Shown here: positions 1-64,000 of the stretch, piece after piece
Position numbering within the stretch: the first letter of the stretch is position 1
Layout: each line of letters begins with the position of its first letter
NCBI RefSeq assembly: GCF_004346165.1
Contig: NZ_SLZZ01000001.1
Location: 62,001 to 126,000, forward strand
Source of the DNA: Muricomes intestini
Lineage (GTDB): Bacteria; Bacillota; Clostridia; Lachnospirales; Lachnospiraceae
Length of the DNA stretch: 64,000 bases
Reading direction: 5' to 3'
Program-made: the position numbers and the translations under genes
Notes under the pieces: model-generated
Database searches by the model: none
What the model saw: the letters and a program-made list of their open reading frames with translations, nothing else
Told to the model about the DNA's origin: nothing

Positions 1-1
1 T

Positions 2-742
2 GATATTCATGCAGGAGGCGAGGATCTGGTATTTCCTCATCATGAAAATGAAATTGCCCAGAGTGAGTCCGCAAATGGTAAGGAATTTGCAAAATACTGG
101 ATGCATAATGCATTTCTCAATATTGACAACAGGAAGATGTCAAAATCTCTTGGAAATTTTTTCACAGTTAGGGAGATCAGTGAGAAATATGATCTGCAGA
201 TTCTGCGTTTTTTCATGCTCAGTGCCCACTATCGAAGCCCGTTGAATTTCAGCACAGAATTGATGGATGCAGCCAGGACGGGATTGGAGAGAATTATAAC
301 CGCTGCGGAGAATCTGAAGTTCCTGAAGGGTACTGCGAAAGCACAGGATATGACAGACGCAGAAAGAGAAGCCTTTGGAAAGACCCAGGAGTATGTGGCT
401 GGATTTGAAAAAGCGATGGATGATGATTTCAATACGGCAGACGCAATCTCTTCCATCTTTGAATTGGTGAAATACATCAATACTACGGCAGGGGGGGAGA
501 GCTCCGCAGAGTATCTGCAAAGCCTTCTGGATTTATTGGTGAAGCTGACTGATGTTCTTGGAATCATTGTGGATAAAAACGAGGAAATTCTGGCGGAGGA
601 TATTGAAGCTCTTATTGAACAGCGTCAGGCTGCCAGAAAGAATAAAAATTTTGCAAGAGCTGACGAAATCAGAGATGAACTTCTGGAAAAGGGTATTATA
701 CTGGAAGATACCCGAGAAGGAGTAAAATGGAAAAAGGCGTAG
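2..742 (+). CDS. cysS: Cysteine--tRNA ligase, C-terminal part (5' truncated by window)
   Basis: Charges tRNA-Cys in the cytoplasm. The frame is open from base 2, so the gene begins before the window. The visible 246 residues start within the catalytic core, with FPHHENE (zinc and active-site region) and then the KMSKS loop (RKMSKSLGN, near base 130). The helical DALR anticodon-binding domain and the C-terminal region follow. The ATG at 101 is internal and not a start. The last 16 bases overlap mrnC, which implies translational coupling. cysS-mrnC-rlmB-sigH is a conserved order in Firmicutes. The identification is secure; only the N-terminal half of the Rossmann domain is unseen. Confidence 0.97.
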   Translation, partial: DIHAGGEDLVFPHHENEIAQSESANGKEFAKYWMHNAFLNIDNRKMSKSLGNFFTVREISEKYDLQILRFFMLSAHYRSPLNFSTELMDAARTGLERIITAAENLKFLKGTAKAQDMTDAEREAFGKTQEYVAGFEKAMDDDFNTADAISSIFELVKYINTTAGGESSAEYLQSLLDLLVKLTDVLGIIVDKNEEILAEDIEALIEQRQAARKNKNFARADEIRDELLEKGIILEDTREGVKWKKA

Positions 743-1167
743 AGTTTGAGTTTCATGATTATATAAAAGAGGTATTGGATCTTCAAGAGGTGGATATTGC
801 AAGTTATTCACCTCTTGTTCTGGCATATATTGGTGATTGCATTTATGATTTGGTTATTAAGACTATGGTTATCAGCGGTGGAAATAAACCGGTACATAAT
901 CTGCATGAGGAGACAAGCAGGTTTGTACAGGCATCTGCCCAGTCACTGATGATGCGGGCAATGCAGGACCAATTGACAGAAGAAGAACATGTGATTTACA
1001 GAAGGGGAAGAAACGCAAAATCTGTTTCTCCTGCCAGGAACCAGTCCATCACAGATTACAGAAGAGCCACAGGGTTTGAGGCACTTTTGGGATATCTGTA
1101 CCTGAAAAAAGACTATAAAAGACTTATTGATTTAGTAAAAATCGGTTTGGACAGTCTGGAGGAATAA
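727..1167 (+). CDS. mrnC: Mini-ribonuclease III (23S rRNA maturation)
   Basis: A 146-residue RNase III-like catalytic domain without a double-stranded RNA-binding domain, the normal size for MrnC, which trims the ends of 23S rRNA precursor in Firmicutes. The signature LVLAYIGDCIYDL carries the acidic residues of the RNase III active site. A second conserved block, RRGRNAK, and the ATGFEALLGYLYL segment near the C terminus fit the family. The ATG at 727 lies inside the cysS end and is preceded by GAAGGAG. The gene sits between cysS and rlmB, two bases before rlmB, so the three are almost certainly one transcript devoted to translation machinery. Confidence 0.95.
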   Translation: MEKGVEFEFHDYIKEVLDLQEVDIASYSPLVLAYIGDCIYDLVIKTMVISGGNKPVHNLHEETSRFVQASAQSLMMRAMQDQLTEEEHVIYRRGRNAKSVSPARNQSITDYRRATGFEALLGYLYLKKDYKRLIDLVKIGLDSLEE

Positions 1168-1168
1168 T

Positions 1169-1939
1169 ATGAAGGAAAAAGAAAAAAAGGAAATGGAAAA
1201 TGAGAGCAATACATTAATAATTGAGGGCAGGAATGCAGTTTTAGAAGCTTTCCGTTCAGGTAGAACAATTGATAAACTTTTTGTTCTGGACGGTTGCCAG
1301 GATGGCCCTGTCCGGACGATTGTAAGAGAAGCAAAAAAGCAGGATACGATTTTAAACTTTGTAGGAAAAGAGAGACTCTCACAGCTTTCCGGGACCGGAA
1401 AGCATCAGGGGGTTATTGCGTGTGCGGCTGCTTACGGTTATTCGGACATAGAAGACATGTTTTGTCTGGCAGAAGAGAGAGGGGAACCACCTTTTTTAAT
1501 CTTGCTTGATAATATTGAGGATCCTCATAATCTGGGGGCAATAATACGTACTGCCAATCTAGCGGGAGCACACGGTGTCATTATACCCAAACGAAGGGCG
1601 GTGGGCCTTACTTCCACAGTTGTGAAAACCTCGGCCGGAGCTCTGAATTATACCCCGGTTGCAAAAGTGACAAATATAGCTAAGACAATAGAGGAACTTA
1701 AAGAAAGAGGACTTTGGTTTGTCTGCGCAGATATGGGTGGGGAAACAATGTACAGTTTAAATCTCACAGGCCCCATTGGCATGGTTATAGGGAATGAAGG
1801 AGAAGGAGTAGGGCGGCTGGTAAAAGAAAAGTGTGATTTTGTTGCAGGTATCCCCATGAAAGGAGAAATAGACTCCCTGAATGCGTCTGTTGCGGCCGGA
1901 GTTCTTGCATATGAAATTGTCCGTCAGAGAATGAAATAA
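1169..1939 (+). CDS. rlmB: 23S rRNA 2'-O-ribose methyltransferase, RlmB/TrmH family
   Basis: A SpoU/TrmH-class (SPOUT) methyltransferase of 256 residues. An N-terminal substrate-binding domain (about residues 14-90, beginning LIIEGRNAVLEAFR) precedes the knotted catalytic domain. Class motifs are clear: LDNIEDPHNLGAIIRTA (motif 1), GMVIGNEGEGV (motif 2) and IPMKGEIDSLNASVAAGV (motif 3, SAM-binding knot). It methylates a guanosine of 23S rRNA in the E. coli RlmB group; the exact nucleotide in this organism is inferred by family only. It starts two bases after mrnC. An internal ATG 24 bases on is a weaker alternative start. Confidence 0.94.
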   Translation: MKEKEKKEMENESNTLIIEGRNAVLEAFRSGRTIDKLFVLDGCQDGPVRTIVREAKKQDTILNFVGKERLSQLSGTGKHQGVIACAAAYGYSDIEDMFCLAEERGEPPFLILLDNIEDPHNLGAIIRTANLAGAHGVIIPKRRAVGLTSTVVKTSAGALNYTPVAKVTNIAKTIEELKERGLWFVCADMGGETMYSLNLTGPIGMVIGNEGEGVGRLVKEKCDFVAGIPMKGEIDSLNASVAAGVLAYEIVRQRMK

Positions 1940-1986
1940 AACACGGGAAATAGAACGGGTGGTTGGAATGAGAAGGGGATGGGCTG

Positions 1987-2601
1987 ATGAATAAATATGA
2001 TGCGGTAACGGATGAGCAGTTAATTTCAGATTTCCGGAATGGCAATTCAGAAATTATGGACTACATCATGGTAAAATATAAGTCAATGGTCCGTAAAAAG
2101 GCAAGAGCAATGTATTTAATCGGAGGGGAAAACGAAGATCTGATACAGGAAGGAATGATTGGGCTTATCAAAGCAGTCCGAGACTATAATCCTTCTCAGA
2201 AGGCCCCCTTCGCCAGCTTTGCGGAGCTTTGTGTATCCAGGCAGATGTATACTGCAATTGAAGCATCAAAAAGGAAAAAGCATTTACCGTTAAACTCTTA
2301 TATATCCCTGTATGAAGATAGAGGCAATACAGATGAAGAGAAGAGTATTCCTCTGATAGACACGATTGAACCGGAGGTGGAAAACAACCCGGAAACCCTG
2401 TACTTTGGCAAAGAATATACAGAAGCTTTTGCCGAGGAATTGAAGCAAAATTTAAGCGCTCTGGAAAACCGGGTGCTATACCTTCATCTCATGGGGACTG
2501 ACTATAGAACAATTGCAGAACTGCTCGACAAGAGTCCTAAAGCAATAGACAATGCACTGCAAAGAATAAGAAGCAAGGCTGAAAAATTACTGCCGGAATA
2601 A
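1987..2601 (+). CDS. sigH: RNA polymerase sigma-H (early sporulation sigma factor)
   Basis: A 204-residue sigma-70-family factor with regions 2 and 4 (region 2: ENEDLIQEGMIGLIKAVRDY; region 4 with the C-terminal helix-turn-helix ending SPKAIDNALQRIRSKAEKLL). Similarity to SigH/Spo0H is strong, and the position after cysS-mrnC-rlmB matches the Bacillus and clostridial order. SigH directs the transition into sporulation and activates spo0A and spoIIA promoters in relatives. GAAGGGGATGGGCTG places the Shine-Dalgarno directly before the ATG. It supports the view that the host forms spores. Confidence 0.94.
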   Translation: MNKYDAVTDEQLISDFRNGNSEIMDYIMVKYKSMVRKKARAMYLIGGENEDLIQEGMIGLIKAVRDYNPSQKAPFASFAELCVSRQMYTAIEASKRKKHLPLNSYISLYEDRGNTDEEKSIPLIDTIEPEVENNPETLYFGKEYTEAFAEELKQNLSALENRVLYLHLMGTDYRTIAELLDKSPKAIDNALQRIRSKAEKLLPE

Positions 2602-2653
2602 ACAGAGGGCCATTTTCTTCTTTGTTACATATACTAACAGAGGAGGTGATGCT

Positions 2654-3172
2654 ATGTCTGGGTGTATGGCAGAAGCAGTGGCCAGGGTACCGGCCGCATA
2701 TGCCGAGATAAGGGGAACGGACAAATATCCTAAAATAAATGGATTGGTGTATTTCTTTGATGTCTATGGAGGAACTATTGTAATGGCAGAGATTTACAGA
2801 CTGCCTGATAAACACACGCGGAACATGGGAAAATTCTTTGGCTTTCACATTTGTGAAGAGAGTATCTGTACAGGGGATGAGCCAGGCCCCTTAGCCTATA
2901 CATCAACCCATTTTAGCCCAGAATTTGCACAACACCCGCAACATTTAGGAGATTTGACGATACTTCTCTCAACTCAGGGAATCGCCTGGCTCGAAGTGTA
3001 TACTGGCAGATTCTTTCCTGAGCAGGTGATTGGCAGGACTGTAGAAATTCATGAACATCCCGATGATTTCATAACCCATCCTCATGGTAATGCCGGGGAA
3101 AGAATAGCATGCGGAGAAATTAAAGAGTGGGGAGACCAGCTTAGTGTATATCTATGGCCTATAGAAAACTAG
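2654..3172 (+). CDS. Cu/Zn superoxide dismutase-like protein with a Cys in place of one copper ligand
   Basis: A 172-residue protein with the Cu/Zn SOD framework and no signal peptide. Recognisable family blocks are GFHICEE (residues 63-69), THFSPEFAQHPQHLGDL (85-101), EIHEHPDDF (131-139) and GNAGERIACGEI (145-156). Aligned by eye to SOD1, the zinc site is intact (bridging H86, then H94, H97, D100), H65 and H133 match two copper ligands, and the active-site Arg (R150) is present. The remaining copper ligand is Cys67 instead of His (HxH becomes HxC). Such clostridial SOD-like proteins may bind zinc only or another metal, so dismutase activity is not assured. RBS AGAGGAGGTG precedes the ATG. 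It is monocistronic, ending in a terminator. Confidence 0.82.
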   Translation: MSGCMAEAVARVPAAYAEIRGTDKYPKINGLVYFFDVYGGTIVMAEIYRLPDKHTRNMGKFFGFHICEESICTGDEPGPLAYTSTHFSPEFAQHPQHLGDLTILLSTQGIAWLEVYTGRFFPEQVIGRTVEIHEHPDDFITHPHGNAGERIACGEIKEWGDQLSVYLWPIEN

Positions 3173-3186
3173 GAGTAATAAGAAAT

Positions 3187-3218
3187 AGCCCGCAATCTGG
3201 AGTAGATTCCGGGCTTTA
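3187..3218 (+). terminator. Intrinsic terminator after the SOD-like gene
   Basis: The arms AGCCCG (3187-3192) and CGGGCT (3210-3215), extended inside by AATCT/AGATT, form a hairpin 15 bases after the stop codon. It is followed by a short T/A run. Confidence 0.7.
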
Positions 3219-3222
3219 AAAA

Positions 3223-3256
3223 TCTCCCGGTAGGTAAGTGTAAGTACCAGGGGGAG
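3223..3256 (-). terminator. Probable terminator of tRNA-Thr
   Basis: On the minus strand, CTCCC and GGGAG arms (with inner GGTA/TACC pairing) lie 20 bases past the tRNA 3' end and are followed by ATTTTT. It is back to back with the SOD gene terminator. Confidence 0.55.
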
Positions 3257-3275
3257 AGTATTGTATCAAAAGTCA

Positions 3276-3348
3276 AGCTGCCTAGCGGATTCGAACCGCC
3301 GACCTCCGCCTTACCAAGGCGACGCTCTACCTACTGAGCCAAGGCAGC
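3276..3348 (-). tRNA. tRNA-Thr (GGU anticodon)
   Basis: A full 73-nt cloverleaf can be drawn on the minus strand: acceptor GCTGCCT/AGGCAGC, D arm GCTCAGTAGGTAGAGC, anticodon stem TCGCC/GGCGG with loop TTGGTAA (anticodon GGT), and a T arm with the TTCGAAT loop. The 3' CCA is not encoded. It stands alone between convergent or opposed protein genes. Confidence 0.95.
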
Positions 3349-3376
3349 CTGTACGTGGGTTACACGCAACATTGAT

Positions 3377-3406
3377 AATATACACTAAAATGAGCAGTAT
3401 TGTCAA
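3377..3406 (-). promoter_or_regulatory. Promoter of tRNA-Thr
   Basis: Read on the minus strand, a perfect TTGACA (complement of 3401-3406) is 18 bases from TATATT (complement of 3377-3382), about 28 bases before the mature 5' end of the tRNA. Confidence 0.65.
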
Positions 3407-3415
3407 TATGATTTG

Positions 3416-3862
3416 TTAAATATTTTCGGAATCCAGTATGATTGTGAAGGGGCCATCATTGACAAGGCTGACTTTCATTTCGGCTCCGAAACTTCCAGTA
3501 TGGACTATCGGGACTTCTTTCTTGCATTTTTCTATGATATATTCGTAGAGGGCATTTGCCATATCAGGTTTGCCGGCTTCAATAAAGCTGGGACGGTTGC
3601 CTTTTTTACAGTTCGCATACAGGGTGAACTGAGAAATAAGGAGAATATTCCCGTTTACATCGGAGAGGGAAAGATTTGTTTTTCCATTTGCATCTTCAAA
3701 GATTCTGAGCCCAATCATTTTCCGGATGAGCCTGTCTGCTGTTTCTTTTGTGTCACTGTCTGAAATTCCAATCAGAACAAGAAATCCTTTTTTTATTTTA
3801 CCGATTATTTTTTCTTCAACAGTTACGGATGCTTCCGTAACTCTTTGTATTACAAATTTCAT
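3416..3862 (-). CDS. dtd: D-aminoacyl-tRNA deacylase
   Basis: A 148-residue cytoplasmic proofreading enzyme that removes D-amino acids (and glycine from tRNA-Ala) from mischarged tRNA. It has the normal family length and both defining motifs of [20 protein letters not shown] with the SQ(F)T catalytic element, and the NDGPFTI strand near the C terminus that carries the cross-subunit cis Gly-Pro-type element. The ATG at 3862 is preceded on the minus strand by a purine-rich AGGAGTGCAGC. It is transcribed toward the tRNA-Thr gene. relA, its frequent neighbour in Firmicutes, is not beside it. Confidence 0.95.
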
Positions 3863-3952
3863 GCTGCACTCCTTATATGTTTCATATGTGTAGTTTTATA
3901 TAGTACTTATTTTATACTCTCTGTAGTATAAAGTCCAGGCAAAATCGAGCTG

Positions 3953-3968
3953 ATGGCTGAACTGTTAC
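3953..3968 (+). repeat. Solitary arm of a dispersed inverted-repeat element
   Basis: The 16-base sequence ATGGCTGAACTGTTAC is identical to the right arm of the short palindromic element at 46622-46719. Only one arm is seen here, in the gap between dtd and the next gene, so this may be a decayed copy. Confidence 0.55.
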
Positions 3969-4082
3969 TATGTAGTTAAAAATGACGCTAATTAGAAGAG
4001 GAGAAACACCTACAAATAGCAACAATTTGTCGAATCCAAGGATAAGTATTGATAAAAGCGTGTGATTACCGTGAGATTATGA

Positions 4083-4088
4083 TATAAT
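4083..4088 (+). promoter_or_regulatory. Possible -10 element before the 113-residue gene
   Basis: A consensus TATAAT lies 49 bases before the ATG at 4137. No good -35 is visible at 16-18 bases, so the promoter call is weak. Confidence 0.3.
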
Positions 4089-4136
4089 CAAAATTAAAGT
4101 TGTGGAATTTTTTTAGTACAGGTAAAGAGGAACATT

Positions 4137-4478
4137 ATGGACGGCCTGTATAAGAGTGAGCTCGTTCCGCTGAGAAAATGTCTGGAGGAATTACTGGAAT
4201 TTATACAGGGACTAAAGGTAGAAGAGATTCCGTACTTTTACAGATTCATTGAAAACATGAAATATAATCTTGAAATTTGTTGTCTGGTTCAATATGAGGG
4301 GTGGGAGCAGCTGGAAAAAATTTTAAAGAGGGATTGGAAGGCAGCAAATCATATGCTGTTGGGAATCCCGGGATTTGATATTCATGCGGACAATCCTGAC
4401 AAAAGAGATGAGTTGAACTGCAGGTTTCTTGAACTTGTTTCCAATGTAGAGCAATATCTAAAGGAGGGACAGGGCTGA
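4137..4478 (+). CDS. Hypothetical protein, 113 residues
   Basis: A soluble, mainly helical, charged protein with no signal peptide, membrane segment or motif I recognise. Amphipathic helices are suggested by stretches such as LRKCLEELLEFIQGLK near the N terminus and LELVSNVEQYLKEG at the end. AAAGAGG 7 bases before the ATG is a fair ribosome-binding site, and a terminator follows immediately, so it is a single-gene transcript. I cannot assign a function. Coding potential is supported by the RBS, good codon use and the tight terminator. Confidence 0.7.
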   Translation: MDGLYKSELVPLRKCLEELLEFIQGLKVEEIPYFYRFIENMKYNLEICCLVQYEGWEQLEKILKRDWKAANHMLLGIPGFDIHADNPDKRDELNCRFLELVSNVEQYLKEGQG

Positions 4479-4486
4479 CCGGAAGG

Positions 4487-4511
4487 ACGAGGATGAAAAC
4501 CTCGTTCTTTT
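4487..4511 (+). terminator. Intrinsic terminator
   Basis: ACGAGG, a 7-base loop and CCTCGT followed by TCTTTTG, 8 bases after the hypothetical gene's stop. Confidence 0.75.
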
Positions 4512-4527
4512 GTTGTCAGGAGATTAC

Positions 4528-4556
4528 TTGTCGTTACATAGGATTTGTGGTAATAT
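4528..4556 (+). promoter_or_regulatory. Probable glnS promoter
   Basis: TTGTCG, a 17-base spacer and TAATAT end 35 bases before the glnS ATG. Spacing is ideal, but both boxes deviate from consensus. Confidence 0.45.
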
Positions 4557-4591
4557 AGTTGGGCAGAATGTAAGTATTTGAGGAGGAAACA

Positions 4592-6259
4592 ATGGAAAAC
4601 GAGACAGTTTCAAAGAATTTTATTGAACAGGAAATAGATAGGGACCTTGCGGAGGGTGTATACAACCATGTGAGTACCAGATTTCCGCCTGAACCTAATG
4701 GGTATCTTCATATCGGACATGCCAAATCCATACTTTTGAATTATGGTCTGGCCCAGGAATATAACGGAACATTCCACATGCGTTTCGATGATACAAATCC
4801 GACAAAAGAAAAGGTAGAATTTGTAGATTCCATTAAGGAGGATATCCGCTGGCTGGGGGCAGACTGGAAAAATCATCTGTATTTTGCGTCAGACTACTTT
4901 AACCAGATGTATGAGTTTGCTGTGAAATTAATAAAAAAGGGAAAGGCTTATGTATGTGACCTTTCACCGGAAGAGATTCGTGAATACAGGGGAACACTGA
5001 CTGAGCCGGGGAAAGACAGTCCGTACAGAAATCGCTCTGTAAAAGAGAACCTGGAGTTGTTCGGGGCTATGAAGGACGGAAAATACGGAGACGGGGAGAA
5101 AGTCCTGAGGGCGAAGATTGATATGGCTTCCCCTAATATGAACATGCGTGATCCGATTCTTTACCGCGTTGCCCATATACCTCATCATAGAACAGGCGAC
5201 AAATGGTGTATTTATCCGATGTATGATTTTGCCCATCCGCTGGAGGATGCAATTGAAGGAATTACTCATTCCATTTGTACTCTGGAATTTGAGGATCACA
5301 GGCCATTATATGACTGGGTTGTAAAAGAGTGTGAATTTGAGCAGCCGCCGAGACAGATTGAGTTTGCAAAGCTCTATCTGACCAATGTGGTGACAGGGAA
5401 ACGCTATATTAAAAAGCTGGTAGAAGACCATATTGTGGATGGCTGGGATGATCCCCGTCTTGTGTCCATTGCGGCACTGAGAAGGAGAGGATTCACGCCG
5501 GAATCAATTAAGATGTTCATTGATATGTGCGGCGTATCCAAAAGCCAAAGCTCTGTAGATTATGCCATGCTGGACTACTGTATCCGAGAGGACTTGAAGC
5601 TGAAGAGGCCCCGTATGCTGGCGGTGCTTGATCCCATCAAGCTGGTGATCGATAATTATCCGGAAGACCAGGTAGAATATCTGGATGTGCCAAACAACCT
5701 GGAAAATGAGACACTTGGCAGCAGGAAGGTTCCATTTGGCAGAGAACTTTACATCGAAAGAAATGACTTTATGGAGGAGCCTCCAAAGAAGTATTTCCGT
5801 CTTTTCCCCGGGAATGAAGTTCGCCTTATGTATGCCTATTTCGTAAAATGCGTAAGCTTTGTCAAAGATGAGGCGGGGAATGTGGCGGAGGTTCACTGCA
5901 CCTATGACCCTGAGACAAAAAGTGGCGGAGGCTTTACTGGAAGAAAAGTAAAGGGAACAATTCACTGGGTACCGGTTTCTGATTCGATAAAGGCAGAAGT
6001 GCGTCTCTATGAAAATCTGGTGGATGAGGAGAAGGGTGTATATAACAAAGAAGACGGTTCTCTAAACCTGAATCCTAATTCTCTTACTATTCTTAAGGAT
6101 TGCTATGTAGAAAACAACTTTGATGAGGAACAATCGTATGATAGCTTTCAGTTTGTCAGAAATGGTTACTTCTGTATAGATGCAAAGGACTCAAAACCAG
6201 ACGCACTTGTATTCAACCGGATTGTGCCTCTTAAGAGCTCTTTTAAATTGCCGAAGTAA
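4592..6259 (+). CDS. glnS: Glutamine--tRNA ligase
   Basis: A 555-residue class I synthetase that charges tRNA-Gln directly. The catalytic domain opens with [17 protein letters not shown] (HIGH motif) and later has the KMSKS-equivalent [16 protein letters not shown]. The all-beta anticodon-binding region fills the C-terminal third. Its length equals that of bacterial GlnRS. Many Firmicutes lack GlnRS and use GatCAB amidation instead, so its presence is a lineage marker for Clostridia that acquired glnS. GAGGAGG lies 6 bases before the ATG. The MocR-type gene follows after 21 bases and may be cotranscribed, though no functional link is obvious. Confidence 0.96.
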
Positions 6260-6280
6260 ACCCTGTGGGGAAAAAATAAG

Positions 6281-7690
6281 ATGAATGAATTGACGATAAA
6301 CCTTCGGCCTGGCTCCAAAACTCCTCTTTATGAGCAAATTTATGACTATATAAAAAAAGATATCCAGGGCAAAAAAATTCAAAGTGGGGAAAAGCTGCCT
6401 TCTACCCGTTCCCTAAGTAAATATTTGGAGGTCAGCAGAAGCACGGTGGAGCTGGCCTATGAGCAGCTTTTGTCTGAAGGCTACGTGGAGGCAGAACCTT
6501 ACCGTGGTTATTTTGTTGCCCAGATAGAAGAACTATATCAGTTAAATCAGGCTGCCGGGTCAATTCAAAAAAAGCCTGTGAAGGAAGAAAGCCGATACAA
6601 ATATGACTTTACACCTAATGGAGTAGATTTAAAAAGCTTTCCTTATCATGCGTGGCGTAAGTTGTCCAAAGATTGCCTGCTGGACGACAAAGCTGAAATG
6701 TTTCGCCTGGGAGAACCTCAGGGGGAATATGGACTTAGGAATGCCATCTGTAATTATCTGCATCAGGCCAGAGGGGTCAACTGCCTCCCGGAACAGATTA
6801 TTGTGGGGGCCGGGAATGATTATCTTCTGATGCTTTTGACAACGGTAATTGGGCAGAACCACAAGGTTGCCCTGGAGAATCCCACATATAAGCAGGCCTA
6901 CAGACTTTTTAAAAATCTTTCCTATGAGGTTTGTACGGTGAATATGGATTCCAGGGGAATGGAAATTAACCAGCTTAAAGAAACTGGGGCGGATATTGCC
7001 TTTGTGATGCCGTCCCACCAATATCCTCTGGGGATTGTCATGCCCATCAAGAGACGTCTGGAGCTTTTAAGATGGGCGGATGAGGAAGAGCTTCGTTATA
7101 TTATAGAGGATGATTATGACAGTGAATTCCGTTATAAAGGGAAACCTATTCCGGCGCTGCAGGGATATGACAGCCATGACAAAGTAATCTATATGGGTAC
7201 CTTTTCAAAGTCTATTGCACCTGCAATAAGAATGAGCTATATGGTACTTCCTGCCTCTCTGCTTTCATTGTATCAGGAGAGAAGTGGTTTCCTGAATTCT
7301 ACTGTCTCAAAGGTAGATCAGCTGATTGTACAGAAATTCATAGAAGAAGGATATTATGAGCGCCATCTGAATAAAACAAGAGCTCTATATAAAAGCAGAC
7401 ATGATGTACTGCTGGGATGCTTGAAAGGGATACAGGATATCTGCACAGTGTCGGGAGAAAACTCCGGTGTTCATTTACTGCTGCATTTTAGAGAGGGACT
7501 GTCCGAGGAAGAATTAATAAAAAGAGCAGAAGCAAGAGGAATAAAAGTCTACGGACTGACAGAGCATTATGTCGAACCCCAGAAAAAAAGAAATGCTACG
7601 ATACTATTGGGGTATGCAAACATGAACGAAGAACAAATAAAAGAAGCAGTCTCTATTTTGAAAAGGGCATGGAGGCAGAAAGAAATTTGA
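6281..7690 (+). CDS. MocR/GabR-type transcriptional regulator (GntR HTH fused to aminotransferase fold)
   Basis: 469 residues. An N-terminal GntR winged helix (about 10-80, with GEKLPSTRSLSKYLEVSRSTVELAYEQL) is joined by a linker to a class I/II aminotransferase domain (about 110-465). The PLP-binding lysine lies in TFSKSIAPAIRMSY, and DDYDSEFRY supplies the conserved Asp for the pyridine nitrogen. MocR proteins sense PLP or amino-compound adducts and control genes such as pdxST, gabT or transporter genes. No such target is adjacent, so the regulon is unknown. The RBS is weak (TGGGG). It could be a pdxR homologue, but without pdxST nearby I leave it unnamed. Confidence 0.88.
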   Translation: MNELTINLRPGSKTPLYEQIYDYIKKDIQGKKIQSGEKLPSTRSLSKYLEVSRSTVELAYEQLLSEGYVEAEPYRGYFVAQIEELYQLNQAAGSIQKKPVKEESRYKYDFTPNGVDLKSFPYHAWRKLSKDCLLDDKAEMFRLGEPQGEYGLRNAICNYLHQARGVNCLPEQIIVGAGNDYLLMLLTTVIGQNHKVALENPTYKQAYRLFKNLSYEVCTVNMDSRGMEINQLKETGADIAFVMPSHQYPLGIVMPIKRRLELLRWADEEELRYIIEDDYDSEFRYKGKPIPALQGYDSHDKVIYMGTFSKSIAPAIRMSYMVLPASLLSLYQERSGFLNSTVSKVDQLIVQKFIEEGYYERHLNKTRALYKSRHDVLLGCLKGIQDICTVSGENSGVHLLLHFREGLSEEELIKRAEARGIKVYGLTEHYVEPQKKRNATILLGYANMNEEQIKEAVSILKRAWRQKEI

Positions 7691-7746
7691 CAAAACATAC
7701 AGGACCCAAGACAGCTGCCTCCGGTCCCGTGAGAATAATCAAGTTA

Positions 7747-8046
7747 TTATTTAATTTCAATGGAAGACGATTTCTCTGATTTCTCTTTCTCTGAAACCGC
7801 TTCATGAGAAGCCTCCGCGGCATCGCCCTCAGAAGTACTGTCAGCTGCTTTTTTAAGCGGGACATATTCTCTGTCACGGACAGGCTGAAGATCACTGTCC
7901 AAATCAAAATCCTCATCTTCTGTAAGGTCCTGGCTGTCATCACAGCTGCATTTATCAGATCTTCCTTTACAAAAATAAGCTATGATAAGACCAATTGCAG
8001 TACCAACGGCTGCAAGACTTATGAACCATTTTAAAAACTTTTTCAA
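7747..8046 (-). CDS. Small membrane-anchored acidic protein, 99 residues
   Basis: One N-terminal transmembrane or uncleaved signal segment (about residues 6-26, LKWFISLAAVGTAIGLIIAY) is followed by CKGRSDKCSCDD and a highly acidic, Ser/Glu-rich disordered tail. The Cys cluster right after the membrane segment is notable, but there is no lipobox in the usual place. The ATG is preceded on the minus strand by AAAGGAG. It is a Lachnospiraceae-style hypothetical protein of unknown function, and I do not recognise a family. Confidence 0.65.
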   Translation of the reverse strand: MKKFLKWFISLAAVGTAIGLIIAYFCKGRSDKCSCDDSQDLTEDEDFDLDSDLQPVRDREYVPLKKAADSTSEGDAAEASHEAVSEKEKSEKSSSIEIK

Positions 8047-8140
8047 TTTATAAGTCTCCTTTCTATGGGGTAATAATTGAACTTAAGGCTTATTGTAATA
8101 CTTTTCAGGCGGAATTACAATGAGGAAATCGAAATAATAT

Positions 8141-8169
8141 TTTACATAATGATGAAAATATAGTATAAT
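8141..8169 (+). promoter_or_regulatory. purA promoter
   Basis: TTTACA (8141-8146), a 17-base spacer and TATAAT (8164-8169), about 70 bases before the purA start codon. It is a strong sigma-A-type match. Confidence 0.75.
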
Positions 8170-8241
8170 TCATGAGGCGGCCGATTCATAAGAGACGCTA
8201 ATGAAGTTCTAAAAGTGACAATATACGCAGGAGGGTTCAAA

Positions 8242-9522
8242 ATGGTAAAAGCAGTAGTAGGTGCTAACTGGGGCGATGAAGGGAAAGGCAAGATTACAGA
8301 TATGCTTGGAAAAGAGGCCGATATCATCGTTCGTTTTCAGGGGGGAGCAAATGCAGGCCACACAATCATCAATGATTATGGGAAATTTGCACTGCATACA
8401 CTGCCATCCGGAGTGTTTTACGACCATATAACCAGTATTATTGGTAATGGTGTAGCGCTGGATATTCCTGTTTTATTTAAAGAAATCCAGTCCATTATTG
8501 ATCGGGGAGTCCCACAACCAAAGATTCTTGTATCTGACAGAGCACAGATTGTAATGTCATATCATAAGGATTTTGATGCATATGAGGAGGAAAGGCTGGC
8601 GGGAAAATCTTTCGGATCTACAAAGTCAGGGATTGCACCATTTTATTCTGACAAGTATGCAAAGATTGGTTTTCAGGTCAGCGAGCTGTTTGACGACGAG
8701 CTTCTGAAAGAAAAGGTAGTGCGTGTGGCAGAGCAGAAGAATGTGATGCTGGAGCATTTATACCACAAGCCATCGATGAGCCCGGACGATTTATATAAAG
8801 AACTTAAAGAATATAAAGAGATGATTGAACCTTATGTATGTGATGTCTCTCTTTATCTGCACAATGCCTTGAAAGAAGGAAAACATATTTTGCTGGAGGG
8901 GCAGCTTGGCTCCCTGAAGGATCCGGATCACGGCATTTATCCAATGGTTACGTCTTCTTCTACACTGGCAGCCTACGGTGCAATAGGGGCCGGAATTCCT
9001 CCTTATGAGATTAAGCAGATTATTACGGTGTGCAAGGCCTATTCCAGTGCAGTCGGAGCAGGTGCCTTTGTCAGTGAGGTTTTTGGAGATGAAGCAAAGG
9101 AGCTGAGACACCGCGGCGGTGACGGCGGGGAATACGGCGCTACGACCGGGCGTCCGAGACGTGTGGGCTGGTTTGACTGTGTTGCATCAAAATACGGCTG
9201 CAGAATGCAGGGAACGACAGATGTAGCGTTCACTGTTCTGGATGTACTGGGTTATCTTGATGAGATTCCGGTATGTGTGGGCTATGAGATTAATGGAGAG
9301 GTAACTACTGATTTCCCAGTTACACATCTTCTTGAAAAAGCAAAGCCGGTATGGAAGAAATTCCCGGGATGGAAATGTGATATCCGGGGAATCAAAAAGT
9401 ACGAGGATCTGCCGGAAAATTGCAGAAACTATATTGAATTTATAGAGGGACAAATCAGCTATCCGATTACTATGATCAGTAACGGACCCGGCCGGGAAGA
9501 TATCATTTACCGAAATAAATAG
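8242..9522 (+). CDS. purA: Adenylosuccinate synthetase
   Basis: Joins IMP and aspartate using GTP, the first step from IMP to AMP. 426 residues, the standard length. The N-terminal GTP-binding P-loop is GANWGDEGKGK. FQGGANAGHT, the switch-like segments and GRPRRVGWFD near residue 300 are conserved PurA signatures. The start is placed at 8242 because GGAGGG lies 6 bases before that ATG; an in-frame TTG-class start at 8215 has no RBS and sits in the leader. It is a single-gene transcript with its own promoter and terminator. Confidence 0.97.
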   Translation: MVKAVVGANWGDEGKGKITDMLGKEADIIVRFQGGANAGHTIINDYGKFALHTLPSGVFYDHITSIIGNGVALDIPVLFKEIQSIIDRGVPQPKILVSDRAQIVMSYHKDFDAYEEERLAGKSFGSTKSGIAPFYSDKYAKIGFQVSELFDDELLKEKVVRVAEQKNVMLEHLYHKPSMSPDDLYKELKEYKEMIEPYVCDVSLYLHNALKEGKHILLEGQLGSLKDPDHGIYPMVTSSSTLAAYGAIGAGIPPYEIKQIITVCKAYSSAVGAGAFVSEVFGDEAKELRHRGGDGGEYGATTGRPRRVGWFDCVASKYGCRMQGTTDVAFTVLDVLGYLDEIPVCVGYEINGEVTTDFPVTHLLEKAKPVWKKFPGWKCDIRGIKKYEDLPENCRNYIEFIEGQISYPITMISNGPGREDIIYRNK

Positions 9523-9554
9523 ACAGTCAACAGAGCGGTCATAATTGATTGCCG

Positions 9555-9586
9555 GAGCCCAGCGTTTTTTCGCCGGGCTCTTTTTC
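9555..9586 (+). terminator. purA intrinsic terminator
   Basis: GAGCCC/GGGCTC arms with inner GCG/CGC around a T-rich loop, followed by TTTTTCTT. Confidence 0.85.
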
Positions 9587-9720
9587 TTATACTTTTCTTA
9601 TAAAATCTTAATATCTTTTCCACAGCTTTATCACATTTGCCTGGTAAAATTTTTAGCATACTTAAGAGGGGGCAATCATATAATAATAAGGCTGGGATCT
9701 ACCGGCAAGGAGGTATTTTT

Positions 9721-9888
9721 ATGCGTCAGAACAACAATAATGGGACAGTACAAGAGATGATTTCGATGGAAGAATACCTGGAGAGAAGACAAGAGAGAAG
9801 AAGAACAGAAATAACGAAGGATCCGGTAAAGGGCAGGAGAGCGGCAGAATGGAGTGCAGCAATGGAACTTGTACAATTGTATGTATAG
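9721..9888 (+). CDS. Small hypothetical protein, 55 residues
   Basis: A hydrophilic protein rich in Arg and Glu, with the run LERRQERRRTEI in the middle and a helix-forming C-terminal stretch. AAGGAGG is 7 bases before the ATG at 9721, which selects this start over an earlier in-frame ATG at 9637 without an RBS. There are no motifs. It stands alone between the purA terminator and a convergent membrane-protein gene. Function unknown; the strong RBS is the main support for coding. Confidence 0.6.
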   Translation: MRQNNNNGTVQEMISMEEYLERRQERRRTEITKDPVKGRRAAEWSAAMELVQLYV

Positions 9889-9892
9889 ACAC

Positions 9893-10117
9893 TTAAGGCT
9901 CTTCATCTGTATCATCTGATTTTTTATTTTGAGACAGACGGTAAATCAAACCATAGGCATACAAAAGAACAGGCACAAAAATTGTGGCGGCTATGGAGAT
10001 TTTCAACAAATCAGCCGAAGCAGAGCGGTCAAAAATGGCGAAAACCAGAGTGCTTCCATATAAACAAATGAGAAGAACAGCACCGATCAAGGCAAGAATA
10101 CGTTTGGATTTTTTCAT
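9893..10117 (-). CDS. Small two-span membrane protein, 74 residues
   Basis: Two hydrophobic helices (about residues 7-28 and 38-60) separated by a short polar turn, with a basic N terminus (MKKSKR) and an acidic C-terminal tail (KKSDDTDEEP). It resembles small hypothetical membrane proteins of Lachnospiraceae. The gene faces the 55-residue ORF, the stops being 4 bases apart. AAAGGAT lies on the minus strand before the ATG. No function can be assigned. Confidence 0.65.
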   Translation of the reverse strand: MKKSKRILALIGAVLLICLYGSTLVFAIFDRSASADLLKISIAATIFVPVLLYAYGLIYRLSQNKKSDDTDEEP

Positions 10118-10192
10118 AATAATCTGAATCCTTTCACATCATTAAGGGATAGGTTTATTATAATTGAAACAGGGGAGCATTTCAACTTTGAA

Positions 10193-10221
10193 TTGAAAAT
10201 GATAATTTTTTGTTATATAAT
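10193..10221 (+). promoter_or_regulatory. Promoter of the SEC-C protein gene
   Basis: TTGAAA, a 17-base spacer and a perfect TATAAT, 39 bases before the ATG. Confidence 0.75.
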
Positions 10222-10260
10222 AGGTGCGCGAGTGAAACTTAGAAAAAGGAGTTATATACC

Positions 10261-10776
10261 ATGAGTGAAAAGTGTTTATTAGACCAGTGGAGAGATATGG
10301 CCTATGATAAAGAACAGACAAGAGAACAGCTGGAAAAGTTCTGGGGGACGTATTTTAATATTGAGAAAGAGATTTATGAGCAGCTTCTGGAAGAACCGGA
10401 TGTAGAGGTAAAAGGTACCGTGAAGGAACTGGCTGAAAAGTATGGACAAGAAGTCCTGATAATGGCAGGATTTTTGGACGGTATCAACGACAGCCTGAAG
10501 AATCCCAATCCTATTGAAACAATGGATGAGACAACAGAGGTGAGTCTGGCATATGACAAGGAAAAGTTATATAAAAACATGGTCGATGCAAAAGCAGACT
10601 GGCTTTATGAGCTTCCACAGTGGGATGAGATCTTTGATGAAGAGACAAGAAAGCGTCTGTACCGTGAGCAGAAGCAGTCGGGAACCATACGAAAAGAAAA
10701 GAAAATAGGGAGAAATGACCCATGTCCCTGCGGAAGCGGCAAGAAATACAAAAAGTGCTGTGGAAGAAATGCATAA
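10261..10776 (+). CDS. SEC-C metal-binding motif protein
   Basis: 171 residues. The body (about 1-145) is acidic and helical and is not a family I can name. The C terminus is a textbook SEC-C motif, [19 protein letters not shown], the zinc-binding module found at the end of SecA and of several small bacterial proteins. Here it is not attached to SecA. The motif suggests binding to SecB-like partners, ribosomes or nucleic acid, but the partner is unknown. AAAAAGGAG precedes the ATG. The YdcF-family gene begins 9 bases after the stop, so they are probably cotranscribed. Confidence 0.85.
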
Positions 10777-10785
10777 TTAAAGCGG

Positions 10786-11502
10786 ATGAGAATATATTTT
10801 GAAGTTGTGGGTATAATATGCCTATTGTATTACAGTGTCATTTGTTTGTATACAAGAAAATTCAACTCTACCTTTGCATTGTTCTGGCCGGCATTTGGCG
10901 GGATACATATTCTGCTTAGTCTTCTTTCTTTTAAGGGGAAGTGGAATATTTTACTTTGGATGGTGATTCTTTTGCTCTGGGCTGTTTTTCTGGCTGTGGA
11001 AATACAAATCTGCACTGCAATGGCGAAGAGAGCAGAAGCCGGACTTCCGTATATTATCGTCCTCGGAGCCCAGGTCCGCGGAACAAGAATAACCAATTCA
11101 TTGATGAGGAGGCTTGATGCAGCTCTTTGCTATCTGAAAGAAAATTCTGAAACGAACGTGATTGTTTCAGGCGGGCAGGGCAAAGGGGAAGATATCAGCG
11201 AAGCATCTGCTATGGCAGAATATCTGCATCAGCATGGAATTGCTGATGAGCGTATTGTTCTGGAGGATACTTCCAGATCCACATGGGAAAACTTACAAAA
11301 CAGTGGTAAAATAATAGATAAGTTAAGCCTGCCGGTTGGAGTTGTGACAAATGATTTTCATATGTACCGTGCATTGCAGATTGGCAGAAAGGCCGGGTTT
11401 ACAAATATCCGGGGAATTGTTGCCACATCGAACCCGGTGTTACAGTTAAATTATCTGGTAAGAGAATTTTTTGCCGTGATCTGGATGAAAAAAATCGGTT
11501 GA
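10786..11502 (+). CDS. YdcF/SanA/ElyC-family (DUF218) membrane protein
   Basis: 238 residues. Three N-terminal hydrophobic segments (about 3-22, 27-45, 50-72) precede the DUF218 domain. Family motifs are visible: YIIVLGAQVRG at its start, VIVSGGQGKGEDISEA, LEDTSRSTWENLQN and VTNDFHMYRA. Relatives (ElyC, SanA) affect envelope integrity and peptidoglycan or lipid-carrier metabolism in Gram-negative bacteria; the biochemical reaction is not established. The stop codon region overlaps the -35 of the thrS promoter. Confidence 0.88.
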   Translation: MRIYFEVVGIICLLYYSVICLYTRKFNSTFALFWPAFGGIHILLSLLSFKGKWNILLWMVILLLWAVFLAVEIQICTAMAKRAEAGLPYIIVLGAQVRGTRITNSLMRRLDAALCYLKENSETNVIVSGGQGKGEDISEASAMAEYLHQHGIADERIVLEDTSRSTWENLQNSGKIIDKLSLPVGVVTNDFHMYRALQIGRKAGFTNIRGIVATSNPVLQLNYLVREFFAVIWMKKIG

Positions 11503-11526
11503 CAAAAATGGCAGCAGTGTTATAAT
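11499..11526 (+). promoter_or_regulatory. thrS promoter
   Basis: A perfect TTGACA (overlapping the upstream stop codon) and a perfect TATAAT with a 16-base spacer, followed by the T-box leader. Confidence 0.85.
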
Positions 11527-11532
11527 GAGTCT

Positions 11533-11795
11533 AGATTTAGAAGAAAACACATTGACGAGACGAGTAGGGTGTGAAAGGATACAGAGAAGGAAGTCAAAGG
11601 CTGGAAGCTTCCGATTGCGGAAACATCTGAAAACTACCTCTGAGTGGCTGAAAACAGTCCGGTGATTCCGTTATCATCAAAATGAAGTGGTTCTGGCAGC
11701 GAGTCTGCCGGCTCAATTAGGGTGGAACCGCGAGATTATTGTAAGCTCGTCCCTTTCTACAGGTTTTTCTGCAGGAAGGGATTTTTTCGTGCAAA
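11533..11795 (+). promoter_or_regulatory. T-box leader (tRNA-Thr-sensing) with terminator, upstream of thrS
   Basis: The leader shows a long Stem I region (GACGAGTAGGGTGTGAAAGGA start) and the T-box core AGGGTGGAACCGCG at 11719-11732. A terminator hairpin follows (arms from TCCCTTTCTACAG at 11750 to CTGCAGGAAGGGA ending 11781) with a T run. Uncharged tRNA pairs its 3' end with the T-box and favours the antiterminator. Threonine specifier codons ACT and ACC are both present in ACTACC at 11633-11638; which one is used cannot be decided by eye. Confidence 0.88.
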
Positions 11796-11817
11796 AATGT
11801 TATGAGAGGAGAAGAAT

Positions 11818-13743
11818 ATGAAGATTACTTTAAAAGATGGATCAAGTAAAGAATATGCAGAAAGCAAGTCAGTGATTGAGATTGCAGAAGATATCAGTGA
11901 AGGGTTGGCAAGAATGGCCACAGCCGGAGAAATAAATGGTGAGGTTGTGGATTTAAGGACAGTTGTTGACAAGGACTGTAATCTGAATATACTGACCTTC
12001 CAGGATGAGAAAGGGAAGGGAGCATTTCGTCACACTGCATCTCACATTATGGCGCAGGCTATAAAAAGACTGTACCCGGATACAAAGCTTGCGATTGGGC
12101 CTTCCGTAGCAGACGGGTTTTATTATGACATTGACAGGGATGAGCCGCTTGCCGCCGATGATCTGGAAAAGATTGAAGCGGAAATGAAAAAGATTGTAAA
12201 AGAAGCACTTCCTATCCAGCAGTTTACAAAACCGAGGGAGGAAGCAATTGAATATTTTAAGGAAAAAGATGAACCATATAAAGTGGAACTCATTGAGGAT
12301 CTTCCAAGGGATTCTGTGATCAGCTTTTATTCCCAGGGAGAATTTACAGATTTGTGCGCAGGGCCTCATCTGATGAGTACAAAACCCATAAAAGCATTTA
12401 AGCTTACAAGCCTGGCAGGCGCTTACTGGAGAGGCAGTGAAAAAAATAAAATGCTGCAGAGAATTTACGGCACAGCATTTCCAAAGAAGGCTGAGCTGGA
12501 TGAATACCTGACAATGATGGAGGAGGCAAAGAAGCGCGATCACAGGAAATTAGGCAAAGAGCTTGGACTTTTTATGATGCGCGATGAGGGACCTGGTTTC
12601 CCGTTCTTCCTTCCAAATGGAATGATACTCAAGAATACACTGCTGGATTACTGGCGTCAGATACACAATAAAAACGGATATCAGGAAATCAATACTCCGA
12701 TTATGCTAAGCCGCCATCTGTGGGAGACATCAGGACACTGGGATCATTATAAGGACAATATGTATACAACGGTAATTGATGATGAGGACTTTGCAATTAA
12801 GCCAATGAACTGTCCGGGCAGCATTTTGGTATATCAGTCAGAACCCCGCTCCTACCGTGACCTGCCGCTTCGTCTGGCAGAGCTGGGACTTGTCCATCGC
12901 CACGAGAAATCCGGCCAGCTCCATGGACTGATGCGGGTACGATGCTTTACACAGGATGATGCCCATATTTTCTTGACACCGGAACAAATCCGTGATGAAA
13001 TTAAAAGGGTTGCAAAACTTATTGATGAAGTGTACGCACTCTTTGGATTCAAGTACCATGTTGAGCTCTCTACCAGGCCTGAGGACAGTATGGGAAGCGA
13101 TGAGGACTGGAATATGGCTACAAATGCACTGCAAGATGCACTGGAAGAGCTGAGTCTTCCTTATGTTGTAAATGAAGGAGACGGTGCATTCTACGGACCA
13201 AAGATTGACTTTCATCTGGAGGATTCCATTGGAAGAACATGGCAGTGTGGTACAATCCAGCTCGACTTTCAGCTTCCGCTGCGTTTTGAAATGGAATATA
13301 CAGGAGCAGACGGGGAAAAACATAGACCGATTATGATCCATCGTGTGGCATTCGGCTCTGTCGAGCGTTTTATCGGCATTTTAATCGAGCATTTTGCAGG
13401 CGCATTTCCCACATGGCTGGCACCGGTTCAGGTAAATATTCTGCCAATTTCAGATAAGCATAAAGAGTATGGCGAAAAAGTCTTGGGAAAATTACAAGAT
13501 GCCGGTATCCGCGCAGAAGTTGATACCCGTGCAGAAAAGATTGGGTATAAAATCCGTGAGGCCCAAATGAAAAAAATTCCATATATGCTTGTAGTGGGCG
13601 CTAAGGAAGAAGAGGAAGGACTTGTCTCGGTAAGAAGCAGAGGAGCGGGAGATGAAGGACAGATGAATCTGGATGAATTTATTATATTTCTAAAAAAAGA
13701 AATTGAAGAAAAGTCTGTCCATGAAAAGAAGGGCACAGAATAA
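11818..13743 (+). CDS. thrS: Threonine--tRNA ligase
   Basis: 641 residues in the standard order: an N-terminal TGS domain (1-60), the editing domain with the HTASH motif (about 70-220), the class II catalytic core (240-530, with NCPGS carrying the zinc-ligand Cys, and motif 2 around RHEKSGQLHGLMRVRCF) and a C-terminal anticodon-binding domain (540-641). Charges tRNA-Thr in the cytosol and hydrolyses Ser-tRNA-Thr. GAGAGGAG before the ATG is a strong RBS. Expression is controlled by the T-box leader directly upstream. Confidence 0.97.
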   Translation: MKITLKDGSSKEYAESKSVIEIAEDISEGLARMATAGEINGEVVDLRTVVDKDCNLNILTFQDEKGKGAFRHTASHIMAQAIKRLYPDTKLAIGPSVADGFYYDIDRDEPLAADDLEKIEAEMKKIVKEALPIQQFTKPREEAIEYFKEKDEPYKVELIEDLPRDSVISFYSQGEFTDLCAGPHLMSTKPIKAFKLTSLAGAYWRGSEKNKMLQRIYGTAFPKKAELDEYLTMMEEAKKRDHRKLGKELGLFMMRDEGPGFPFFLPNGMILKNTLLDYWRQIHNKNGYQEINTPIMLSRHLWETSGHWDHYKDNMYTTVIDDEDFAIKPMNCPGSILVYQSEPRSYRDLPLRLAELGLVHRHEKSGQLHGLMRVRCFTQDDAHIFLTPEQIRDEIKRVAKLIDEVYALFGFKYHVELSTRPEDSMGSDEDWNMATNALQDALEELSLPYVVNEGDGAFYGPKIDFHLEDSIGRTWQCGTIQLDFQLPLRFEMEYTGADGEKHRPIMIHRVAFGSVERFIGILIEHFAGAFPTWLAPVQVNILPISDKHKEYGEKVLGKLQDAGIRAEVDTRAEKIGYKIREAQMKKIPYMLVVGAKEEEEGLVSVRSRGAGDEGQMNLDEFIIFLKKEIEEKSVHEKKGTE

Positions 13744-13799
13744 TTTGACTGTTGCCGGGGCATAATGATACTGATTTCATTATAAGAGGAGGTATGATT

Positions 13800-14147
13800 A
13801 TGCCAGATTTGAAATGTACCGTGCAGACATGTACGCACAACAAGCAGTTTTTATGTGACCTTGATAAAATCCAAGTAGGCGGAAGCGATGCAAAAACGCC
13901 GATGGAAACATCCTGTGACAGTTTTCAGGAGAGAACGGGGGACGCTTATGCAAGCGGCAACTATTCGAACAGCTATGGGGATGATATCACGGGAAGTGCA
14001 TCTGACCGCAGTGATGTTGACTGTGAGGCAACAGATTGCGAGTACAATGACAGCTGTAAGTGCCACGCCGGTAAAATCAGTGTAGAAGGAAGCGATGCCT
14101 GTCAAAGTGAAGGCACCGCCTGTGCAACCTTTACATGTAAAGGCTGA
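13800..14147 (+). CDS. DUF1540 domain protein with two Cys-rich repeats
   Basis: 115 residues with two copies of the short DUF1540 motif. One is near the N terminus (LKCTVQTCTHNKQFLCDLDKI then SCDSF) and one at the C terminus (VDCEATDCEYNDSCKCHAGKI then CATF). They are joined by a Gly/Ser/Asp-rich linker. Regularly spaced cysteines suggest metal binding or disulfides. The family is common in spore-forming Firmicutes and has no settled function. The ATG at 13800 is chosen because AGAGGAGG lies 7 bases upstream; the ATG at 13794 is only one base from it. A perfect 12-bp terminator follows. Confidence 0.85.
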   Translation: MPDLKCTVQTCTHNKQFLCDLDKIQVGGSDAKTPMETSCDSFQERTGDAYASGNYSNSYGDDITGSASDRSDVDCEATDCEYNDSCKCHAGKISVEGSDACQSEGTACATFTCKG

Positions 14148-14180
14148 TTTAGAAAAACAAAATGAATATATGAATACCAA

Positions 14181-14216
14181 AAAGGAGCGATTGACAAGAA
14201 ATCGCTCCTTTCTTTT
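14181..14216 (+). terminator. Intrinsic terminator after the DUF1540 gene
   Basis: Perfect 12-bp arms (AAAGGAGCGATT and its complement at 14200-14211) with a 7-base loop, followed by a T-rich tract. Confidence 0.85.
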
Positions 14217-14287
14217 GTTGACGAGTGAGCACAGGTGGAGCTATAATTATTATATCTGCATAAAAACGGAAAGGAATCATAAAGTGA

Positions 14288-15643
14288 ATGGATGATAAAA
14301 CACAGGATAAAGCAAAAAAGAAAGAGGAAAGGAGATATTATTCAGACGGACCGGTATTAGAAGAAAATGGTTCTTCAAGATTCCGACGCAAAGTGGGCCG
14401 GGGAATGTCTGTTTTTCTGGTGATAGCAGCAGGTCTTCTTTTTTATTTCGCTTTGCTTAGGCTCCCTGTCATTTCAGGAGTGATCAGGGAAATCTTTCAG
14501 GTTTTGAAACCAATTATATATGGGCTTGCAATTGCCTATCTTTTGAATCCCATCGTCAAGTTCGTAGATTCCCAGTTAACTCCGTTTCTGGAGAAAAAGA
14601 TTTCGAGCCGGAAGAAGGTACGTGGAATTGCCAGGTGTGTTGGAATTTTTGCCGCGATTATTGTACTCATTTTTGTGATTGTTACTTTGTTAAATATGAT
14701 GATTCCGGAGTTGTATACAAGTATCAGAGATATGGTTCTTACTGTACCCAGTCAGTTAAGTCATTTGGTTGATAAGGTCATGGAGATGAACTCACAAAAC
14801 TCTACTTTAAGCCGATTTTTAAATAATATACTAAAAGAGGGCACGGAATATATACAGAATTGGATGCGCAGTGATTTGCTGAACCGGATTAATATTGTGA
14901 TGTCTAACCTGACGGTTGGGGTCATTAATATTGTAAGCGAACTGCTGAATGCTGTCATAGGTATTATAGTATCTATATATGTACTGTTTAGTAAGGAAAA
15001 GTTTGCAAGTCAGTGCAAAAAAATAATGTATGCGATTTTCCGCCCGTCCCAGGCAAATATGATTCTTCACCTGACGGCTAAAGGTAATGAGATATTTGGC
15101 GGTTTTATTATTGGAAAAATTATAGATTCTGCTATTATCGGTGTATTATGCTTTCTAGGTCTTTCGCTGATGAAGATGCCCTATACGATGTTGGTCAGTG
15201 TGATAGTGGGTGTCACTAATGTGATTCCTTTTTTCGGCCCATACATCGGTGCCATACCGAGTGCCATTCTAATCATGCTGGCAGATTTCAGGATGGGAAT
15301 TTATTTCATTATATTTATCATAGTGCTGCAGCAGATTGACGGAAATATAATAGGACCGAAAATATTAGGGGATACAACGGGCCTCTCATCCTTCTGGGTA
15401 ATCTTTGCAATTATGCTGGGTGGAGGTTTGTTTGGTATTCCGGGTATGATATTGGGTGTGCCTACTTTTGCGGTAATCTATTATATTGTAAACATGCTGC
15501 TTGACCATTTGCTGGAGAAAAAGAAACTGCCTGTGAATACGAAAGCTTACGGAGAAAAAAGCTATGTGAATTCCGAAGGAAAATATATACATCAGGAAGA
15601 AAAAGAAGTACAGGAAGAAGAGGGGAATGAAAGATGCCAATAA
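14288..15643 (+). CDS. AI-2E family transporter (PerM/YtvI-like membrane protein)
   Basis: 451 residues. A basic cytoplasmic N terminus, two hydrophobic segments (about 40-60 and 68-90), a third at about 110-135, a long soluble loop, and a block of further membrane spans (about 210-400) contain the family signature around FFGPYIGAIPSAIL. The tail is charged and rich in Glu/Lys. The family includes exporters of AI-2 (TqsA) and Na+/H+ antiporters, so the substrate is uncertain. The start overlaps the terminator-downstream region with AAAGGAA as RBS. Its end overlaps metA by 10 bases, implying coupling. Confidence 0.88.
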   Translation: MDDKTQDKAKKKEERRYYSDGPVLEENGSSRFRRKVGRGMSVFLVIAAGLLFYFALLRLPVISGVIREIFQVLKPIIYGLAIAYLLNPIVKFVDSQLTPFLEKKISSRKKVRGIARCVGIFAAIIVLIFVIVTLLNMMIPELYTSIRDMVLTVPSQLSHLVDKVMEMNSQNSTLSRFLNNILKEGTEYIQNWMRSDLLNRINIVMSNLTVGVINIVSELLNAVIGIIVSIYVLFSKEKFASQCKKIMYAIFRPSQANMILHLTAKGNEIFGGFIIGKIIDSAIIGVLCFLGLSLMKMPYTMLVSVIVGVTNVIPFFGPYIGAIPSAILIMLADFRMGIYFIIFIIVLQQIDGNIIGPKILGDTTGLSSFWVIFAIMLGGGLFGIPGMILGVPTFAVIYYIVNMLLDHLLEKKKLPVNTKAYGEKSYVNSEGKYIHQEEKEVQEEEGNERCQ

Positions 15644-16557
15644 GAGTACAAAATGACTTGCCGGTGAAAGAAATACTGGAGAGAGAAAATATATTTGTAA
15701 TGGACGAATACCGTGCCACACATCAGGATATACGTCCTATAAGCATTGGGCTGTTGAATCTGATGCCTTTAAAGGAGGACACGGAGCTTCAGATTCTCCG
15801 CTCTCTGTCCAATACACCTATACAGATAGATGTAACCTTCGTGCGGGTCAGCAGCCATGTGTCAAAAAACACCTCCACCAGTCATATTTTAAAGTTTTAC
15901 GAGCCGTTTAAAAACATCGCAGACAATAAATTTGACGGTTTTATTATTACAGGAGCGCCAATTGAGCAGATGCCTTTTGAGGATGTGGATTATTGGAGAG
16001 AGCTGGAAGATATTATGGAGTGGACAAAAACAAACGTGACCTCCACCCTGCATCTTTGCTGGGGGGCGCAGGCAGGCTTGTATTATCATTATGGAATTGA
16101 TAAAGTACAGCTCCCGGAAAAAATGTTTGGTGTATTTAAACACAAAGTCAGGAATCGCAAGATTCCGCTCGTGAGAGGCTTTGATGATGTTTTTTACGCC
16201 CCTCATTCCAGACACACTACGATTTCCCAGGAGCTTCTTGAAAAGGATGAAAGAATTACTATATTGGCTGATTCCAAGGAAGCCGGTGTCTTTTTATGTA
16301 TGGCAAAAGACGGAAGGCAGATTTTTGTCATGGGGCATCCCGAGTATGACAGAATGACACTGGACTCAGAGTACAAAAGAGACAGGGTAAAGGGGCTGGA
16401 TATACAGGTACCTGCCAATTATTATCCTGACAATGATCCCGAAAATAAACCGGAACTGATTTGGCGGGCACATGCAAATAATCTGTACTCTAACTGGCTG
16501 AATTATTATGTATATCAAATGACCCCTTATGACCTGTATGGAGCGCCGGCGTTCTAA
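15634..16557 (+). CDS. metA: Homoserine O-acetyltransferase, MetA family
   Basis: Activates homoserine in methionine biosynthesis. 307 residues, the usual MetA length, with the catalytic Cys in [14 protein letters not shown] and the His/Glu of the triad in the PHSR and MGHPEYD regions. Residue 111 is Glu (TGAPIEQ, GAG codon at 15964). In this family Glu111 marks acetyl-CoA users (Bacillus cereus type) and Gly111 marks succinyl-CoA users (E. coli), so I call it an acetyltransferase despite the MetA fold. The ATG lies inside the end of the transporter gene. Its stop overlaps the convergent chemoreceptor gene by 4 bases. Confidence 0.92.
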
Positions 16558-18575
16558 CCTTCCTCCAGTTTAAACTGGGATACTAAGTCGTTCAATGACT
16601 GTGCCTGTGCGGACAGCTCTTCACTGGTAGCCGAGCTTTCTTCAGCAGCGGCAGAATTGCTCTGTACAACAGTGGATATCTGGGATACTCCTTCTTCTAT
16701 CTGTTCTATGGCAGTGGTTTGCTTGTTAGAGGCACTTTGGACGTCAGCCATTGACTGAACAATTTCATTCAGACCATCAATCACCCGTTTCAGTGCATCG
16801 GCGGTTTCACTTGTAATTTGGCTGCCGCCGGACACTTCAGAAATGGACGTTTCTATTAGGTTTCTTGTATTGACTGCGGACTGTTCACTTTGTTCTGCCA
16901 GCTTTCCAATTTGATCTGCCACTACAGCAAACCCTTTTCCTGCTGCCCCGGCTCTTGCAGCTTCAATAGAAGCATTCAGAGATAAAAGGTTGGTCTGAGC
17001 GGCAATATCTTCGATTCCTCCAATGATATTTTTGATTTCATTGGAAGTATTTTCTATACGTTCCATTGCTTCAGTTAATTCCGTCATCTTATCCTGGCTT
17101 ACAGCGGCTTCCTTTTTGACCATTTTTGCTTTAGTATGGGCCATATCTGTTGCTTTTGTCGTGTCCTCCACCTGTTTTGTTACAGTTGTTGTGGTAGAGA
17201 GCAGTTCTTCTACAGCACCGGCCTGTTCATTTGCTCCCTGGGCAAGTCCCTGGGCACCCGAGGCCAGCTGGCGGGAGCCGGCTTCTACCTGTGCGGAGGC
17301 ATCTCTGATAGATTGGATTGTTCCGGAAAGTGTCTGCCGCAGCTTCTGCATGGATAGTAATATTTCGTGGTATTCCCCGATATAGATTTTTTCATTCACC
17401 CTGGAATGTACATTGAAGTTTCCCTCTGCCATTTCTGAAAGAAGATAACTTACATCACCGATAATAGTCTGTTGGGCATAAACTATCGCAGAAGTTGACT
17501 GTGACAGAACCAATGTTTCGTTCTTCGACTTAATATCCGGGACTTCCGTAGTTAAATCTCCTACAGCCAACAGCTTCAGACGCTCTGTACATAAACTGAT
17601 GGCCTCTCCGATATGTTTGCCGGTTCTTCTTGCCATAAGGGCACCAAAAAGCAGAATAATTACTGTAGATACAGCAATAACAATAAGACCTTTAAAGGTA
17701 TTACCCAGATAGTCGGAGGTCGGAGCGGTGATTCCCAGACTCCAGCCATTAATTCCGATAGGAGCATAAGCCAGATATTCGGATCTACCATTATAGGCAT
17801 ATTTTCCGAATCCGGACCGGCCCTGGGTCATCTTTTTCTGCAAGGTAGCAAGTTCTTTTAAGGAGGCATTCTCCTTGGCGGCCTCAATATTATTCTCTTC
17901 TTTCGTAACTAAATCGAAATTTTCATGTGCAATTGTCTTGCCGGCACCGTTTATAATATAGGCGTCGCCATTCTTGCTTAATTTAATATCTGATACAATA
18001 TCTGAAAGAAACGTGGCATCTATAGAGACACCCACAACACCTGAAATCTGTGTATTCTGTTTGCCGTCTTTCCACAGGGGAGCTGCGATGACAACGGTAA
18101 ATTTTCCGGTCACCTTATTGTATGCAGGGTCACTTATAACTGTAGCGCCCGACAAAACCTTGTTGAAGTATGGCCTGTCAGAAATATCTGCATTGTTTGC
18201 CTTATTTAATCCTTTTTTGTCTGTGGCAAACACAGTATCCCATTGGTAGCGCTGCTTATATCTGTTCATCAGATACTGTTTCTCATCCGCAGAAACCGCA
18301 TCTGATGATAACTGAGGAATTGTACCAAGCATCTCCACAGTATTCATGGTGGTCTTTAAGTTGGCCTTCACCTCCCCGGCTGCTTCAGCTGCCGTGACCG
18401 GCATACTTTCTTTCAATATACTGGTAATGGATATATAATTCATGTAACAGGATATTCCGCCTGACAATAGCAATGCTACTGTCAGCAGGCCAATGATGAT
18501 TTTTTGAATTTCCCGTTTGATTGTTGTTGTTTTCACCTCTTTCACAGCACTTTTGTGTTTCCTCTTTAGCTTCAT
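16554..18575 (-). CDS. Methyl-accepting chemotaxis protein with extracellular dCache-type sensor
   Basis: 673 residues. A basic N terminus, TM1 (about 24-46), a periplasm-facing Cache sensor domain (about 50-290, with [12 protein letters not shown] and [13 protein letters not shown] typical of dCache_1), TM2 (about 297-318), HAMP, and a cytoplasmic signalling domain. The hairpin tip region is [23 protein letters not shown], and [20 protein letters not shown] follows. Senses a small ligand outside the cell and controls CheA. No che or flagellar genes are nearby, so the ligand and system partners are unknown. It is transcribed convergently with metA. AGGAGAG precedes the ATG on the minus strand. 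Confidence 0.94.
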
Positions 18576-18880
18576 GTCTGGCTCTCCTTTTTTGTAGATA
18601 TTTGTTTATATTTTTTAAGCATTTATATCTATCCATTTTACAACTTTCATCTGTGTTTGTCTATTTAAAATGCTAATTGAGTCACATAATAATCATATAC
18701 TTACTCGGCAAAAAGGGGCGGTGGATAAAACATCTCGGTATCTTTTCCCTTTCTATTACATATATCGGCACAATTGTACTTAATTATAATACAGACTCCA
18801 CAACAAACTTTGAAGCGGGTGAAGCAACATAACATATTTTCTGCATAAATTATAGGTAAAAGTAGATTCTGGAGCAGATA
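18576..18880. other. Intergenic gap between divergent genes, no gene seen
   Basis: A 305-base AT-rich region between the chemoreceptor (leftward) and the glycosyltransferase (rightward). It must hold both promoters. I see no convincing sigma-A or flagellar-type sigma promoter, no RNA gene and no palindrome of note. Confidence 0.5.
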
Positions 18881-19975
18881 TTGATTACTATAAGTTTGTG
18901 TATGATTGTAAAAGATGAAGAAAATGTTTTAGAGAGATGTCTTAGTTCTGTCGCCCGGCTGGTCGATGAGATTATTATTGTGGATACCGGTTCCACAGAT
19001 AAAACCAAACAAATAGCAGGGAAATTTACTGACAAGATTTTTGATTTTCAATGGATTGATGACTTTTCCGCAGCCCGCAATTTTGCTTTTGATAAGGCGG
19101 TTATGGACTATATATTGTGGCTGGATGCGGATGATATTATTATGCAGTCAGACCAGGAAAAATTTATGGCTTTAAAAAAAGAGCTTACGTTCGAGACCGA
19201 TGTTGTGATGATGCATTATAATATTGGATTTGATGAAAGTGAAAGGGTGACATTTTCCTATTTTAGAGAAAGACTGGTAAAGAGAAGTAATAAATTTAAA
19301 TGGTTTGAGCCGGTTCACGAATGCCTGCAGTTCGGGGGAAATATCATTCATGCGGATATAGGAATTACACATGCAAAGCCGGAAGAAAACATAAACGATA
19401 GGAACCTTAAAATATACGAAAGGCTGTTGGCAGACGGAAAAGAGCTTTCTGCCAGGGGGACTTACTACTATGCAAGAGAGTTAAAGGATCATAAAAGATA
19501 TGAGGATGCCATTTTGATGTTTACTAAATTTCTTGACTCAGGATCGGGCTGGGTGGAGGATAATATTGTGGCCTGCAGTGAACTGGCGGATTGTTACCAG
19601 CTTACGGGAAACCCTCAAAAGGCACTGCAGAGCATGTTCAGGGGATTTTGGTATGACACTCCCAGAGGAGAAATGTGCTGTCAGATTGGAACATATTTTA
19701 AAGAAGAGAGGAAATATCGACAGGCAGTTTTTTGGTTTGAACTTGTATTCAGGCTTGAAAAACCAACGATTTCATGGGGATTTCACCAGGAAGATTATTG
19801 GGGATATATTCCTGCCCTAGAGTGCTGTGTCTGCTATGATAAATTAGGAGAGTATGAAAAAGCTGAGTTTTATAATAATCTTGCAGAAAGCTATAAGCCC
19901 GGTTCTGATGCAGTGTTACAGAATAAGCGGTATTTTGAGAATAAACGGCAATCTGCAATACCAAAAGAACTTTGA
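18881..19975 (+). CDS. Family 2 glycosyltransferase with TPR-like C-terminal region
   Basis: 364 residues. The N-terminal GT-A domain begins ITISLCMIVKDEENVLERC and has VDEIIIVDTGSTDKT and the DxD-type LWLDADD. The C-terminal half (about 180-350) has repeated helical pairs consistent with TPR. Proteins of this architecture glycosylate peptides or surface proteins in Firmicutes. The start is a TTG at 18881 with GGAG 7 bases upstream; the first ATG is internal to the conserved strand. The collagen-like spore-surface gene begins 76 bases downstream, so it is a plausible acceptor, since BclA-type collagen threonines are glycosylated in Bacillus. Confidence 0.87.
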   Translation: MITISLCMIVKDEENVLERCLSSVARLVDEIIIVDTGSTDKTKQIAGKFTDKIFDFQWIDDFSAARNFAFDKAVMDYILWLDADDIIMQSDQEKFMALKKELTFETDVVMMHYNIGFDESERVTFSYFRERLVKRSNKFKWFEPVHECLQFGGNIIHADIGITHAKPEENINDRNLKIYERLLADGKELSARGTYYYARELKDHKRYEDAILMFTKFLDSGSGWVEDNIVACSELADCYQLTGNPQKALQSMFRGFWYDTPRGEMCCQIGTYFKEERKYRQAVFWFELVFRLEKPTISWGFHQEDYWGYIPALECCVCYDKLGEYEKAEFYNNLAESYKPGSDAVLQNKRYFENKRQSAIPKEL

Positions 19976-20010
19976 CAAAGGTAACCAACATTATGGATAC
20001 TGTATATACT

Positions 20011-20037
20011 ATACTAAAAGAACATTAGTTTTAGTAT
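20011..20037 (+). promoter_or_regulatory. Hairpin/operator just before the collagen-like gene
   Basis: Perfect 9-base arms ATACTAAAA and TTTTAGTAT around a 9-base loop end two bases before the AAGGAG ribosome-binding site of the next gene. It could be a regulator site or an RNA stem controlling translation. Confidence 0.4.
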
Positions 20038-20051
20038 AAGGAGTTAAAATT

Positions 20052-21053
20052 ATGAGAGAAAATGAAAATATAGAACAACAAAGTTGCTATAATAATGCAA
20101 ACTGTAATCCCTGCAATTGCCGTCCAAGACCTATATGCCCAACGGGTCCTACAGGCCCTGTGGGACCAAGAGGCCCGATGGGACCGAGGGGCCCAATGGG
20201 TCCGGAAGGTCCGGCAGGCCCTACTGGCAGTCAAGGGCCTGCGGGTGATACAGGCCCAAGAGGTGACGTGGGCCCAAGAGGTGATGTAGGTCCAAGAGGG
20301 GCAACAGGTTCAACCGGTGCAACAGGCCCGACAGGCTCAAGAGGGGCAACAGGCCCAACAGGGGCCACGGGAGCAACTGGCCCGGCAGGAGTCATGGGAG
20401 CAACAGGTCCGGCAGGTCCTACGGGCCCGATGGGAGCAACAGGGGCAAATGGAGCAGCAGGTCCGGCAGGTCCTACAGGGGCAACGGGAGCAGACGGAGC
20501 AGCAGGCCCCGCAGGAGCGATAGGTCCAACCGGAGCAACAGGCTCTACGGGAGCAACAGGCTCTACGGGAGCAACAGGTCCTACGGGAGCAACAGGCCCT
20601 ACGGGAGCAACAGGCCCGGCAGGTGACACCGCAGCACTTTCAGGGCTGCAAGTCCAACTGCAGAACAGTAGTAGCGGTACAATTAACAATAACATCAATG
20701 TTTTATTTGACACGACTATTAATGCCCCTGCATCTGCCATCACGTATAATGCGGGGACAGGAACTTTCTTTATCAATGAAGCAGGAAATTATTATATTTC
20801 ATGGTGGGTGAACACCGATGGCGCACAGACAGAAACTTCTGTTGTTTTCGGGATAAGAATCCTTTCTGGAGGTTCTGGCACTATTTTATCCTCATCGCCT
20901 TCACCAATGACAACACTGCAATTAACCGGAAGCGCCCTGATAACGGTAACCACCGTGCCTACCGCATTCAGTCTTTTCAACAACACCGGGGTACCAGTCA
21001 CTTATGGAACATCAGATGTTCAGGCCAACCTTACTATTATCCAGATTTCCTAA
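20052..21053 (+). CDS. Collagen-like (BclA-type) spore-surface protein
   Basis: 333 residues. A short Cys/Asn-rich N terminus (with [10 protein letters not shown]) leads into about 55 uninterrupted Gly-X-Y triplets (about residues 35-198), many of them GPT, GAT and GPA. A globular C-terminal beta-rich domain of about 130 residues follows, of the C1q/TNF-like BclA-C type. Such proteins trimerise and form hair-like filaments of the exosporium. The Thr-rich triplets are typical O-glycosylation sites, matching the adjacent glycosyltransferase. AAGGAG precedes the ATG. The DNA is highly repetitive, so triplet number could vary between strains. Confidence 0.9.
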
Positions 21054-21363
21054 ATAATTATGTAACTGAAACCTAAATCCCTGATGAAGGACTATCTAAA
21101 AATTCGAGAAACTGTGAAAGCCTCATATACCAAAGAAACGCATATATGTTATAATTTGTAAATGAATTAAGACCACCGGCTATGATAAAATCCCCCCCCA
21201 GACAGACTTTTATATTTCAATGTTCTGCTTGAGGGTATCATATCATAGCCGGTGGTCTGTTATATAAAAGTCATTGCAAAAACAAAGCAAAAAGAACATA
21301 TATTGGTATGAAATATGGCAACTAACACATACTAACAAAAAACCTGTGAAAGGAGATTTTACT
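21054..21363. other. Intergenic gap holding one long inverted repeat
   Basis: 310 bases without a gene. The only structure seen is the 18-bp inverted repeat listed at 21170-21258. Confidence 0.6.
21170..21258. repeat. Perfect 18-bp inverted repeat around a 53-base centre
   Basis: AGACCACCGGCTATGATA (21170-21187) is perfectly complementary to 21241-21258. The centre begins with a C-run and has GAGGG near its other end, extending the pairing weakly. It could be a terminator-like RNA stem for the collagen gene, although it lacks a T run, or a miniature element. No copy is seen elsewhere in the window. Confidence 0.6.
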
Positions 21364-21543
21364 ATGATTAATAATGAAGAACTTCCTATCGGCTTTACCA
21401 TGGCGCTTGCACAGCATTCTGATGCTCTGAACCATTTTTCACATCTTTCAAAAGAAGAGCAGGAAAAAGTGGTTGAGGGTGCAAAGCAAAAGCACAGCCA
21501 TGAGGCGATGAGAAATTATGTAGAAAATATGTTTCAAGGATAA
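21364..21543 (+). CDS. Small hypothetical protein, 59 residues
   Basis: A soluble, helical protein (MINNEELPIGFTMALAQ start) with a His-rich middle and the LSKEEQEKVVEGAKQ helix. GAAAGGAG lies 7 bases before the ATG. The family is widespread as a short uncharacterised ORF in Lachnospiraceae, but I cannot name it. Its stop lies inside the first copy of a 29-base tandem duplication. Confidence 0.68.
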   Translation: MINNEELPIGFTMALAQHSDALNHFSHLSKEEQEKVVEGAKQKHSHEAMRNYVENMFQG

Positions 21544-21590
21544 CTACAGCATAAAATGTTTGTCAAGGATAACTACAGCATAAAATGTTT
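21534..21590 (+). repeat. 29-base tandem duplication
   Basis: Two adjacent copies (21534-21562 and 21563-21590) of a sequence starting TCAAGGATAACTACAGC differ only at the end. The first copy includes the last codons and stop of the 59-residue ORF. It looks like a recent slippage duplication. Confidence 0.8.
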
Positions 21591-21695
21591 TGCGGGCATC
21601 AGCAAAAGATGATATAATGCTCTTACTTGGCGAGGTATTTTCGAGCTTAGTATTTACGGTACAATCAGAAAAAACAAAAGAGGAGGTACTTTTCT

Positions 21696-22307
21696 GTGCA
21701 ATTAGAAGTATTTTTTGATTACACCTGTCCTTATTGCTATCTAGGGCTTCATGAGTTAAACCAAATACTGCCGGATTATCCTGGCTTGTCCGTGAAATGG
21801 TGTCCCTGCGAACTCCATATGCGTCCGGAACCTGTGCCATCTCACTGGGAAGACTCTTCGGAGTGGCTTTCTGAACTCAAAGGCCGCCTGGAAAATGTGG
21901 GATTACCGTTAAATCGTCCGTTTGAGCCTGGCAATTACAGTGATTTGGCAATTCAAGGTCTGCTCTGCCTTGAGGAGCAGGGGGCAGACCTCAGACGATA
22001 CAATGATGCAGTGTATGCTGCTGTCTTTCGGGAACGAAAAAATATTGAAGATATAGATGTACTTAGCGACTGTGCTGTTTTGGCAGGAGGAAATGTCCCG
22101 GCATTTCGTCAGTCACTGACGTCTGCAAAATACAGCGAAAAGCGGCTGATGCTGGATAAGTATAGCTGGGAGGAAAATGCTCTGGAGGCGGTTCCCTCGT
22201 TCAGACTTGGAGATGCACTTTTGAATGCGGTTCCCGGTGTGGGCCTTGTACGGCAGCAGGTGCTTAATTTTTTGGATAAAGAGAGTGAAGCTAAGCAGAA
22301 GAAGTGA
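21696..22307 (+). CDS. DsbA-family (FrnE-like) thioredoxin-fold oxidoreductase
   Basis: 203 residues, cytoplasmic (no signal peptide). The N-terminal strand EVFFDYTCPYCYLG carries the CPYC redox centre, followed by a long helical insertion and a C-terminal beta-alpha with VPSFRLGDALLNAVPGV, holding the cis-Pro typical of the DSBA/HCCA isomerase family. FrnE-like proteins act as cytoplasmic disulfide isomerases or 2-hydroxychromene-2-carboxylate isomerase-like enzymes. The GTG start at 21696 has AGGAGGT 8 bases upstream. It converges on the HxlR regulator. Confidence 0.88.
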   Translation: MQLEVFFDYTCPYCYLGLHELNQILPDYPGLSVKWCPCELHMRPEPVPSHWEDSSEWLSELKGRLENVGLPLNRPFEPGNYSDLAIQGLLCLEEQGADLRRYNDAVYAAVFRERKNIEDIDVLSDCAVLAGGNVPAFRQSLTSAKYSEKRLMLDKYSWEENALEAVPSFRLGDALLNAVPGVGLVRQQVLNFLDKESEAKQKK

Positions 22308-22332
22308 TGGAAGGTACCAATAGCGCCATTTT

Positions 22333-22357
22333 ATGATGTAGGGGTCAAAAGGTATTT
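22333..22357 (+). repeat. Copy of a dispersed repeat (single arm)
   Basis: ATGATGTAGGGG, one extra T, then CAAAAGGTATTT matches the left part of the inverted repeat at 26996-27038. It lies at the 3' end of the hxlR gene. Confidence 0.5.
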
Positions 22358-22779
22358 CAAACTGTTTTCTGGCATTCACTGCACTTTGTTTGACAGGCAG
22401 TTTCGGTTTCCATATTTTCTGTTGCCCATTTTGCAACCTGTGCAAGTGCAGGCAGAATGCTTTTTCCCTTTTCCGTTAAGGTATATTCGACTCTGGGGGG
22501 AACTTCATTATACTGTTCACGGTGGACTAACCCAGATGCTTCCAATTCTTTCAAGGACTGTGACAGCATCACATTTGTGATGTCATCTAATTTTCTTTTA
22601 ATTGAGCTATATCTTAAGGCAGTTCCGCCCGACAGGATGCAAATAATAGGCAATTTCCATTTGCCGCCAAATATATTTAAAAGATACCGTATTGGACACA
22701 GCAATTCTTCTATTTCAGTAGTTTCCTTACTGGTAGTAATCTCTTTTATAATTTCATTTTTTTTATTGGCTGAACTCAT
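22357..22779 (-). CDS. HxlR-family transcriptional regulator
   Basis: 140 residues with a winged-helix HxlR domain (about 25-125). CPIRYLLNIFGGKWKLPIICIL gives the family's initial Cys-P and GGKW signatures, LSQSLKELEASGLVHREQYNEVPPRVEYTLTEKG gives the recognition wing. HxlR-type proteins often sense electrophiles or oxidants through that Cys. An extra C-terminal Cys cluster (CQTKCSECQ) is unusual and could bind metal. It is divergent from the radical SAM gene, with an operator-like palindrome between them. Confidence 0.92.
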   Translation of the reverse strand: MSSANKKNEIIKEITTSKETTEIEELLCPIRYLLNIFGGKWKLPIICILSGGTALRYSSIKRKLDDITNVMLSQSLKELEASGLVHREQYNEVPPRVEYTLTEKGKSILPALAQVAKWATENMETETACQTKCSECQKTV

Positions 22780-22813
22780 TTTGATTCACCTCAATTCTAA
22801 TAGTATGATTTAT

Positions 22814-22868
22814 CTTACTAAGTAAGAAGTAACTGCGTTATTGCATAAAACTTACTTTATAATATAAT
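22814..22868 (+). promoter_or_regulatory. Divergent regulatory region: palindrome and radical SAM promoter
   Basis: CTTAC-TAA-GTAAG (22814-22826) is a perfect 5+5 palindrome. 14 bases on lies TTGCAT (22841-22846), a 16-base spacer and TATAAT (22863-22868) reading toward the radical SAM gene. A further CTTACT half-site lies in the spacer. The likely binder is the HxlR protein encoded on the other side. Confidence 0.6.
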
Positions 22869-22917
22869 TATATCATAAGTTTTTTAAAACACAAGCAAAA
22901 AGGGAGGGCATTAACTT

Positions 22918-24006
22918 ATGTTGAATTTGAATGATTTTATGAACACGGGGATTAAAAATATTATAAATACTGCCGGGCGGTTTTATACGGACAGCCGGAG
23001 GGGACGGTCTTTTATGATCCGCATGGCCTCAACCCTGCGTTCAGAGGCAAAGATGAGAGAGCAGTACGAACAGCAGGGTATACATATTCCGCCTTTCCTT
23101 ATTGCCAGTATTGCATCAAGCTGCAATTTACACTGTGCCGGCTGTTATGCGAGAGCAAACGGTGGCTGCTCCAGCGGAGACGTGCAGGGGGAAATGGTTG
23201 TTGATGATTGGCAGCGTGTTTTTACGGAAGCGTCTGAAATAGGGGTGTCATTCATTTTACTGGCAGGCGGCGAGCCGTTGCTGCGCCGTGATATTATAAA
23301 GCTGGCAGCGAAGTACGATAATCTATTTTTCCCTATATTTACCAATGGTACCATGATAGATGATGAATATTTGAAACTGTTTGATGAACACAGAAATTTG
23401 ATTCCTGTTCTGAGCATTGAGGGCAACGAAAAAGAGACCGACAAACGGCGCGGCAGCGGAGTGTCAAAACGAATAAAAATGGTTGCTGAAGAATTGAAAG
23501 GGAGAGGCATTTTGTACGGAACATCCATCACGGTGACGAGCGTAAATAAAGATAAAGTTGCCGACAGCAGGTTTGTACATAACTTGAAAGAGCAAGGCTG
23601 TGGTTTGATATTTTATGTTGAATATGTGCCGGCAGAAAAAGGTACAGAGTACCTTATACTAAACTCTCAAGAGCTGAAAGAATTGCAGGAAAGAATTAGC
23701 ATGCTTCGGGTGGACAAGAAAAACAAGGGGATGATTATGTTATCCTTTCCCGGTGATGAAGAGGCGATGGGCGGCTGCTTGGCGGCAGGAAGAGGCTTTT
23801 TCCATATCAACGCCGGCGGCGGGGCAGAGCCATGTCCTTTTTCCCCTTATTCTGTCATGAACTTGAAGAAAGAAACAATTTTAGAGACACTTCAGTCATC
23901 CTTTTTCAAAAATGTACGTGAAATAAGTGCGGCAGAAGTTTTGAATCATAAAGGAGGATGTACCTTATTTCAGTGTGAGGATGAAGTGAAGCAGGCAGTG
24001 ATATAA
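22918..24006 (+). CDS. Radical SAM protein of unknown substrate
   Basis: 362 residues. The [4Fe-4S] motif CNLHCAGC (CX3CX2C) is near residue 70, followed by FILLAGGEPLLRRDI (the GGEP SAM-binding motif) and the TNGTMID strand of the TIM-barrel. The C-terminal region has more Cys (GGCLAAGRGFFHINAGGGAEPCPF and CTLFQCED), suggesting a SPASM/twitch-like auxiliary cluster. Similar proteins mature peptides or modify cofactors, but no peptide precursor is adjacent. It is probably controlled by the divergent HxlR regulator. AGGGAGG precedes the ATG. Confidence 0.88.
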   Translation: MLNLNDFMNTGIKNIINTAGRFYTDSRRGRSFMIRMASTLRSEAKMREQYEQQGIHIPPFLIASIASSCNLHCAGCYARANGGCSSGDVQGEMVVDDWQRVFTEASEIGVSFILLAGGEPLLRRDIIKLAAKYDNLFFPIFTNGTMIDDEYLKLFDEHRNLIPVLSIEGNEKETDKRRGSGVSKRIKMVAEELKGRGILYGTSITVTSVNKDKVADSRFVHNLKEQGCGLIFYVEYVPAEKGTEYLILNSQELKELQERISMLRVDKKNKGMIMLSFPGDEEAMGGCLAAGRGFFHINAGGGAEPCPFSPYSVMNLKKETILETLQSSFFKNVREISAAEVLNHKGGCTLFQCEDEVKQAVI

Positions 24007-24034
24007 AAAGTGGAAAAGGGCGGTTGAGAGCGGG

Positions 24035-24062
24035 CAGCGGGGCGGATACCCCGCTGTTTTTT
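24035..24062 (+). terminator. Intrinsic terminator between radical SAM gene and mgtA
   Basis: CAGCGGGG and CCCCGCTG perfect 8-bp arms with a 6-base loop and TTTTTT. It sits between convergent genes. Confidence 0.9.
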
Positions 24063-26706
24063 ACATCCATTCTCCATGTCTGTGCACATATATTTTTTTC
24101 ACAAGCTGAACACACAGAAGGTAACCCGCCAGAATTATAGCTAACCATACAACAAACCGGGGCGGCAGGCGGTACATATCCAGGCCTATGGAAAAATCTG
24201 TAAAGCCCGTTATCAGCGCGGCAGTGGTTATCACAAGTGTGGACAGGAAAAGAGGCGCCGAGGGTTTGCTTTGAAGGAACGGTATTTTTGCTGTGCGGAT
24301 CATGTAAATGACCAGCACCTGCGATACCGTTCCAAATACAAACCATCCACATTGAAACAAAGGAGACTTATCCATCGTATTTGCACCAATCACCCACCAC
24401 ATAACGGCAAAGCACAGAATATCAAATACGGAGCTTAAGGGGCCCATATAGCTCATAAAGGATTTGATAGAGTGTGTTTCCCATTTTCGCGGTTTTTTCA
24501 TGTATTCTTTGTCCACACTGTCAAAGGGAATACCCATCTGGGCAAAGTCACACAGCAGATTTTGTGTTAATATCTGTACGGGCAGCATGGGCAGAAAGGG
24601 CAGGAAAATGCTGGCTGCAATGACTGAAATCATATTGCCGAAATTGCCGCTTGCGGCCATCTTAATATATTTCATGATATTTCCGAAGGTACGTCTTCCC
24701 TCAATGACACCTTCTTCGAGCACCATTAAGTCCTTTTTCAAAAGGATGATATCTGCAGTTTCCTTGGCGATGTCCACGGCACTGTCCACCGAAATTCCAA
24801 CGTCTGCCTGACGCAGGGCGGAGGCATCATTGATGCCGTCCCCCATATAGCCTACGGTATGGCCCACCGCCTGAAAGGCTTTGACCACCCGTTCTTTTTG
24901 GGAGGGGGACAATTTTGCAAACAAGTCGCAGCTTTTGGCAGTCTTCAATAATTGGGCATCATCCATGTGCTCCACATCGCGGCCGGTTATAAGGCTTGCT
25001 GTGTTTACTCCTACTTTGCCGCAGACCTTCAATGCTACACCTTCGCTGTCGCCTGTGAGGACAACGGTGCGCACGCCGTGTTCCCGAAGTGTGGAAATAG
25101 CGCTTTTTGCACTGTCCTTAGGCGGATCCAGAAAGCCTACAAAGCCAATCAGAACCATGTCCTGTTCATCGGTCACACTGAATGCACCGCTGCCGGGGAC
25201 ATTGTTTTTCTGGGCAACAGCAATCATACGCAGACCTTCGGCATTGTATTTGTCATAAGTAGACAGAGCCATACGCCGGGTTTCTTCATCCATAGGTACG
25301 ATCTGTCCGTTCATCTCCACAAAGGAGGAGATGGAGGCAATTTCTTCCACGGCACCTTTCGTAATGAGCTGTCGTTTTCCACTTTTGTCCGTCAAAACTA
25401 CGCTCATTCTGCGGCGGGAGAAATCGAAAGGGATTTCATCTATACGGCTATATTTCTCCAGGATGGATTCCAGCCCATTTTCTGAAGCACGGTTGATAAT
25501 AGCAAGGTCAATTAAGTTTTTCAGACCAGTTTGGAAGTAACTGTTGAGATAAGCATGCCGAAGTACACGGGTATCGTCCTCCCCGTGAAGGTTCATGTAC
25601 TTTTCCAGTACAATTTTGTCCTCAGTCAGTGTCCCGGTTTTATCTGTACAGAGTACATCCATTTCTCCGAAAGTCTGTATTGCGCCGAGTGTGCGGACAA
25701 TTACCTTGTGCTTTGACATGGAAACGGCGCCCTTAGCCAGTGTTGAAGTCATAATTACGGGCAGCATTTCCGGCGTAAGCCCGACAGCAATGCTAATGGC
25801 AAAAAGAAAGGCATTTGGCCAGTCGCCCTTTGCAAATCCATTGATGATAAATACGACAGGGACCATAACCAGCATCATGCGTATCAGGAGATGGCTGATG
25901 GAATCAACACCTCGTTCGAAACTGGTTTTTGCCCGGTCGCCGGACAAGGACTTTGCCATAGAACCCAGATAGGTGTCATTGCCGGTGGCAAGTACCACGG
26001 CAGTTGCGCTGCCGCTGATTACATTGGAGCCTGTAAAACCAAGATTTGTTAAATCTGTCAGTCCATCCTCCGGTTTGTTTTTTGAAATGCTGAATTTTTC
26101 TACAGGATTGGATTCCCCTGTCAATGCCGCCTGTGCAATAAAAGTATCCTTTGTTGTCAGAAAACGGATATCTGCCGGAAGCATATCACCGGCTGAGAGC
26201 CGGACAATATCCCCGGGGACTATTTCATCCATGAAAATGCTGATAAGCTTTCCATCCCGCCACACATCTGCATTATTGGAAATCATTTTTGACAATTTCT
26301 CTGCCGCAGCGTTGGAGCGCCAATCTTGCACAAAGGCAACCAGACTTGACAGGAGCACCAGTGATATAATAATAATAACAGTGAGGTAATCAGGCTTTGA
26401 TGATGCGACAACATCCGTGAAATATGTGATCACAGCAATTACAAGCAGGATCACGTTAAAAGGATTAATTACGGCCTCTCTCAGACGGTGCAGTACTGTA
26501 TTTTTCTTTCCTGTTGTGATGACATTTTTCCCGCTTTCACCTTGCCTGTTTAGAGCCTCTTCGCTTGTAAGCCCGGTTTGCCTGGCAGAGAGAAGTGCAA
26601 ATAATTCATCTTCTGTCATAAAAGAATAAGAGCTGAGTTTCATTTCGGTATCACGCCTGTTTTTTTGAAGCTGCTTGTTGTAGGAAGTTCTGTTTAAAAA
26701 TTTCAT
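24061..26706 (-). CDS. mgtA: Magnesium-translocating P-type ATPase
   Basis: 881 residues from the ATG at 26706, which is preceded on the minus strand by AAAGGA. Longer in-frame readings into the leader would cross the terminator hairpin. Domains: cation ATPase N-terminal region with EALNRQGESGKN, first membrane pairs, E1-E2 actuator (TGES in ALTGESNPVEK), phosphorylation motif DKTGTLTED, nucleotide domain, the MGDGINDASALRQADVGIS hinge, and six C-terminal membrane spans. It groups with MgtA/MgtB Mg2+ importers (GLTPEMLPVIMTSTLAKGA in the M4 helix). Expressed under Mg2+ starvation in relatives, and here preceded by a peptide-coding attenuator leader. Confidence 0.93.
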   Translation of the reverse strand: MKFLNRTSYNKQLQKNRRDTEMKLSSYSFMTEDELFALLSARQTGLTSEEALNRQGESGKNVITTGKKNTVLHRLREAVINPFNVILLVIAVITYFTDVVASSKPDYLTVIIIISLVLLSSLVAFVQDWRSNAAAEKLSKMISNNADVWRDGKLISIFMDEIVPGDIVRLSAGDMLPADIRFLTTKDTFIAQAALTGESNPVEKFSISKNKPEDGLTDLTNLGFTGSNVISGSATAVVLATGNDTYLGSMAKSLSGDRAKTSFERGVDSISHLLIRMMLVMVPVVFIINGFAKGDWPNAFLFAISIAVGLTPEMLPVIMTSTLAKGAVSMSKHKVIVRTLGAIQTFGEMDVLCTDKTGTLTEDKIVLEKYMNLHGEDDTRVLRHAYLNSYFQTGLKNLIDLAIINRASENGLESILEKYSRIDEIPFDFSRRRMSVVLTDKSGKRQLITKGAVEEIASISSFVEMNGQIVPMDEETRRMALSTYDKYNAEGLRMIAVAQKNNVPGSGAFSVTDEQDMVLIGFVGFLDPPKDSAKSAISTLREHGVRTVVLTGDSEGVALKVCGKVGVNTASLITGRDVEHMDDAQLLKTAKSCDLFAKLSPSQKERVVKAFQAVGHTVGYMGDGINDASALRQADVGISVDSAVDIAKETADIILLKKDLMVLEEGVIEGRRTFGNIMKYIKMAASGNFGNMISVIAASIFLPFLPMLPVQILTQNLLCDFAQMGIPFDSVDKEYMKKPRKWETHSIKSFMSYMGPLSSVFDILCFAVMWWVIGANTMDKSPLFQCGWFVFGTVSQVLVIYMIRTAKIPFLQSKPSAPLFLSTLVITTAALITGFTDFSIGLDMYRLPPRFVVWLAIILAGYLLCVQLVKKIYVHRHGEWM

Positions 26707-26740
26707 TGGAACCAGTCCTTTCTGATTAGAATTTCCCAAT

Positions 26741-26766
26741 AAAAAGCCCGCCGGGCAGACGGCGGG
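26741..26766 (-). terminator. Attenuator terminator in the mgtA leader
   Basis: On the minus strand, CCCGCCG (complement of 26760-26766) pairs perfectly with CGGCGGG (complement of 26747-26753) around a 6-base loop, followed by CTTTTT. It lies between the leader peptide stop and the mgtA start, so it can stop transcription before mgtA. Confidence 0.85.
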
Positions 26767-26791
26767 TAGAGTATACAGGCAAGTTACACCA

Positions 26792-26902
26792 TTAGTATAT
26801 AAATATAATGGATAACAGCCCGTGACAAGAACCGACATGCCGGTCAAAGCTTTTATATTGAGATTTAAAATTGTTTATCGGGTTTCGAGGGTTACTATCC
26901 AT
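26792..26902 (-). CDS. mgtA leader peptide, 36 residues (proposed)
   Basis: A short ORF in the mgtA 5' leader starts at an ATG 5 bases after AAGGAAGTGAG and reads MDSNPRNPINN, then a basic middle, then a hydrophobic end (LLSIIFIY). It begins about 50 bases after the promoter and ends 26 bases before the attenuator hairpin. Early Asp and alternating Pro residues resemble the Asp/Glu-Pro N terminus of enterobacterial MgtL, which destabilises ribosomes at low Mg2+. There is no sequence homology beyond this feature. The ORF start region (26896-26905) can pair perfectly over 10 bases with the end of the ORF (26805-26814). Confidence 0.55.
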   Translation of the reverse strand: MDSNPRNPINNFKSQYKSFDRHVGSCHGLLSIIFIY

Positions 26903-26951
26903 TATCTCACTTCCTTTAAAAATAATTAGTTATGTCACCAGTGACTTTATA

Positions 26952-26979
26952 ACTATAACATGTTTATGCAGAATGTCAA
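26952..26979 (-). promoter_or_regulatory. mgtA promoter
   Basis: On the minus strand, a perfect TTGACA (complement of 26974-26979), a 16-base spacer and TATAGT (complement of 26952-26957). The near-palindrome GTCACCAGTGAC lies just downstream at 26934-26945 and could be an operator. Confidence 0.7.
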
Positions 26980-26995
26980 TTTTTAGAAAGCAATC

Positions 26996-27038
26996 ATATG
27001 ATGTAGGGGCAAAAGGTATTTTGCTCCCTACATCATAT
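26996..27038. repeat. Perfect 13-bp inverted repeat, dispersed element
   Basis: ATATGATGTAGGG (26996-27008) and CCCTACATCATAT (27026-27038) flank a 17-base centre. A related single arm lies at 22333-22357. Its right end overlaps the -35 of the glycyl radical locus promoter. Confidence 0.7.
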
Positions 27039-27073
27039 TGACAAATAATTGGTATTATTATATAATACCAATT
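27038..27073 (+). promoter_or_regulatory. Promoter and 27-nt palindromic operator of the glycyl radical enzyme locus
   Basis: TTGACA (27038-27043), a 17-base spacer and TATAAT (27061-27066), both perfect. A perfect palindrome with 12-base arms (AATTGGTATTAT and complement) and a 3-base centre spans 27047-27073 and covers the -10. A protein bound here would block RNA polymerase. The GntR-type regulator encoded at 31971-32999 is the obvious candidate. Confidence 0.8.
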
Positions 27074-27089
27074 AAAAGGAGAAGATTTT

Positions 27090-27956
27090 ATGAGAGTTTT
27101 TCAGAAAGGTTTCAACTATTCTCAGGATGGCTTTGGAAACCGGCTGGTTTACCATTTGCAGGGCTGCAATATGAAATGCCCATGGTGCTCTAACCCCGAA
27201 GGTATGAAGCCAGAGGGGGTATTAGTTACAGAAAAGGAGTGGCTGCTGGAGGAGGTCTGTCCCCGGCATGCCATTCAAGATGGCAAGCTTGAACGAGAAA
27301 TATGCCGAAGCTGCCGGGAGCGTCAGTGCATTACAAAACACCGGACAAAGGGAATCCGGCTTTCTTATGAGGATGTAAATACAGACGCTTTGGTGGAAGA
27401 GGCCGTGTCCAATTCTTTGATGTTCTATGACGGCGGAGGAGTTACCTTTACCGGGGGCGAAGCTACCGTACAATTTTCAGAACTTTTGGGGGTGTTGAAA
27501 AAGCTGCGGGCTGAGGAAATACATACTGCACTGGAGACTAACGGAACTCATCTACGTCTGCGGGAGTGCTTTCCATATATCAGCCAGCTTATCATGGATT
27601 GCAAGTTGTGTGATGATGCAAAGCACCGTCAGTTTACAGGGGTCTCCAATGTAAAGATTATGGAAAATATACGAGAGGCCGCAAGAGTACATCCCTGTGT
27701 ACACATCCGTGTGCCGCTGATAGGCGGTGTCAATGATAGTGATGAGGAACAGAAAGAATTTCTGGAGTTCTTCAAATCTATAAATGAGAAGAATGTAACG
27801 TTTGAAGTACTGCAGTATCATGAATTCGGTAAAGAAAAATGGCATCAGTGTGGATGGGAGTACCAGATGACAGATGAAGCCCATGTGAGTGGTGAACGGG
27901 TAAAGCAGTTCAGGGAGGCAATTGCGGAATCAGGACTTCAATATATGAGGACATAA
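27090..27956 (+). CDS. Glycyl radical enzyme activase (radical SAM)
   Basis: 288 residues. Near the N terminus HLQGCNMKCPWCSNPEG holds the CX3CX2C cluster motif in the form typical of glycyl radical activating enzymes. A ferredoxin-like insertion follows with fewer Cys than in most relatives (one Cys near residue 57, then CRSCRERQC), so it may hold only one extra cluster. FTGGEATVQ supplies the GGE motif and ALETNGT the next strand. It abstracts hydrogen from the glycine of the enzyme encoded 101 bases downstream. It is the first gene after the palindromic promoter. Confidence 0.92.
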   Translation: MRVFQKGFNYSQDGFGNRLVYHLQGCNMKCPWCSNPEGMKPEGVLVTEKEWLLEEVCPRHAIQDGKLEREICRSCRERQCITKHRTKGIRLSYEDVNTDALVEEAVSNSLMFYDGGGVTFTGGEATVQFSELLGVLKKLRAEEIHTALETNGTHLRLRECFPYISQLIMDCKLCDDAKHRQFTGVSNVKIMENIREAARVHPCVHIRVPLIGGVNDSDEEQKEFLEFFKSINEKNVTFEVLQYHEFGKEKWHQCGWEYQMTDEAHVSGERVKQFREAIAESGLQYMRT

Positions 27957-27970
27957 GATGGAGCGGGGAG

Positions 27971-28038
27971 GGGGCAGACCCTTTTAACAAGAAATAATGA
28001 GAATATTCTGAAAACGGAGCGCAAAAGGGACAGTCCCC
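27971..28038. repeat. Imperfect inverted repeat between activase and glycyl radical enzyme genes
   Basis: GGGGCAGACCCTTTT (from 27971) pairs imperfectly with AAAAGGGACAGTCCCC (28023-28038). The stem lies in the intercistronic gap and may act as an RNA processing or stability element, or be a dispersed repeat. Confidence 0.4.
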
Positions 28039-28057
28039 TTTTAGAAAGGATGGAATT

Positions 28058-30442
28058 ATGGTATCAAGAATTGGATTATCAGCTTCTGAAATTACGGAGC
28101 TGGCAAAAGAAAGGTTTCAGGAAGAACGCAGTATCGACCACCTGGAGGGGTGGTTTCTGGCAAAGGAGATTATGAGGCGTTGTGATGAGGAATTTCAGGA
28201 TGAACCGGACTCTATCCGTATTGCAAAGACGCTGAAGAAGATTGCAGGGGAACTTCCTCTGTGGATTAGTGATTATCATTTGTTTGCAGGGACACAGGAT
28301 GATTCTTTTGCCCGTTCTTATGCGCTGATTAATCCTGCCTTCACCGTGGACTCTTTCAGCGGATATTGTGATCCTGTGGCAGTGTTCGGGGATATTGACC
28401 CTATAGGGGATATTACACAGGAAAGAATTGACGATTTGAAGGAGTATAATAATCATACGGCATTTGCAGATGCGCTGCGCCGGGCATATGACATTGCAGG
28501 GGACAGTACAAGTGAAGCTATCTTTTTCATTGAACAGGTAACAGGACATCTTGTTCCGGATGTGCGGCCCCTGCTTAGATATGGAGTGCAGGGTGTAAAG
28601 GCTGAGATCCGCCGGAACATGGAAGCAGAAACAGATGAGGAGAAGAAGGTTTATTTCCGGGCTATGGATACTGCATTGGATGCAGTACTGATTTTGGCCG
28701 ACAGGTATGCCAAACTGGCACATAAAAAGTATGAAGCGGCAGACGAGAAAGATAAGCCGCGATACGCATTGATGGAAGAGACTTTGAGAAAAGTTCCGGG
28801 AGAAGGAGCAGATAATTTATATGAGGCTATCCAGTCCTTCATTTTAATCTGGCAGACTATGTGTCTGGAGCAGACGCCTAATCCATTTGCCTTTTCAGTG
28901 GGAAATGCAGACAGAATATTTGAGACCTACCGTGCAAGGGAGGAGACAGACCGTGAGACGGCAGCGGCACTGTTCAAACATCTGCTCGTTTTCTTTAATG
29001 TGGCTGACAGAAGTTGGGCAATTTCCCAGAATCTCATTGTTGGTGGAAAATCAAATACAGGGGAGGATATGACAAATCTAACTTCCTATGCTCTTTTAGA
29101 TGCCTACTTTGACATGAATCTTCCTCAACCCATACTTTCCGTAAAACTCCACAAGAACACACCAAGAAAATTGTATGAAAGTCTGGGAAGATTTTTCTTT
29201 ACACCCGGATGTCTGACACCGTCGCTTTTTAATGACGACGCTGTTTTCTCTGTACTTCAGAACATGAGCGGTGTAAGTGCCGAAGATTTGGAGGACTATG
29301 CTGTAGCAGGCTGCCAGGAGCCGCTGATTATGGGAAAGGACAATGGAAATACAACGAACAGCTGGCTGAATCTAGGAAAGGTGCTTGAGCTGTCATTAAA
29401 CGGAGGGGTATCCACCATTACCGGAAAAAGACTGGGCAAGAGCGATGAAGAACTGGGATATGCAGATAAGAAGACGGTGCTTGAGAATATCAGAGAAATA
29501 TTTTATCAAAATCTGGACAAATATCTGGACAAAATGACCGCCTGTGCAAATGCAGCATCTGAGGCAATCGGCCTTCTTCAGGTCCCATTTTTGTCCACTA
29601 TGATGGGGGGCGTAAAAAGCGGTATTGATGCCAGAGACACAAAGAAACAGGGCACAAAATATAACGGAAGCGGATGTTTGATTCACGGATTGTCTGTAGT
29701 GGCAGATTCTTTCATTGCAATTGACACTTTATTAAAGGAACGCCCTCAGGATGTCGACAGGCTGATAGAAGCGCTTCGTACAAACTTTGAAAACGATCCT
29801 GAAATGCAGCAATACCTTTTGACTGCGCCAAAATTCGGAAACCATATAGCCTCGGTGGATGATGAGGCGGCAGAGATTGCAGGCAAGGTCAGTGACATGG
29901 TTGCATCCAGAAAGAATTATCTGGAAAATCCATTCAGGGCAGACTGGTCCACACCTTCCACCCATCTTTTGTATGGATACTGGGTTGGGGCAACACCGGA
30001 CGGAAGAAAAACAAGAGAGCAGCTGGGATATGGAGTGGATCCACTGTATGGAGAGGCGCATCAGGGCCTGGGCTTTCGTATGCTGTCCAATATGAAGCTG
30101 CCCTTTGAGAAGATGAACGGGGGCTATGCATCTCATCTGGGGATTAATCCAAATTATTTCAAGACGCCTGCATTTGAAAGCAAGGGTCTTGAATTCCGGG
30201 ACAAAATTATAGGCCCACTGTTCTATAACCCGCAGAAAAAAGGAATCTCCCCGTTTTATTTATATGTGAACGTAGCCACTCCTGAGATGTTGAGGAAAGT
30301 TTTGGCAGAACCCAAAAAATATGCACCCAGTGGTGTATATATTGTGAGGATTCACGGGACGTTCGTAAATTTCCTGGATTTATCACCGGATATTCAGGAG
30401 GATATTATTAAAAGACTGGATCCGGCATCCACCAGCATGTGA
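28058..30442 (+). CDS. Glycyl radical enzyme, dehydratase/PFL-like family, substrate unknown
   Basis: 794 residues, the full length for this family. The thiyl Cys and the acid/base Glu lie in VAGCQEPLIMG (C419, E421), where most dehydratase-type relatives have GCVEP. The radical Gly is in IVRIHGTFVNFLDLS (G767), with His before and Thr after it, unlike the common RVAGY/RVSGY. Having both C and E suggests a dehydratase or C-O/C-N lyase rather than pyruvate formate-lyase. The neighbouring FGGY kinase suggests a sugar- or polyol-derived substrate. I cannot assign the substrate. AGAAAGGA lies before the ATG. Confidence 0.88.
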   Translation: MVSRIGLSASEITELAKERFQEERSIDHLEGWFLAKEIMRRCDEEFQDEPDSIRIAKTLKKIAGELPLWISDYHLFAGTQDDSFARSYALINPAFTVDSFSGYCDPVAVFGDIDPIGDITQERIDDLKEYNNHTAFADALRRAYDIAGDSTSEAIFFIEQVTGHLVPDVRPLLRYGVQGVKAEIRRNMEAETDEEKKVYFRAMDTALDAVLILADRYAKLAHKKYEAADEKDKPRYALMEETLRKVPGEGADNLYEAIQSFILIWQTMCLEQTPNPFAFSVGNADRIFETYRAREETDRETAAALFKHLLVFFNVADRSWAISQNLIVGGKSNTGEDMTNLTSYALLDAYFDMNLPQPILSVKLHKNTPRKLYESLGRFFFTPGCLTPSLFNDDAVFSVLQNMSGVSAEDLEDYAVAGCQEPLIMGKDNGNTTNSWLNLGKVLELSLNGGVSTITGKRLGKSDEELGYADKKTVLENIREIFYQNLDKYLDKMTACANAASEAIGLLQVPFLSTMMGGVKSGIDARDTKKQGTKYNGSGCLIHGLSVVADSFIAIDTLLKERPQDVDRLIEALRTNFENDPEMQQYLLTAPKFGNHIASVDDEAAEIAGKVSDMVASRKNYLENPFRADWSTPSTHLLYGYWVGATPDGRKTREQLGYGVDPLYGEAHQGLGFRMLSNMKLPFEKMNGGYASHLGINPNYFKTPAFESKGLEFRDKIIGPLFYNPQKKGISPFYLYVNVATPEMLRKVLAEPKKYAPSGVYIVRIHGTFVNFLDLSPDIQEDIIKRLDPASTSM

Positions 30443-30456
30443 AAAGGAGAAAGAAG

Positions 30457-31962
30457 ATGCAGTATTATATTGGAATAGACCTGGGAACCTCCAGCGTGAA
30501 ATCCCTCCTGATGAGAGAAGACGGTGAGATTATCGACACCGCACAGGAAGGATACGATATTATAAAGCCCGACCAGCAGTATGCCCAGCAGGATATGAAC
30601 CTGCTTTGTCGGGCAGCGGAAAGAACAATACAGGCAATTTTAAAGAAGCATCCCGGGACAAGAGACAATATCCGGGGAGTCGGCTATTCCGGGCAGATGC
30701 ACGGTCTGGTGATGATTGATAAAGACGGAAATCTCATCAGAGATGCAATTATATGGGCCGATCAGCGCTCCGGGGAAGAAATCCGGGATATTTATTCGGT
30801 GATACCGGAAGAAGAGTATAAAAAAGTGGTTCTTAATTCGCTGAGCACAGGTTTTTTGATTAGTTCTCTGATGTGGGTAAAAAAGCATGAGCCGGAGGTT
30901 TATGCAAAGATTTTTAAAGTCATGCTCCCAAAAGACTACCTGCGTTATAAAATGTGCGGCGAGCTGGGGACAGACATGTCTGATGCCTCCAGTGCAGTCA
31001 TTTTTGATACAAAAAACAGGCAGTGGGCTTGGGAGTTTATTGACAGACTTGGGCTGGAGAGGGAGTTCTTCGTCCCCTGCCATGAGGCTTATGAAATTGC
31101 CGGGGAGGTGACGGCCGGGTGTGAAAAGAATACAGGCCTGTGGGAAGGCACGAAACTTGTGTACGGCGGCGGCGACAGTCTGATGCAGGGGATAGGAAAC
31201 GGAATTATATCTCCCGGAACACTTTCTGCCAACATCGGAACTTCCAGCCAGCTTTCCTGTGCCCTCCCGGAGCCTTTGTATGACAGCCGGTACCGCACGA
31301 ACACCTTCTGCCATGTGCGGGAGGACAGGTGGATGCTCATGGGCGCTAATTTAAGCGGCGGAGTGGCACTAAAATGGCTGATGAGAAATGTTCTGGATAT
31401 GCAGTCCTATGACGAGATGACTGCACTGGCAGAAAAGGTTCCCGCAGGCAGCAGAGATCTCCTTTTCCTGCCTTATTTAAGCGGAGAGCGAACCCCATAT
31501 AATGATCCCGATGCAAAGGGGATTTATCTGGGGCTTACTTTGAAGCATGCCAGGGCCGAGATGATTCGGAGCACCATGGAGGGAATCATTTTCGGATTGA
31601 GAAATTCTCTGGAAATTTTTCAGGACATGGGGATAGAGTTTCAGCGTATTTTTGCCTCCGGCGGCGGAGCGAGGGGGCATCTGTTCCGGCAGATTCAGGC
31701 AGATATGTTTGGCAAAGAAATCTATACAAGCGTGGGAAAAGAACAGGCATGTGTGGGTGCGGCCATTACAGCAGCAGTGGGTACTGGGGGATACGCCTCC
31801 TATGAAGAGGCATGCGGCTGTGTTGTCCGCCTCAGTGAAGATGTAGTAATTCCCGATGCTGAAAATCAGAAAATATATGAGGAAAGATATGCGGTTTATA
31901 AGGAACTATATCCCAGGAACAAGGATCTGTTTGGTTGCAGAAATCATTGCGAAGGACTATAA
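30457..31962 (+). CDS. FGGY-family carbohydrate kinase, xylulokinase-like
   Basis: 501 residues. YIGIDLGTSSVKSLLM is the N-terminal phosphate-binding motif. GVGYSGQMHGLVMID and IIWADQRS are typical of xylulokinase, and ASGGGARG near residue 400 is the C-terminal adenosine motif. Phosphorylates a ketose or polyol with ATP. The start is at ATG 30457 with AAGGAGAAAG upstream; a GTG 18 bases earlier overlaps the previous stop. With the glycyl radical enzyme next door, the real substrate may be a deoxy- or anhydro-sugar rather than xylulose. Confidence 0.88.
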   Translation: MQYYIGIDLGTSSVKSLLMREDGEIIDTAQEGYDIIKPDQQYAQQDMNLLCRAAERTIQAILKKHPGTRDNIRGVGYSGQMHGLVMIDKDGNLIRDAIIWADQRSGEEIRDIYSVIPEEEYKKVVLNSLSTGFLISSLMWVKKHEPEVYAKIFKVMLPKDYLRYKMCGELGTDMSDASSAVIFDTKNRQWAWEFIDRLGLEREFFVPCHEAYEIAGEVTAGCEKNTGLWEGTKLVYGGGDSLMQGIGNGIISPGTLSANIGTSSQLSCALPEPLYDSRYRTNTFCHVREDRWMLMGANLSGGVALKWLMRNVLDMQSYDEMTALAEKVPAGSRDLLFLPYLSGERTPYNDPDAKGIYLGLTLKHARAEMIRSTMEGIIFGLRNSLEIFQDMGIEFQRIFASGGGARGHLFRQIQADMFGKEIYTSVGKEQACVGAAITAAVGTGGYASYEEACGCVVRLSEDVVIPDAENQKIYEERYAVYKELYPRNKDLFGCRNHCEGL

Positions 31963-31970
31963 TAACACAT

Positions 31971-32999
31971 ATGGGCGAAGAAAATTTATATATCAATGTG
32001 AAAAACCGGATATGTGATGCCATCTTCAACGGCACATATAAAGAAGGAGAAAGAATACCGGCGGAGCGTATTCTGGCGGAGGAGCTGGACGTAAGCCGGG
32101 TAACTCTGCGCAAGGCACTGGCGCTTTTGGAAGAAGACAACCTAATTGTAAGAGAAGTGGGCAGTGGAACGAGGATTTGCTTTCACAATTACGGAACTGC
32201 CGGCAGCATGGATATGATTGTATTGATTGCTCCAGCTAAAAATCCGTTTTTTTCTGAGTTTATTGCCCACTTTCAGATGTATGCGGAGCAGAAGGGCTCC
32301 ATGCTACTTTATGTAGAAAAGCCTCACAGAGAATCCCTGGAAAGCTGTCTGTACCGGCTTTATAAGAGAGGGCTTCAGAATGTGGCAGTGTGGCTGGAGG
32401 ATCTCCCGGTGGATATAGAAAAGCTGAAAAGGCTTAGGGCACTGGGTATGAATATGGTGTTTTTTGACACAGATAAAGGAATTCCTTATGCAGACTGTGT
32501 GGCATTGGACAATAATAGGGCAATTTGTGAGATTTATCAGAAACTGAGAGAGTCAGGGTACACCGATATTGGGTATGCAGGCTGGGACCGGAGCGATATT
32601 TACAGTATCGGGGGACGTGAAAAGGCTTACTTGGAGATATCAGGGAAAAAAGAGATTTTTCTTAGACTTCCCTGGGAATGTCGTAACAGCAGCTGTAACT
32701 TTGTATTGCAGCGTCTGAACGCCTTCAAAGGGGAACTTCCGCAGGCGATTATCTGCGGTGACAGAGAAAGCGGAATGGTGGTATCGAGTGCGGCCGGCCG
32801 TCTGAAACTGCAGATGCAGATAGCGTCCGTAGATGATTTTCCGGAGGCTAGAAAGCGGCATGTGATTACGTATGTCCAGAATCTGAAGGAGTGCGTGAGG
32901 CAGATTTATGAATGTCTGCAAGAGCAGAATCAAAAAGGGGCCCATTGGGTATCAGATGTTTATTTAAAGAGTGGAGGGTATAAGAATGGAATACAGTGA
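31971..32999 (+). CDS. GntR-type HTH regulator with LacI-like sugar-binding domain
   Basis: 342 residues. The N-terminal GntR winged helix (about 1-70, with GERIPAERILAEELDVSRVTLRKAL) is joined to a periplasmic-binding-protein-like effector domain (about 75-335), as in AraR of Bacillus. The likely role is repression of this locus, with the 27-nt palindrome at 27047-27073 as operator and a sugar or sugar phosphate as inducer. The start at ATG 31971 places translation just before the HTH, but the RBS (GAAGGA) is distant. The end overlaps the next gene by 14 bases. Confidence 0.87.
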   Translation: MGEENLYINVKNRICDAIFNGTYKEGERIPAERILAEELDVSRVTLRKALALLEEDNLIVREVGSGTRICFHNYGTAGSMDMIVLIAPAKNPFFSEFIAHFQMYAEQKGSMLLYVEKPHRESLESCLYRLYKRGLQNVAVWLEDLPVDIEKLKRLRALGMNMVFFDTDKGIPYADCVALDNNRAICEIYQKLRESGYTDIGYAGWDRSDIYSIGGREKAYLEISGKKEIFLRLPWECRNSSCNFVLQRLNAFKGELPQAIICGDRESGMVVSSAAGRLKLQMQIASVDDFPEARKRHVITYVQNLKECVRQIYECLQEQNQKGAHWVSDVYLKSGGYKNGIQ

Positions 33000-34005
33000 A
33001 GTGATTAAAAATGCAAGAGGATGCATCGGGCCATATTGCAAGGCGTGCAATGTCTGCAACGGGGTTGTATGCAAGAATACAATACCCGGCCCAGGGGGAA
33101 AGGGCACCGGAGATCTGGCCATAAGAAACTACCGGAAGTGGCAGGAGGTACGTATCAATATGGACACCCTCTGTGAACAAAAATCGGTACAGACAAAAGC
33201 CAAACTCTTTGGGAAGACCTTTGATTATCCGTTCTTTGCGGGCCCGGTAGGCGCAGTAAAACTTCACTACGGAGACAAATATGAAGAACAGGAGTACAAC
33301 GACATTCTTGTTTCGGCCTGTTCAAAAAACGGAATTGCTGCGTTTACCGGTGACGGGACGGATCCTGTTGTGATGACAGAGGCCACAAAGGCGATTCAAA
33401 ATGCAGACGGTGCAGGGGTTCCTACTGTGAAGCCCTGGGATTTAGGAACGATACGGGAGAAGATGGAGCTGGTAAAGAAGTCGGGTGCGTTTGCTGTGGC
33501 GATGGATATTGATGCGGCCGGGCTGCCATTTCTGCAAAACTTAAATCCTCCGGCTGGAAGTAAATCCGTGGAAGAGTTAAAAGAAATCGTAAAGATGGCA
33601 GAGATACCATTTATTCTAAAGGGCATCATGACTCCCGGGGCGGCATACAAGGCAAAGGAAGCAGGAGTTCAGGGAATTGTCGTATCAAACCACGGGGGCC
33701 GTGTACTTGACCAGTGTCCGTCAACAGCCGAGGTTTTGCCTTCCATTGTGGAAGCTGTGGGCGATGAAATGAAGATATTTGTGGACGGCGGAATCCGCTC
33801 TGGAGTTGATCTGTTCAAAGCTTTGGCTCTGGGAGCCGACGGAGCTCTGATTGCACGTCCTTTCGTGACAGCGGTGTACGGAGGAGCGGCAGAAGGAGTT
33901 GCCGCATATATAAGAAAGATTGGAGAGGAATTGAAAGATACCATGGCGATGTGCGGTGCATTTTCCATCTCTGAAATTCAAAAAGATATGATTTGGAAGT
34001 ATTAA
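32986..34005 (+). CDS. FMN-dependent alpha-hydroxy-acid oxidising enzyme
   Basis: 339 residues with the FMN-dependent TIM barrel of the lactate/glycolate oxidase family. VVSNHGGRVLD carries the His/Gly block with the catalytic base, VDGGIRSGVDLFKALALGADG is the phosphate-binding end, and the early barrel strand is PFFAGPVGAVKLHYG. The N terminus has clustered cysteines (CIGPYCKACNVCNGVVC), unlike classical oxidases, perhaps a metal or iron-sulfur site; anaerobic relatives are probably dehydrogenases. The ATG at 32986 has GGAGGG 7 bases upstream. It could oxidise a hydroxy acid made downstream of the glycyl radical enzyme. Confidence 0.85.
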   Translation: MEYSEVIKNARGCIGPYCKACNVCNGVVCKNTIPGPGGKGTGDLAIRNYRKWQEVRINMDTLCEQKSVQTKAKLFGKTFDYPFFAGPVGAVKLHYGDKYEEQEYNDILVSACSKNGIAAFTGDGTDPVVMTEATKAIQNADGAGVPTVKPWDLGTIREKMELVKKSGAFAVAMDIDAAGLPFLQNLNPPAGSKSVEELKEIVKMAEIPFILKGIMTPGAAYKAKEAGVQGIVVSNHGGRVLDQCPSTAEVLPSIVEAVGDEMKIFVDGGIRSGVDLFKALALGADGALIARPFVTAVYGGAAEGVAAYIRKIGEELKDTMAMCGAFSISEIQKDMIWKY

Positions 34006-34113
34006 GAAAATAACCTCTTTTTTTATAGAATTTCTTCAAAAATCTCTTCTCTTTTTTGTGAAAGATTCTGTATTGACTCTGTGTTCGGTCGGGTGGTAGT
34101 ATTGTTAATAAAG

Positions 34114-34129
34114 ACACAGTATATAGTTA
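34114..34129 (+). promoter_or_regulatory. Possible NrdR box before nrdD
   Basis: ACACAGTATATAGTTA resembles the ACACtATATaTtGTGT-type NrdR site and lies 59 bases before nrdD. The match is partial, and a second weak AACACTAAATGTAG lies at about 34145. Tentative. Confidence 0.3.
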
Positions 34130-34187
34130 ATCAGAGATGACTAAACACTAAATGTAGATGAATCAATGAATGAATGGAGTGGGGCTT

Positions 34188-36308
34188 ATGATGAGAATTA
34201 TCAAAAAAGACGGGACAAAAGAAGACTTTAATGTACAAAAGGTTGTGGTAGCAGTCAATAAGTCAGCTTATCGTGCCCTGATTAAATTTACAGATGAGGA
34301 GCTGGATTATATCTGTCAATTTGTTGAGGAAAAGGCAAAGTCCTTAAATGTCATGGACATTCCCATTGCAGAAATGCATAACATTGTGGAGGGCGCCCTC
34401 GAAAAAGTGAATCCGGTTGTGGCAAAGAGTTACAGGGACTATCGGAATTACAAGCAAGATTTTGTGCAGATGCTGGATGAGGTATACAAGAAGAGCCAGT
34501 CCATTATGTACATTGGTGATAAAGAGAACAGCAATACCGACAGTGCACTTGTATCCACTAAGCGCAGCCTTATTTTTAATGAACTGAACAAAGAATTATA
34601 TAAGAAATTTTTCCTGACCGTGGAGGAAATACAGGCTATCCGCGAAGGGTATATCTATATTCATGATATGTCTGCTAGAAGAGATACTATGAACTGCTGC
34701 CTTTTTGATGTAAAGAGCGTGCTGAGCGGCGGCTTTGAGATGGGAAATCTCTGGTACAATGAGCCAAAAACTTTGGACACAGCCTTTGATGTTATAGGAG
34801 ACATTGTTTTAAGTGCTGCAAGTCAGCAGTACGGCGGTTTTACCGTTCCAAGCGTAGATGAGATTTTGGAGCCCTATGCCGAAAAGTCACACAAACGGCT
34901 TCTCGAAAAGTACAGGAAACTTGGACTCCCCGAAGAGAAGGCTCAGGAGGTTGCGTGGAAGGATCTGGAGAAGGAGATGGAGCAGGGCTTTCAGGGCTGG
35001 GAGTACAAGTTTAATTCTGTTTCCTCCAGCCGTGGTGACTACCCCTTTATTACAGTGAGCGCGGGAACCCGCACCAGTATATACGGCAGGCTGGCAACAG
35101 TTAAGATGCTGGAGGTGCGCCGCAAGGGACAGGGAAAGGAAGGACACAAGAAGCCGGTTCTTTTTCCAAAAATCGTATTCTTATATGACGAGAATCTTCA
35201 CGGGCCGGGAAAACCTATGGAGGATTTGTTTGAGGCCGGAATTGAATGCTCCAGGAAAACTATGTACCCCGATTGGCTCAGCCTGACCGGGGAAGGGTAT
35301 GTTCCGGGCATGTATAAGAAGTATGGTAAAATCATCAGCCCTATGGGCTGCCGGGCATTTTTATCTCCGTGGTACCAAAGGGGAGGAATGGAACCTGCAG
35401 ATGAGAAGGACGAGCCGGTGTTTGTGGGTAGATTTAATATTGGGGCTATCAGTCTGCACCTGCCCATGATATATGCAAAGTCTCAGCAGGAAAATAAACC
35501 GTTTTTTGAAGTGTTGGATTACTATCTGAATCTGATCCGGAAGCTGCACCAGAGAACCTATGATTATCTGGGAGAATTGAAGGCATCTACCAACCCGCTG
35601 GCGTACTGTGAAGGCGGATTCTATGGCGGACATCTCGGGTTATATGATAAAATAAAACCTCTCCTTAAGTCGGCAACAGCCTCTTTTGGCATTACGGCAC
35701 TGAATGAACTGCAGGAGCTGTACAACAAAAAATCTCTGGTTGAAGACGGAAGCTTTGCCGTTGAGACTTTAAGTTATATCAACGACAAAATCAATGAGTT
35801 TAAGAAGGAAGATGGGCATCTGTATGCAATCTACGGCACCCCTGCCGAGAATCTCTGCGGTGTGCAGGTACAGCAGTTCCGCAAGAAATACGGAATTATT
35901 GAAAATGTATCTGACAGAGAATATATAAGCAACAGTTTTCACTGTCATGTGAGTGAGGACATTACACCTATAGAAAAACAGGATCTGGAAGGGCGGTTCT
36001 GGAACCTGAGCAACGGCGGAAAGATTCAGTATGTAAAGTATCCGATTAACTACAATATAGAGGCTGTGAAGTCCCTGGTGAGAAGAGCTATGGCAAAGGG
36101 CTTTTACGAGGGGGTGAACCTTTCTCTTTCTTATTGCGACGACTGCGGACATGAAGAACTGGATATGGATGTGTGTCCGGAGTGCGGCAGTAAAAACCTG
36201 ACAAAAATAGACCGAATGAATGGATATCTGTCTTATTCCCGTGTGAAGGGGGACACAAGGCTTAATGACGCCAAGATGGCGGAGATTGCAGAAAGGAAAA
36301 GTATGTAA
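34188..36308 (+). CDS. nrdD: Anaerobic ribonucleoside-triphosphate reductase
   Basis: 706 residues. An N-terminal ATP-cone (about 1-95, MRIIKKDGTKEDFNVQKV) provides allosteric control. The ten-stranded barrel follows, and the C-terminal zinc site is CDDCGHEELDMDVCPECG. The glycyl radical motif is RMNGYLSYSR, some 30 residues from the end. Makes dNTPs without oxygen, with NrdG as activase. Of several close starts, ATG 34188 has GGAGTGGGG just upstream. nrdG begins one base after the stop, so the two are coupled. Confidence 0.96.
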   Translation: MMRIIKKDGTKEDFNVQKVVVAVNKSAYRALIKFTDEELDYICQFVEEKAKSLNVMDIPIAEMHNIVEGALEKVNPVVAKSYRDYRNYKQDFVQMLDEVYKKSQSIMYIGDKENSNTDSALVSTKRSLIFNELNKELYKKFFLTVEEIQAIREGYIYIHDMSARRDTMNCCLFDVKSVLSGGFEMGNLWYNEPKTLDTAFDVIGDIVLSAASQQYGGFTVPSVDEILEPYAEKSHKRLLEKYRKLGLPEEKAQEVAWKDLEKEMEQGFQGWEYKFNSVSSSRGDYPFITVSAGTRTSIYGRLATVKMLEVRRKGQGKEGHKKPVLFPKIVFLYDENLHGPGKPMEDLFEAGIECSRKTMYPDWLSLTGEGYVPGMYKKYGKIISPMGCRAFLSPWYQRGGMEPADEKDEPVFVGRFNIGAISLHLPMIYAKSQQENKPFFEVLDYYLNLIRKLHQRTYDYLGELKASTNPLAYCEGGFYGGHLGLYDKIKPLLKSATASFGITALNELQELYNKKSLVEDGSFAVETLSYINDKINEFKKEDGHLYAIYGTPAENLCGVQVQQFRKKYGIIENVSDREYISNSFHCHVSEDITPIEKQDLEGRFWNLSNGGKIQYVKYPINYNIEAVKSLVRRAMAKGFYEGVNLSLSYCDDCGHEELDMDVCPECGSKNLTKIDRMNGYLSYSRVKGDTRLNDAKMAEIAERKSM

Positions 36309-36309
36309 C

Positions 36310-36801
36310 ATGCAGTACCATAACATTACAAAGGATGATATGCTCAACGGTGATGGGCTGCGGGTGGTTCTCTGGGTTGCCGGCTGTTCTCATGGATGCA
36401 GAGAGTGCCATAACCCTGTCACATGGGATCCCGATGGAGGAATCATATTTGACCATAATGCAAAGGAAGAAATTTTTGAGTATTTGAGAAGAGACTATAT
36501 AAGAGGTATTACGTACAGCGGAGGTGACCCGTTGCTTCTCTCCAACAGATCCGGCATTACGGCATTGGCGGAGGAGATAAAGGGAGAATTTCCGGATAAA
36601 ACCCAGTGGCTTTACACAGGGTATGAGTGGGATGATGTCAAAAATCTGCCGGTTATGAAATATCTTGATGTAGTAGTGGATGGAAGGTTTGAAGTGGATT
36701 TAAAAGACACAAAACTGCACTGGAAGGGTAGTGCAAATCAAAAAGTAATTAATGTACAGCAGAGCCTTAAGGGCAGTACAGTTGTGCTGCACGATGAGTA
36801 A
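36310..36801 (+). CDS. nrdG: Anaerobic ribonucleotide reductase-activating protein
   Basis: 163 residues, a minimal radical SAM activase. AGCSHGCRECHNP supplies CX3CX2C and YSGGDPLL supplies the SAM-binding segment. Generates the glycyl radical on NrdD. The ATG at 36310 follows nrdD by one base. An in-frame longer reading starting at 36265 lies inside nrdD and lacks an RBS. Confidence 0.95.
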   Translation: MQYHNITKDDMLNGDGLRVVLWVAGCSHGCRECHNPVTWDPDGGIIFDHNAKEEIFEYLRRDYIRGITYSGGDPLLLSNRSGITALAEEIKGEFPDKTQWLYTGYEWDDVKNLPVMKYLDVVVDGRFEVDLKDTKLHWKGSANQKVINVQQSLKGSTVVLHDE

Positions 36802-36813
36802 AAGGAGATGAAT

Positions 36814-37335
36814 ATGCAGAGAATTGCAAAATTTCACAAAGTAAGCCTGGAGCAATTTAAGAATGATTGGACAGACACTTTTGGATTGGAAGATGAAGAG
36901 ACACTTCGAAATATATATGAAGGAATCAAGCTGCCCAAAAGAGCCACTTCTGGTTCGGCGGGCTATGATTTTTATGCACCGGTGCACTTGGTATTAAAAC
37001 CCGGTGAGACAGTAAAAGTTCCCACGGGTATTCGTGCAGAGATGGAAGAAGGCTGGGTCTTGAAATGTTACCCCAGAAGCGGACTTGCATTCAAATACAG
37101 ACTGCAGATGAATAATACTGTGGGAATCATTGACAGTGACTATTATTACTCTGACAATGAGGGACACATTTTTTCCAAAATGACCAACGACACAAAAGAG
37201 GATAAGACAGTAGACATCAGCAGCGGAGAAGGTTTCATGCAGGGCATATTCGTAGAATATGGAATTACAGTAGATGACGATGCCACAGAAATCAGAAATG
37301 GAGGTTTTGGAAGCACAACCCGTACCGTAAGCTAA
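36814..37335 (+). CDS. dut: dUTP diphosphatase (trimeric type)
   Basis: 173 residues. Conserved dUTPase motifs appear in order: SAGYDFYA (motif 1), PRSGLAFKY (motif 2), GIIDSDYYY (motif 3) and GGFGSTTRT (motif 5, the C-terminal Gly-rich arm). An N-terminal extension of about 40 residues and an insertion (DNEGHIFSKMTNDTKEDKT) between motifs 3 and 4 make it longer than E. coli Dut, as in several clostridial and phage forms. Hydrolyses dUTP to dUMP. ATG 36814 is 7 bases from AGGAG. It follows nrdDG, so dNTP supply and sanitation are encoded together. Confidence 0.9.
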   Translation: MQRIAKFHKVSLEQFKNDWTDTFGLEDEETLRNIYEGIKLPKRATSGSAGYDFYAPVHLVLKPGETVKVPTGIRAEMEEGWVLKCYPRSGLAFKYRLQMNNTVGIIDSDYYYSDNEGHIFSKMTNDTKEDKTVDISSGEGFMQGIFVEYGITVDDDATEIRNGGFGSTTRTVS

Positions 37336-37653
37336 ATGCACCAGGAAGTTAGTTCCCGGATTAATAAGAATATTTTCAGCTTTTGAGATTTGCCATAGGA
37401 TCAATTATCCTATGGCTTTTTGTTTGCCCGCAGCTCGCTGCAATCATGCATCACAAACTTTGGTAAAAATATGGTTACTTCTATGGTATTGATGACGATA
37501 TTAGTAAATGGTATTCGTTTCTGGAGACTGTATAAATTATGAAAATAGAATAAAAATATATAGGATACAGAGGCAGTCATGTATATCGTGTTTCTTATAA
37601 AAAATATGAATAACACAATAAACCTGCCATATGAAAAGGAGAGGATCTAAATT
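37336..37653. other. Gap between dut and the recombinase
   Basis: 318 bases. It holds the dut terminator at 37393-37421 and then an AT-rich region that should contain the recombinase promoter. I see no second copy of the invertible-element repeat here. Confidence 0.5.
37393..37421 (+). terminator. Terminator of the nrdDG-dut transcript
   Basis: CCATAGGAT and ATCCTATGG perfect 9-bp arms, a 5-base loop and CTTTTTG. Confidence 0.85.
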
Positions 37654-38511
37654 ATGTTGCAAAAAGGAAAGAAACGGGTAATTACCCCTAAAATGAGAGA
37701 GTGCTTCGCCGTCTACCTGCGAGAACAGGAGAAAAGCGTTTCCACCATTGAACTCTATCAGCGCAGTCTTTCTTCACTATGCAAATTTCTTGGCGGTGAG
37801 CCGGTCACAAAAAGTGTCTTGATCAAGTGGAAAGAGACCCTGACACAGCAATACGCAGCGACAACAGTCAATACTATGCTGGCTGGAGTCAACGCCTTTT
37901 TGAACTTTGTCAGTTGGATTGACTGTAAGGTAAAACCCCTGAAAATACAGAGAAGTTTGTTTTGCAGGGAGGAAAAGGAGCTTACGCGGGAAGAATATCT
38001 GCGTCTGGTACAAGCGGCCAAAAGAGAGGGTAATGAGCGCCTCTGCCTTGTTTTACAAACCATCTGTGCCACAGGAATCCGAGTTTCTGAACTGCAGTTT
38101 ATCACCATAGAAGCGGCACACATGGGACGGGCGGTCGTAAACTGCAAGGGCAAAACACGTACCATCCTTCTGCCTAAAAAGCTCTGCCATACCTTGATTG
38201 CATATACTCGGAAACAGCAGAGAACCTCAGGGATGGTTTTTATCACAAAAACGGGAAAACCACTTGACCGCTCCAATATCTGGCGAGATATGAAAGGCAT
38301 TTGTGCAAGCGCAGACGTAGCGCCGGAGAAAGTATTTCCCCACAATCTTCGACACTTGTTTGCACGAACTTACTATAAGCTGGAAAAAGATCTGTTTCGG
38401 CTGGCGGATATACTCGGCCACTCCAACGTAAATACCACCCGAATTTATACTATGGAGAGCGGTACTATTCACGCACGTCAGATTGACCGTATGCGGCTGG
38501 CTATCACATAA
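37654..38511 (+). CDS. Tyrosine recombinase (probable DNA invertase of the adjacent switch)
   Basis: 285 residues. A SAM-like N-terminal core-binding domain (about 15-100) precedes the catalytic domain. All catalytic residues are visible: Arg in ATGIRVSEL, Lys in CKGKTR, His-x-x-Arg in HNLRHLFA, His in GHSNV, and Tyr in TRIYTME. It is short and lacks a SAM-like extension seen in ICE integrases, like XerC/D and the phase-variation recombinases of Firmicutes and Bacteroides. Its stop codon lies inside the left inverted repeat of the invertible segment, so inversion does not alter the protein. AAAAGGAG precedes the ATG. Confidence 0.93.
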   Translation: MLQKGKKRVITPKMRECFAVYLREQEKSVSTIELYQRSLSSLCKFLGGEPVTKSVLIKWKETLTQQYAATTVNTMLAGVNAFLNFVSWIDCKVKPLKIQRSLFCREEKELTREEYLRLVQAAKREGNERLCLVLQTICATGIRVSELQFITIEAAHMGRAVVNCKGKTRTILLPKKLCHTLIAYTRKQQRTSGMVFITKTGKPLDRSNIWRDMKGICASADVAPEKVFPHNLRHLFARTYYKLEKDLFRLADILGHSNVNTTRIYTMESGTIHARQIDRMRLAIT

Positions 38512-38528
38512 TTTCTATTTTGTTGTAG
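38507..38528 (+). repeat. Left inverted repeat (IRL) of the invertible segment
   Basis: This 22-base sequence is perfectly complementary to 38761-38782. It starts CATAATTTC and ends TTGTTGTAG and overlaps the recombinase stop codon. Confidence 0.9.
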
Positions 38529-38561
38529 CATGAGTTGCCATTCGACCAATATTTACATAAT

Positions 38562-38589
38562 ACTATACCATTTGATATAGAAATAGCAA
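38562..38589 (-). promoter_or_regulatory. Promoter inside the invertible segment, currently pointing left
   Basis: On the minus strand, TTGCTA (complement of 38584-38589), a 16-base spacer and TATAGT (complement of 38562-38567). A weaker plus-strand candidate (TTGATA at 38572, 17 bases, TTTATA) overlaps it, so the OFF reading is probable, not certain. Confidence 0.5.
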
Positions 38590-38760
38590 GCATTTTTATA
38601 TGAATTAATAACAGTATCCAATCTGTATCAATCATAATTAGAAATTTATGCATGAAGATAAAGCCGGTGGGAGCTATATTTTCCAGCCGGCCTGATTGCT
38701 GTGCCTTTTTATATTTTTTATATTCTCCGCCAGCGAAAAGCTGCATTTATTACGCAGGAA

Positions 38761-38782
38761 CTACAACAAAATAGAAATTATG
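38761..38782 (-). repeat. Right inverted repeat (IRR) of the invertible segment
   Basis: Perfect 22-base complement of 38507-38528, ending 73 bases before the start codon of the diguanylate cyclase gene. Confidence 0.9.
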
Positions 38783-38855
38783 ATGTGATTCATGCTGCAA
38801 AAAGGATGCATGAGAATAATTCAATTGACATAATGTGAGAAGAGGCGAAATATTT

Positions 38856-39569
38856 ATGGAATCAGTTGCTGCGCTTTTGCAGAATTACCTCGACAATGTG
38901 ATTAACGATCCTGAACATGCATATTTGGATTTGAGGCAGCTGCCGGAGGAATTTCGGGAGTTTGGGGAAGGCCTTGTCTATTTTTCTAAGTGTGCCATTG
39001 AAACAGCCGGTTTGGTAAAAGAGCACGCTTTTATGTTCAATGATATAAGCTCTCAAAAGAGGCGTCTTTATGATCTGCAGGTTGCCGCATATACAGATGA
39101 TCTGACACAATTATTTAACCGCCGTTATGGTATGAAGACACTAAATGAGTGGCTCGGCGACAACAGATTATTCATCCTTTGCTTTGCTGATATTGATAAT
39201 CTTAAATACGTAAACGATCAGTTCGGCCACTGTGAAGGAGATAAGTATATTATAGCGGTTGCCGATATATTGCGCGGTTTTTCACAAGAAGCTGTTCTTT
39301 GCCGCATAGGTGGAGATGAGTTTATGATTCTGGCACAAGACTGGAGCGGTGACAGCGCTAACGAACAGATGGAGATGTTGAGGAATAGAGTGATAAACTG
39401 CGAACATATAAGCGGCCGTCATTACTACCGCAATATTAGTTACGGTATTGTTGAGATCCGCACAGATAATACTCTGTCAGCCAGTGATATATTAAGTATT
39501 GCAGACGAGAAAATGTACGAGTATAAGCGTGTACATCATAAAGGCAGAGCAAGAAATAAGAGGAATTAA
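38856..39569 (+). CDS. Diguanylate cyclase (GGDEF domain)
   Basis: 237 residues. An N-terminal region of about 75 residues has no recognised sensor, then the GGDEF domain begins at DDLTQLFNRRYG. The metal-binding FADIDNLKYVND and the intact active-site motif RIGGDEFMIL are present, so it should make c-di-GMP. The inhibitory RxxD I-site is absent (SQEA in its place), so product feedback is not expected. It is the first gene of the operon after the invertible segment and probably supplies c-di-GMP to the PilZ domain of the next gene. The start at ATG 38856 is preceded by AGAAGAGG. Confidence 0.92.
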   Translation: MESVAALLQNYLDNVINDPEHAYLDLRQLPEEFREFGEGLVYFSKCAIETAGLVKEHAFMFNDISSQKRRLYDLQVAAYTDDLTQLFNRRYGMKTLNEWLGDNRLFILCFADIDNLKYVNDQFGHCEGDKYIIAVADILRGFSQEAVLCRIGGDEFMILAQDWSGDSANEQMEMLRNRVINCEHISGRHYYRNISYGIVEIRTDNTLSASDILSIADEKMYEYKRVHHKGRARNKRN

Positions 39570-39579
39570 GAAGAAGCAA

Positions 39580-41154
39580 ATGAAAGATCAAAATCATAAA
39601 AAAGCCATTATTTTGATTCCAGCCTTTGAACCTGATCAGAGCCTCCTATCTTATGTGAATGCGTTACAGGAACATGGCCTTTTGGATATTATTATTGTAG
39701 ATGACGGCTCCGGTCCCTATTTTCTGCTTTCAGAATTCATCAAAGAGGATGGTGTATGGAGGCTTCGCAAAGAGGGTGAAAAAGATAATACATGGAAGCT
39801 GGGTCTGGTGCAGACCCCTCAGAGCTTTTACAATCCGGACTTGTTTCAGTTTAACCTTTTCGCGGAAGGAATTATTCCAAATGAGCAGGATTTCTTTTCG
39901 AAAGAGGTCAATGTTCTGCGGAACGCATCCAATGCGGCGGCTTATACTGGAAGCAATGCAGTGATTTCCCGTCAGGCAATGGAAGACATTGAGGGTTTCC
40001 CGTTGAAAACCATTACGGAAGATTTTGAGACGAGCATACGATTACAGCAGGCCGGCTACATTACATATGCAACGGAAGAAGTTCAGGCGGCCGGCCTGAC
40101 CACGACAATGATTCCCGATATGATTAAGCAGAGGGTCAGGTGGGCACGAGGTGTTTTACAAAGTCTGCAGAACACCGGGGCCATCTTCTCAAAAAAGTTT
40201 TCCTCCTCAGCCAGGGTTACTTATTTAAACAGTTTTCTGTATTGGTGGTCTTTTTTTAACCGGTTGGTTTTTATTATGGCCCCTATTTTGTTTGCCCTGT
40301 TTGATTTTCAGATTGTCAATACAAAGTTCTGGAACATTGTAATTTTTTGGCTGCCCCCCTATTTATGTTATGGCAGGGCAATGCGCTATCTGTCCAGCGA
40401 CATCAGAACCCAGCACTGGAGCCAAGTGGTGGATACGATTTTCATGCCTTATCTGATTCTTCCAGTGTTGCTTGAAACTTTGCATATCCATGAGAAGAAG
40501 TTTAAAGTAACGAATAAAGAGAAAGAGGCAGGCAAAGACAGGCCGTATGATTTTTGGTATGCCATCCCCCATATTCTTTTACTGGCGCTGTCAATCATTG
40601 CTATGTTTCGTTTTGTTCATGAAAAATACGGCTGGACCCTTTTTTACAGCAGCATTATTATTTTTTGGCTGGCCTACAACATTGTTTCTCTGTGCTATGC
40701 TATTTTTTTTATGCTTGGACGACGCGCTTATCGACGGTCTGAGCGCATTCAGGCAAGTGAGACTGTGTATATTCGATATAAGAACCAAAGCTATCAAGCG
40801 GTGACGGGGGATGTGTCTGAGCAAGGCATCTCATTTTATGCCTCCTCCCCAATTTATCTGCCGGAGAAAGATGTGATTCAAATAGTTATTGAAACCGAGC
40901 GTTATAAGGCAAGGCTGGAAGGCTCCATCGTTTACGTGAGACAGGAGAAAGAGGTATGGCGTTACTCTGCCACAGTTACACCGCTGGACGAGACTGATAA
41001 ACGTCAATATATGCAGATTATATATGACCGTCTTCATTCTCTGCCGAAAAAGATTGACCCCTGGGTGACATTTTATGACGACATGCTCCGCAACATAAGA
41101 AAGCGTGTGACAAGTCCCTTTATGAAAAAAAGAAGTAGGAGGACGTTGAAATGA
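39580..41154 (+). CDS. BcsA-like glycosyltransferase with PilZ domain, lacking the DxD segment
   Basis: 524 residues. The N-terminal GT2 strand (KAIILIPAFEPDQ, then IIIVDDGSG, D41/D42) jumps after about 35 residues to the BcsA block LVQTPQSFYNPDLFQFN. TED (146-148) and QRVRW (184-188) follow, then about six membrane spans. At the C terminus is PilZ, with RRSER (R385-R389) and DVSEQG (411-416) intact. Cellulose synthases normally have about 60 more residues here with the DxD motif, and membrane spans before the GT domain; both are missing. It is either an in-frame deletion derivative or a diverged polymerase. It starts 10 bases after the cyclase gene. Confidence 0.85.
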   Translation: MKDQNHKKAIILIPAFEPDQSLLSYVNALQEHGLLDIIIVDDGSGPYFLLSEFIKEDGVWRLRKEGEKDNTWKLGLVQTPQSFYNPDLFQFNLFAEGIIPNEQDFFSKEVNVLRNASNAAAYTGSNAVISRQAMEDIEGFPLKTITEDFETSIRLQQAGYITYATEEVQAAGLTTTMIPDMIKQRVRWARGVLQSLQNTGAIFSKKFSSSARVTYLNSFLYWWSFFNRLVFIMAPILFALFDFQIVNTKFWNIVIFWLPPYLCYGRAMRYLSSDIRTQHWSQVVDTIFMPYLILPVLLETLHIHEKKFKVTNKEKEAGKDRPYDFWYAIPHILLLALSIIAMFRFVHEKYGWTLFYSSIIIFWLAYNIVSLCYAIFFMLGRRAYRRSERIQASETVYIRYKNQSYQAVTGDVSEQGISFYASSPIYLPEKDVIQIVIETERYKARLEGSIVYVRQEKEVWRYSATVTPLDETDKRQYMQIIYDRLHSLPKKIDPWVTFYDDMLRNIRKRVTSPFMKKRSRRTLK

Positions 41155-43016
41155 CAATTATATTTAGGGTTGTTTTTACACTGTTGTTAGCATGTTCTTT
41201 TCTTGGCTATATGCTGCTGACCCGAAAGGTGATTGGGATGAGATGGGAGTTTATCCCCGTATTCGTTTTTTCGGCAGTGGCCTGTATGGTCTATTTTTGC
41301 GGCTTAGCGCATATCCTCTTTGCCGGCTCTATTGTGGTCATGGCGGCAGGCCTAACCGCCTCTGGGATTCTTTTGGTGCAGCGCCTGAAAAGAAAACCGC
41401 CTTTTAAGATTTCATTTTCTCTGTTTCACTTTTTTTGGATTGGAGGCGTTCTGCTATTCTTTTCACTGCTGCTGCGAAGTGAATTAATACATTATGACAA
41501 TTTTTCCCACTGGGCTATCGTGGTGAAGCAGATGCTCAGCACCAATATGTTTCCCACGGCGGATTCTCAGCTAATCGACTTTAAAAATTATCCCCTTGGC
41601 ATATCCGCATTCCTATATTATGTCTGCCGTTTTGTGGGTCATGATCAGCAGGTTATGCTTGTGGCCCAGGGGATGCTGATTTTTTCTTGTTTTTATGCCA
41701 TGTTTGGCATTATATCCGAGAAAAAAAGATTTTTGTTGTATGCTTTTTTAGGACTGGGCTGTGCTTCCCTTTCTCTTTTTAATATTACCATCCGCATCAA
41801 TAATTTATTGGTGGATTTTTTGCTGCCAATCTATACATTGGCTATTTTTGCGATGGCATATTATTACCGTGCAGACCATAAGAGGGCTTTTATCAGTGTT
41901 TTACCTCTTGCAGGTCTGTTGACTGTCACCAAGAGTACAGGTATTATTTTTGCGGTAATTGGTCTGCTTTTTTTATTATATATGGTGTTTTCGCATGGAG
42001 GGGCAACAGCAAAACGGCGTATTTTGGCTTTTTCCGTTATCACATTGCTTGTGGCAGTTTTGCCATATATAGGATGGTCATGGCGTATGAACACAGATTT
42101 GAACGGTGTGACAAATAAGTTTGACATTCAAAATATGCCGGAAGAAAAAACAGCTGTACAGGTACAGAAAATTGTAACGTTGTTTCTCCGCTCCAGTACG
42201 GACATCACAACAAGATCCGCGATGGGAATCCTTGCATTCAACCTTGTGGCTATTGCGGCAATCATTTTCAATGCATTTGTGCTGAAAAAGAAATGGAGGC
42301 TATGGAAGGCGCTCATTGCGCTTGACGCTGTACTGGTTCTGTACTATGTGGGCATTTTAGGTTTGTATATTTTTTCGATGCCTCTGGACGAGGCACTTTG
42401 GCTGGCTGGATTTGAGCGGTACACCTCCAGCATCGTTGTACTTTTTGCAGGAGGACTGGTTCTTACTGCCACGGTTGATATTGAGAATTCATTTTACTAC
42501 AGAGTTGGACAGATGCCTGACGGACATGCATTTTACGATGCAAAAAGCAAGCGCCTCTATCAACAGGGTGTCCTGGTTTGCATGGCGCTTGCAATTACTC
42601 TGCTTCTGTCGGAGTATAACGGCATTCTTTCGACTATACAAAGCTATAATACCTCGCTGCCGCATAAGATTAAAATAGTGACAGGAGACCGCTGGTATGG
42701 AAATGGTAAGGAGGATGAAAGCAGATATCTTTTTTATGCGCCGGACAAAGACGCACAGGTTACCAATTTTTACATGCAATATGCAGGACGGTATTTTCTA
42801 TATGCACCCAAGGTGGATGGCATTTGCCTGTTCTATGAGGACAATATGGAAAACTTATTGAGCAGCTATGATTATCTGATTATAGTGGAAAGCGATACCA
42901 GTGCGCGGTATTTGCTTCGAAAGCATTATGGTGTGACTGGGAAGGAGGGAATTTACAGGATTGTAAGCAGGGAAGGGCAGGCAGTGCTTATCTTGGAGGG
43001 AAGCGGGGGAAAGTAA
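41151..43016 (+). CDS. Polytopic membrane protein, possible GT-C-type glycosyltransferase
   Basis: 621 residues with about 11-12 transmembrane segments in the first 470 residues and a C-terminal extracytoplasmic domain of about 130 residues (ITGDRWYGNGKEDE-like polar region). An early loop (RSELIHYDNFSHWAIV) with an Asp after the second or third span is reminiscent of the Asp-containing first loop of GT-C enzymes that use polyprenyl-phosphate sugars. I cannot place it in a named family. It overlaps the preceding gene by 4 bases (ATGA) and is followed by the GH5 gene after 4 bases, so it is part of the polysaccharide operon. Confidence 0.75.
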   Translation: MTIIFRVVFTLLLACSFLGYMLLTRKVIGMRWEFIPVFVFSAVACMVYFCGLAHILFAGSIVVMAAGLTASGILLVQRLKRKPPFKISFSLFHFFWIGGVLLFFSLLLRSELIHYDNFSHWAIVVKQMLSTNMFPTADSQLIDFKNYPLGISAFLYYVCRFVGHDQQVMLVAQGMLIFSCFYAMFGIISEKKRFLLYAFLGLGCASLSLFNITIRINNLLVDFLLPIYTLAIFAMAYYYRADHKRAFISVLPLAGLLTVTKSTGIIFAVIGLLFLLYMVFSHGGATAKRRILAFSVITLLVAVLPYIGWSWRMNTDLNGVTNKFDIQNMPEEKTAVQVQKIVTLFLRSSTDITTRSAMGILAFNLVAIAAIIFNAFVLKKKWRLWKALIALDAVLVLYYVGILGLYIFSMPLDEALWLAGFERYTSSIVVLFAGGLVLTATVDIENSFYYRVGQMPDGHAFYDAKSKRLYQQGVLVCMALAITLLLSEYNGILSTIQSYNTSLPHKIKIVTGDRWYGNGKEDESRYLFYAPDKDAQVTNFYMQYAGRYFLYAPKVDGICLFYEDNMENLLSSYDYLIIVESDTSARYLLRKHYGVTGKEGIYRIVSREGQAVLILEGSGGK

Positions 43017-43020
43017 TCGA

Positions 43021-44166
43021 ATGAAACGGCATAATTACCGATTCTATGTTTACAAACATATCTCAACGGTCATTTTCATTGCTGCAACAGGAATTCTGGC
43101 GCTGAGCAGTTGGCGTGGGATAGAGAGAGGGTGGATGATGAAATATCAGGAAAAAGAAACCAGAAACTTTGTGAAGCAGCTGGGCCCGGGGTTGAATTGG
43201 GGCAACACCCTGGATACACATGACCTCCACCTTGAGACAAAAAACCCCTCTGATTTTGAAACATATTGGGGAAATCCGGTTACAACCAGGGAAATGATCA
43301 AAGATATCAAACAAACAGGTTTTGATGTGCTGCGTATTCCTGTCACTTGGCAGGAACATATGGATGAAAATGATCATATAGAAAAGGCCTGGCTTAACCG
43401 TGTCGCTCAGGTGGTGGATTATGGCTTAGAGGCAGGTATGTATGTGATTATCAATGCACATCATGACAGCTGGTATATGCCTGATGATGTACATTTGCCA
43501 ACGGCAGTTGAGAAGACACGGCATCTGTGGAGCCAGCTTGCTCAGCGTTTTCAGGCATATGACCAAAGACTTTTATTTGAAGGCATGAATGAACCACGCC
43601 TGATTGGAGAAATCGAGGAATGGAGCGGGGGCACCCCACGTTCACGGGAAATAGTCAATATATTAAACGCAGTTTTTGTGCGCACCATTCGCGAGAGCGG
43701 CGGAGAAAACAATGACAGGTACCTGATTCTTTCTACCTATTGTGCAAAGACATATAGGGAGGTATTACAGGATTTTCAATTTCCTGAGGGGAGCAGACTT
43801 ATTTTATCGGTACATTTTTATTCCCCATATGACTTTTCTTTAAACATACAGGGGCCGCCTGGGTTTGACCCTAAAGACCCGCTGGACACAAAAGAGATGG
43901 ACCAGATGTTTGAGGACCTGGATCGATTTTTTATAAGTAAGGGTATGCCTGTCATAATCACAGAATTTGGCGCCGTCGATAAACAAAACGAACGGCAGCG
44001 TACAGCTTGGGCCCGCTATGTCAGAGGAAAAGCAAAAAAACTTGGGATCGCCTGTATCTGGTGGGATGCCGGTTCGGGTGAAAAGACAGGCAGGCCGTTC
44101 CCACTTTATGACAGGTATACCCGCCAATGGCTGTTTCCTGATTTGACGGAAGCGTTAACCGAATAG
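43021..44166 (+). CDS. Membrane-anchored GH5 endoglucanase (BcsZ/CcsZ-like role)
   Basis: 381 residues. A basic N terminus and one membrane anchor (about residues 14-31) leave a GH5 catalytic domain outside the cell. GLNWGNTLDTHD, LRIPVTWQEH, INAHHDSWY, FEGMNEPRL (Glu = acid/base) and VIITEFGAVD (Glu = nucleophile) all fit GH5 cellulases. Endoglucanases are constant partners of cellulose synthase operons (BcsZ, and CcsZ in Clostridioides difficile), where they trim or release nascent glucan. Its presence here supports a beta-1,4-glucan-type product. It is the last gene of the four-gene operon. Confidence 0.92.
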   Translation: MKRHNYRFYVYKHISTVIFIAATGILALSSWRGIERGWMMKYQEKETRNFVKQLGPGLNWGNTLDTHDLHLETKNPSDFETYWGNPVTTREMIKDIKQTGFDVLRIPVTWQEHMDENDHIEKAWLNRVAQVVDYGLEAGMYVIINAHHDSWYMPDDVHLPTAVEKTRHLWSQLAQRFQAYDQRLLFEGMNEPRLIGEIEEWSGGTPRSREIVNILNAVFVRTIRESGGENNDRYLILSTYCAKTYREVLQDFQFPEGSRLILSVHFYSPYDFSLNIQGPPGFDPKDPLDTKEMDQMFEDLDRFFISKGMPVIITEFGAVDKQNERQRTAWARYVRGKAKKLGIACIWWDAGSGEKTGRPFPLYDRYTRQWLFPDLTEALTE

Positions 44167-44271
44167 AAGCTAATTTTTTTTAAAGGCTCATTCCCCTTTT
44201 AAGAATAATCTGGAAAGTTCTGGGTATTATATCCATAGAATATCAGGCGATAAGAAAGGATTAAATATTCT

Positions 44272-45639
44272 ATGGTAAAGAAAGAAAAAGGAAAGGTAGG
44301 CAGTTCTTTCCAGGAAAATATTGAATATATGAATCAGGTTCTGCCTGTAGGGGAAAGTTTTGATGTGCTTCGGCGGGATATTATAATCGGAGGAAGGCAG
44401 GCTTCCTTCTATTTTATTAACGGGTTTATGAAAGACGAGACTATGCAGAAGATTATGGCTTCTTTTTTAGGTGTGAAGGATAGGGAAATGCCAAAAGATG
44501 CCACTTCATTTTCTCAAAAATATATATCTTATGATTCGGTGGATATTATTTCCAACTTCGATCAGGTGATAAAAAATGTTCTGTCCGGAATTACCTGTCT
44601 CTTTATTGAAGGGTATGAGGTCTGCATTGCTATTGACTGCCGTACCTATCCAGCCAGGAGTGTGGAGGAGCCGGAAAAGGATAAATCCTTACATGGCTCC
44701 AGGGACGGCTTTGTAGAAACAATTGTATGTAATACAGCGATGATACGGAGACGTATCAGGGATCCTCACCTGATTATGGAGATGGTGGAGGCAGGCAATA
44801 CTACCAGAACGGATATTGCAATCTGCTATATGTCTGACCGTGTGGACGAGGAGCTGCTGAAAAATATAGAAAGCCGCATCAATCAGCTTCAGATAGACGA
44901 TTTGCGGATGAACCAGCAGACACTGGCAGAGGAGATGTTCAAAAGAAAATGGTTTAATCCTTTTCCAAAATTCAAATTTACAGAAAGACCGGACACAGCG
45001 GTGGCGTGCCTTTTGGAGGGAAAGGTTGTAATTCTGGTAGATAATTCTCCTTCGGCGATGATCCTGCCTACTTCTATTCTGGATATGATTGAGGAGGCCA
45101 ATGATTATTATTTTCCTACAGTGACAGGGGTTTACTTAAAGTTTACCAGAGTATTGATTACAATTCTCACCATGTTTTTAACCCCGACGTTTATGCTGTT
45201 TATGCAGAATCCCGGCTGGCTTCCAGATATATTTAGCTTTGTGGCTGTTAAGGACACTATTAATATTCCTTTAATATTTCAGTTTCTGATACTGGAGCTG
45301 TCTATCGACGGACTGCGGCTTGCGGCATTGAATACACCGAGTATGCTCAGCACGCCTTTAAGTGTAATTGCAGGCCTTGTTATGGGTGAGTTTTCTGTAC
45401 AGTCGGGCTGGTTTAATGCGGAGGTAATGCTGTATATGGCCTTTGTGGCGGTTGCCAACTATACTCAGCCTAACTTTGAACTCGGTTACGCATTGAAGTT
45501 TATGCGGCTTTTGCTCCTGATACTGACAGCTTGTTTGAATTTACCCGGGTTCATTATCGGTTGTATTTTGATTCTATGCTTCCTTGCATTCAATAAAACA
45601 CTGTCCGGCAGGAACTATCTGAATGTAAAATTGCGGTGA
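44272..45639 (+). CDS. Spore germination protein, GerA family
   Basis: 455 residues. A soluble N-terminal region (about 1-240, with VSIDCRTYPARSVEEPE-like and RDGFVETIVCNTAMIRRRIRDP motifs) precedes a membrane block of about five segments (280-450, with GVYLKFTRVL and PTFMLFMQNPGW). This is the A subunit class of nutrient germinant receptors, also including SpoVAF. No B or C subunit gene is adjacent, so it is an orphan; SpoVAF-like function is an alternative. It lies in the inner spore membrane in relatives. AGAAAGGA precedes the ATG by 8 bases. Confidence 0.88.
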   Translation: MVKKEKGKVGSSFQENIEYMNQVLPVGESFDVLRRDIIIGGRQASFYFINGFMKDETMQKIMASFLGVKDREMPKDATSFSQKYISYDSVDIISNFDQVIKNVLSGITCLFIEGYEVCIAIDCRTYPARSVEEPEKDKSLHGSRDGFVETIVCNTAMIRRRIRDPHLIMEMVEAGNTTRTDIAICYMSDRVDEELLKNIESRINQLQIDDLRMNQQTLAEEMFKRKWFNPFPKFKFTERPDTAVACLLEGKVVILVDNSPSAMILPTSILDMIEEANDYYFPTVTGVYLKFTRVLITILTMFLTPTFMLFMQNPGWLPDIFSFVAVKDTINIPLIFQFLILELSIDGLRLAALNTPSMLSTPLSVIAGLVMGEFSVQSGWFNAEVMLYMAFVAVANYTQPNFELGYALKFMRLLLLILTACLNLPGFIIGCILILCFLAFNKTLSGRNYLNVKLR

Positions 45640-45655
45640 TGGAGAGCTTTAAATA

Positions 45656-45707
45656 CACCTTTTTCTCCACGCAGACAAAAAGATTTTGCGCAAAGGAGAA
45701 AAAGGTG
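45656..45707. repeat. Perfect 13-bp inverted repeat between gerA-like gene and degV
   Basis: CACCTTTTTCTCC (45656-45668) and its complement at 45695-45707 flank 26 bases. No T run follows on the plus strand. It may be an operator or an RNA stem. Confidence 0.55.
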
Positions 45708-45747
45708 GTATGATAAAAAAAATGAACTGAAGAACAGGAGGACGGGG

Positions 45748-46611
45748 ATGAGAGAATTTGTAATTTCAGTAAACAGCACTGTTGATTTGCCGAAAGAGTG
45801 GCTTGAGGAGAGGGATGTCCAGGTAATTCCTTTAAAATATACAATTGCTGGAGAGACCTATACTGATATGGAGGGTCTGACCAGCAAGGAGTTTTTTACA
45901 AAACTGCGGGAAGGACAGATGTCAGTTACATCCCAGGTTAACCCTGAAGAGGCAAAGGTTGCTCTGGAGCCGTTTTTAAAAGAAGGAAAGGATGTGCTTC
46001 ATCTGGGATTTTCTTCCGCATTAAGTGGTACATATAATAGTATGAGAATTGCGGGGGAAGAACTGGCAGATGAGTATCCCGAGGCAAAGGTTATTGTTAT
46101 TGACACATTGTGTGCCTGCCTTGGCGAAGGGCTCCTCCTTTATAAAGTACTGCAGCTAAGAGATGCGGGAAAGAATATTGATGAGATTGCAGAGTGGGTG
46201 GAAGAGAACAAGCTTCATATCTGTCACAATGTCACTGTGGATGATTTGAATCACCTGCACCGCGGCGGCAGGGTGTCAAAGGCAACTGCAGTTGTAGGGA
46301 CTCTGGTACAGATTAAGCCCATTATCCATATGGACAATGCGGGTGCTCTGCAGGTAATCGGAAAAGAGCGGGGGCGTAAAAGGTCTCTGAACAAGATTAT
46401 AGACATGGCAGTGGAACAGTCCAAAGGCTGGGAAAACGATATGATTATGGTTACACACGGCGATTGCATAGAAGACGCCGAGTACGTGGCAAAGCTCGCA
46501 AAAGAGAAGCTGGGAGCAAAAGACGTTTTGGTTAACAATATAGGTACAGTAATCGGAAGCCATACAGGTCCCGGTGTCGTTGCACTTTTCTTTATGGGAA
46601 ATGAGCGGTAA
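45748..46611 (+). CDS. DegV family fatty acid-binding protein
   Basis: 287 residues, the standard DegV length. The N-terminal domain begins FVISVNSTVDLPKEW and has TSQVNPEEA and LGFSSALSGTYNSMR, which line the acyl carboxylate. The C-terminal domain carries GTLVQIKPIIHMDNAG and the NIGTVIGSHTGPGVVALFF ending typical of the family. DegV proteins bind fatty acids and present them to FakA kinase. No fakA homologue is near. AGGAGGACGGGG before the ATG is a strong RBS. Confidence 0.94.
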   Translation: MREFVISVNSTVDLPKEWLEERDVQVIPLKYTIAGETYTDMEGLTSKEFFTKLREGQMSVTSQVNPEEAKVALEPFLKEGKDVLHLGFSSALSGTYNSMRIAGEELADEYPEAKVIVIDTLCACLGEGLLLYKVLQLRDAGKNIDEIAEWVEENKLHICHNVTVDDLNHLHRGGRVSKATAVVGTLVQIKPIIHMDNAGALQVIGKERGRKRSLNKIIDMAVEQSKGWENDMIMVTHGDCIEDAEYVAKLAKEKLGAKDVLVNNIGTVIGSHTGPGVVALFFMGNER

Positions 46612-46621
46612 AAGACAAAAT

Positions 46622-46719
46622 GTAACAGTTCAGCCATATGAATTTTCGGCAGCATATGCATACGAAAGCAAGCTTTCTCCTGCCTACACTGTCGAAGATT
46701 CGCATGGCTGAACTGTTAC
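46622..46719. repeat. Miniature palindromic element, 98 bases
   Basis: GTAACAGTTCAGCCAT (46622-46637) is the exact complement of 46704-46719, and imperfect pairing continues inward (ATGAATTTTCGGCAG against the complement of the right side). A second, single arm occurs at 3953-3968. It is a dispersed, non-coding repeat of the REP or MITE kind. Confidence 0.7.
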
Positions 46720-46748
46720 CAATTAATTGAGTTTTATAGGAAAACATA

Positions 46749-46777
46749 TTGACATTTATTTCGGGATATGATAAATT
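46749..46777 (+). promoter_or_regulatory. infC operon promoter
   Basis: A perfect TTGACA, a 17-base spacer and TAAATT, about 240 bases before the infC start. Confidence 0.7.
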
Positions 46778-46784
46778 AAACAGT

Positions 46785-46929
46785 GCGTAAAGCAAAAAAG
46801 AAAGTAGAGTGTCCACTCTCACCATAGCACAAACGGGTGACTATTGGTTTGATATTGATGCATTTACATGTTTTTTATTGTAAAGTGTGTATGTCAAGAT
46901 ACGGGTGGATAATGTTCACTCGTTTTTTT
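46785..46929 (+). promoter_or_regulatory. infC-rpmI-rplT leader with attenuator
   Basis: The untranslated leader contains a small hairpin AGAGTG/CACTCT at 46806-46819. A terminator-like stem follows at 46902-46922 (CGGGTGGA pairing with TTCACTCG, including G-T pairs) and then seven T. In Firmicutes this operon is autoregulated by L20 binding its leader and promoting termination. The position fits, but I could not verify the L20 fold. Confidence 0.6.
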
Positions 46930-47016
46930 ATGTGAAAGAAAGCTACAATTCTTATTTTTAAATTTGTTTTCGCGGAAAGAACCTGAAAAGAATTCATTTG
47001 ACGGAGGTATACGACA

Positions 47017-47523
47017 ATTAGCGATTTAATGATTAATGAGCAGATCAAGGACAAGGAAGTTCGATTGGTCAGTGAGGATGGGGAACAATTAGGAATCATG
47101 TCATCCAGAGAGGCCCTGAAGAAGGCTATGGATGCAGAGCTTGATTTGGTGAAGATCGCACCGATGGCAAAGCCGCCGGTCTGCAAGATTATTGATTATG
47201 GGAAATACAGGTATGAGCAGACACGCAGAGAAAAAGAGGCTAAGAAAAAGCAGAAGACTGTTGAGTTAAAGGAAGTACGTTTATCACCGAATATTGATAC
47301 CAATGACTTGAATACAAAGGTCAACAATGCAAAGAAGTTTATTGCCAAAGGTAATAAAGTGAAGGTAACTTTGCGTTTCCGTGGAAGAGAGATGGCGCAT
47401 GTACAGCAGAGCAGACATATTTTAGACGACTTTGCTGCTTTACTGGAGGACGTCGCGTCTATCGAAAAGCCGGCGAAGTTAGAAGGCCGAAATATGAGCA
47501 TGGTTTTAACTGAAAAACGTTAA
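47017..47523 (+). CDS. infC: Translation initiation factor IF-3, AUU start codon
   Basis: 168 residues. The two domains are joined by a Lys-rich helix ([24 protein letters not shown]). The N domain has [13 protein letters not shown] and the C domain [17 protein letters not shown]. The start is placed at ATT 47017, because GGAGG lies 9 bases before it; the ATG at 47029 is 21 bases from the SD. The N terminus then reads (M)[15 protein letters not shown] as in relatives. E. coli infC also starts at AUU, which lets IF-3 repress its own translation by rejecting non-canonical starts. It is followed by rpmI and rplT. Confidence 0.93.
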
Positions 47524-47584
47524 AAATAAATCATTACGGGCGCTTTTAGCTCCCAGTAATCACACAATGAAGGAGGAACTTATC

Positions 47585-47782
47585 ATGCCAAAAATCAAAA
47601 CAAATAGAGCGGCAGCAAAACGTTTCAAAGTAACAGGTACAGGAAAGCTGAAAAGAAATAAAGCATACAAGAGCCATATCTTAACCAAGAAGTCTACTAA
47701 GAGAAAAAGAAATCTCAGACATCCGGCTATTACAGATGCTACAAATGTAAAAAACATGAAGAAAGTATTACCATATCTGTAA
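47585..47782 (+). CDS. rpmI: 50S ribosomal protein L35
   Basis: 65 residues, strongly basic, with the L35 signature [20 protein letters not shown] at the N terminus and [15 protein letters not shown] in the middle. ATG 47585 has AAGGAGG 7 bases upstream; an in-frame ATG at 47567 precedes the SD and is rejected. It lies between infC and rplT as in nearly all bacteria. Confidence 0.97.
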
Positions 47783-47812
47783 GATTTGGAAATTGATAAG
47801 GAGGATTAGGAA

Positions 47813-48169
47813 ATGGCAAGAATTAAAGGCGGAATGAACGCTAAGAAAAAACATAACAGAACTTTGAAATTGGCAAAAGGATACAGGGGAGCACGCTCTA
47901 AACAGTATAGAGTTGCAAAGCAGTCTGTCATGAGAGCTCTTACCTCTTCTTATGCAGGGAGAAAACAGCGCAAACGTCAGATGAGACAGCTGTGGATTGC
48001 ACGTATCAACGCAGCTGCAAGAATGAACGGGCTTTCCTACAGCAAGTTTATGTATGGATTGAAACAGGCTGATATTGATGTAAACAGAAAAATGCTGGCA
48101 GAACTTGCAGTGAGTGACAAAGAAGGATTTGCCACACTGGCAGAGCTTGCAAAAGAAAAGATTGCATAA
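47813..48169 (+). CDS. rplT: 50S ribosomal protein L20
   Basis: 118 residues, basic. [16 protein letters not shown] at the start, [20 protein letters not shown] and [20 protein letters not shown] are diagnostic. It assembles early on 23S rRNA and in Firmicutes represses the infC operon through its leader. AAGGAGG precedes the ATG. Confidence 0.97.
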
Positions 48170-48214
48170 TAAAGGCTGACTGTTACAAAACATGTAAAAA
48201 GATATAAAAATATG

Positions 48215-48243
48215 TTGACATTTGGAAAAATAAATAGTAAGAT
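48215..48243 (+). promoter_or_regulatory. tRNA-Leu promoter
   Basis: A perfect TTGACA, 17 bases, TAAGAT, ending 46 bases before the tRNA 5' end. Confidence 0.65.
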
Positions 48244-48289
48244 ATCGTTTGTGGCGTGTGATTGAGGAGCCTCTTTCACCGCCGGAAAT

Positions 48290-48374
48290 GCGGAAGTGTC
48301 GGAACTGGCAGACGAGCAAGACTAAGGATCTTGTGAGCAATGCGCTCGTGAGGGTTCAAGTCCCTTCTTCCGCA
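48290..48374 (+). tRNA. tRNA-Leu (AAG anticodon)
   Basis: An 85-nt type II tRNA: acceptor GCGGAAG/CTTCCGC, anticodon stem CAAGA/TCTTG with loop CTAAGGA (anticodon AAG), a long variable arm (GTGAGCAATGCGCTCGT) and the TTCAAGT T loop. No encoded CCA. Its 3' end is the apparent left border of the mobile element that fills the rest of the window. Confidence 0.95.
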
Positions 48375-48417
48375 TCAGAAGATTAGGTCAAAATAGATGC
48401 AGGGCTGAAAAAGCCAG

Positions 48418-48622
48418 TGTTTATGCGGCCTGACGAGGGTTTTGAATGAAAAATTCAAGACCCTCGTTTTTCATAGATGCACCCTGCTTTTTAACAAGAA
48501 AGCGGGGTGTTTCTCGTTTTTGGCGGGAATCAGTCCGGAAAACAAATAAAGCTCATATATCTGATAGGTAACTTTAAATAGATGTGTTCTTGGTTATAGA
48601 AAAACACAACCGTTCTTTGCGC
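48418..48622 (+). repeat. Leader copy A (direct repeat of 53553-53759)
   Basis: The first 90 or so bases (from TGTTTATG, with GGCCTGACGAGGG) are nearly identical to copy B, including a terminator hairpin (CGAGGGTTTTGAAT, GAAAA loop, complement, TTTTT at about 48436-48473). Similarity fades later, although GGAATCAGTCCGG and a GTGTTCTT element recur in the same order. Confidence 0.8.
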
Positions 48623-48824
48623 TCAAAATTTAAGAAAAAGGATTACCCCACGAAGATGAATTGCAAACCATGTATTTTGCGTTGAGATTAGCACACATTC
48701 CTATAAAAAACATTCAAAACGGAAACACAAAACAATCGTTTCCTATATAATGGCCGATTCATTTAGGAAATGTTCACGCTTAATTTACGATTCAGCCGCC
48801 CGTCATTTATTGAGCCCCCAAAAC

Positions 48825-48870
48825 CTTACATGCAATGTAAGTGTTTTTCATCGTCTTGCTCCGTTATAAT
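48825..48870 (+). promoter_or_regulatory. Palindromic operator and promoter of the BceAB-type operon
   Basis: CTTACAT-GCA-ATGTAAG (48825-48841) is a perfect 7+7 palindrome lying directly upstream of a weak -35 (about 48842) that is 17 bases from TATAAT (48865-48870). A site at that position suits an activator, as with BceR-type response regulators. Confidence 0.6.
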
Positions 48871-48898
48871 AAAATCAAAAGCAAAGGAGGTTGTTTTT

Positions 48899-49675
48899 AT
48901 GAAACAGGCAATTCTGGAGATCGAATCTCTGCGAAAATATTATGGCAGACAGGAAAATCAAACAAAAGCTCTGGACGGCATCTCATTTACGGTGATGCCC
49001 GGTGAATACCTTGGCATTATGGGTGCCAGCGGATCGGGAAAATCCACACTGCTCAACTGTATCGCCACAGTCATTCGCCCTACGGCGGGACATATTTTGA
49101 TGGACGGTGTGGAAGTTAGTGCGCTCAAAGGCAGTAAGCTGGCAGATTACCGAGGAAAAGAAATCGGATATTTATTTCAGAACTTTGAGTTGCTGGACAA
49201 TCTTACAGGTCAGGAGAATATCCTTTTGCCTCTCGGCATCCATGGTGTGACTGAAAAAGAGGGAAATAAGCGCCTGCGGGAGCTCGCGGAATATCTCGAA
49301 ATCACCGGTGTAATGAATAAATTTCCCTCTCAGATGTCCGGAGGCCAAAAACAGCGAGTGGCTGCGGCCCGGGCGCTGATTCTGAATCCCCAAATCATTC
49401 TGGCAGACGAACCCACCGGCGCACTGGACACCAAAAATGCTCGTGTTTTGATGGAAAAGCTGGCCGGCCTCAACCGAATGCAGCAGACCACGATTCTAAT
49501 GGTTACACACGACTCCAACGCGGCAAGCTACTGCAGCCGGATTCTGTTTATTCAGGACGGCGTCATTTTTCATGAACTGCGCAGAAAAGTACCGAATGAG
49601 ACACGGGAGCAGTTTTACGAGCGCATCCTTGCAGTCATGGCACAACTGGGGGGAGGGAGCGCAAATGTTCTTTAA
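48899..49675 (+). CDS. ABC transporter ATP-binding protein, BceA-type
   Basis: 258 residues. Walker A GASGSGKSTLLN, Q-loop YLFQNFELL, signature MSGGQKQRVAAARAL, Walker B IILADEPTGALD and the H-loop MVTHD are all present. It groups with MacB/BceA-type ATPases that work with FtsX-like permeases in resistance to bacitracin and other cell-wall peptides. AAAGGAGG lies before the ATG at 48899; a longer in-frame ORF start in the promoter region is rejected. It overlaps the permease gene by 11 bases. Confidence 0.93.
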   Translation: MKQAILEIESLRKYYGRQENQTKALDGISFTVMPGEYLGIMGASGSGKSTLLNCIATVIRPTAGHILMDGVEVSALKGSKLADYRGKEIGYLFQNFELLDNLTGQENILLPLGIHGVTEKEGNKRLRELAEYLEITGVMNKFPSQMSGGQKQRVAAARALILNPQIILADEPTGALDTKNARVLMEKLAGLNRMQQTTILMVTHDSNAASYCSRILFIQDGVIFHELRRKVPNETREQFYERILAVMAQLGGGSANVL

Positions 49676-51722
49676 CCTGGTACGCCGCAACAGCAAACGT
49701 AACCGGCGGGAAAACGGGCTTTTTTTCTTTTCGCTCTTAGCAGCTATCGTGGCCTTTTACATCATCCTCTCGCTGCCGAATCAGGACATTATGGGTTTTC
49801 TCCGGGAGATGGAGAGCGGTGCTGTGGATAGGCTTTTAAGCTTAATTCCCGCCTTTTATGCTGTAACGCTGTTCATTCTTTTCTTCCTCATTTATTTTGC
49901 AAGCAGGTACCAGCTGGAACGCCGAAGCCATGAGCTTGGCATGTACCTGATGATGGGGATGCGCCGTACCAAGCTGTTCACGATGCTGCTGGCTGAAGAT
50001 CTGTGGAGCAGCCTTGTATCCATAGTCGTCGGTATCCCGGTGGCGATACTTCTTTCTGAGGTTATAAGCCTTGTTACTGCGCGGGCGGTGGGCATGGGGA
50101 TTCTGGGACACCAGTCCGCCGTTTCTCTCTCAGCTATTTTTTGGACGATAGCGGGGTTTGTGCTCATTAAGTTGGCTGCATTTCTTCTGCTCAGCGGCAA
50201 ATTTGCATCCAAAGAGATTGGCGCTCTGCTTTCTCCCACCCCGGAAGGCGCAAAAAGGCAGCGTCCGGCAGTCCTGTATCGAATTGCGCTGGCTTTGGGT
50301 GTGCTGCTTTTGGCGGCGGCCTACCTGCTGGCAATCAGCGGCGAAGCATGGTATTCGTTGGCTGTTATGGGAATAACTTTAGCGTTTGGAATCGCAGGAA
50401 CGCTGTTGCTTTTCTATGGCCTGCGAACGGTACTGGGCATGTTGGCACAGCGCCAGAGTGGCAAATCCGGGCTGGGAGTGTTCACGTTCCGCCAACTTCA
50501 GGAGAATGTAATTGGTCAGCCGCTTTCCCTTGCGGTCAGCTCTCTTTTAATTCTTGCAGCACTTTGCTGCTTCGGGTACGGTGCTTCCATGACCTTGTAT
50601 TACGGTAGCAACGATACCCATACGCTGGATTACACCTTTCAAAATTCAGAAAATCCATCGGAACTTCCGGAAAAGCTGAAAAGCGCTGGATTGGAGGAGT
50701 ACTTTGCATCTGTTTTTGATATGAGAATTGGACAAATGCGCAGTGAGAGTAACGATCCGGCAGAAGCAATTCATATGGATGAGATGCTGGAACTGATCGA
50801 GCAGCAGGCAGATTCTTCTGCAAGGTCAGATCTTTTAAATGCGTACAGCAATATTGACAATCCGTATGTTATCTCTCTTTCGGGCTATAATCAGCTTTTG
50901 GCGGCGGCAGGCGAGCCTCCAATCACACTGAATAACAATCAGGCAGCTCTTTATGGCTACGATTCTTTTACCAACAGAGAAAAAGCGGAACTGATAAACC
51001 ATGTCCTTTCGCAGGAGCCGGAAATAGTAGCAAATGGAGAGCGCCTCCAATTAACAGGTACCATACAGACCAGAAATCCTGTAACAGACCGCGCGATAAC
51101 GCTTTACTTTGCCCTCATCGTTCCGGATGAGACCTTTGACCGATTGGCAGAGGAAAGGTACACCCACTACTGGGATGCGACCTTGTCTCCCGGGTTTGTG
51201 CAGGAGAACGGGAGGATGCAAGCCATTCAGCAGATTAACCACAAGCTGGATGCAACGGATATTCACTATGAAAGCTACCTGCAAAGCATGGGACGGCAGC
51301 TATTTTATCAGGTGGCATCCAGCTATCTTACACTGTACCTTGCGGTCATTTTCCTCATCATCGCGAATACCGTCATTGGCATGCAATTCCTAACGCAGCA
51401 GCGCAAGACGGGGCGGCGCTACCGCACGCTGGTACGACTGGGCAGTCATTATGAGGCGATTTGTCTCTCTGCAAATCGTCAAATCCGCTGGTTTTTTGCT
51501 TTGCCAATAGTCGTTGCAGCAGTGGGAAGTGTGTTCGGCGTTCGGGCACTATTCTCCGGATTCCTGCCGCCGGATCTGGCCGAAAACATCCATGGGCTCT
51601 ATCGCATCGCTTTTGTGATACTTTTCCTGCTTTGTGTGGTAGAATACGGATATATGCTTGTTGTGACACGAGCCAGCTCAAAGTATATCCTGACACGTAT
51701 GGAAGCAGGTCGAGAAGAATAA
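49665..51722 (+). CDS. ABC transporter permease, BceB/FtsX-type
   Basis: 685 residues with the BceB layout: about ten transmembrane segments and a large extracytoplasmic domain (about residues 320-590) between spans seven and eight, which in BceB binds the antibiotic-lipid complex. YQLERRSHELGMYLMMGMRR is the typical cytoplasmic segment after TM2. Together with the adjacent intramembrane-sensing kinase it probably forms a detoxification and flux-sensing complex against a cell-wall-active peptide. The ATG at 49665 follows GGAGGGAG. Confidence 0.9.
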   Translation: MFFNLVRRNSKRNRRENGLFFFSLLAAIVAFYIILSLPNQDIMGFLREMESGAVDRLLSLIPAFYAVTLFILFFLIYFASRYQLERRSHELGMYLMMGMRRTKLFTMLLAEDLWSSLVSIVVGIPVAILLSEVISLVTARAVGMGILGHQSAVSLSAIFWTIAGFVLIKLAAFLLLSGKFASKEIGALLSPTPEGAKRQRPAVLYRIALALGVLLLAAAYLLAISGEAWYSLAVMGITLAFGIAGTLLLFYGLRTVLGMLAQRQSGKSGLGVFTFRQLQENVIGQPLSLAVSSLLILAALCCFGYGASMTLYYGSNDTHTLDYTFQNSENPSELPEKLKSAGLEEYFASVFDMRIGQMRSESNDPAEAIHMDEMLELIEQQADSSARSDLLNAYSNIDNPYVISLSGYNQLLAAAGEPPITLNNNQAALYGYDSFTNREKAELINHVLSQEPEIVANGERLQLTGTIQTRNPVTDRAITLYFALIVPDETFDRLAEERYTHYWDATLSPGFVQENGRMQAIQQINHKLDATDIHYESYLQSMGRQLFYQVASSYLTLYLAVIFLIIANTVIGMQFLTQQRKTGRRYRTLVRLGSHYEAICLSANRQIRWFFALPIVVAAVGSVFGVRALFSGFLPPDLAENIHGLYRIAFVILFLLCVVEYGYMLVVTRASSKYILTRMEAGREE

Positions 51723-51740
51723 AGAAAGGAGGGAGCCGCC

Positions 51741-52427
51741 ATAAAGAAGATTGTTATTGTAGAAGATGAGCCTTTTATGCGGGAGGAACTGCGTGAGATT
51801 TTTGAGAAAGAGGGATACCCAGTCGTTTGTATTGCAGAATTTGGCCATGTAACGGATGATATTCTGCAGGCGGCTCCCGGCCTTGTATTACTGGATATCA
51901 ATTTACCCGGAATCAGCGGTTTTGAGATTTGTCGGGAGCTGAAGCGGAAAGCAATGCTGCCGGTGTTGGTGCTAACCTCCCGTGATCAGATGAAGGACGA
52001 GCTTCATGCGCTGAATTTGGGTGCGGATGAATACCTGACAAAGCCCTGCCGAAAGGAACGACTGCTTGCCCGTGCTGCCAATCTGCTGCGCCGGTATGAG
52101 GGGCGCGGACATCTGCGTCCCGGTAAGGACTTTTTACTGGATAGCCAGACCTATACGCTGTATATCCACGATCAATCTGTGGTGCTTCCACAGAATCAGG
52201 GTAAATTGCTGGCGGCTTTTTTAGCGCACCCTGATGAGCTTGTAACGAAAGAAACACTCTGCATGGCGCTATGGGGAACAACCGAATATATTGATGAAAA
52301 TGCTTTGCAGGTGAATTTGACCCGGCTGAAAAAGACAATGAAAGAACTGGAAATGGTACAGCAGATCGAGACGGTGCGCGGACTTGGCTATCGACTGACA
52401 GCGGAGGAGAAAATAGATGATGAATAA
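51741..52427 (+). CDS. OmpR-family response regulator (BceR-type), apparent AUA start
   Basis: 228 residues if started at ATA 51741. The receiver begins KKIVIVEDEPFMREEL with the acidic pair, has LVLLDINLPGISGFE (phospho-Asp) and YLTKPCRKERL (Lys). The C-terminal winged helix ends VRGLGYRL. AAGGAGGG is 7 bases before ATA, and no ATG, GTG or TTG lies between the upstream in-frame stop and the ATG at 51777. Starting at 51777 would delete the first beta strand and acidic pocket. It is therefore either a real AUA start or a start-codon mutation that cripples the regulator. It overlaps the kinase gene by 11 bases. Confidence 0.85.
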   Translation: MKKIVIVEDEPFMREELREIFEKEGYPVVCIAEFGHVTDDILQAAPGLVLLDINLPGISGFEICRELKRKAMLPVLVLTSRDQMKDELHALNLGADEYLTKPCRKERLLARAANLLRRYEGRGHLRPGKDFLLDSQTYTLYIHDQSVVLPQNQGKLLAAFLAHPDELVTKETLCMALWGTTEYIDENALQVNLTRLKKTMKELEMVQQIETVRGLGYRLTAEEKIDDE

Positions 52428-53439
52428 TCTCCTGCATACATTAAAAAAATATGCTGTCTGGTTTCTGCTCCCTATGGGGCTTAATCTTCTGTACGCTCTG
52501 GCTTTGTGGCTTTCAGACAGCGATGCGTTTCACCGGCTTTGGCTTATGCTTGTATTCGGTTCGCTGCTGCTGTTTTCAATAGCACTTCTTTTTGCCTGCC
52601 GTTTGGAAAAACGGCGCGAAAAAACTTTTCTGGAGTTTCTCAATCACCCGGACGAAATTACCGAAGCGAACCTGTTGCGGTTGGTGGGCAGGCGGGACGG
52701 TGAGCTTGTCCATCACATCGGGGTTCTGCTGCGGGAAAATGAGCAAGCGAACCGGACTTTGATGACACAGGTGAATGACTATGAGGAATATGTGGAATCT
52801 TGGGCACACGAGATCAAAACGCCGCTTTCCCTTCTGACCTTTCTGCTGGACAACCGCAGAGATGAATTGCCGCTCGCTGTCTATCAACGGCTCGATTATG
52901 TACGTGCACAGATGCAGGGATTTGTAGAGCAGATGCTCTACTATGCAAGGCTCAAGAGCAGACAAAAGGATTATCTGTTTGAATCGCTATCCCTTATAGA
53001 ATGCTGCGAGGAAGCATTGGAGAACTACCAACCGCTGCTGAATGAACGAGGCTTTCGAATCACCAAAGAATTGCCCCGGCTCTTTATCCTTTCAGACCGC
53101 CGGGGATTGCTGTTCATCATCAATCAGATTCTCAGTAATGCCGTCACGTATACGCAAAATACAGAAGTACCGGAACTGCATCTAACCGCAGAACAAACTG
53201 AACGGTCCGTCATTCTTCGCATCAGGGATAATGGAATCGGGGTGCAACCATGGGATTTACCATTTCTGTTTGAAAAAGGCTTTACCGGTGATACTGGTAA
53301 AGCCCGAAAAAAGGCAACCGGCATGGGATTGTATCTCGCGAATGAAATGGCAAAAGCTTTGAAAATTGAGCTGGAGGTCTGCTCACAGCCCCAGAAAGGC
53401 TTTGAGATGATTGTTCTCTTCCCAACGATTGATTCTTAG
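52417..53439 (+). CDS. Intramembrane-sensing histidine kinase (BceS-type)
   Basis: 340 residues. Two close membrane helices (about 13-33 and 41-61) with only a short loop, so no external sensor domain, typical of BceS kinases that read the state of their ABC transporter. The phospho-acceptor His131 is in SWAHEIKTPLS. The ATP-binding domain shows QILSNAVTYT (N box), IRDNGIGV (G1) and GMGLYLANEMAKAL (G2). GGAGGAG precedes the ATG. It is the last gene of the cargo operon. Confidence 0.93.
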   Translation: MMNNLLHTLKKYAVWFLLPMGLNLLYALALWLSDSDAFHRLWLMLVFGSLLLFSIALLFACRLEKRREKTFLEFLNHPDEITEANLLRLVGRRDGELVHHIGVLLRENEQANRTLMTQVNDYEEYVESWAHEIKTPLSLLTFLLDNRRDELPLAVYQRLDYVRAQMQGFVEQMLYYARLKSRQKDYLFESLSLIECCEEALENYQPLLNERGFRITKELPRLFILSDRRGLLFIINQILSNAVTYTQNTEVPELHLTAEQTERSVILRIRDNGIGVQPWDLPFLFEKGFTGDTGKARKKATGMGLYLANEMAKALKIELEVCSQPQKGFEMIVLFPTIDS

Positions 53440-53792
53440 ATTAAAGGGTAAGACTACCCTCTTCGACTTGCGGAAAAGCAACATATATGGAAACCAAAAG
53501 GCGTCTAAAGAGCAAATCACAGCTTTCCTGCATAAAGCATAGGCGACTTGAATGTTTATGAGGCCTGACGAGGGTTTTGAATGAAAAATCCAAGACCCTC
53601 GTTTTTCATAGATGCACCCTACTTTTTTAGAAGAAAGCGGGATGTTTCTTTTTTAGGCCGGAATCAGTCCGGCACACAATTTCATAAAGCAAATACCCTA
53701 TGGGGCAATTTTAAGCGGCTGTGTTCTTCGTAACTGAAAAACACAGCCGCTTTTTTTGTTGCCTGAAATCATAAAGAAAGGATAGATGCACC
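53440..53792. other. 353-base gap with leader copy B and tandem terminators
   Basis: No gene. It contains copy B of the duplicated leader and two terminator hairpins before the acidic ICE gene. Confidence 0.7.
53553..53759 (+). repeat. Leader copy B with two terminator-like hairpins
   Basis: Counterpart of 48418-48622. The first hairpin (CGAGGGTTTTGAAT, loop, complement, TTTTT) is shared. The second, near 53715-53758 (AGCGGCTGTG with CACAGCCGCT then a T run), is well formed only in this copy. Their position before the ICE gene cluster suggests attenuation control. Confidence 0.75.
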
Positions 53793-54311
53793 GTGAAAAA
53801 CGAACTGCAAACCCTGCGGTTATTCAGTCCCCTCTTTCCCCATATCTACAGAAAGAATGAGTGGGGCGATCTTGATAATTATCCGGAGGACTTAACCCTC
53901 GGTGAGGTTTTGGAATACGAGGATGAAATTCTCGCCCTCATTCAGAAAGAGGGACTCCCCGGCGAGGGTGACCGAGGCCTTGCTGTTTACCTCAATGATA
54001 ATCTTAGCCAAAAGATATACAGCATCAATCCCTCAGTGGAGGAATGGAATGGCGAGCTGTGGGGCGTTACCGAGATACAAACCCACAGTACACTTTCTCC
54101 CTCCGAGCTTGCGGAGCTTACAGAATGGCTGTCCGGACAATTTTCAGACGGCTGGGGCGAGGGACTGGAGCAAAGGGAAATCGAAGTATATGACGGTGAG
54201 CTGTATGTCAGCTTTTGGGATAGCAGCAACCGCTTCTTTATCAAGTCGGAGGATAAGCTGAAAGGCAATCAGTTTTTCAGCTTTGGCATGACGATGGGAG
54301 GAATGTGCTAA
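53793..54311 (+). CDS. Acidic ICE-encoded hypothetical protein
   Basis: 172 residues, very acidic, no signal peptide. It starts at GTG 53793 (AAAGGA upstream; the other frames have no comparable coding). Net charge and position at the head of an ICE early-type cluster recall anti-restriction proteins that mimic DNA, but I see no ArdA motif, so this is a hint only. The end overlaps the next gene by one base of TAATG. Confidence 0.65.
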   Translation: MKNELQTLRLFSPLFPHIYRKNEWGDLDNYPEDLTLGEVLEYEDEILALIQKEGLPGEGDRGLAVYLNDNLSQKIYSINPSVEEWNGELWGVTEIQTHSTLSPSELAELTEWLSGQFSDGWGEGLEQREIEVYDGELYVSFWDSSNRFFIKSEDKLKGNQFFSFGMTMGGMC

Positions 54312-54901
54312 TGCCAAATCATGTTACCAATATTTTAAGAGTGTCCGGTGATCCGGAAAAGGTCAGGGCTATGTTCGAGGCCATCAAAAATGATGAAATC
54401 GGCCTCGGCAGCATCGATTTCAACAAGGTAATTCCTACGCCGGATAACATCTATCAGGGCAACCTCGGAAAAGAGGAATTCGCCAAGTACGGCAAGAACA
54501 ACTGGCTGGACTGGAATACCGCTAATTGGGGAACCAAGTGGAACAGCTATGGCTATGATGTCGAGTATACCCCAAAGGAATTTGATGGCGAGCATATCGA
54601 ATTCCAAACCGCATGGAGCTATCCTGACCCAATCATTGCAGCCTTGGCTAAACGGTACCCTGATCCCAGCTTTGAGGTGAAATGGGCAGATGAGGACTTC
54701 GGCTACAATGTCGGACGCAAAGAATTTGAAAACGGCGAGGAAATATTCAGCCATATCCCTCCCGGTGGTTCCAAGGAAGCACTGGAGCTGGCGGCTGAGG
54801 TTCACGGCTTGGATCTGGCCGATGAGGGCTACCTGTACAATGGGGAAACCGGCGAATATGAATATCATGATCCGGATGAGTCGATGTCACTAAAAATGTA
54901 A
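54311..54901 (+). CDS. Api92-like / DUF1281-type protein
   Basis: 196 residues. The start MPNHVTNILRVSGDPEKVRAM is diagnostic of the Api92/YubB family with a ferredoxin-like N-terminal domain, common on plasmids, phages and ICEs. ANWGTKWNSY and the Trp-rich middle, including FQTAWSYPDPIIAALAKRYP, are also family features. Function is unknown. The start overlaps the preceding stop (TAATG), so they are translationally coupled. Confidence 0.82.
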   Translation: MPNHVTNILRVSGDPEKVRAMFEAIKNDEIGLGSIDFNKVIPTPDNIYQGNLGKEEFAKYGKNNWLDWNTANWGTKWNSYGYDVEYTPKEFDGEHIEFQTAWSYPDPIIAALAKRYPDPSFEVKWADEDFGYNVGRKEFENGEEIFSHIPPGGSKEALELAAEVHGLDLADEGYLYNGETGEYEYHDPDESMSLKM

Positions 54902-54943
54902 GTGATAATCGGCTCTTTTCTTTTCAGAGGGAGGTGATGGAAT

Positions 54944-55888
54944 ATCAATAGCTTTATCAGCTGGGTGGGCGGTAAAAAAGCCCTCCGCAATATTATTTAT
55001 CGGCTCTTCCCCAAGGATTTCGGCAGATACATTGAAGTCTTTGGCGGCGGGGGCTGGGTGCTGTTCGGCAGGCCTCCTGACTGTAAGGGTATGGAGGTCT
55101 ACAACGACTTTAACAGCAACCTGACCAACCTGTTCTACTGCGTAAAGAACAGGCCGTTGGCGTTCCTCAAGCAGCTGGGCTTCCTGCCCCTTAACTCACG
55201 ATATGAATTCAATGTGCTACGCCGGTTCTTTGAAAAGGATGAATTCGATACCGAATATCTGCAGGAAGAACTGGAACTGGCGCAGCATAACCTCCCGCCG
55301 CCTGCATTTGAGGAACTTAAGGCTATCATGCTGGAGCAGGCAGAGCCAAGCGATGTGTGGCGAGCGGCTGCATTTTTCAAGCTCATCCGCTACAGCTACG
55401 GCAGCGGCTGCACCTCCTATGGCTGCCAGCCCTTTGATATCAGAAAGGTGTTCGCCGTTATCTGGGAGGCATCAAGGCGACTTGCAAACACGGTGGTGGA
55501 AAATAAAGACTTTGAGGCATTGATCCGGCAGTACGACCGTGATGATGCCTTTTTTTATTGTGATCCGCCCTATTACATGACCGAGGGTCACTATGCGGTG
55601 GAGTTCCTCAAAACCGACCATCAGCGGCTCCGGGATACGCTGGCAGGTTGCAAAGGGAAATGGATGGTTTCCTACAACGATTGTGAATTCATCCGGGAAC
55701 TGTATCAGGATTACACCATCACCCCAGTCACCCGCCTGAACAATCTGGCGCAGCGGTATGACGGAGGCTGCGAGTACCCAGAAGTTATCATTACCAACTA
55801 CGACCCCAAGGAACGGGAAAATGATATGTTCCAGATGAATCTGTTTGACCTTTGTTTTGGAGGTGAGGATGAAGATGACTGCGATTGA
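54944..55888 (+). CDS. DNA adenine methylase (Dam/D12 class), apparent AUC start
   Basis: 314 residues from ATC 54944. The N terminus then reads (M)NSFISWVGGKKALRNII, matching Dam-type motif X. IEVFGGGGWVLFG is the SAM-binding motif I and YCDPPYYM the catalytic motif IV (DPPY). GGGAGGTG lies 7 bases before ATC. The first conventional start, GTG 54965, has no SD and would cut into the SWVGGK motif. A frame stop (TGA 54935) precludes a longer N terminus. It probably protects the element against restriction. It is followed closely by a small ICE gene. Confidence 0.85.
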   Translation: MNSFISWVGGKKALRNIIYRLFPKDFGRYIEVFGGGGWVLFGRPPDCKGMEVYNDFNSNLTNLFYCVKNRPLAFLKQLGFLPLNSRYEFNVLRRFFEKDEFDTEYLQEELELAQHNLPPPAFEELKAIMLEQAEPSDVWRAAAFFKLIRYSYGSGCTSYGCQPFDIRKVFAVIWEASRRLANTVVENKDFEALIRQYDRDDAFFYCDPPYYMTEGHYAVEFLKTDHQRLRDTLAGCKGKWMVSYNDCEFIRELYQDYTITPVTRLNNLAQRYDGGCEYPEVIITNYDPKERENDMFQMNLFDLCFGGEDEDDCD

Positions 55889-56264
55889 GAAAATGAGATG
55901 GGCAAAAGCCCTGCTGGAGGAAGAAAGCGGCGGCGCATATGAGCTTGTAGTCGGCAATGTTCACGATGACCTGTATCTTCGATGTGGAGATCAAGTCAAT
56001 GCGGGGCTGTATCTTTCTATGCTGCCGAACAGAGATACCGGCAAGTATGACTGTATTTTCAAGGGATACACCCGCATGAGCGGAGGCTATCGCAACGCCA
56101 AGGGAATGCAGAAGCTGGCTGACGAGTACAAGCAGGCTGCATATTTTCTCAGGGAGATGGAAATTGCCAACATTTCTCTGTCTGAGGATGAGCTTTCTGC
56201 CTTTGTATCAGAGTTGAAATCGGCAGAGAAACAACAAATCAACGCCCTGCAGATGGGGATGTAA
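55869..56264 (+). CDS. Hypothetical ICE protein, 131 residues
   Basis: A soluble protein with an N-terminal helix (MTAIEKMRWAKALLEEE) and a beta-rich middle. It has no motif I recognise. GGAGGTGAGG lies upstream; the start is ATG 55869 or 55875. It overlaps the methylase end by 20 bases, so it is part of the same transcription unit. Confidence 0.65.
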   Translation: MKMTAIEKMRWAKALLEEESGGAYELVVGNVHDDLYLRCGDQVNAGLYLSMLPNRDTGKYDCIFKGYTRMSGGYRNAKGMQKLADEYKQAAYFLREMEIANISLSEDELSAFVSELKSAEKQQINALQMGM

Positions 56265-56278
56265 AGGAGGATTGCACC

Positions 56279-56707
56279 ATGAGAATCATTGAAACCAAGG
56301 GCAGGATTGCAGATAACGGCAACATCGTCCTGCCGCCCGATGTGTTGGAAACCATGTGTGTCACTGCCGGTGATACCGTGCATCTGGCGTACCTGTCCCA
56401 TCACCCGGTAAAGGAGATTAACAGCTACGGGGAGTTTTTTCTCACCAAGGATGGTATCGATCATGTAACTGAACCGGTGGAAGCGCCGGAATTGGCAGAG
56501 CTGTCGGTGCCTCATGTGCTTTTGGAGGCGGCAGGGATTCCGCTGGATGACGATCTGGACATCCGCTGTGAGGACGGCGCTATCATCATCGGCAGTGCCG
56601 ATCCCGTAAAGCAGCTGCCACCTCAGCTCATGGAGCTGTTCGACAGCCTCGGCGTGAGCTATGACACCATCCGCTGTGTGCTGGAGGGAGGTGCGGAGGA
56701 TGAATAA
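56279..56707 (+). CDS. AbrB-like domain protein, 142 residues
   Basis: The N-terminal 50 residues (TKGRIADNGNIVLPPDVLETMCVTAGDTVHLAYL) have the swapped-hairpin pattern of SpoVT/AbrB DNA-binding domains. The rest is acidic and helical, ending VLEGGAEDE. It may be a DNA-binding regulator of the element. AAAGGAGG precedes the ATG. The end overlaps the next AbrB-like gene by 8 bases, so the two are cotranslated and could form a heteromer. Confidence 0.7.
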   Translation: MRIIETKGRIADNGNIVLPPDVLETMCVTAGDTVHLAYLSHHPVKEINSYGEFFLTKDGIDHVTEPVEAPELAELSVPHVLLEAAGIPLDDDLDIRCEDGAIIIGSADPVKQLPPQLMELFDSLGVSYDTIRCVLEGGAEDE

Positions 56708-56984
56708 GAAGCCCATCTACAAGCTGATGGACGGCAAAGGACGTGTGCTGATTCCCAAGGAACTGCGCACCGCCAGCGGCATGGATTACGGCGATATCGT
56801 GCGCCTTAATATATCCAACGGCATGGTCAGTGTACAAAAGGTGGATATCATCGAAATCGGCGACCAGTCTCCGGAGGCGGTGGAGGCCTATGTCCGTGCG
56901 GCGTTCAAGACTATGCCTGACGATACAAGACTTTCCCTCATTTCCGATCTGACTGCCCTACTGCAGCAGAAAAAGGAGGGCTAA
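56700..56984 (+). CDS. AbrB/MazE-family protein, 94 residues
   Basis: The AbrB-type domain is clear at the N terminus (LMDGKGRVLIPKELRTASGMDYGDIVRL), followed by a helical C-terminal tail (LSLISDLTALLQQKK). Proteins of this type are transition-state regulators or antitoxins. No toxin gene is adjacent. Start ATG 56700, with GGAGGTGCGGAGG before it inside the previous gene. Confidence 0.8.
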   Translation: MNKKPIYKLMDGKGRVLIPKELRTASGMDYGDIVRLNISNGMVSVQKVDIIEIGDQSPEAVEAYVRAAFKTMPDDTRLSLISDLTALLQQKKEG

Positions 56985-56987
56985 CGG

Positions 56988-57548
56988 ATGGAAAGAAAAT
57001 CTCTATTTACTGATAAAGACTGTTCGGCAACAGGCTTAAACTGCAGTATTCAGGGGGAAGTTGTCGTATTAAGTCAGGACACACCTGAAAGGCAGCTGTA
57101 CTTCTGCCTATGCGGAAATGGGGCCGGTACCAATCCAAGCGGCTGTGCTGTATTTTTAGTATCGCTCCGTACCGGGGAGTTTGCCCTGAAAAAACGCAGT
57201 GAGGTCATCGGCATCCTTAAGCCAGAGCTTCTGCCGGACAGTGCCAAGCTGCAGCTCTCCCAAATCAGACCGGTGGGAGCGCTGGATTTAAAGAATTATG
57301 AGCCGAAATACAGTGGCTACAGCTTTCTGCCCGATGGCCGCTATGCTTCTGGCGTGTGGCTCTGCACCGAACAAGAAGCGCTGGATTATATGGAGATGCA
57401 GAAGCCATACCAGCATCGCATCATGATCTGCGACCGGGATGATTTTTGTGTGCTGGAGCTACAGGAGGGCAGGCTTCTCCATCCAACAGAGGAAGCAATG
57501 GAGGCCTTCCGGCAGGCCTCGGAGAACGGAGGTCTTACTATGACATAA
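56988..57548 (+). CDS. Hypothetical ICE protein, 186 residues
   Basis: A soluble protein with several cysteines near the N terminus (CSATGLNCS, CLCGNGAG). No recognised domain. AAAGGAGG upstream and a 3-base gap from the previous gene show it is in the same operon. The family appears repeatedly in Clostridia ICEs as an uncharacterised protein. Function unknown. Confidence 0.65.
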   Translation: MERKSLFTDKDCSATGLNCSIQGEVVVLSQDTPERQLYFCLCGNGAGTNPSGCAVFLVSLRTGEFALKKRSEVIGILKPELLPDSAKLQLSQIRPVGALDLKNYEPKYSGYSFLPDGRYASGVWLCTEQEALDYMEMQKPYQHRIMICDRDDFCVLELQEGRLLHPTEEAMEAFRQASENGGLTMT

Positions 57549-57563
57549 AGGAGGCACAAGATC

Positions 57564-58112
57564 ATGAGAAATATCCGGATGGAAAAGGATATCATCCTAT
57601 ACTACGGCAACCCTGCCGGTTATGTCAGCGGCGGCAAGGCGATGGTTGATCCCTTGTTCGAGTCGGAGGAACTGAAAGCCTTTCTTAGCCGCCAAAAGGA
57701 TATCGGCGAGGTGAAATGGACGGACGGTGTGTATGACCACCTTGTGAATGGTCAGCGGGATAACCAAGAACTCACCCTGCTGAAAAGCTGCCGTGTATGG
57801 CAGCTAAAACCCGAATCGGATCTCCAGATGCGCTTCATCAGTCACGCTGATTTCTGTAAAGAGTTTGGAGAGCCGCAGATGTCCGATTATCAAACCGTCT
57901 ATGACGGCGAAGTGGAAACCAACGATCTGGAGGCACTCTACACCAAATTCAATACAGCTCACCCTCCCGGTTATGTAGGGCATTCCCTGTCTATGTCGGA
58001 TGTGCTGGAGCTGTACGATGAAAATGGCAGCAGCTTCTACTACTGCGACCGCTTCGGCTTTCAGGAAATCCACTTCAAGTCTCCGCCACAAACCCAGACC
58101 ATGCAGCTCTAA
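57564..58112 (+). CDS. YodL-domain protein
   Basis: 182 residues. The C-terminal half carries the YodL-like signature: FNTAHPPGYVGHSLSMSDVLEL, then YYCDRFGFQEI. YodL-like domains occur on plasmids and ICEs of Firmicutes and in Bacillus YodL, linked to cell-shape proteins; the role on mobile elements is unknown. ATG 57564 is 8 bases after AGGAGG. Confidence 0.78.
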   Translation: MRNIRMEKDIILYYGNPAGYVSGGKAMVDPLFESEELKAFLSRQKDIGEVKWTDGVYDHLVNGQRDNQELTLLKSCRVWQLKPESDLQMRFISHADFCKEFGEPQMSDYQTVYDGEVETNDLEALYTKFNTAHPPGYVGHSLSMSDVLELYDENGSSFYYCDRFGFQEIHFKSPPQTQTMQL

Positions 58113-58161
58113 ATATAGGTCTTACTTTAAAATATTACAAAACAAGGAGGAAAGTTAGAAT

Positions 58162-61100
58162 ATGAACTCTAAAACAAAGAGGTTCTGTTCCATCGGATTG
58201 GCAATTTGTCTGATATGTTCCATGTTCGCAGGGAGCGCATATGCGACAAAGCTGATATTTACGGACAGTGTCAATCATTGGGCTGAGAAAGCTATCAACG
58301 AACTTGCAGACAAAGGAATCCTTTATGGTTATCCTGATGGCTTGGTTCACCCAGATGAACTTATAACAAGAGGTGAGTTTGCTTCTCTTGTTGCAAGAAC
58401 AATGAAACTTCCCAATCCCGACAACGAAAATGTGGCCATTGTATTCAAGGATATTGCAGGGCATTTTGCAGAAAAGGATATCGAAGCACTGGTCATTGCA
58501 GGGATTATTGGAAAAGATGACTTCGGTGAAAGGTTCTGTCCGGATGAACCCATCACACGAATTGAAATGATTAGAATGCTGATAAAAGCAATTGGAAAGG
58601 GAGAGCATTCCAAAGACTGCTCCTGCAATACCGGGTTTGCTGATGACGATCTGCTCACAGAAGAACAGCGTAAGTATGTCTGTGCAGGAAAGCACTACTG
58701 CATCATTTGTGGATTTCCTGATGGCACGGTCAGACCCAACGATGTGGCTACCCGTGGTGAAGCTTTTGAGATGCTCGTAAGCACGGAGAAAGCAAAAGAA
58801 CAGATAAAAGAGCAGGAAAGCAAGCCTCCGGTAGATAAGCCAGCAACTGGCGATTCCTCATCAAGCGGAGGCGGCTCCTCCACTGTCCCGGCTCCGCAGT
58901 TTAGCTTTATACTCCCTGCCAATGCATATAAAGGTGATGAAATTAAATTAGAACCAACAAGCCGCTATGTAAAAAGCGTGGTGTGGACAGTCAGAAAAGA
59001 TGGTGTATCACTTGAACTGGATAAGGTTTTGAATGGTGTTCTTAATGAGAACGGAGGCTCTATCTCCTTTTTGGATACAGGCAATTTTGTGCTTACGGCT
59101 ACAGCTGTTAATAGTCGTGGCAAGGAGATCAAACATGAACAGAGCATCCATATCTACCCTGTTATCACTACAGGGTTTTCGCTGCCTAAAACAGCTCACA
59201 CTGATACAGCTGTTTCGGTAGATTTAAAAACAACAGATCTTGGCAGTAATCAGGTGATATGGACATTAAAGAAGGAAGGGTTAGAAATTGACCTTGCAGA
59301 TGCTCTGAACGGTGAACTTGAAGCAGATGGAGGCATAGTGGTGTTTAAAAATAAGGGCAGCTATGTTCTCACCGCTTCTATTGCGGATGAATTGGGTAAA
59401 ACTGTGTCAGCTTCACAAACAATCACCATATATCCCGTTGCACAAGTCAAAGTAACCCTACCAACAGTAAGTCATACGGATAAGACGGTAAACTTTTATT
59501 CAGAAGTAACAGATGCAGAAGATATGACTGTGGACTTTTCTCTCACCAGAAATGGAGAAACCGTGCAGATCACAGACTATGTTGAGGGAGATCTAAACGC
59601 GGGCAGCATTCGCTTTAAAGAAAAAGGTGTATATGCCCTTACAGTAATAGCCACAGACAAGACCGACCGAATATTTACAGATACCGCAAACATTACGGTA
59701 TACCCTGTAGGTTCTTCCGGTTTTTATCTGCCTGAAATTTTCCATACTGACAGCGAAGTCACTCTTCAGGCTAATTTTTCCGAAATCGGCAACCACACCG
59801 TAGAATGGACGCTAACGAAAAATGGTAAACCGATAAATCTGCAGGATGCCATAAGCGGAGGCCTTACCAACGCAGGTGGTACTGTTCAATTTAAGGAACA
59901 AGGAAGCTATGTTCTTAAGGCGGCATTCACGGATAATGGTGGCAGAAACTACAGTTACGAGCAAGGATTTAAGGTATATCCCGTGCCGACTGTGCGATAT
60001 AGCCTTCCCCAATACGCACATACAGATAGCGACATCGCCATAAAAGCTCAAGTGACTGCACTGGATGACCTCAACATTGAATGGCTTGTGGACAATACCT
60101 ATGGCTTTCAGGACTTCGATACCTTTGTAGACGGTGAACTGAGCAATGAGGGCGGTACAATACGTTTTAAGAGGGCGGGTATCTACGAGCTTGTCGCAAG
60201 AGTTACTGATGAAACAGGCCGTGTATTTTTATTCGAGTTTGGCGGCAAATGCGAGGTACTCCCCGTGCTTTCTATTGGCTTTGAACTTCCTGCCCTCGCT
60301 TATACTGATAGCACAATCGACATCAGAACACATGGCAATAACAATGTGCTTCCCGTTGAATGGTCTTTGAGTAAGGGTGAAAAAACTGTTTCATTGGGAG
60401 ATTTTATCAACGGTACTCTCAATGCACAGGGAGGAAAAATTGGATTCATAGCTGACGGAGAGTATACACTGACTGCAACCATGACCGACTTTTTGAAGCG
60501 AAGCTACAGCCATAGTCAAACCATTCGTGTTCTGCCGGTTATCAGCTATGATTTCATTCTTCCAAGTACCATTCATTATGGAACGCAGTTTACAGTATCG
60601 CCGAAGAACGTTTTAAGCCTTGGCTCCAACAGTGTAGTTTGGTCACTGAACAAGGATGGAGAGCACGCCGAATTTACAGGTGTGCTGACCAATGATGGGG
60701 GTAAAATATCTATCCATCATACCGGAACATTTACGCTTACTGCCGCTGTAACAGATAGCGCAGGCAGACCGTTTTCACAAAGTCATAACATCACAGTGAC
60801 CAACACGGCACCCAATACCCCAGTGATTACTGCTACACCTACCAGAACCGTAAAAGATGGGAAATTCCTTGTCAATGTAAATGCTGCAGCGACCGATCCA
60901 GATGGTGACGATGTTATCTTGGAATGGGATGGAACAACTGCAGACAGCTATTATCCTGTGGGTTCCCATACCATCAGGGTAAGAGCTAAAGATGATGCGG
61001 GGGATTATTCCGATTGGATTTCAAAGACTTTTACAATTACGAACGCTGCACCGAGTGTTCCCATCATCAACAGAACCCCAAGCGGAAATAGCGTAATACC

Positions 61101-61617
61101 GGGAACACCAGTGACAATCACAGCACAAAGCAATGATTCGGACGGTGATGCTATCACCTACATTTGGGAAAACCGTAAAGCAGAGACACAAGTATATCCC
61201 TTGGGTAAAAATGTAGTCAGAGTAAAGGCTGTTGATTCGACCGGAGCTGAATCTCCGTGGTCAGCGATTGTGTTTTTTGTCATGGACTCCAACGGCAGCG
61301 GTGGAATGGTGCTGACAGGCCCGGATTCTGTTATTTTGGAAAATGGAATTGAAGATGCTACGATTCGTGATTACACCTTTACTGTACCTCCCGTATCAGG
61401 GCATAACGGAAGCGATTATGGCAGAGTTAGAGGCTATAACACTCTGACAAAGCAATGGGATCAGCTGGATTACGGCACAACAAACAATGGCATAACGTTC
61501 CAAAGAACGCTGGAAGTCGGTGTGTATAGCAAGCTGGAGTTTTACTACTACACAAACCATAACTGTATGTATAACAAGAGCAACATCACCTATTCTGTAA
61601 CCTATCATTTTGAGTAA
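58162..61617 (+). CDS. Large SLH-domain surface protein with seven tandem repeats
   Basis: 1151 residues. A signal peptide ends near SAYA (about residue 29). Three SLH domains follow (about 30-215: VNHWAEKAINELADKG, FKDIAGHFAEKDIEAL, and a third with CGFPDGTVRPNDVATRGE), which anchor proteins to cell-wall polymers. After a Ser/Gly linker come seven repeats of about 91 residues (about 247-880), each starting like FSLPKTAHTD. Two Ig/FN3-like repeats with DPDGDD/DSDGDA motifs and a unique C terminus end the protein. It is probably an adhesin or aggregation factor carried by the element, perhaps aiding conjugation. AAGGAGG precedes the ATG. Confidence 0.85.
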   Translation: MNSKTKRFCSIGLAICLICSMFAGSAYATKLIFTDSVNHWAEKAINELADKGILYGYPDGLVHPDELITRGEFASLVARTMKLPNPDNENVAIVFKDIAGHFAEKDIEALVIAGIIGKDDFGERFCPDEPITRIEMIRMLIKAIGKGEHSKDCSCNTGFADDDLLTEEQRKYVCAGKHYCIICGFPDGTVRPNDVATRGEAFEMLVSTEKAKEQIKEQESKPPVDKPATGDSSSSGGGSSTVPAPQFSFILPANAYKGDEIKLEPTSRYVKSVVWTVRKDGVSLELDKVLNGVLNENGGSISFLDTGNFVLTATAVNSRGKEIKHEQSIHIYPVITTGFSLPKTAHTDTAVSVDLKTTDLGSNQVIWTLKKEGLEIDLADALNGELEADGGIVVFKNKGSYVLTASIADELGKTVSASQTITIYPVAQVKVTLPTVSHTDKTVNFYSEVTDAEDMTVDFSLTRNGETVQITDYVEGDLNAGSIRFKEKGVYALTVIATDKTDRIFTDTANITVYPVGSSGFYLPEIFHTDSEVTLQANFSEIGNHTVEWTLTKNGKPINLQDAISGGLTNAGGTVQFKEQGSYVLKAAFTDNGGRNYSYEQGFKVYPVPTVRYSLPQYAHTDSDIAIKAQVTALDDLNIEWLVDNTYGFQDFDTFVDGELSNEGGTIRFKRAGIYELVARVTDETGRVFLFEFGGKCEVLPVLSIGFELPALAYTDSTIDIRTHGNNNVLPVEWSLSKGEKTVSLGDFINGTLNAQGGKIGFIADGEYTLTATMTDFLKRSYSHSQTIRVLPVISYDFILPSTIHYGTQFTVSPKNVLSLGSNSVVWSLNKDGEHAEFTGVLTNDGGKISIHHTGTFTLTAAVTDSAGRPFSQSHNITVTNTAPNTPVITATPTRTVKDGKFLVNVNAAATDPDGDDVILEWDGTTADSYYPVGSHTIRVRAKDDAGDYSDWISKTFTITNAAPSVPIINRTPSGNSVIPGTPVTITAQSNDSDGDAITYIWENRKAETQVYPLGKNVVRVKAVDSTGAESPWSAIVFFVMDSNGSGGMVLTGPDSVILENGIEDATIRDYTFTVPPVSGHNGSDYGRVRGYNTLTKQWDQLDYGTTNNGITFQRTLEVGVYSKLEFYYYTNHNCMYNKSNITYSVTYHFE
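58899..60800 (+). repeat. Seven tandem repeats of about 270 bases inside the SLH protein gene
   Basis: Repeat starts near 58899, 59170, 59445, 59715, 59995, 60274 and 60547. They are conserved at protein level (LPxxxHTDxxV, NGxLxxxGGxxxFxxxGxYxLTAxxTD, IYPV) but divergent in DNA. Confidence 0.85.
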
Positions 61618-61647
61618 GAGAATGTATAAAGAACGGAGGATTAAAAT

Positions 61648-61989
61648 ATGCCAACAATCGATGTCAAAATCAACTCCATCTACCCGCCCGGTACCAGCGG
61701 CAACATCCGTGCCTTTGCTTCAGCAACGGTGGACAGCTGTCTCGGCATCCGGGGCATTAAGGTGGTGGAGGGTGGTCGTGACGGTCTCTTTGTTTCCATG
61801 CCAAGCCGCAAGACCGAAAACGGCTACAAGGAAATCTGCTTCCCGGTGACCAAAGAGTTCCGGGAACAGCTCCACAAGGCGGTACTGGACAGCTACCAGC
61901 AGGTTGTAGCCATGAACCAAGCCCCGGTGCAGCCGCAGGGAGCTGCACCGGAACAGTCCCAGCCACCCATGCAGATGGGCGGTATGTAA
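61648..61989 (+). CDS. spoVG: SpoVG family protein
   Basis: 113 residues. DVKINSIYPPGTSGNIRAFASATVD, GIKVVEGGRDGLFVSMPSRKT and ICFPVTKEFREQLHKAVLDSY are the SpoVG core. The C-terminal tail is Gln/Pro/Met-rich and not part of the fold. SpoVG binds RNA and DNA and modulates septation and surface genes in Firmicutes. A copy within an ICE is likely a regulator of element genes. ACGGAGG precedes the ATG. Confidence 0.92.
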   Translation: MPTIDVKINSIYPPGTSGNIRAFASATVDSCLGIRGIKVVEGGRDGLFVSMPSRKTENGYKEICFPVTKEFREQLHKAVLDSYQQVVAMNQAPVQPQGAAPEQSQPPMQMGGM

Positions 61990-62035
61990 GCATCCCGTCA
62001 ACCCAACAACAAAAACATTTTGGAGGTAAAACACA

Positions 62036-62266
62036 ATGAAAAAAATAATGAACAAGATTACTCATAAGGCAAATATGCTGGCAGTCAGGGCAAGAACGCC
62101 GCTCACCAACAACCGTGGGGAGGGCTTCGTAGATACCGCAATTAAGATTTTAATGGCGGTTGTCATCGGTGCTCTGGTGCTGGCCGGATTGTATCTGCTC
62201 TTCGACCAGACCGTGCTGCCCACCCTCACCCAGCGTATCAAGGAAATGTTCAACTATGCCGGATAA
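62036..62266 (+). CDS. Flp-pilin-like small membrane protein (DUF6133-type)
   Basis: 76 residues. A basic N terminus, then NNRGEGFVDTAIKILMAVVIGALVLAGLYLLF: a short polar leader with Gly-Glu-Gly-Phe directly before one hydrophobic helix, recalling the processing site and helix of Flp/Tad pilins. It precedes a prepilin peptidase, CpaB and a TadZ-like ATPase, so it is the best candidate for the pilin or a minor pilin. GGAGGT lies before the ATG. Confidence 0.75.
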   Translation: MKKIMNKITHKANMLAVRARTPLTNNRGEGFVDTAIKILMAVVIGALVLAGLYLLFDQTVLPTLTQRIKEMFNYAG

Positions 62267-62675
62267 GCTGGCCGCTGCGCAAGCGGTCTTTTTTATTGCC
62301 CTATTGTGTTCGGCATCGGCGATTGACTTTGCGAAACGCATTGTTCCCAACTGGATTAGTATTGCTATTGCCACTGTTTCCATATTGGATTTTACACCAG
62401 TTAAAATGCTGGGAATCCTTGTTGCCCTGCCGTTTTTAGCGGCAGCAATATTCTGCGGTGGCATGGGCGGCGGAGATATCAAGCTGATGGCGGCCTGTGG
62501 TCTTGTGCTGGGGCTTCCAAAAGGGTTGCTTGCGACAACTGCAGGGTTAAGCCTGCTGCTACTCTACGTGGCAGTGTATCGGATTATTTGCAAGGTGCAA
62601 GGACGGGAGGCGCAAAGCGCCTTCCCTCTTGCACCTTTTTTATCGGCGGGCTGTCTGCTCGCTTACTTCATTTAA
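62256..62675 (+). CDS. Prepilin peptidase, A24 family (TadV/CpaA-like)
   Basis: 139 residues, polytopic (about five spans). Both aspartates of the GxGD-type protease are visible: D24 in IDFAKRIVPNW and D74 in GGMGGGDIKL. There is no methylase domain, as in TadV/CpaA. It should cleave the leader of the pilin encoded just before it. The ATG at 62256 overlaps the end of the pilin gene; a longer reading starting at 62160 is in the shadow of that gene. Confidence 0.88.
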   Translation: MPDKLAAAQAVFFIALLCSASAIDFAKRIVPNWISIAIATVSILDFTPVKMLGILVALPFLAAAIFCGGMGGGDIKLMAACGLVLGLPKGLLATTAGLSLLLLYVAVYRIICKVQGREAQSAFPLAPFLSAGCLLAYFI

Positions 62676-62691
62676 GGGAGGAAATCAAACC

Positions 62692-63510
62692 ATGAGTTTT
62701 TTTAAGAATAGAACGGTTATTGGCGTGATTTGCATTGTGCTGTCCCTGCTGATCTGCTTTGCCGTAACGCCGCTGTTTAACCAGAGCATCAGCAAAAAAA
62801 CCGAAATTGTGCGGGTGGCAAAGCCCATCAAAATAGGGGAAGCCATCACCAAAGACATGGTGCAAACCGTAGAGGTGGGCGGCTACAATCTGCCGGAGGA
62901 TGTTGTCAGACATACGGATACGATCATCGGCAAATTTGCCTCCGCTGATTTGGTGCCGGGAGATTACATCATCAGCTCCAAAATCGTCGATGCCCCTGCT
63001 GCGGAAAACGCCTATCTCTACAATCTGACCGGAGAAAAACAGGCGATTTCTGTATCGGTTAAGAGCTTTGCCGCAGGGCTGTCCGGCAAACTAATTTCCG
63101 GAGATATTGTGTCAATCGTTGCTCCAGATTACAAAAAGCAGGGCGTGACAGTCATTCCGCCGGAGCTGCAGTATGTGGAGGTCATCGCCGTCACAGCAGG
63201 CAGCGGCTATGATGCCAATACGGTCGAGCAGAAAGAAGCCGTGGATGCAGATGAAAAGGAGCTGCCTGCCACCGTCACTTTGCTGGTCACACCAGAGCAG
63301 AGCAAAAGCCTTGCCGAGCTGGAAGCAGACGGAACCCTTCATGTATCCCTCGTTTACCGTGGCAGCAAGGAAAATGCGGCAAAGTTTACCGAGGCGCAGG
63401 ACTTGGTGCTTTCCAAGCTGTATCCCGATAAGCCGGAAACTCAGGAAAGCGAGGATAACAGCCAGCTGGAAGCCCCTGCGAATACACCGGTGGAAAGCGG
63501 GGCTGAGTAA
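62692..63510 (+). CDS. cpaB: Flp pilus assembly protein CpaB/RcpC
   Basis: 272 residues. One N-terminal membrane anchor (about 9-28) precedes a SAF domain (VAKPIKIGEAITKDMVQTVEVG) and the RcpC/CpaB region (AISVSVKSFAAGLSGKLISGDIVSIVA). The C-terminal tail is acidic and Pro-rich. CpaB links pilus secretion to the envelope in Tad systems; in this Gram-positive element it presumably acts in the wall zone. GGGAGG precedes ATG 62692. The next gene starts directly after the stop. Confidence 0.88.
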   Translation: MSFFKNRTVIGVICIVLSLLICFAVTPLFNQSISKKTEIVRVAKPIKIGEAITKDMVQTVEVGGYNLPEDVVRHTDTIIGKFASADLVPGDYIISSKIVDAPAAENAYLYNLTGEKQAISVSVKSFAAGLSGKLISGDIVSIVAPDYKKQGVTVIPPELQYVEVIAVTAGSGYDANTVEQKEAVDADEKELPATVTLLVTPEQSKSLAELEADGTLHVSLVYRGSKENAAKFTEAQDLVLSKLYPDKPETQESEDNSQLEAPANTPVESGAE

Positions 63511-64000
63511 ATGCTGAACTTCAAAAAAGGCGGTCTGTTCAGCCGCAAGGACAACATAGAGCCTCCGGAGATAGAACCGGATAACGCCGCACAGGTACTG
63601 GCAATTTGGGGCAGCCCCGGCTGCGGCAAGACCACGGTGGCGGTCAAACTGGCCAAGTATCTGGCAGACAGAAAAAAGAATGTGGTGCTGCTTTTATGCG
63701 ACTGCACCACGCCTATGATCCCCTGCATCTGCCCGCCCGGTGATTTAGAGGGCGGCCATTCCCTTGGAAGTATTCTTGCCGCCAATTCCGTTACCGAATC
63801 GCTGGTGAAAAACAACTGCAATACCCATAAGCGCATGAACCATCTGGCGGTCATCGGTCTGCAAAAAGGAGAAAACGAAAACTGCTATCCTCCCGTTACA
63901 CCGGCTCTGATAAAACAGCTTATCGAAGTGCTGCGTGACATGGAAAGCCATGTCATTATCGACTGTGGCAGCTCCATCTATTTTGACGAGCTGTCCACCA
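63511..64000 (+). CDS. TadZ/CpaE-like P-loop ATPase, N-terminal part (cut by window end)
   Basis: 163 residues are visible and the frame is open to the last base. After about 30 residues comes VLAIWGSPGCGKTTVAVKLAKYLADRKKNVVLLLCD: a deviant Walker A (GSPGCGKTT) followed by the MinD/ParA-like strand. VIIDCGSSI is the Walker B-like strand. It is the localisation ATPase expected after cpaB in Tad loci; TadA, TadB and TadC genes would be expected beyond the window. Confidence 0.82.
   Translation, partial: MLNFKKGGLFSRKDNIEPPEIEPDNAAQVLAIWGSPGCGKTTVAVKLAKYLADRKKNVVLLLCDCTTPMIPCICPPGDLEGGHSLGSILAANSVTESLVKNNCNTHKRMNHLAVIGLQKGENENCYPPVTPALIKQLIEVLRDMESHVIIDCGSSIYFDELST

Follow-up and report, generated by a model that had tools for sequence, protein, structure and literature searches.

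A probable recombinase-driven promoter switch ahead of a diguanylate cyclase gene in Muricomes intestini

Described switches and the layout of the locus

Invertible promoters over genes for c-di-GMP enzymes, the arrangement proposed here, have been described for pdcB and pdcC of C. difficile. In that account (PMC9286219), both targets are phosphodiesterases, whereas ours is a cyclase, and the pdcB switch, which is OFF in the reference genome like the copy reported here, has imperfect 19-bp arms, lies 840 bp upstream of pdcB, and is served by a recombinase stated as not identified. The cwpV switch of the same species (PMC2784873) depends on RecV, a tyrosine recombinase of the XerC/XerD type as here, and has a similar layout, with 21-bp arms, a 195-bp segment, and 57 bp to the gene. 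According to the same source, however, its arms are imperfect, RecV is not encoded near cwpV, and the promoter lies outside the segment, with a terminator proposed, all of which differs from our reading of the present element. In the E. coli fim system (fimE and fimS are cited in PMC2784873), the end of a recombinase gene likewise coincides with the switch. With such an arrangement, orientation can alter the recombinase's own transcript. The fim system uses two recombinases, fimB and fimE, whereas we find a single one, with its stop codon in an arm.

On a broader scale, a survey of invertible sites (PMC5903667) names intracellular signalling and chemotaxis as the commonest functions near such sites in Clostridia, and a study of the hCom2 gut community (PMC11892184, Microbiome 2025) defines inverton group 139 and invertase group 35. 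Group 139 comprises 33 invertons, 32 of them from the class Clostridia and nearly all near a tyrosine-type recombinase; orientation shifts were seen in reads, for example, in Clostridium sp. D5, for which the printed coordinates give 26-bp arms with 205 bp between them.

The window analyzed here is a 64-kb stretch (64,000 nucleotides) of the M. intestini genome, in which the element sits between two plus-strand genes. The first of these (37654 to 38511) encodes a tyrosine recombinase of 285 amino acids (PF00589, 3.6e-26; PF02899, 4e-7), the presumed invertase, whose reading frame is complete; the second (38856 to 39569), the first gene of the switched unit, encodes a diguanylate cyclase of 237 amino acids (PF00990, 1.2e-29) with a GGDEF motif in its translation. 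Between them, two 22-nucleotide arms (38507 to 38528, plus strand, and 38761 to 38782, minus strand) are 100% complementary and enclose the presumed invertible segment (38529 to 38760), 232 bp with a G+C content of 34%, compared to 44% for the window. The corresponding 24-bp core sites are at 38503 to 38526 (ATCACATAATTTCTATTTTGTTGT) and, as the reverse complement, at 38763 to 38786. Since the recombinase stop codon (TAA, 38509 to 38511) sits inside the left arm, the recombinase protein would be unaltered by inversion; 73 bases separate the right arm from the ATG of the cyclase gene (38856). A previous sequence-only reading had proposed this geometry, namely, a perfect 22-bp inverted repeat around 232 bases, a recombinase stop codon in the left arm, and a distance of 73 bases to the cyclase gene, and all three points were recovered here.

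Among the perfect inverted repeats in the window with a spacing of 60 to 1500 bp, this pair was the longest. The longest repeat reached 15 bp in 60 Markov shuffles of the window and 16 bp in 30 shuffles with the local AT-rich composition, which excludes a chance origin. When the element and its arms were searched against the 3.7-Mb, 69-contig genome, matches with an E value of ≤0.001 were confined to the locus itself, and an Rfam search of positions 37300 to 39000 (E values up to 1) matched nothing.

Taken together, the inverted repeats, their association with a recombinase family, the consensus of the recombination site, and the promoter placement and opposite orientations seen in relatives make it highly probable, in our view, that the element is an inverton, i.e., a recombinase-driven phase-variation cassette ahead of a c-di-GMP gene.

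The recombinase family, its repeats, and its promoters

When 397 genomes sampled from the same taxonomic family were searched, 98, our own included, carried a member of the recombinase family (E ≤ 1e-30), 73 of them with values below 1e-59. Repeats were checked in a fetched subset of the family, for which the highest-ranking matches were generally chosen rather than a random sample, and flanks were also taken at nine named loci and further places. The census of repeats covered 50 distinct copies (the window included) with at least 600 bp of downstream sequence, after 7 of 57 had been set aside as shorter. A perfect inverted repeat of at least 15 bp, beginning no more than 100 bp from the stop codon, was found in 46 of the 50, and at a threshold of at least 13 bp the count rose to 49, with L112 as the exception. 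None of 44 upstream stretches and none of 500 shuffles contained such a repeat, and among the other PF00589 hits of the same genome, only 1 of 15 did (16 bp, with a 59-bp spacing). These counts link a tyrosine-type recombinase to repeats at the end of its gene, and the catalytic residues are kept in our copy: R143, K165/K167, H230, R233, H256, and Y265 were invariant across 20 aligned recombinases, including our own. Matches of the recombinase to PDB sequences comprised XerC-like, XerA, XerD, and XerH chains and one odd chain.

As in the window, the left arm overlaps the gene end in 18 of 49 copies. When 48 left arms were aligned (one had some unreadable bases, and both L022 and L023 were counted), they yielded the consensus ACAACATAAT-nnnn-ATTATGTTGT, i.e., conserved halves around a variable 4-bp center. 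Such a layout is expected of the core site of a tyrosine recombinase. The identity of the two centers within one locus is partly built in, since perfect repeats were required by the search. The arm and segment sizes printed in PMC11892184 are compatible with our element, and inverton group 139, with invertase group 35, likely corresponds to this family; the words "cyclase," "c-di-GMP," and "GGDEF" do not occur in the main text of that paper.

Several further observations concern the distribution of repeats and sites. At L131, on contig C6 of the same genome, five tyrosine-recombinase hits lie within approximately 4 kb, and a 16-bp inverted repeat with a 59-bp spacing stands 7 bp behind the last of them. 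Matches to ACATAATNNNNATTWTGT with at most one mismatch occur in the genome 10 times in forward and 11 times in reverse orientation (3 and 4 times for the reversed pattern); 3 of these 21 matches are the switch itself, and the rest are found at L141 to L147 and further places. To the right of the right arm, a short plus-strand frame (MLQKGCMRIIQLT plus stop, 38792 to 38833) matches the recombinase start at 14 of 15 nucleotides, a score reached by 0.3% of shuffles against the gene start and by 0.5% against the whole gene, and, like the recombinase gene, terminates in ACATAA. It may be a remnant of a second recombinase gene, possibly the relic of a second, tandem cassette (compare the two cassettes in L093).

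Members of the family are also present on contigs of a viral collection (L148 to L162). Of the 17 closer relatives there, 12 have usable downstream sequence and 11 carry a repeat of at least 15 bp; L163 has none, and L150 and L151 are identical. At L154, an endosialidase-chaperone protein is encoded upstream and an SPFH protein on the downstream side, so phages or proviruses may be the carriers of some cassettes. Four contigs of the collection (L155, L157, L158, and L159) end 3 to 9 bp past the recombinase match; since provirus trimming at gene ends would presumably look alike, we did not count these ends as evidence of inversion. Both the viral-collection relatives and these contig ends would fit a mobile-element integrase, with the repeats as remnants of attachment sites or terminal repeats that lack any regulatory role. 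We regard this explanation as very improbable, given that the repeats are inverted, perfect, and in 46 of 50 copies fixed in position with respect to the gene, that a positioned promoter lies between them, and that none was found in the 9 of 63 more distant viral-collection relatives (30 to 36% identity) in which a repeat was sought.

In 42 of 45 elements, the window included, the −10 box of the best sigma-70-like site ends 15 to 60 nucleotides inside the arm that it faces, compared to a mean of 8.7 and a maximum of 17 in 200 shuffle sets. Six of 51 elements were omitted from this analysis because of arms shorter than 15 bp (L090, L017, and L016), pairing with L022 (L023), or unreadable bases in the segment (L026 and L108). 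In the window's element, the best site (TTGCTA-16-TATAGT, with an extended TG −10; minus strand, 38562 to 38589) has its −10 box ending 33 nucleotides inside the arm that it faces, the position typical of the relatives; individually, it is weak, with an equal or higher score in 16% of its shuffles, and a plain scan of the region returned 4 promoter-like sites where 2.8 (standard deviation, 1.8) were expected. The segment also holds a hairpin followed, some 14 nucleotides downstream, by a T-rich stretch (plus strand, about 38663 to 38691), which might act as a terminator. The sequence-only reading had placed both a promoter and a hairpin in the segment: both could be located, but neither individually exceeds its shuffles, the fold of 38645 to 38730 (−20.6 kcal/mol) having a z score of −1.15. 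One terminator-like site, on the minus strand (38757 to 38741), was returned by a pattern scan.

An alternative without a moving promoter would be control of termination and readthrough, as proposed for cwpV of C. difficile, the precedent (PMC2784873), with an upstream promoter reaching the cyclase gene in one orientation only. The recombinase gene does aim at the cyclase gene through the segment, so that its own promoter or a plus-strand site at 38483 to 38512, which runs across the left arm (score, 11.1; 10 of 12 positions matching), could serve as the source, and hairpin structures are present inside the segment. The hairpin, however, is no better than shuffles, the family-wide test of opposed promoter and terminator directions (24 versus 16 among 49 elements) was not significant and was discarded, and the fixed position of the promoter across the family points to a promoter switch; we therefore consider readthrough control unlikely. 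A second plus-strand site outside the segment (38825 to 38854) stops 2 bases ahead of the cyclase ATG. As both of these fixed sites, with a score of 11.1, come close to the segment site (12.3), the OFF state might leak.

Orientation and targets among relatives

The best promoter site of the element runs from 38589 to 38562, away from the cyclase gene, so this copy reads as OFF, in line with the sequence-only reading, which had the better promoter directed away from the operon; after inversion, the site would occupy 38700 to 38727 on the plus strand. Over the 45 elements, 30 had their best promoter directed away from the gene behind the element and 8 had it directed toward that gene, the direction being unclear in 7 (P = 0.0005 versus shuffles), and most of these assemblies thus appear to be OFF. 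Growth state, assembly, and feedback are candidate causes of this bias.

Opposite segment orientations between colinear flanks were found in three sets of relatives. In two metagenome-assembled genomes (L022 and L023), the segments are reverse complementary at 215 of 216 bases, while the flanks are colinear and 97.5% and 99.4% identical. Two cassettes in one genome (L101 and L103) share flanks of approximately 79 to 80% identity around a 121-bp inverted stretch at 77%, and a sister genome (L095) is oriented like L101 and opposite to L103. Finally, L150 and L162, with flanks at 73 to 79%, differ by an inverted stretch of 241 bp, arms included, at 71% identity. In a comparison of alignable segment pairs, most shared one orientation (9, versus 3 inverted). 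For the window segment itself, comparison with L018, L073, L162, and L149 gave no orientation score clearly above shuffles, and no counterpart of this segment turned up; that the window copy flips is thus inferred. Contig ends were also considered as a trace of mixed orientations and rejected: within 300 bp, 5 of 61 downstream and 3 of 64 upstream stretches ended (P = 0.48), or 8 of 79 and 4 of 87 after further known contig ends had been added.

The targets of the cassettes were read from 38 downstream proteins at 33 loci, not always the first gene, plus seven at six viral-collection loci. They include sortase, pilin, and (weakly) TasA/camelysin-like proteins, Wzz and sugar transferases, surface proteins of the choline-binding and leucine-rich kinds, regulators, and a histidine kinase; for 7 of the 38, no match was obtained. 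In the recombinase tree, the window copy groups with L018 (support, 100/85), and L018 (72%) stands ahead of a GGDEF-EAL gene. At L026, which is fragmentary and outside the tree, the next gene is 50% identical to the GGDEF region of L018, and at L148 (63%), which belongs to a weakly supported neighboring group, a response-regulator-GGDEF gene comes next and then a PilZ gene. As the window cyclase shares only some 30% identity with that of L018, these targets are alike in function rather than close copies. Clustering of target labels on the tree was clear for pili (1 of 500 shuffles as low) and not clear for c-di-GMP (99 of 500), and the downstream proteins scanned or read for the near relatives L073, L077, and L149/L150/L162 contained no GGDEF domain. 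A similar ParB_N-type protein lies downstream in L149 (4898 to 6112, for which the Pfam match is shown), L150 (4891 to 6009), and L162 (1500 to 2660).

A wider proposal, which we put forward tentatively, is that of a portable cassette of Lachnospiraceae type that would have been placed ahead of genes for pili, polysaccharides, surface proteins, and c-di-GMP enzymes, with the window, L018, and L026 as a small GGDEF branch. In the OFF state, its promoter would run antisense into its own recombinase gene, so that orientation would feed back on the flipping rate and bias the population to OFF; the 30 of 38 clear cases are the counts cited for such a bias.

An apparently damaged operon and the proposed output

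Behind the cyclase gene, the operon continues on the plus strand with a fusion gene (39580 to 41154), a gene for a membrane protein without a Pfam or NCBIfam match (41151 to 43016; relatives in 15 of 397 genomes, our own included), and a gene for a GH5 glycosidase (43021 to 44166; PF00150, 2e-63). The cyclase, membrane protein, and GH5 frames are open, and the PilZ domain (PF07238) of the fusion gene and its GH5 partner are both present. Two genomes carry the parts of the fusion as separate genes: in G003, of the same genus (L113), glycosyltransferase A consists of GT2 plus GtrA, and synthase B has 793 amino acids with PilZ, and in G347 (L114), glycosyltransferase A is accompanied by a synthase B of 757 amino acids. 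The window gene joins approximately 45 residues of A, in frame, to the C-terminal part of B with PilZ, from residue 186 (L114) or 221 (L113) onward. With L114 as the reference, the two sides of the fusion lie 1510 bp apart and meet at a point junction near 39714; near the 3' end of B, another 0.26 to 0.29 kb is missing from the window gene. The part lost from B, up to residue 185 (L114) or 220 (L113), includes a DAD motif present in both, and a search of our own genome with the L113 protein returned no second copy of the synthase. As assembled, the gene is an in-frame fusion in which a deletion of approximately 1.5 kb, which may be fixed, a variant, or an assembly fault, has removed the catalytic half of the synthase. 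In what the sequence-only reading had called a cyclase/PilZ-glycosyltransferase/GH5 module, the glycosyltransferase looks broken, and the idea that the switch controls a functional exopolysaccharide operon finds no support.

The combination of a cellulose-synthase-like gene with a GH5 enzyme recalls the clostridial ccsZABHI operon (PMC7710045), from which the present operon differs in that its relatives carry an extra GT2-GtrA gene and that the window synthase is truncated; an acetyltransferase of the ccsH or ccsI type was absent from the operon proteins scanned. In 14 stretches around relatives of the operon, three of which (L116, L117, and L125) start at a contig edge, protein comparison revealed no relative of the recombinase, and its site had no close match there, the nearest (three mismatches, L123) falling inside the membrane-protein frame.

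Decay of the locus would be compatible with both the damaged synthase and what may be a recombinase remnant. They would suit a switch that was formerly active and is now locked in its OFF orientation, with an operon that is seldom if ever expressed and therefore erodes, and both the OFF state of the assembly and the two stretches missing from the fusion gene (~1.5 kb and 0.26 to 0.29 kb) are in keeping with this. A full-length recombinase with its catalytic residues, arms still perfectly matched over 22 bp, and open frames for the cyclase, the membrane protein, and GH5 argue otherwise, and we judge a locked switch improbable.

For the inverton, which we continue to prefer, we infer the action of the recombinase on these arms, the flipping of this copy, and the resulting ON and OFF outputs. 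The recombinase would bind two copies of the dyad site (ACATAATTTCTATTTTGT core) and invert the 232-bp segment, in which one main promoter is predicted near the left end. In the assembled state, this promoter would face left and enter the recombinase gene at its 3' end, leaving the cyclase OFF; in the inverted state, it would face right, its −10 box 33 nucleotides inside the right arm and 128 nucleotides ahead of the cyclase ATG, and the cyclase gene and the genes behind it would be transcribed. With the catalytic half of the synthase missing, polymer synthesis is an unlikely output in this genome; the likely one would be a stochastic setting of c-di-GMP by the intact cyclase, perhaps together with the GH5 enzyme. 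The sequence-only reading had taken recombinase, inverted repeats, and promoter together for a phase switch, and the conserved family geometry, the shared site, the promoter position, and the orientations in relatives bear this out. Its further remark that control of such a module in this way was, to its knowledge, not described for this group overstated the novelty, since invertons of Clostridia near tyrosine recombinases and phase-variable c-di-GMP enzymes have been published (PMC11892184, PMC9286219, and PMC5903667); our literature searches returned no paper joining invertons or phase variation with Lachnospiraceae.

What is newly added here is the rule for the family: a cassette at the gene end, a shared site, and a fixed place for the promoter. 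A switch, its likely enzyme, and the recombination site are thereby tied together by sequence for one recombinase family, and through this association phase variation in the group becomes predictable from sequence. The damaged synthase also serves as a caution: a clone chosen for sequencing may carry broken genes behind its switch. If the cyclase is indeed controlled in this way, the c-di-GMP level, and hence lifestyle, would be set by chance in single cells and inherited.
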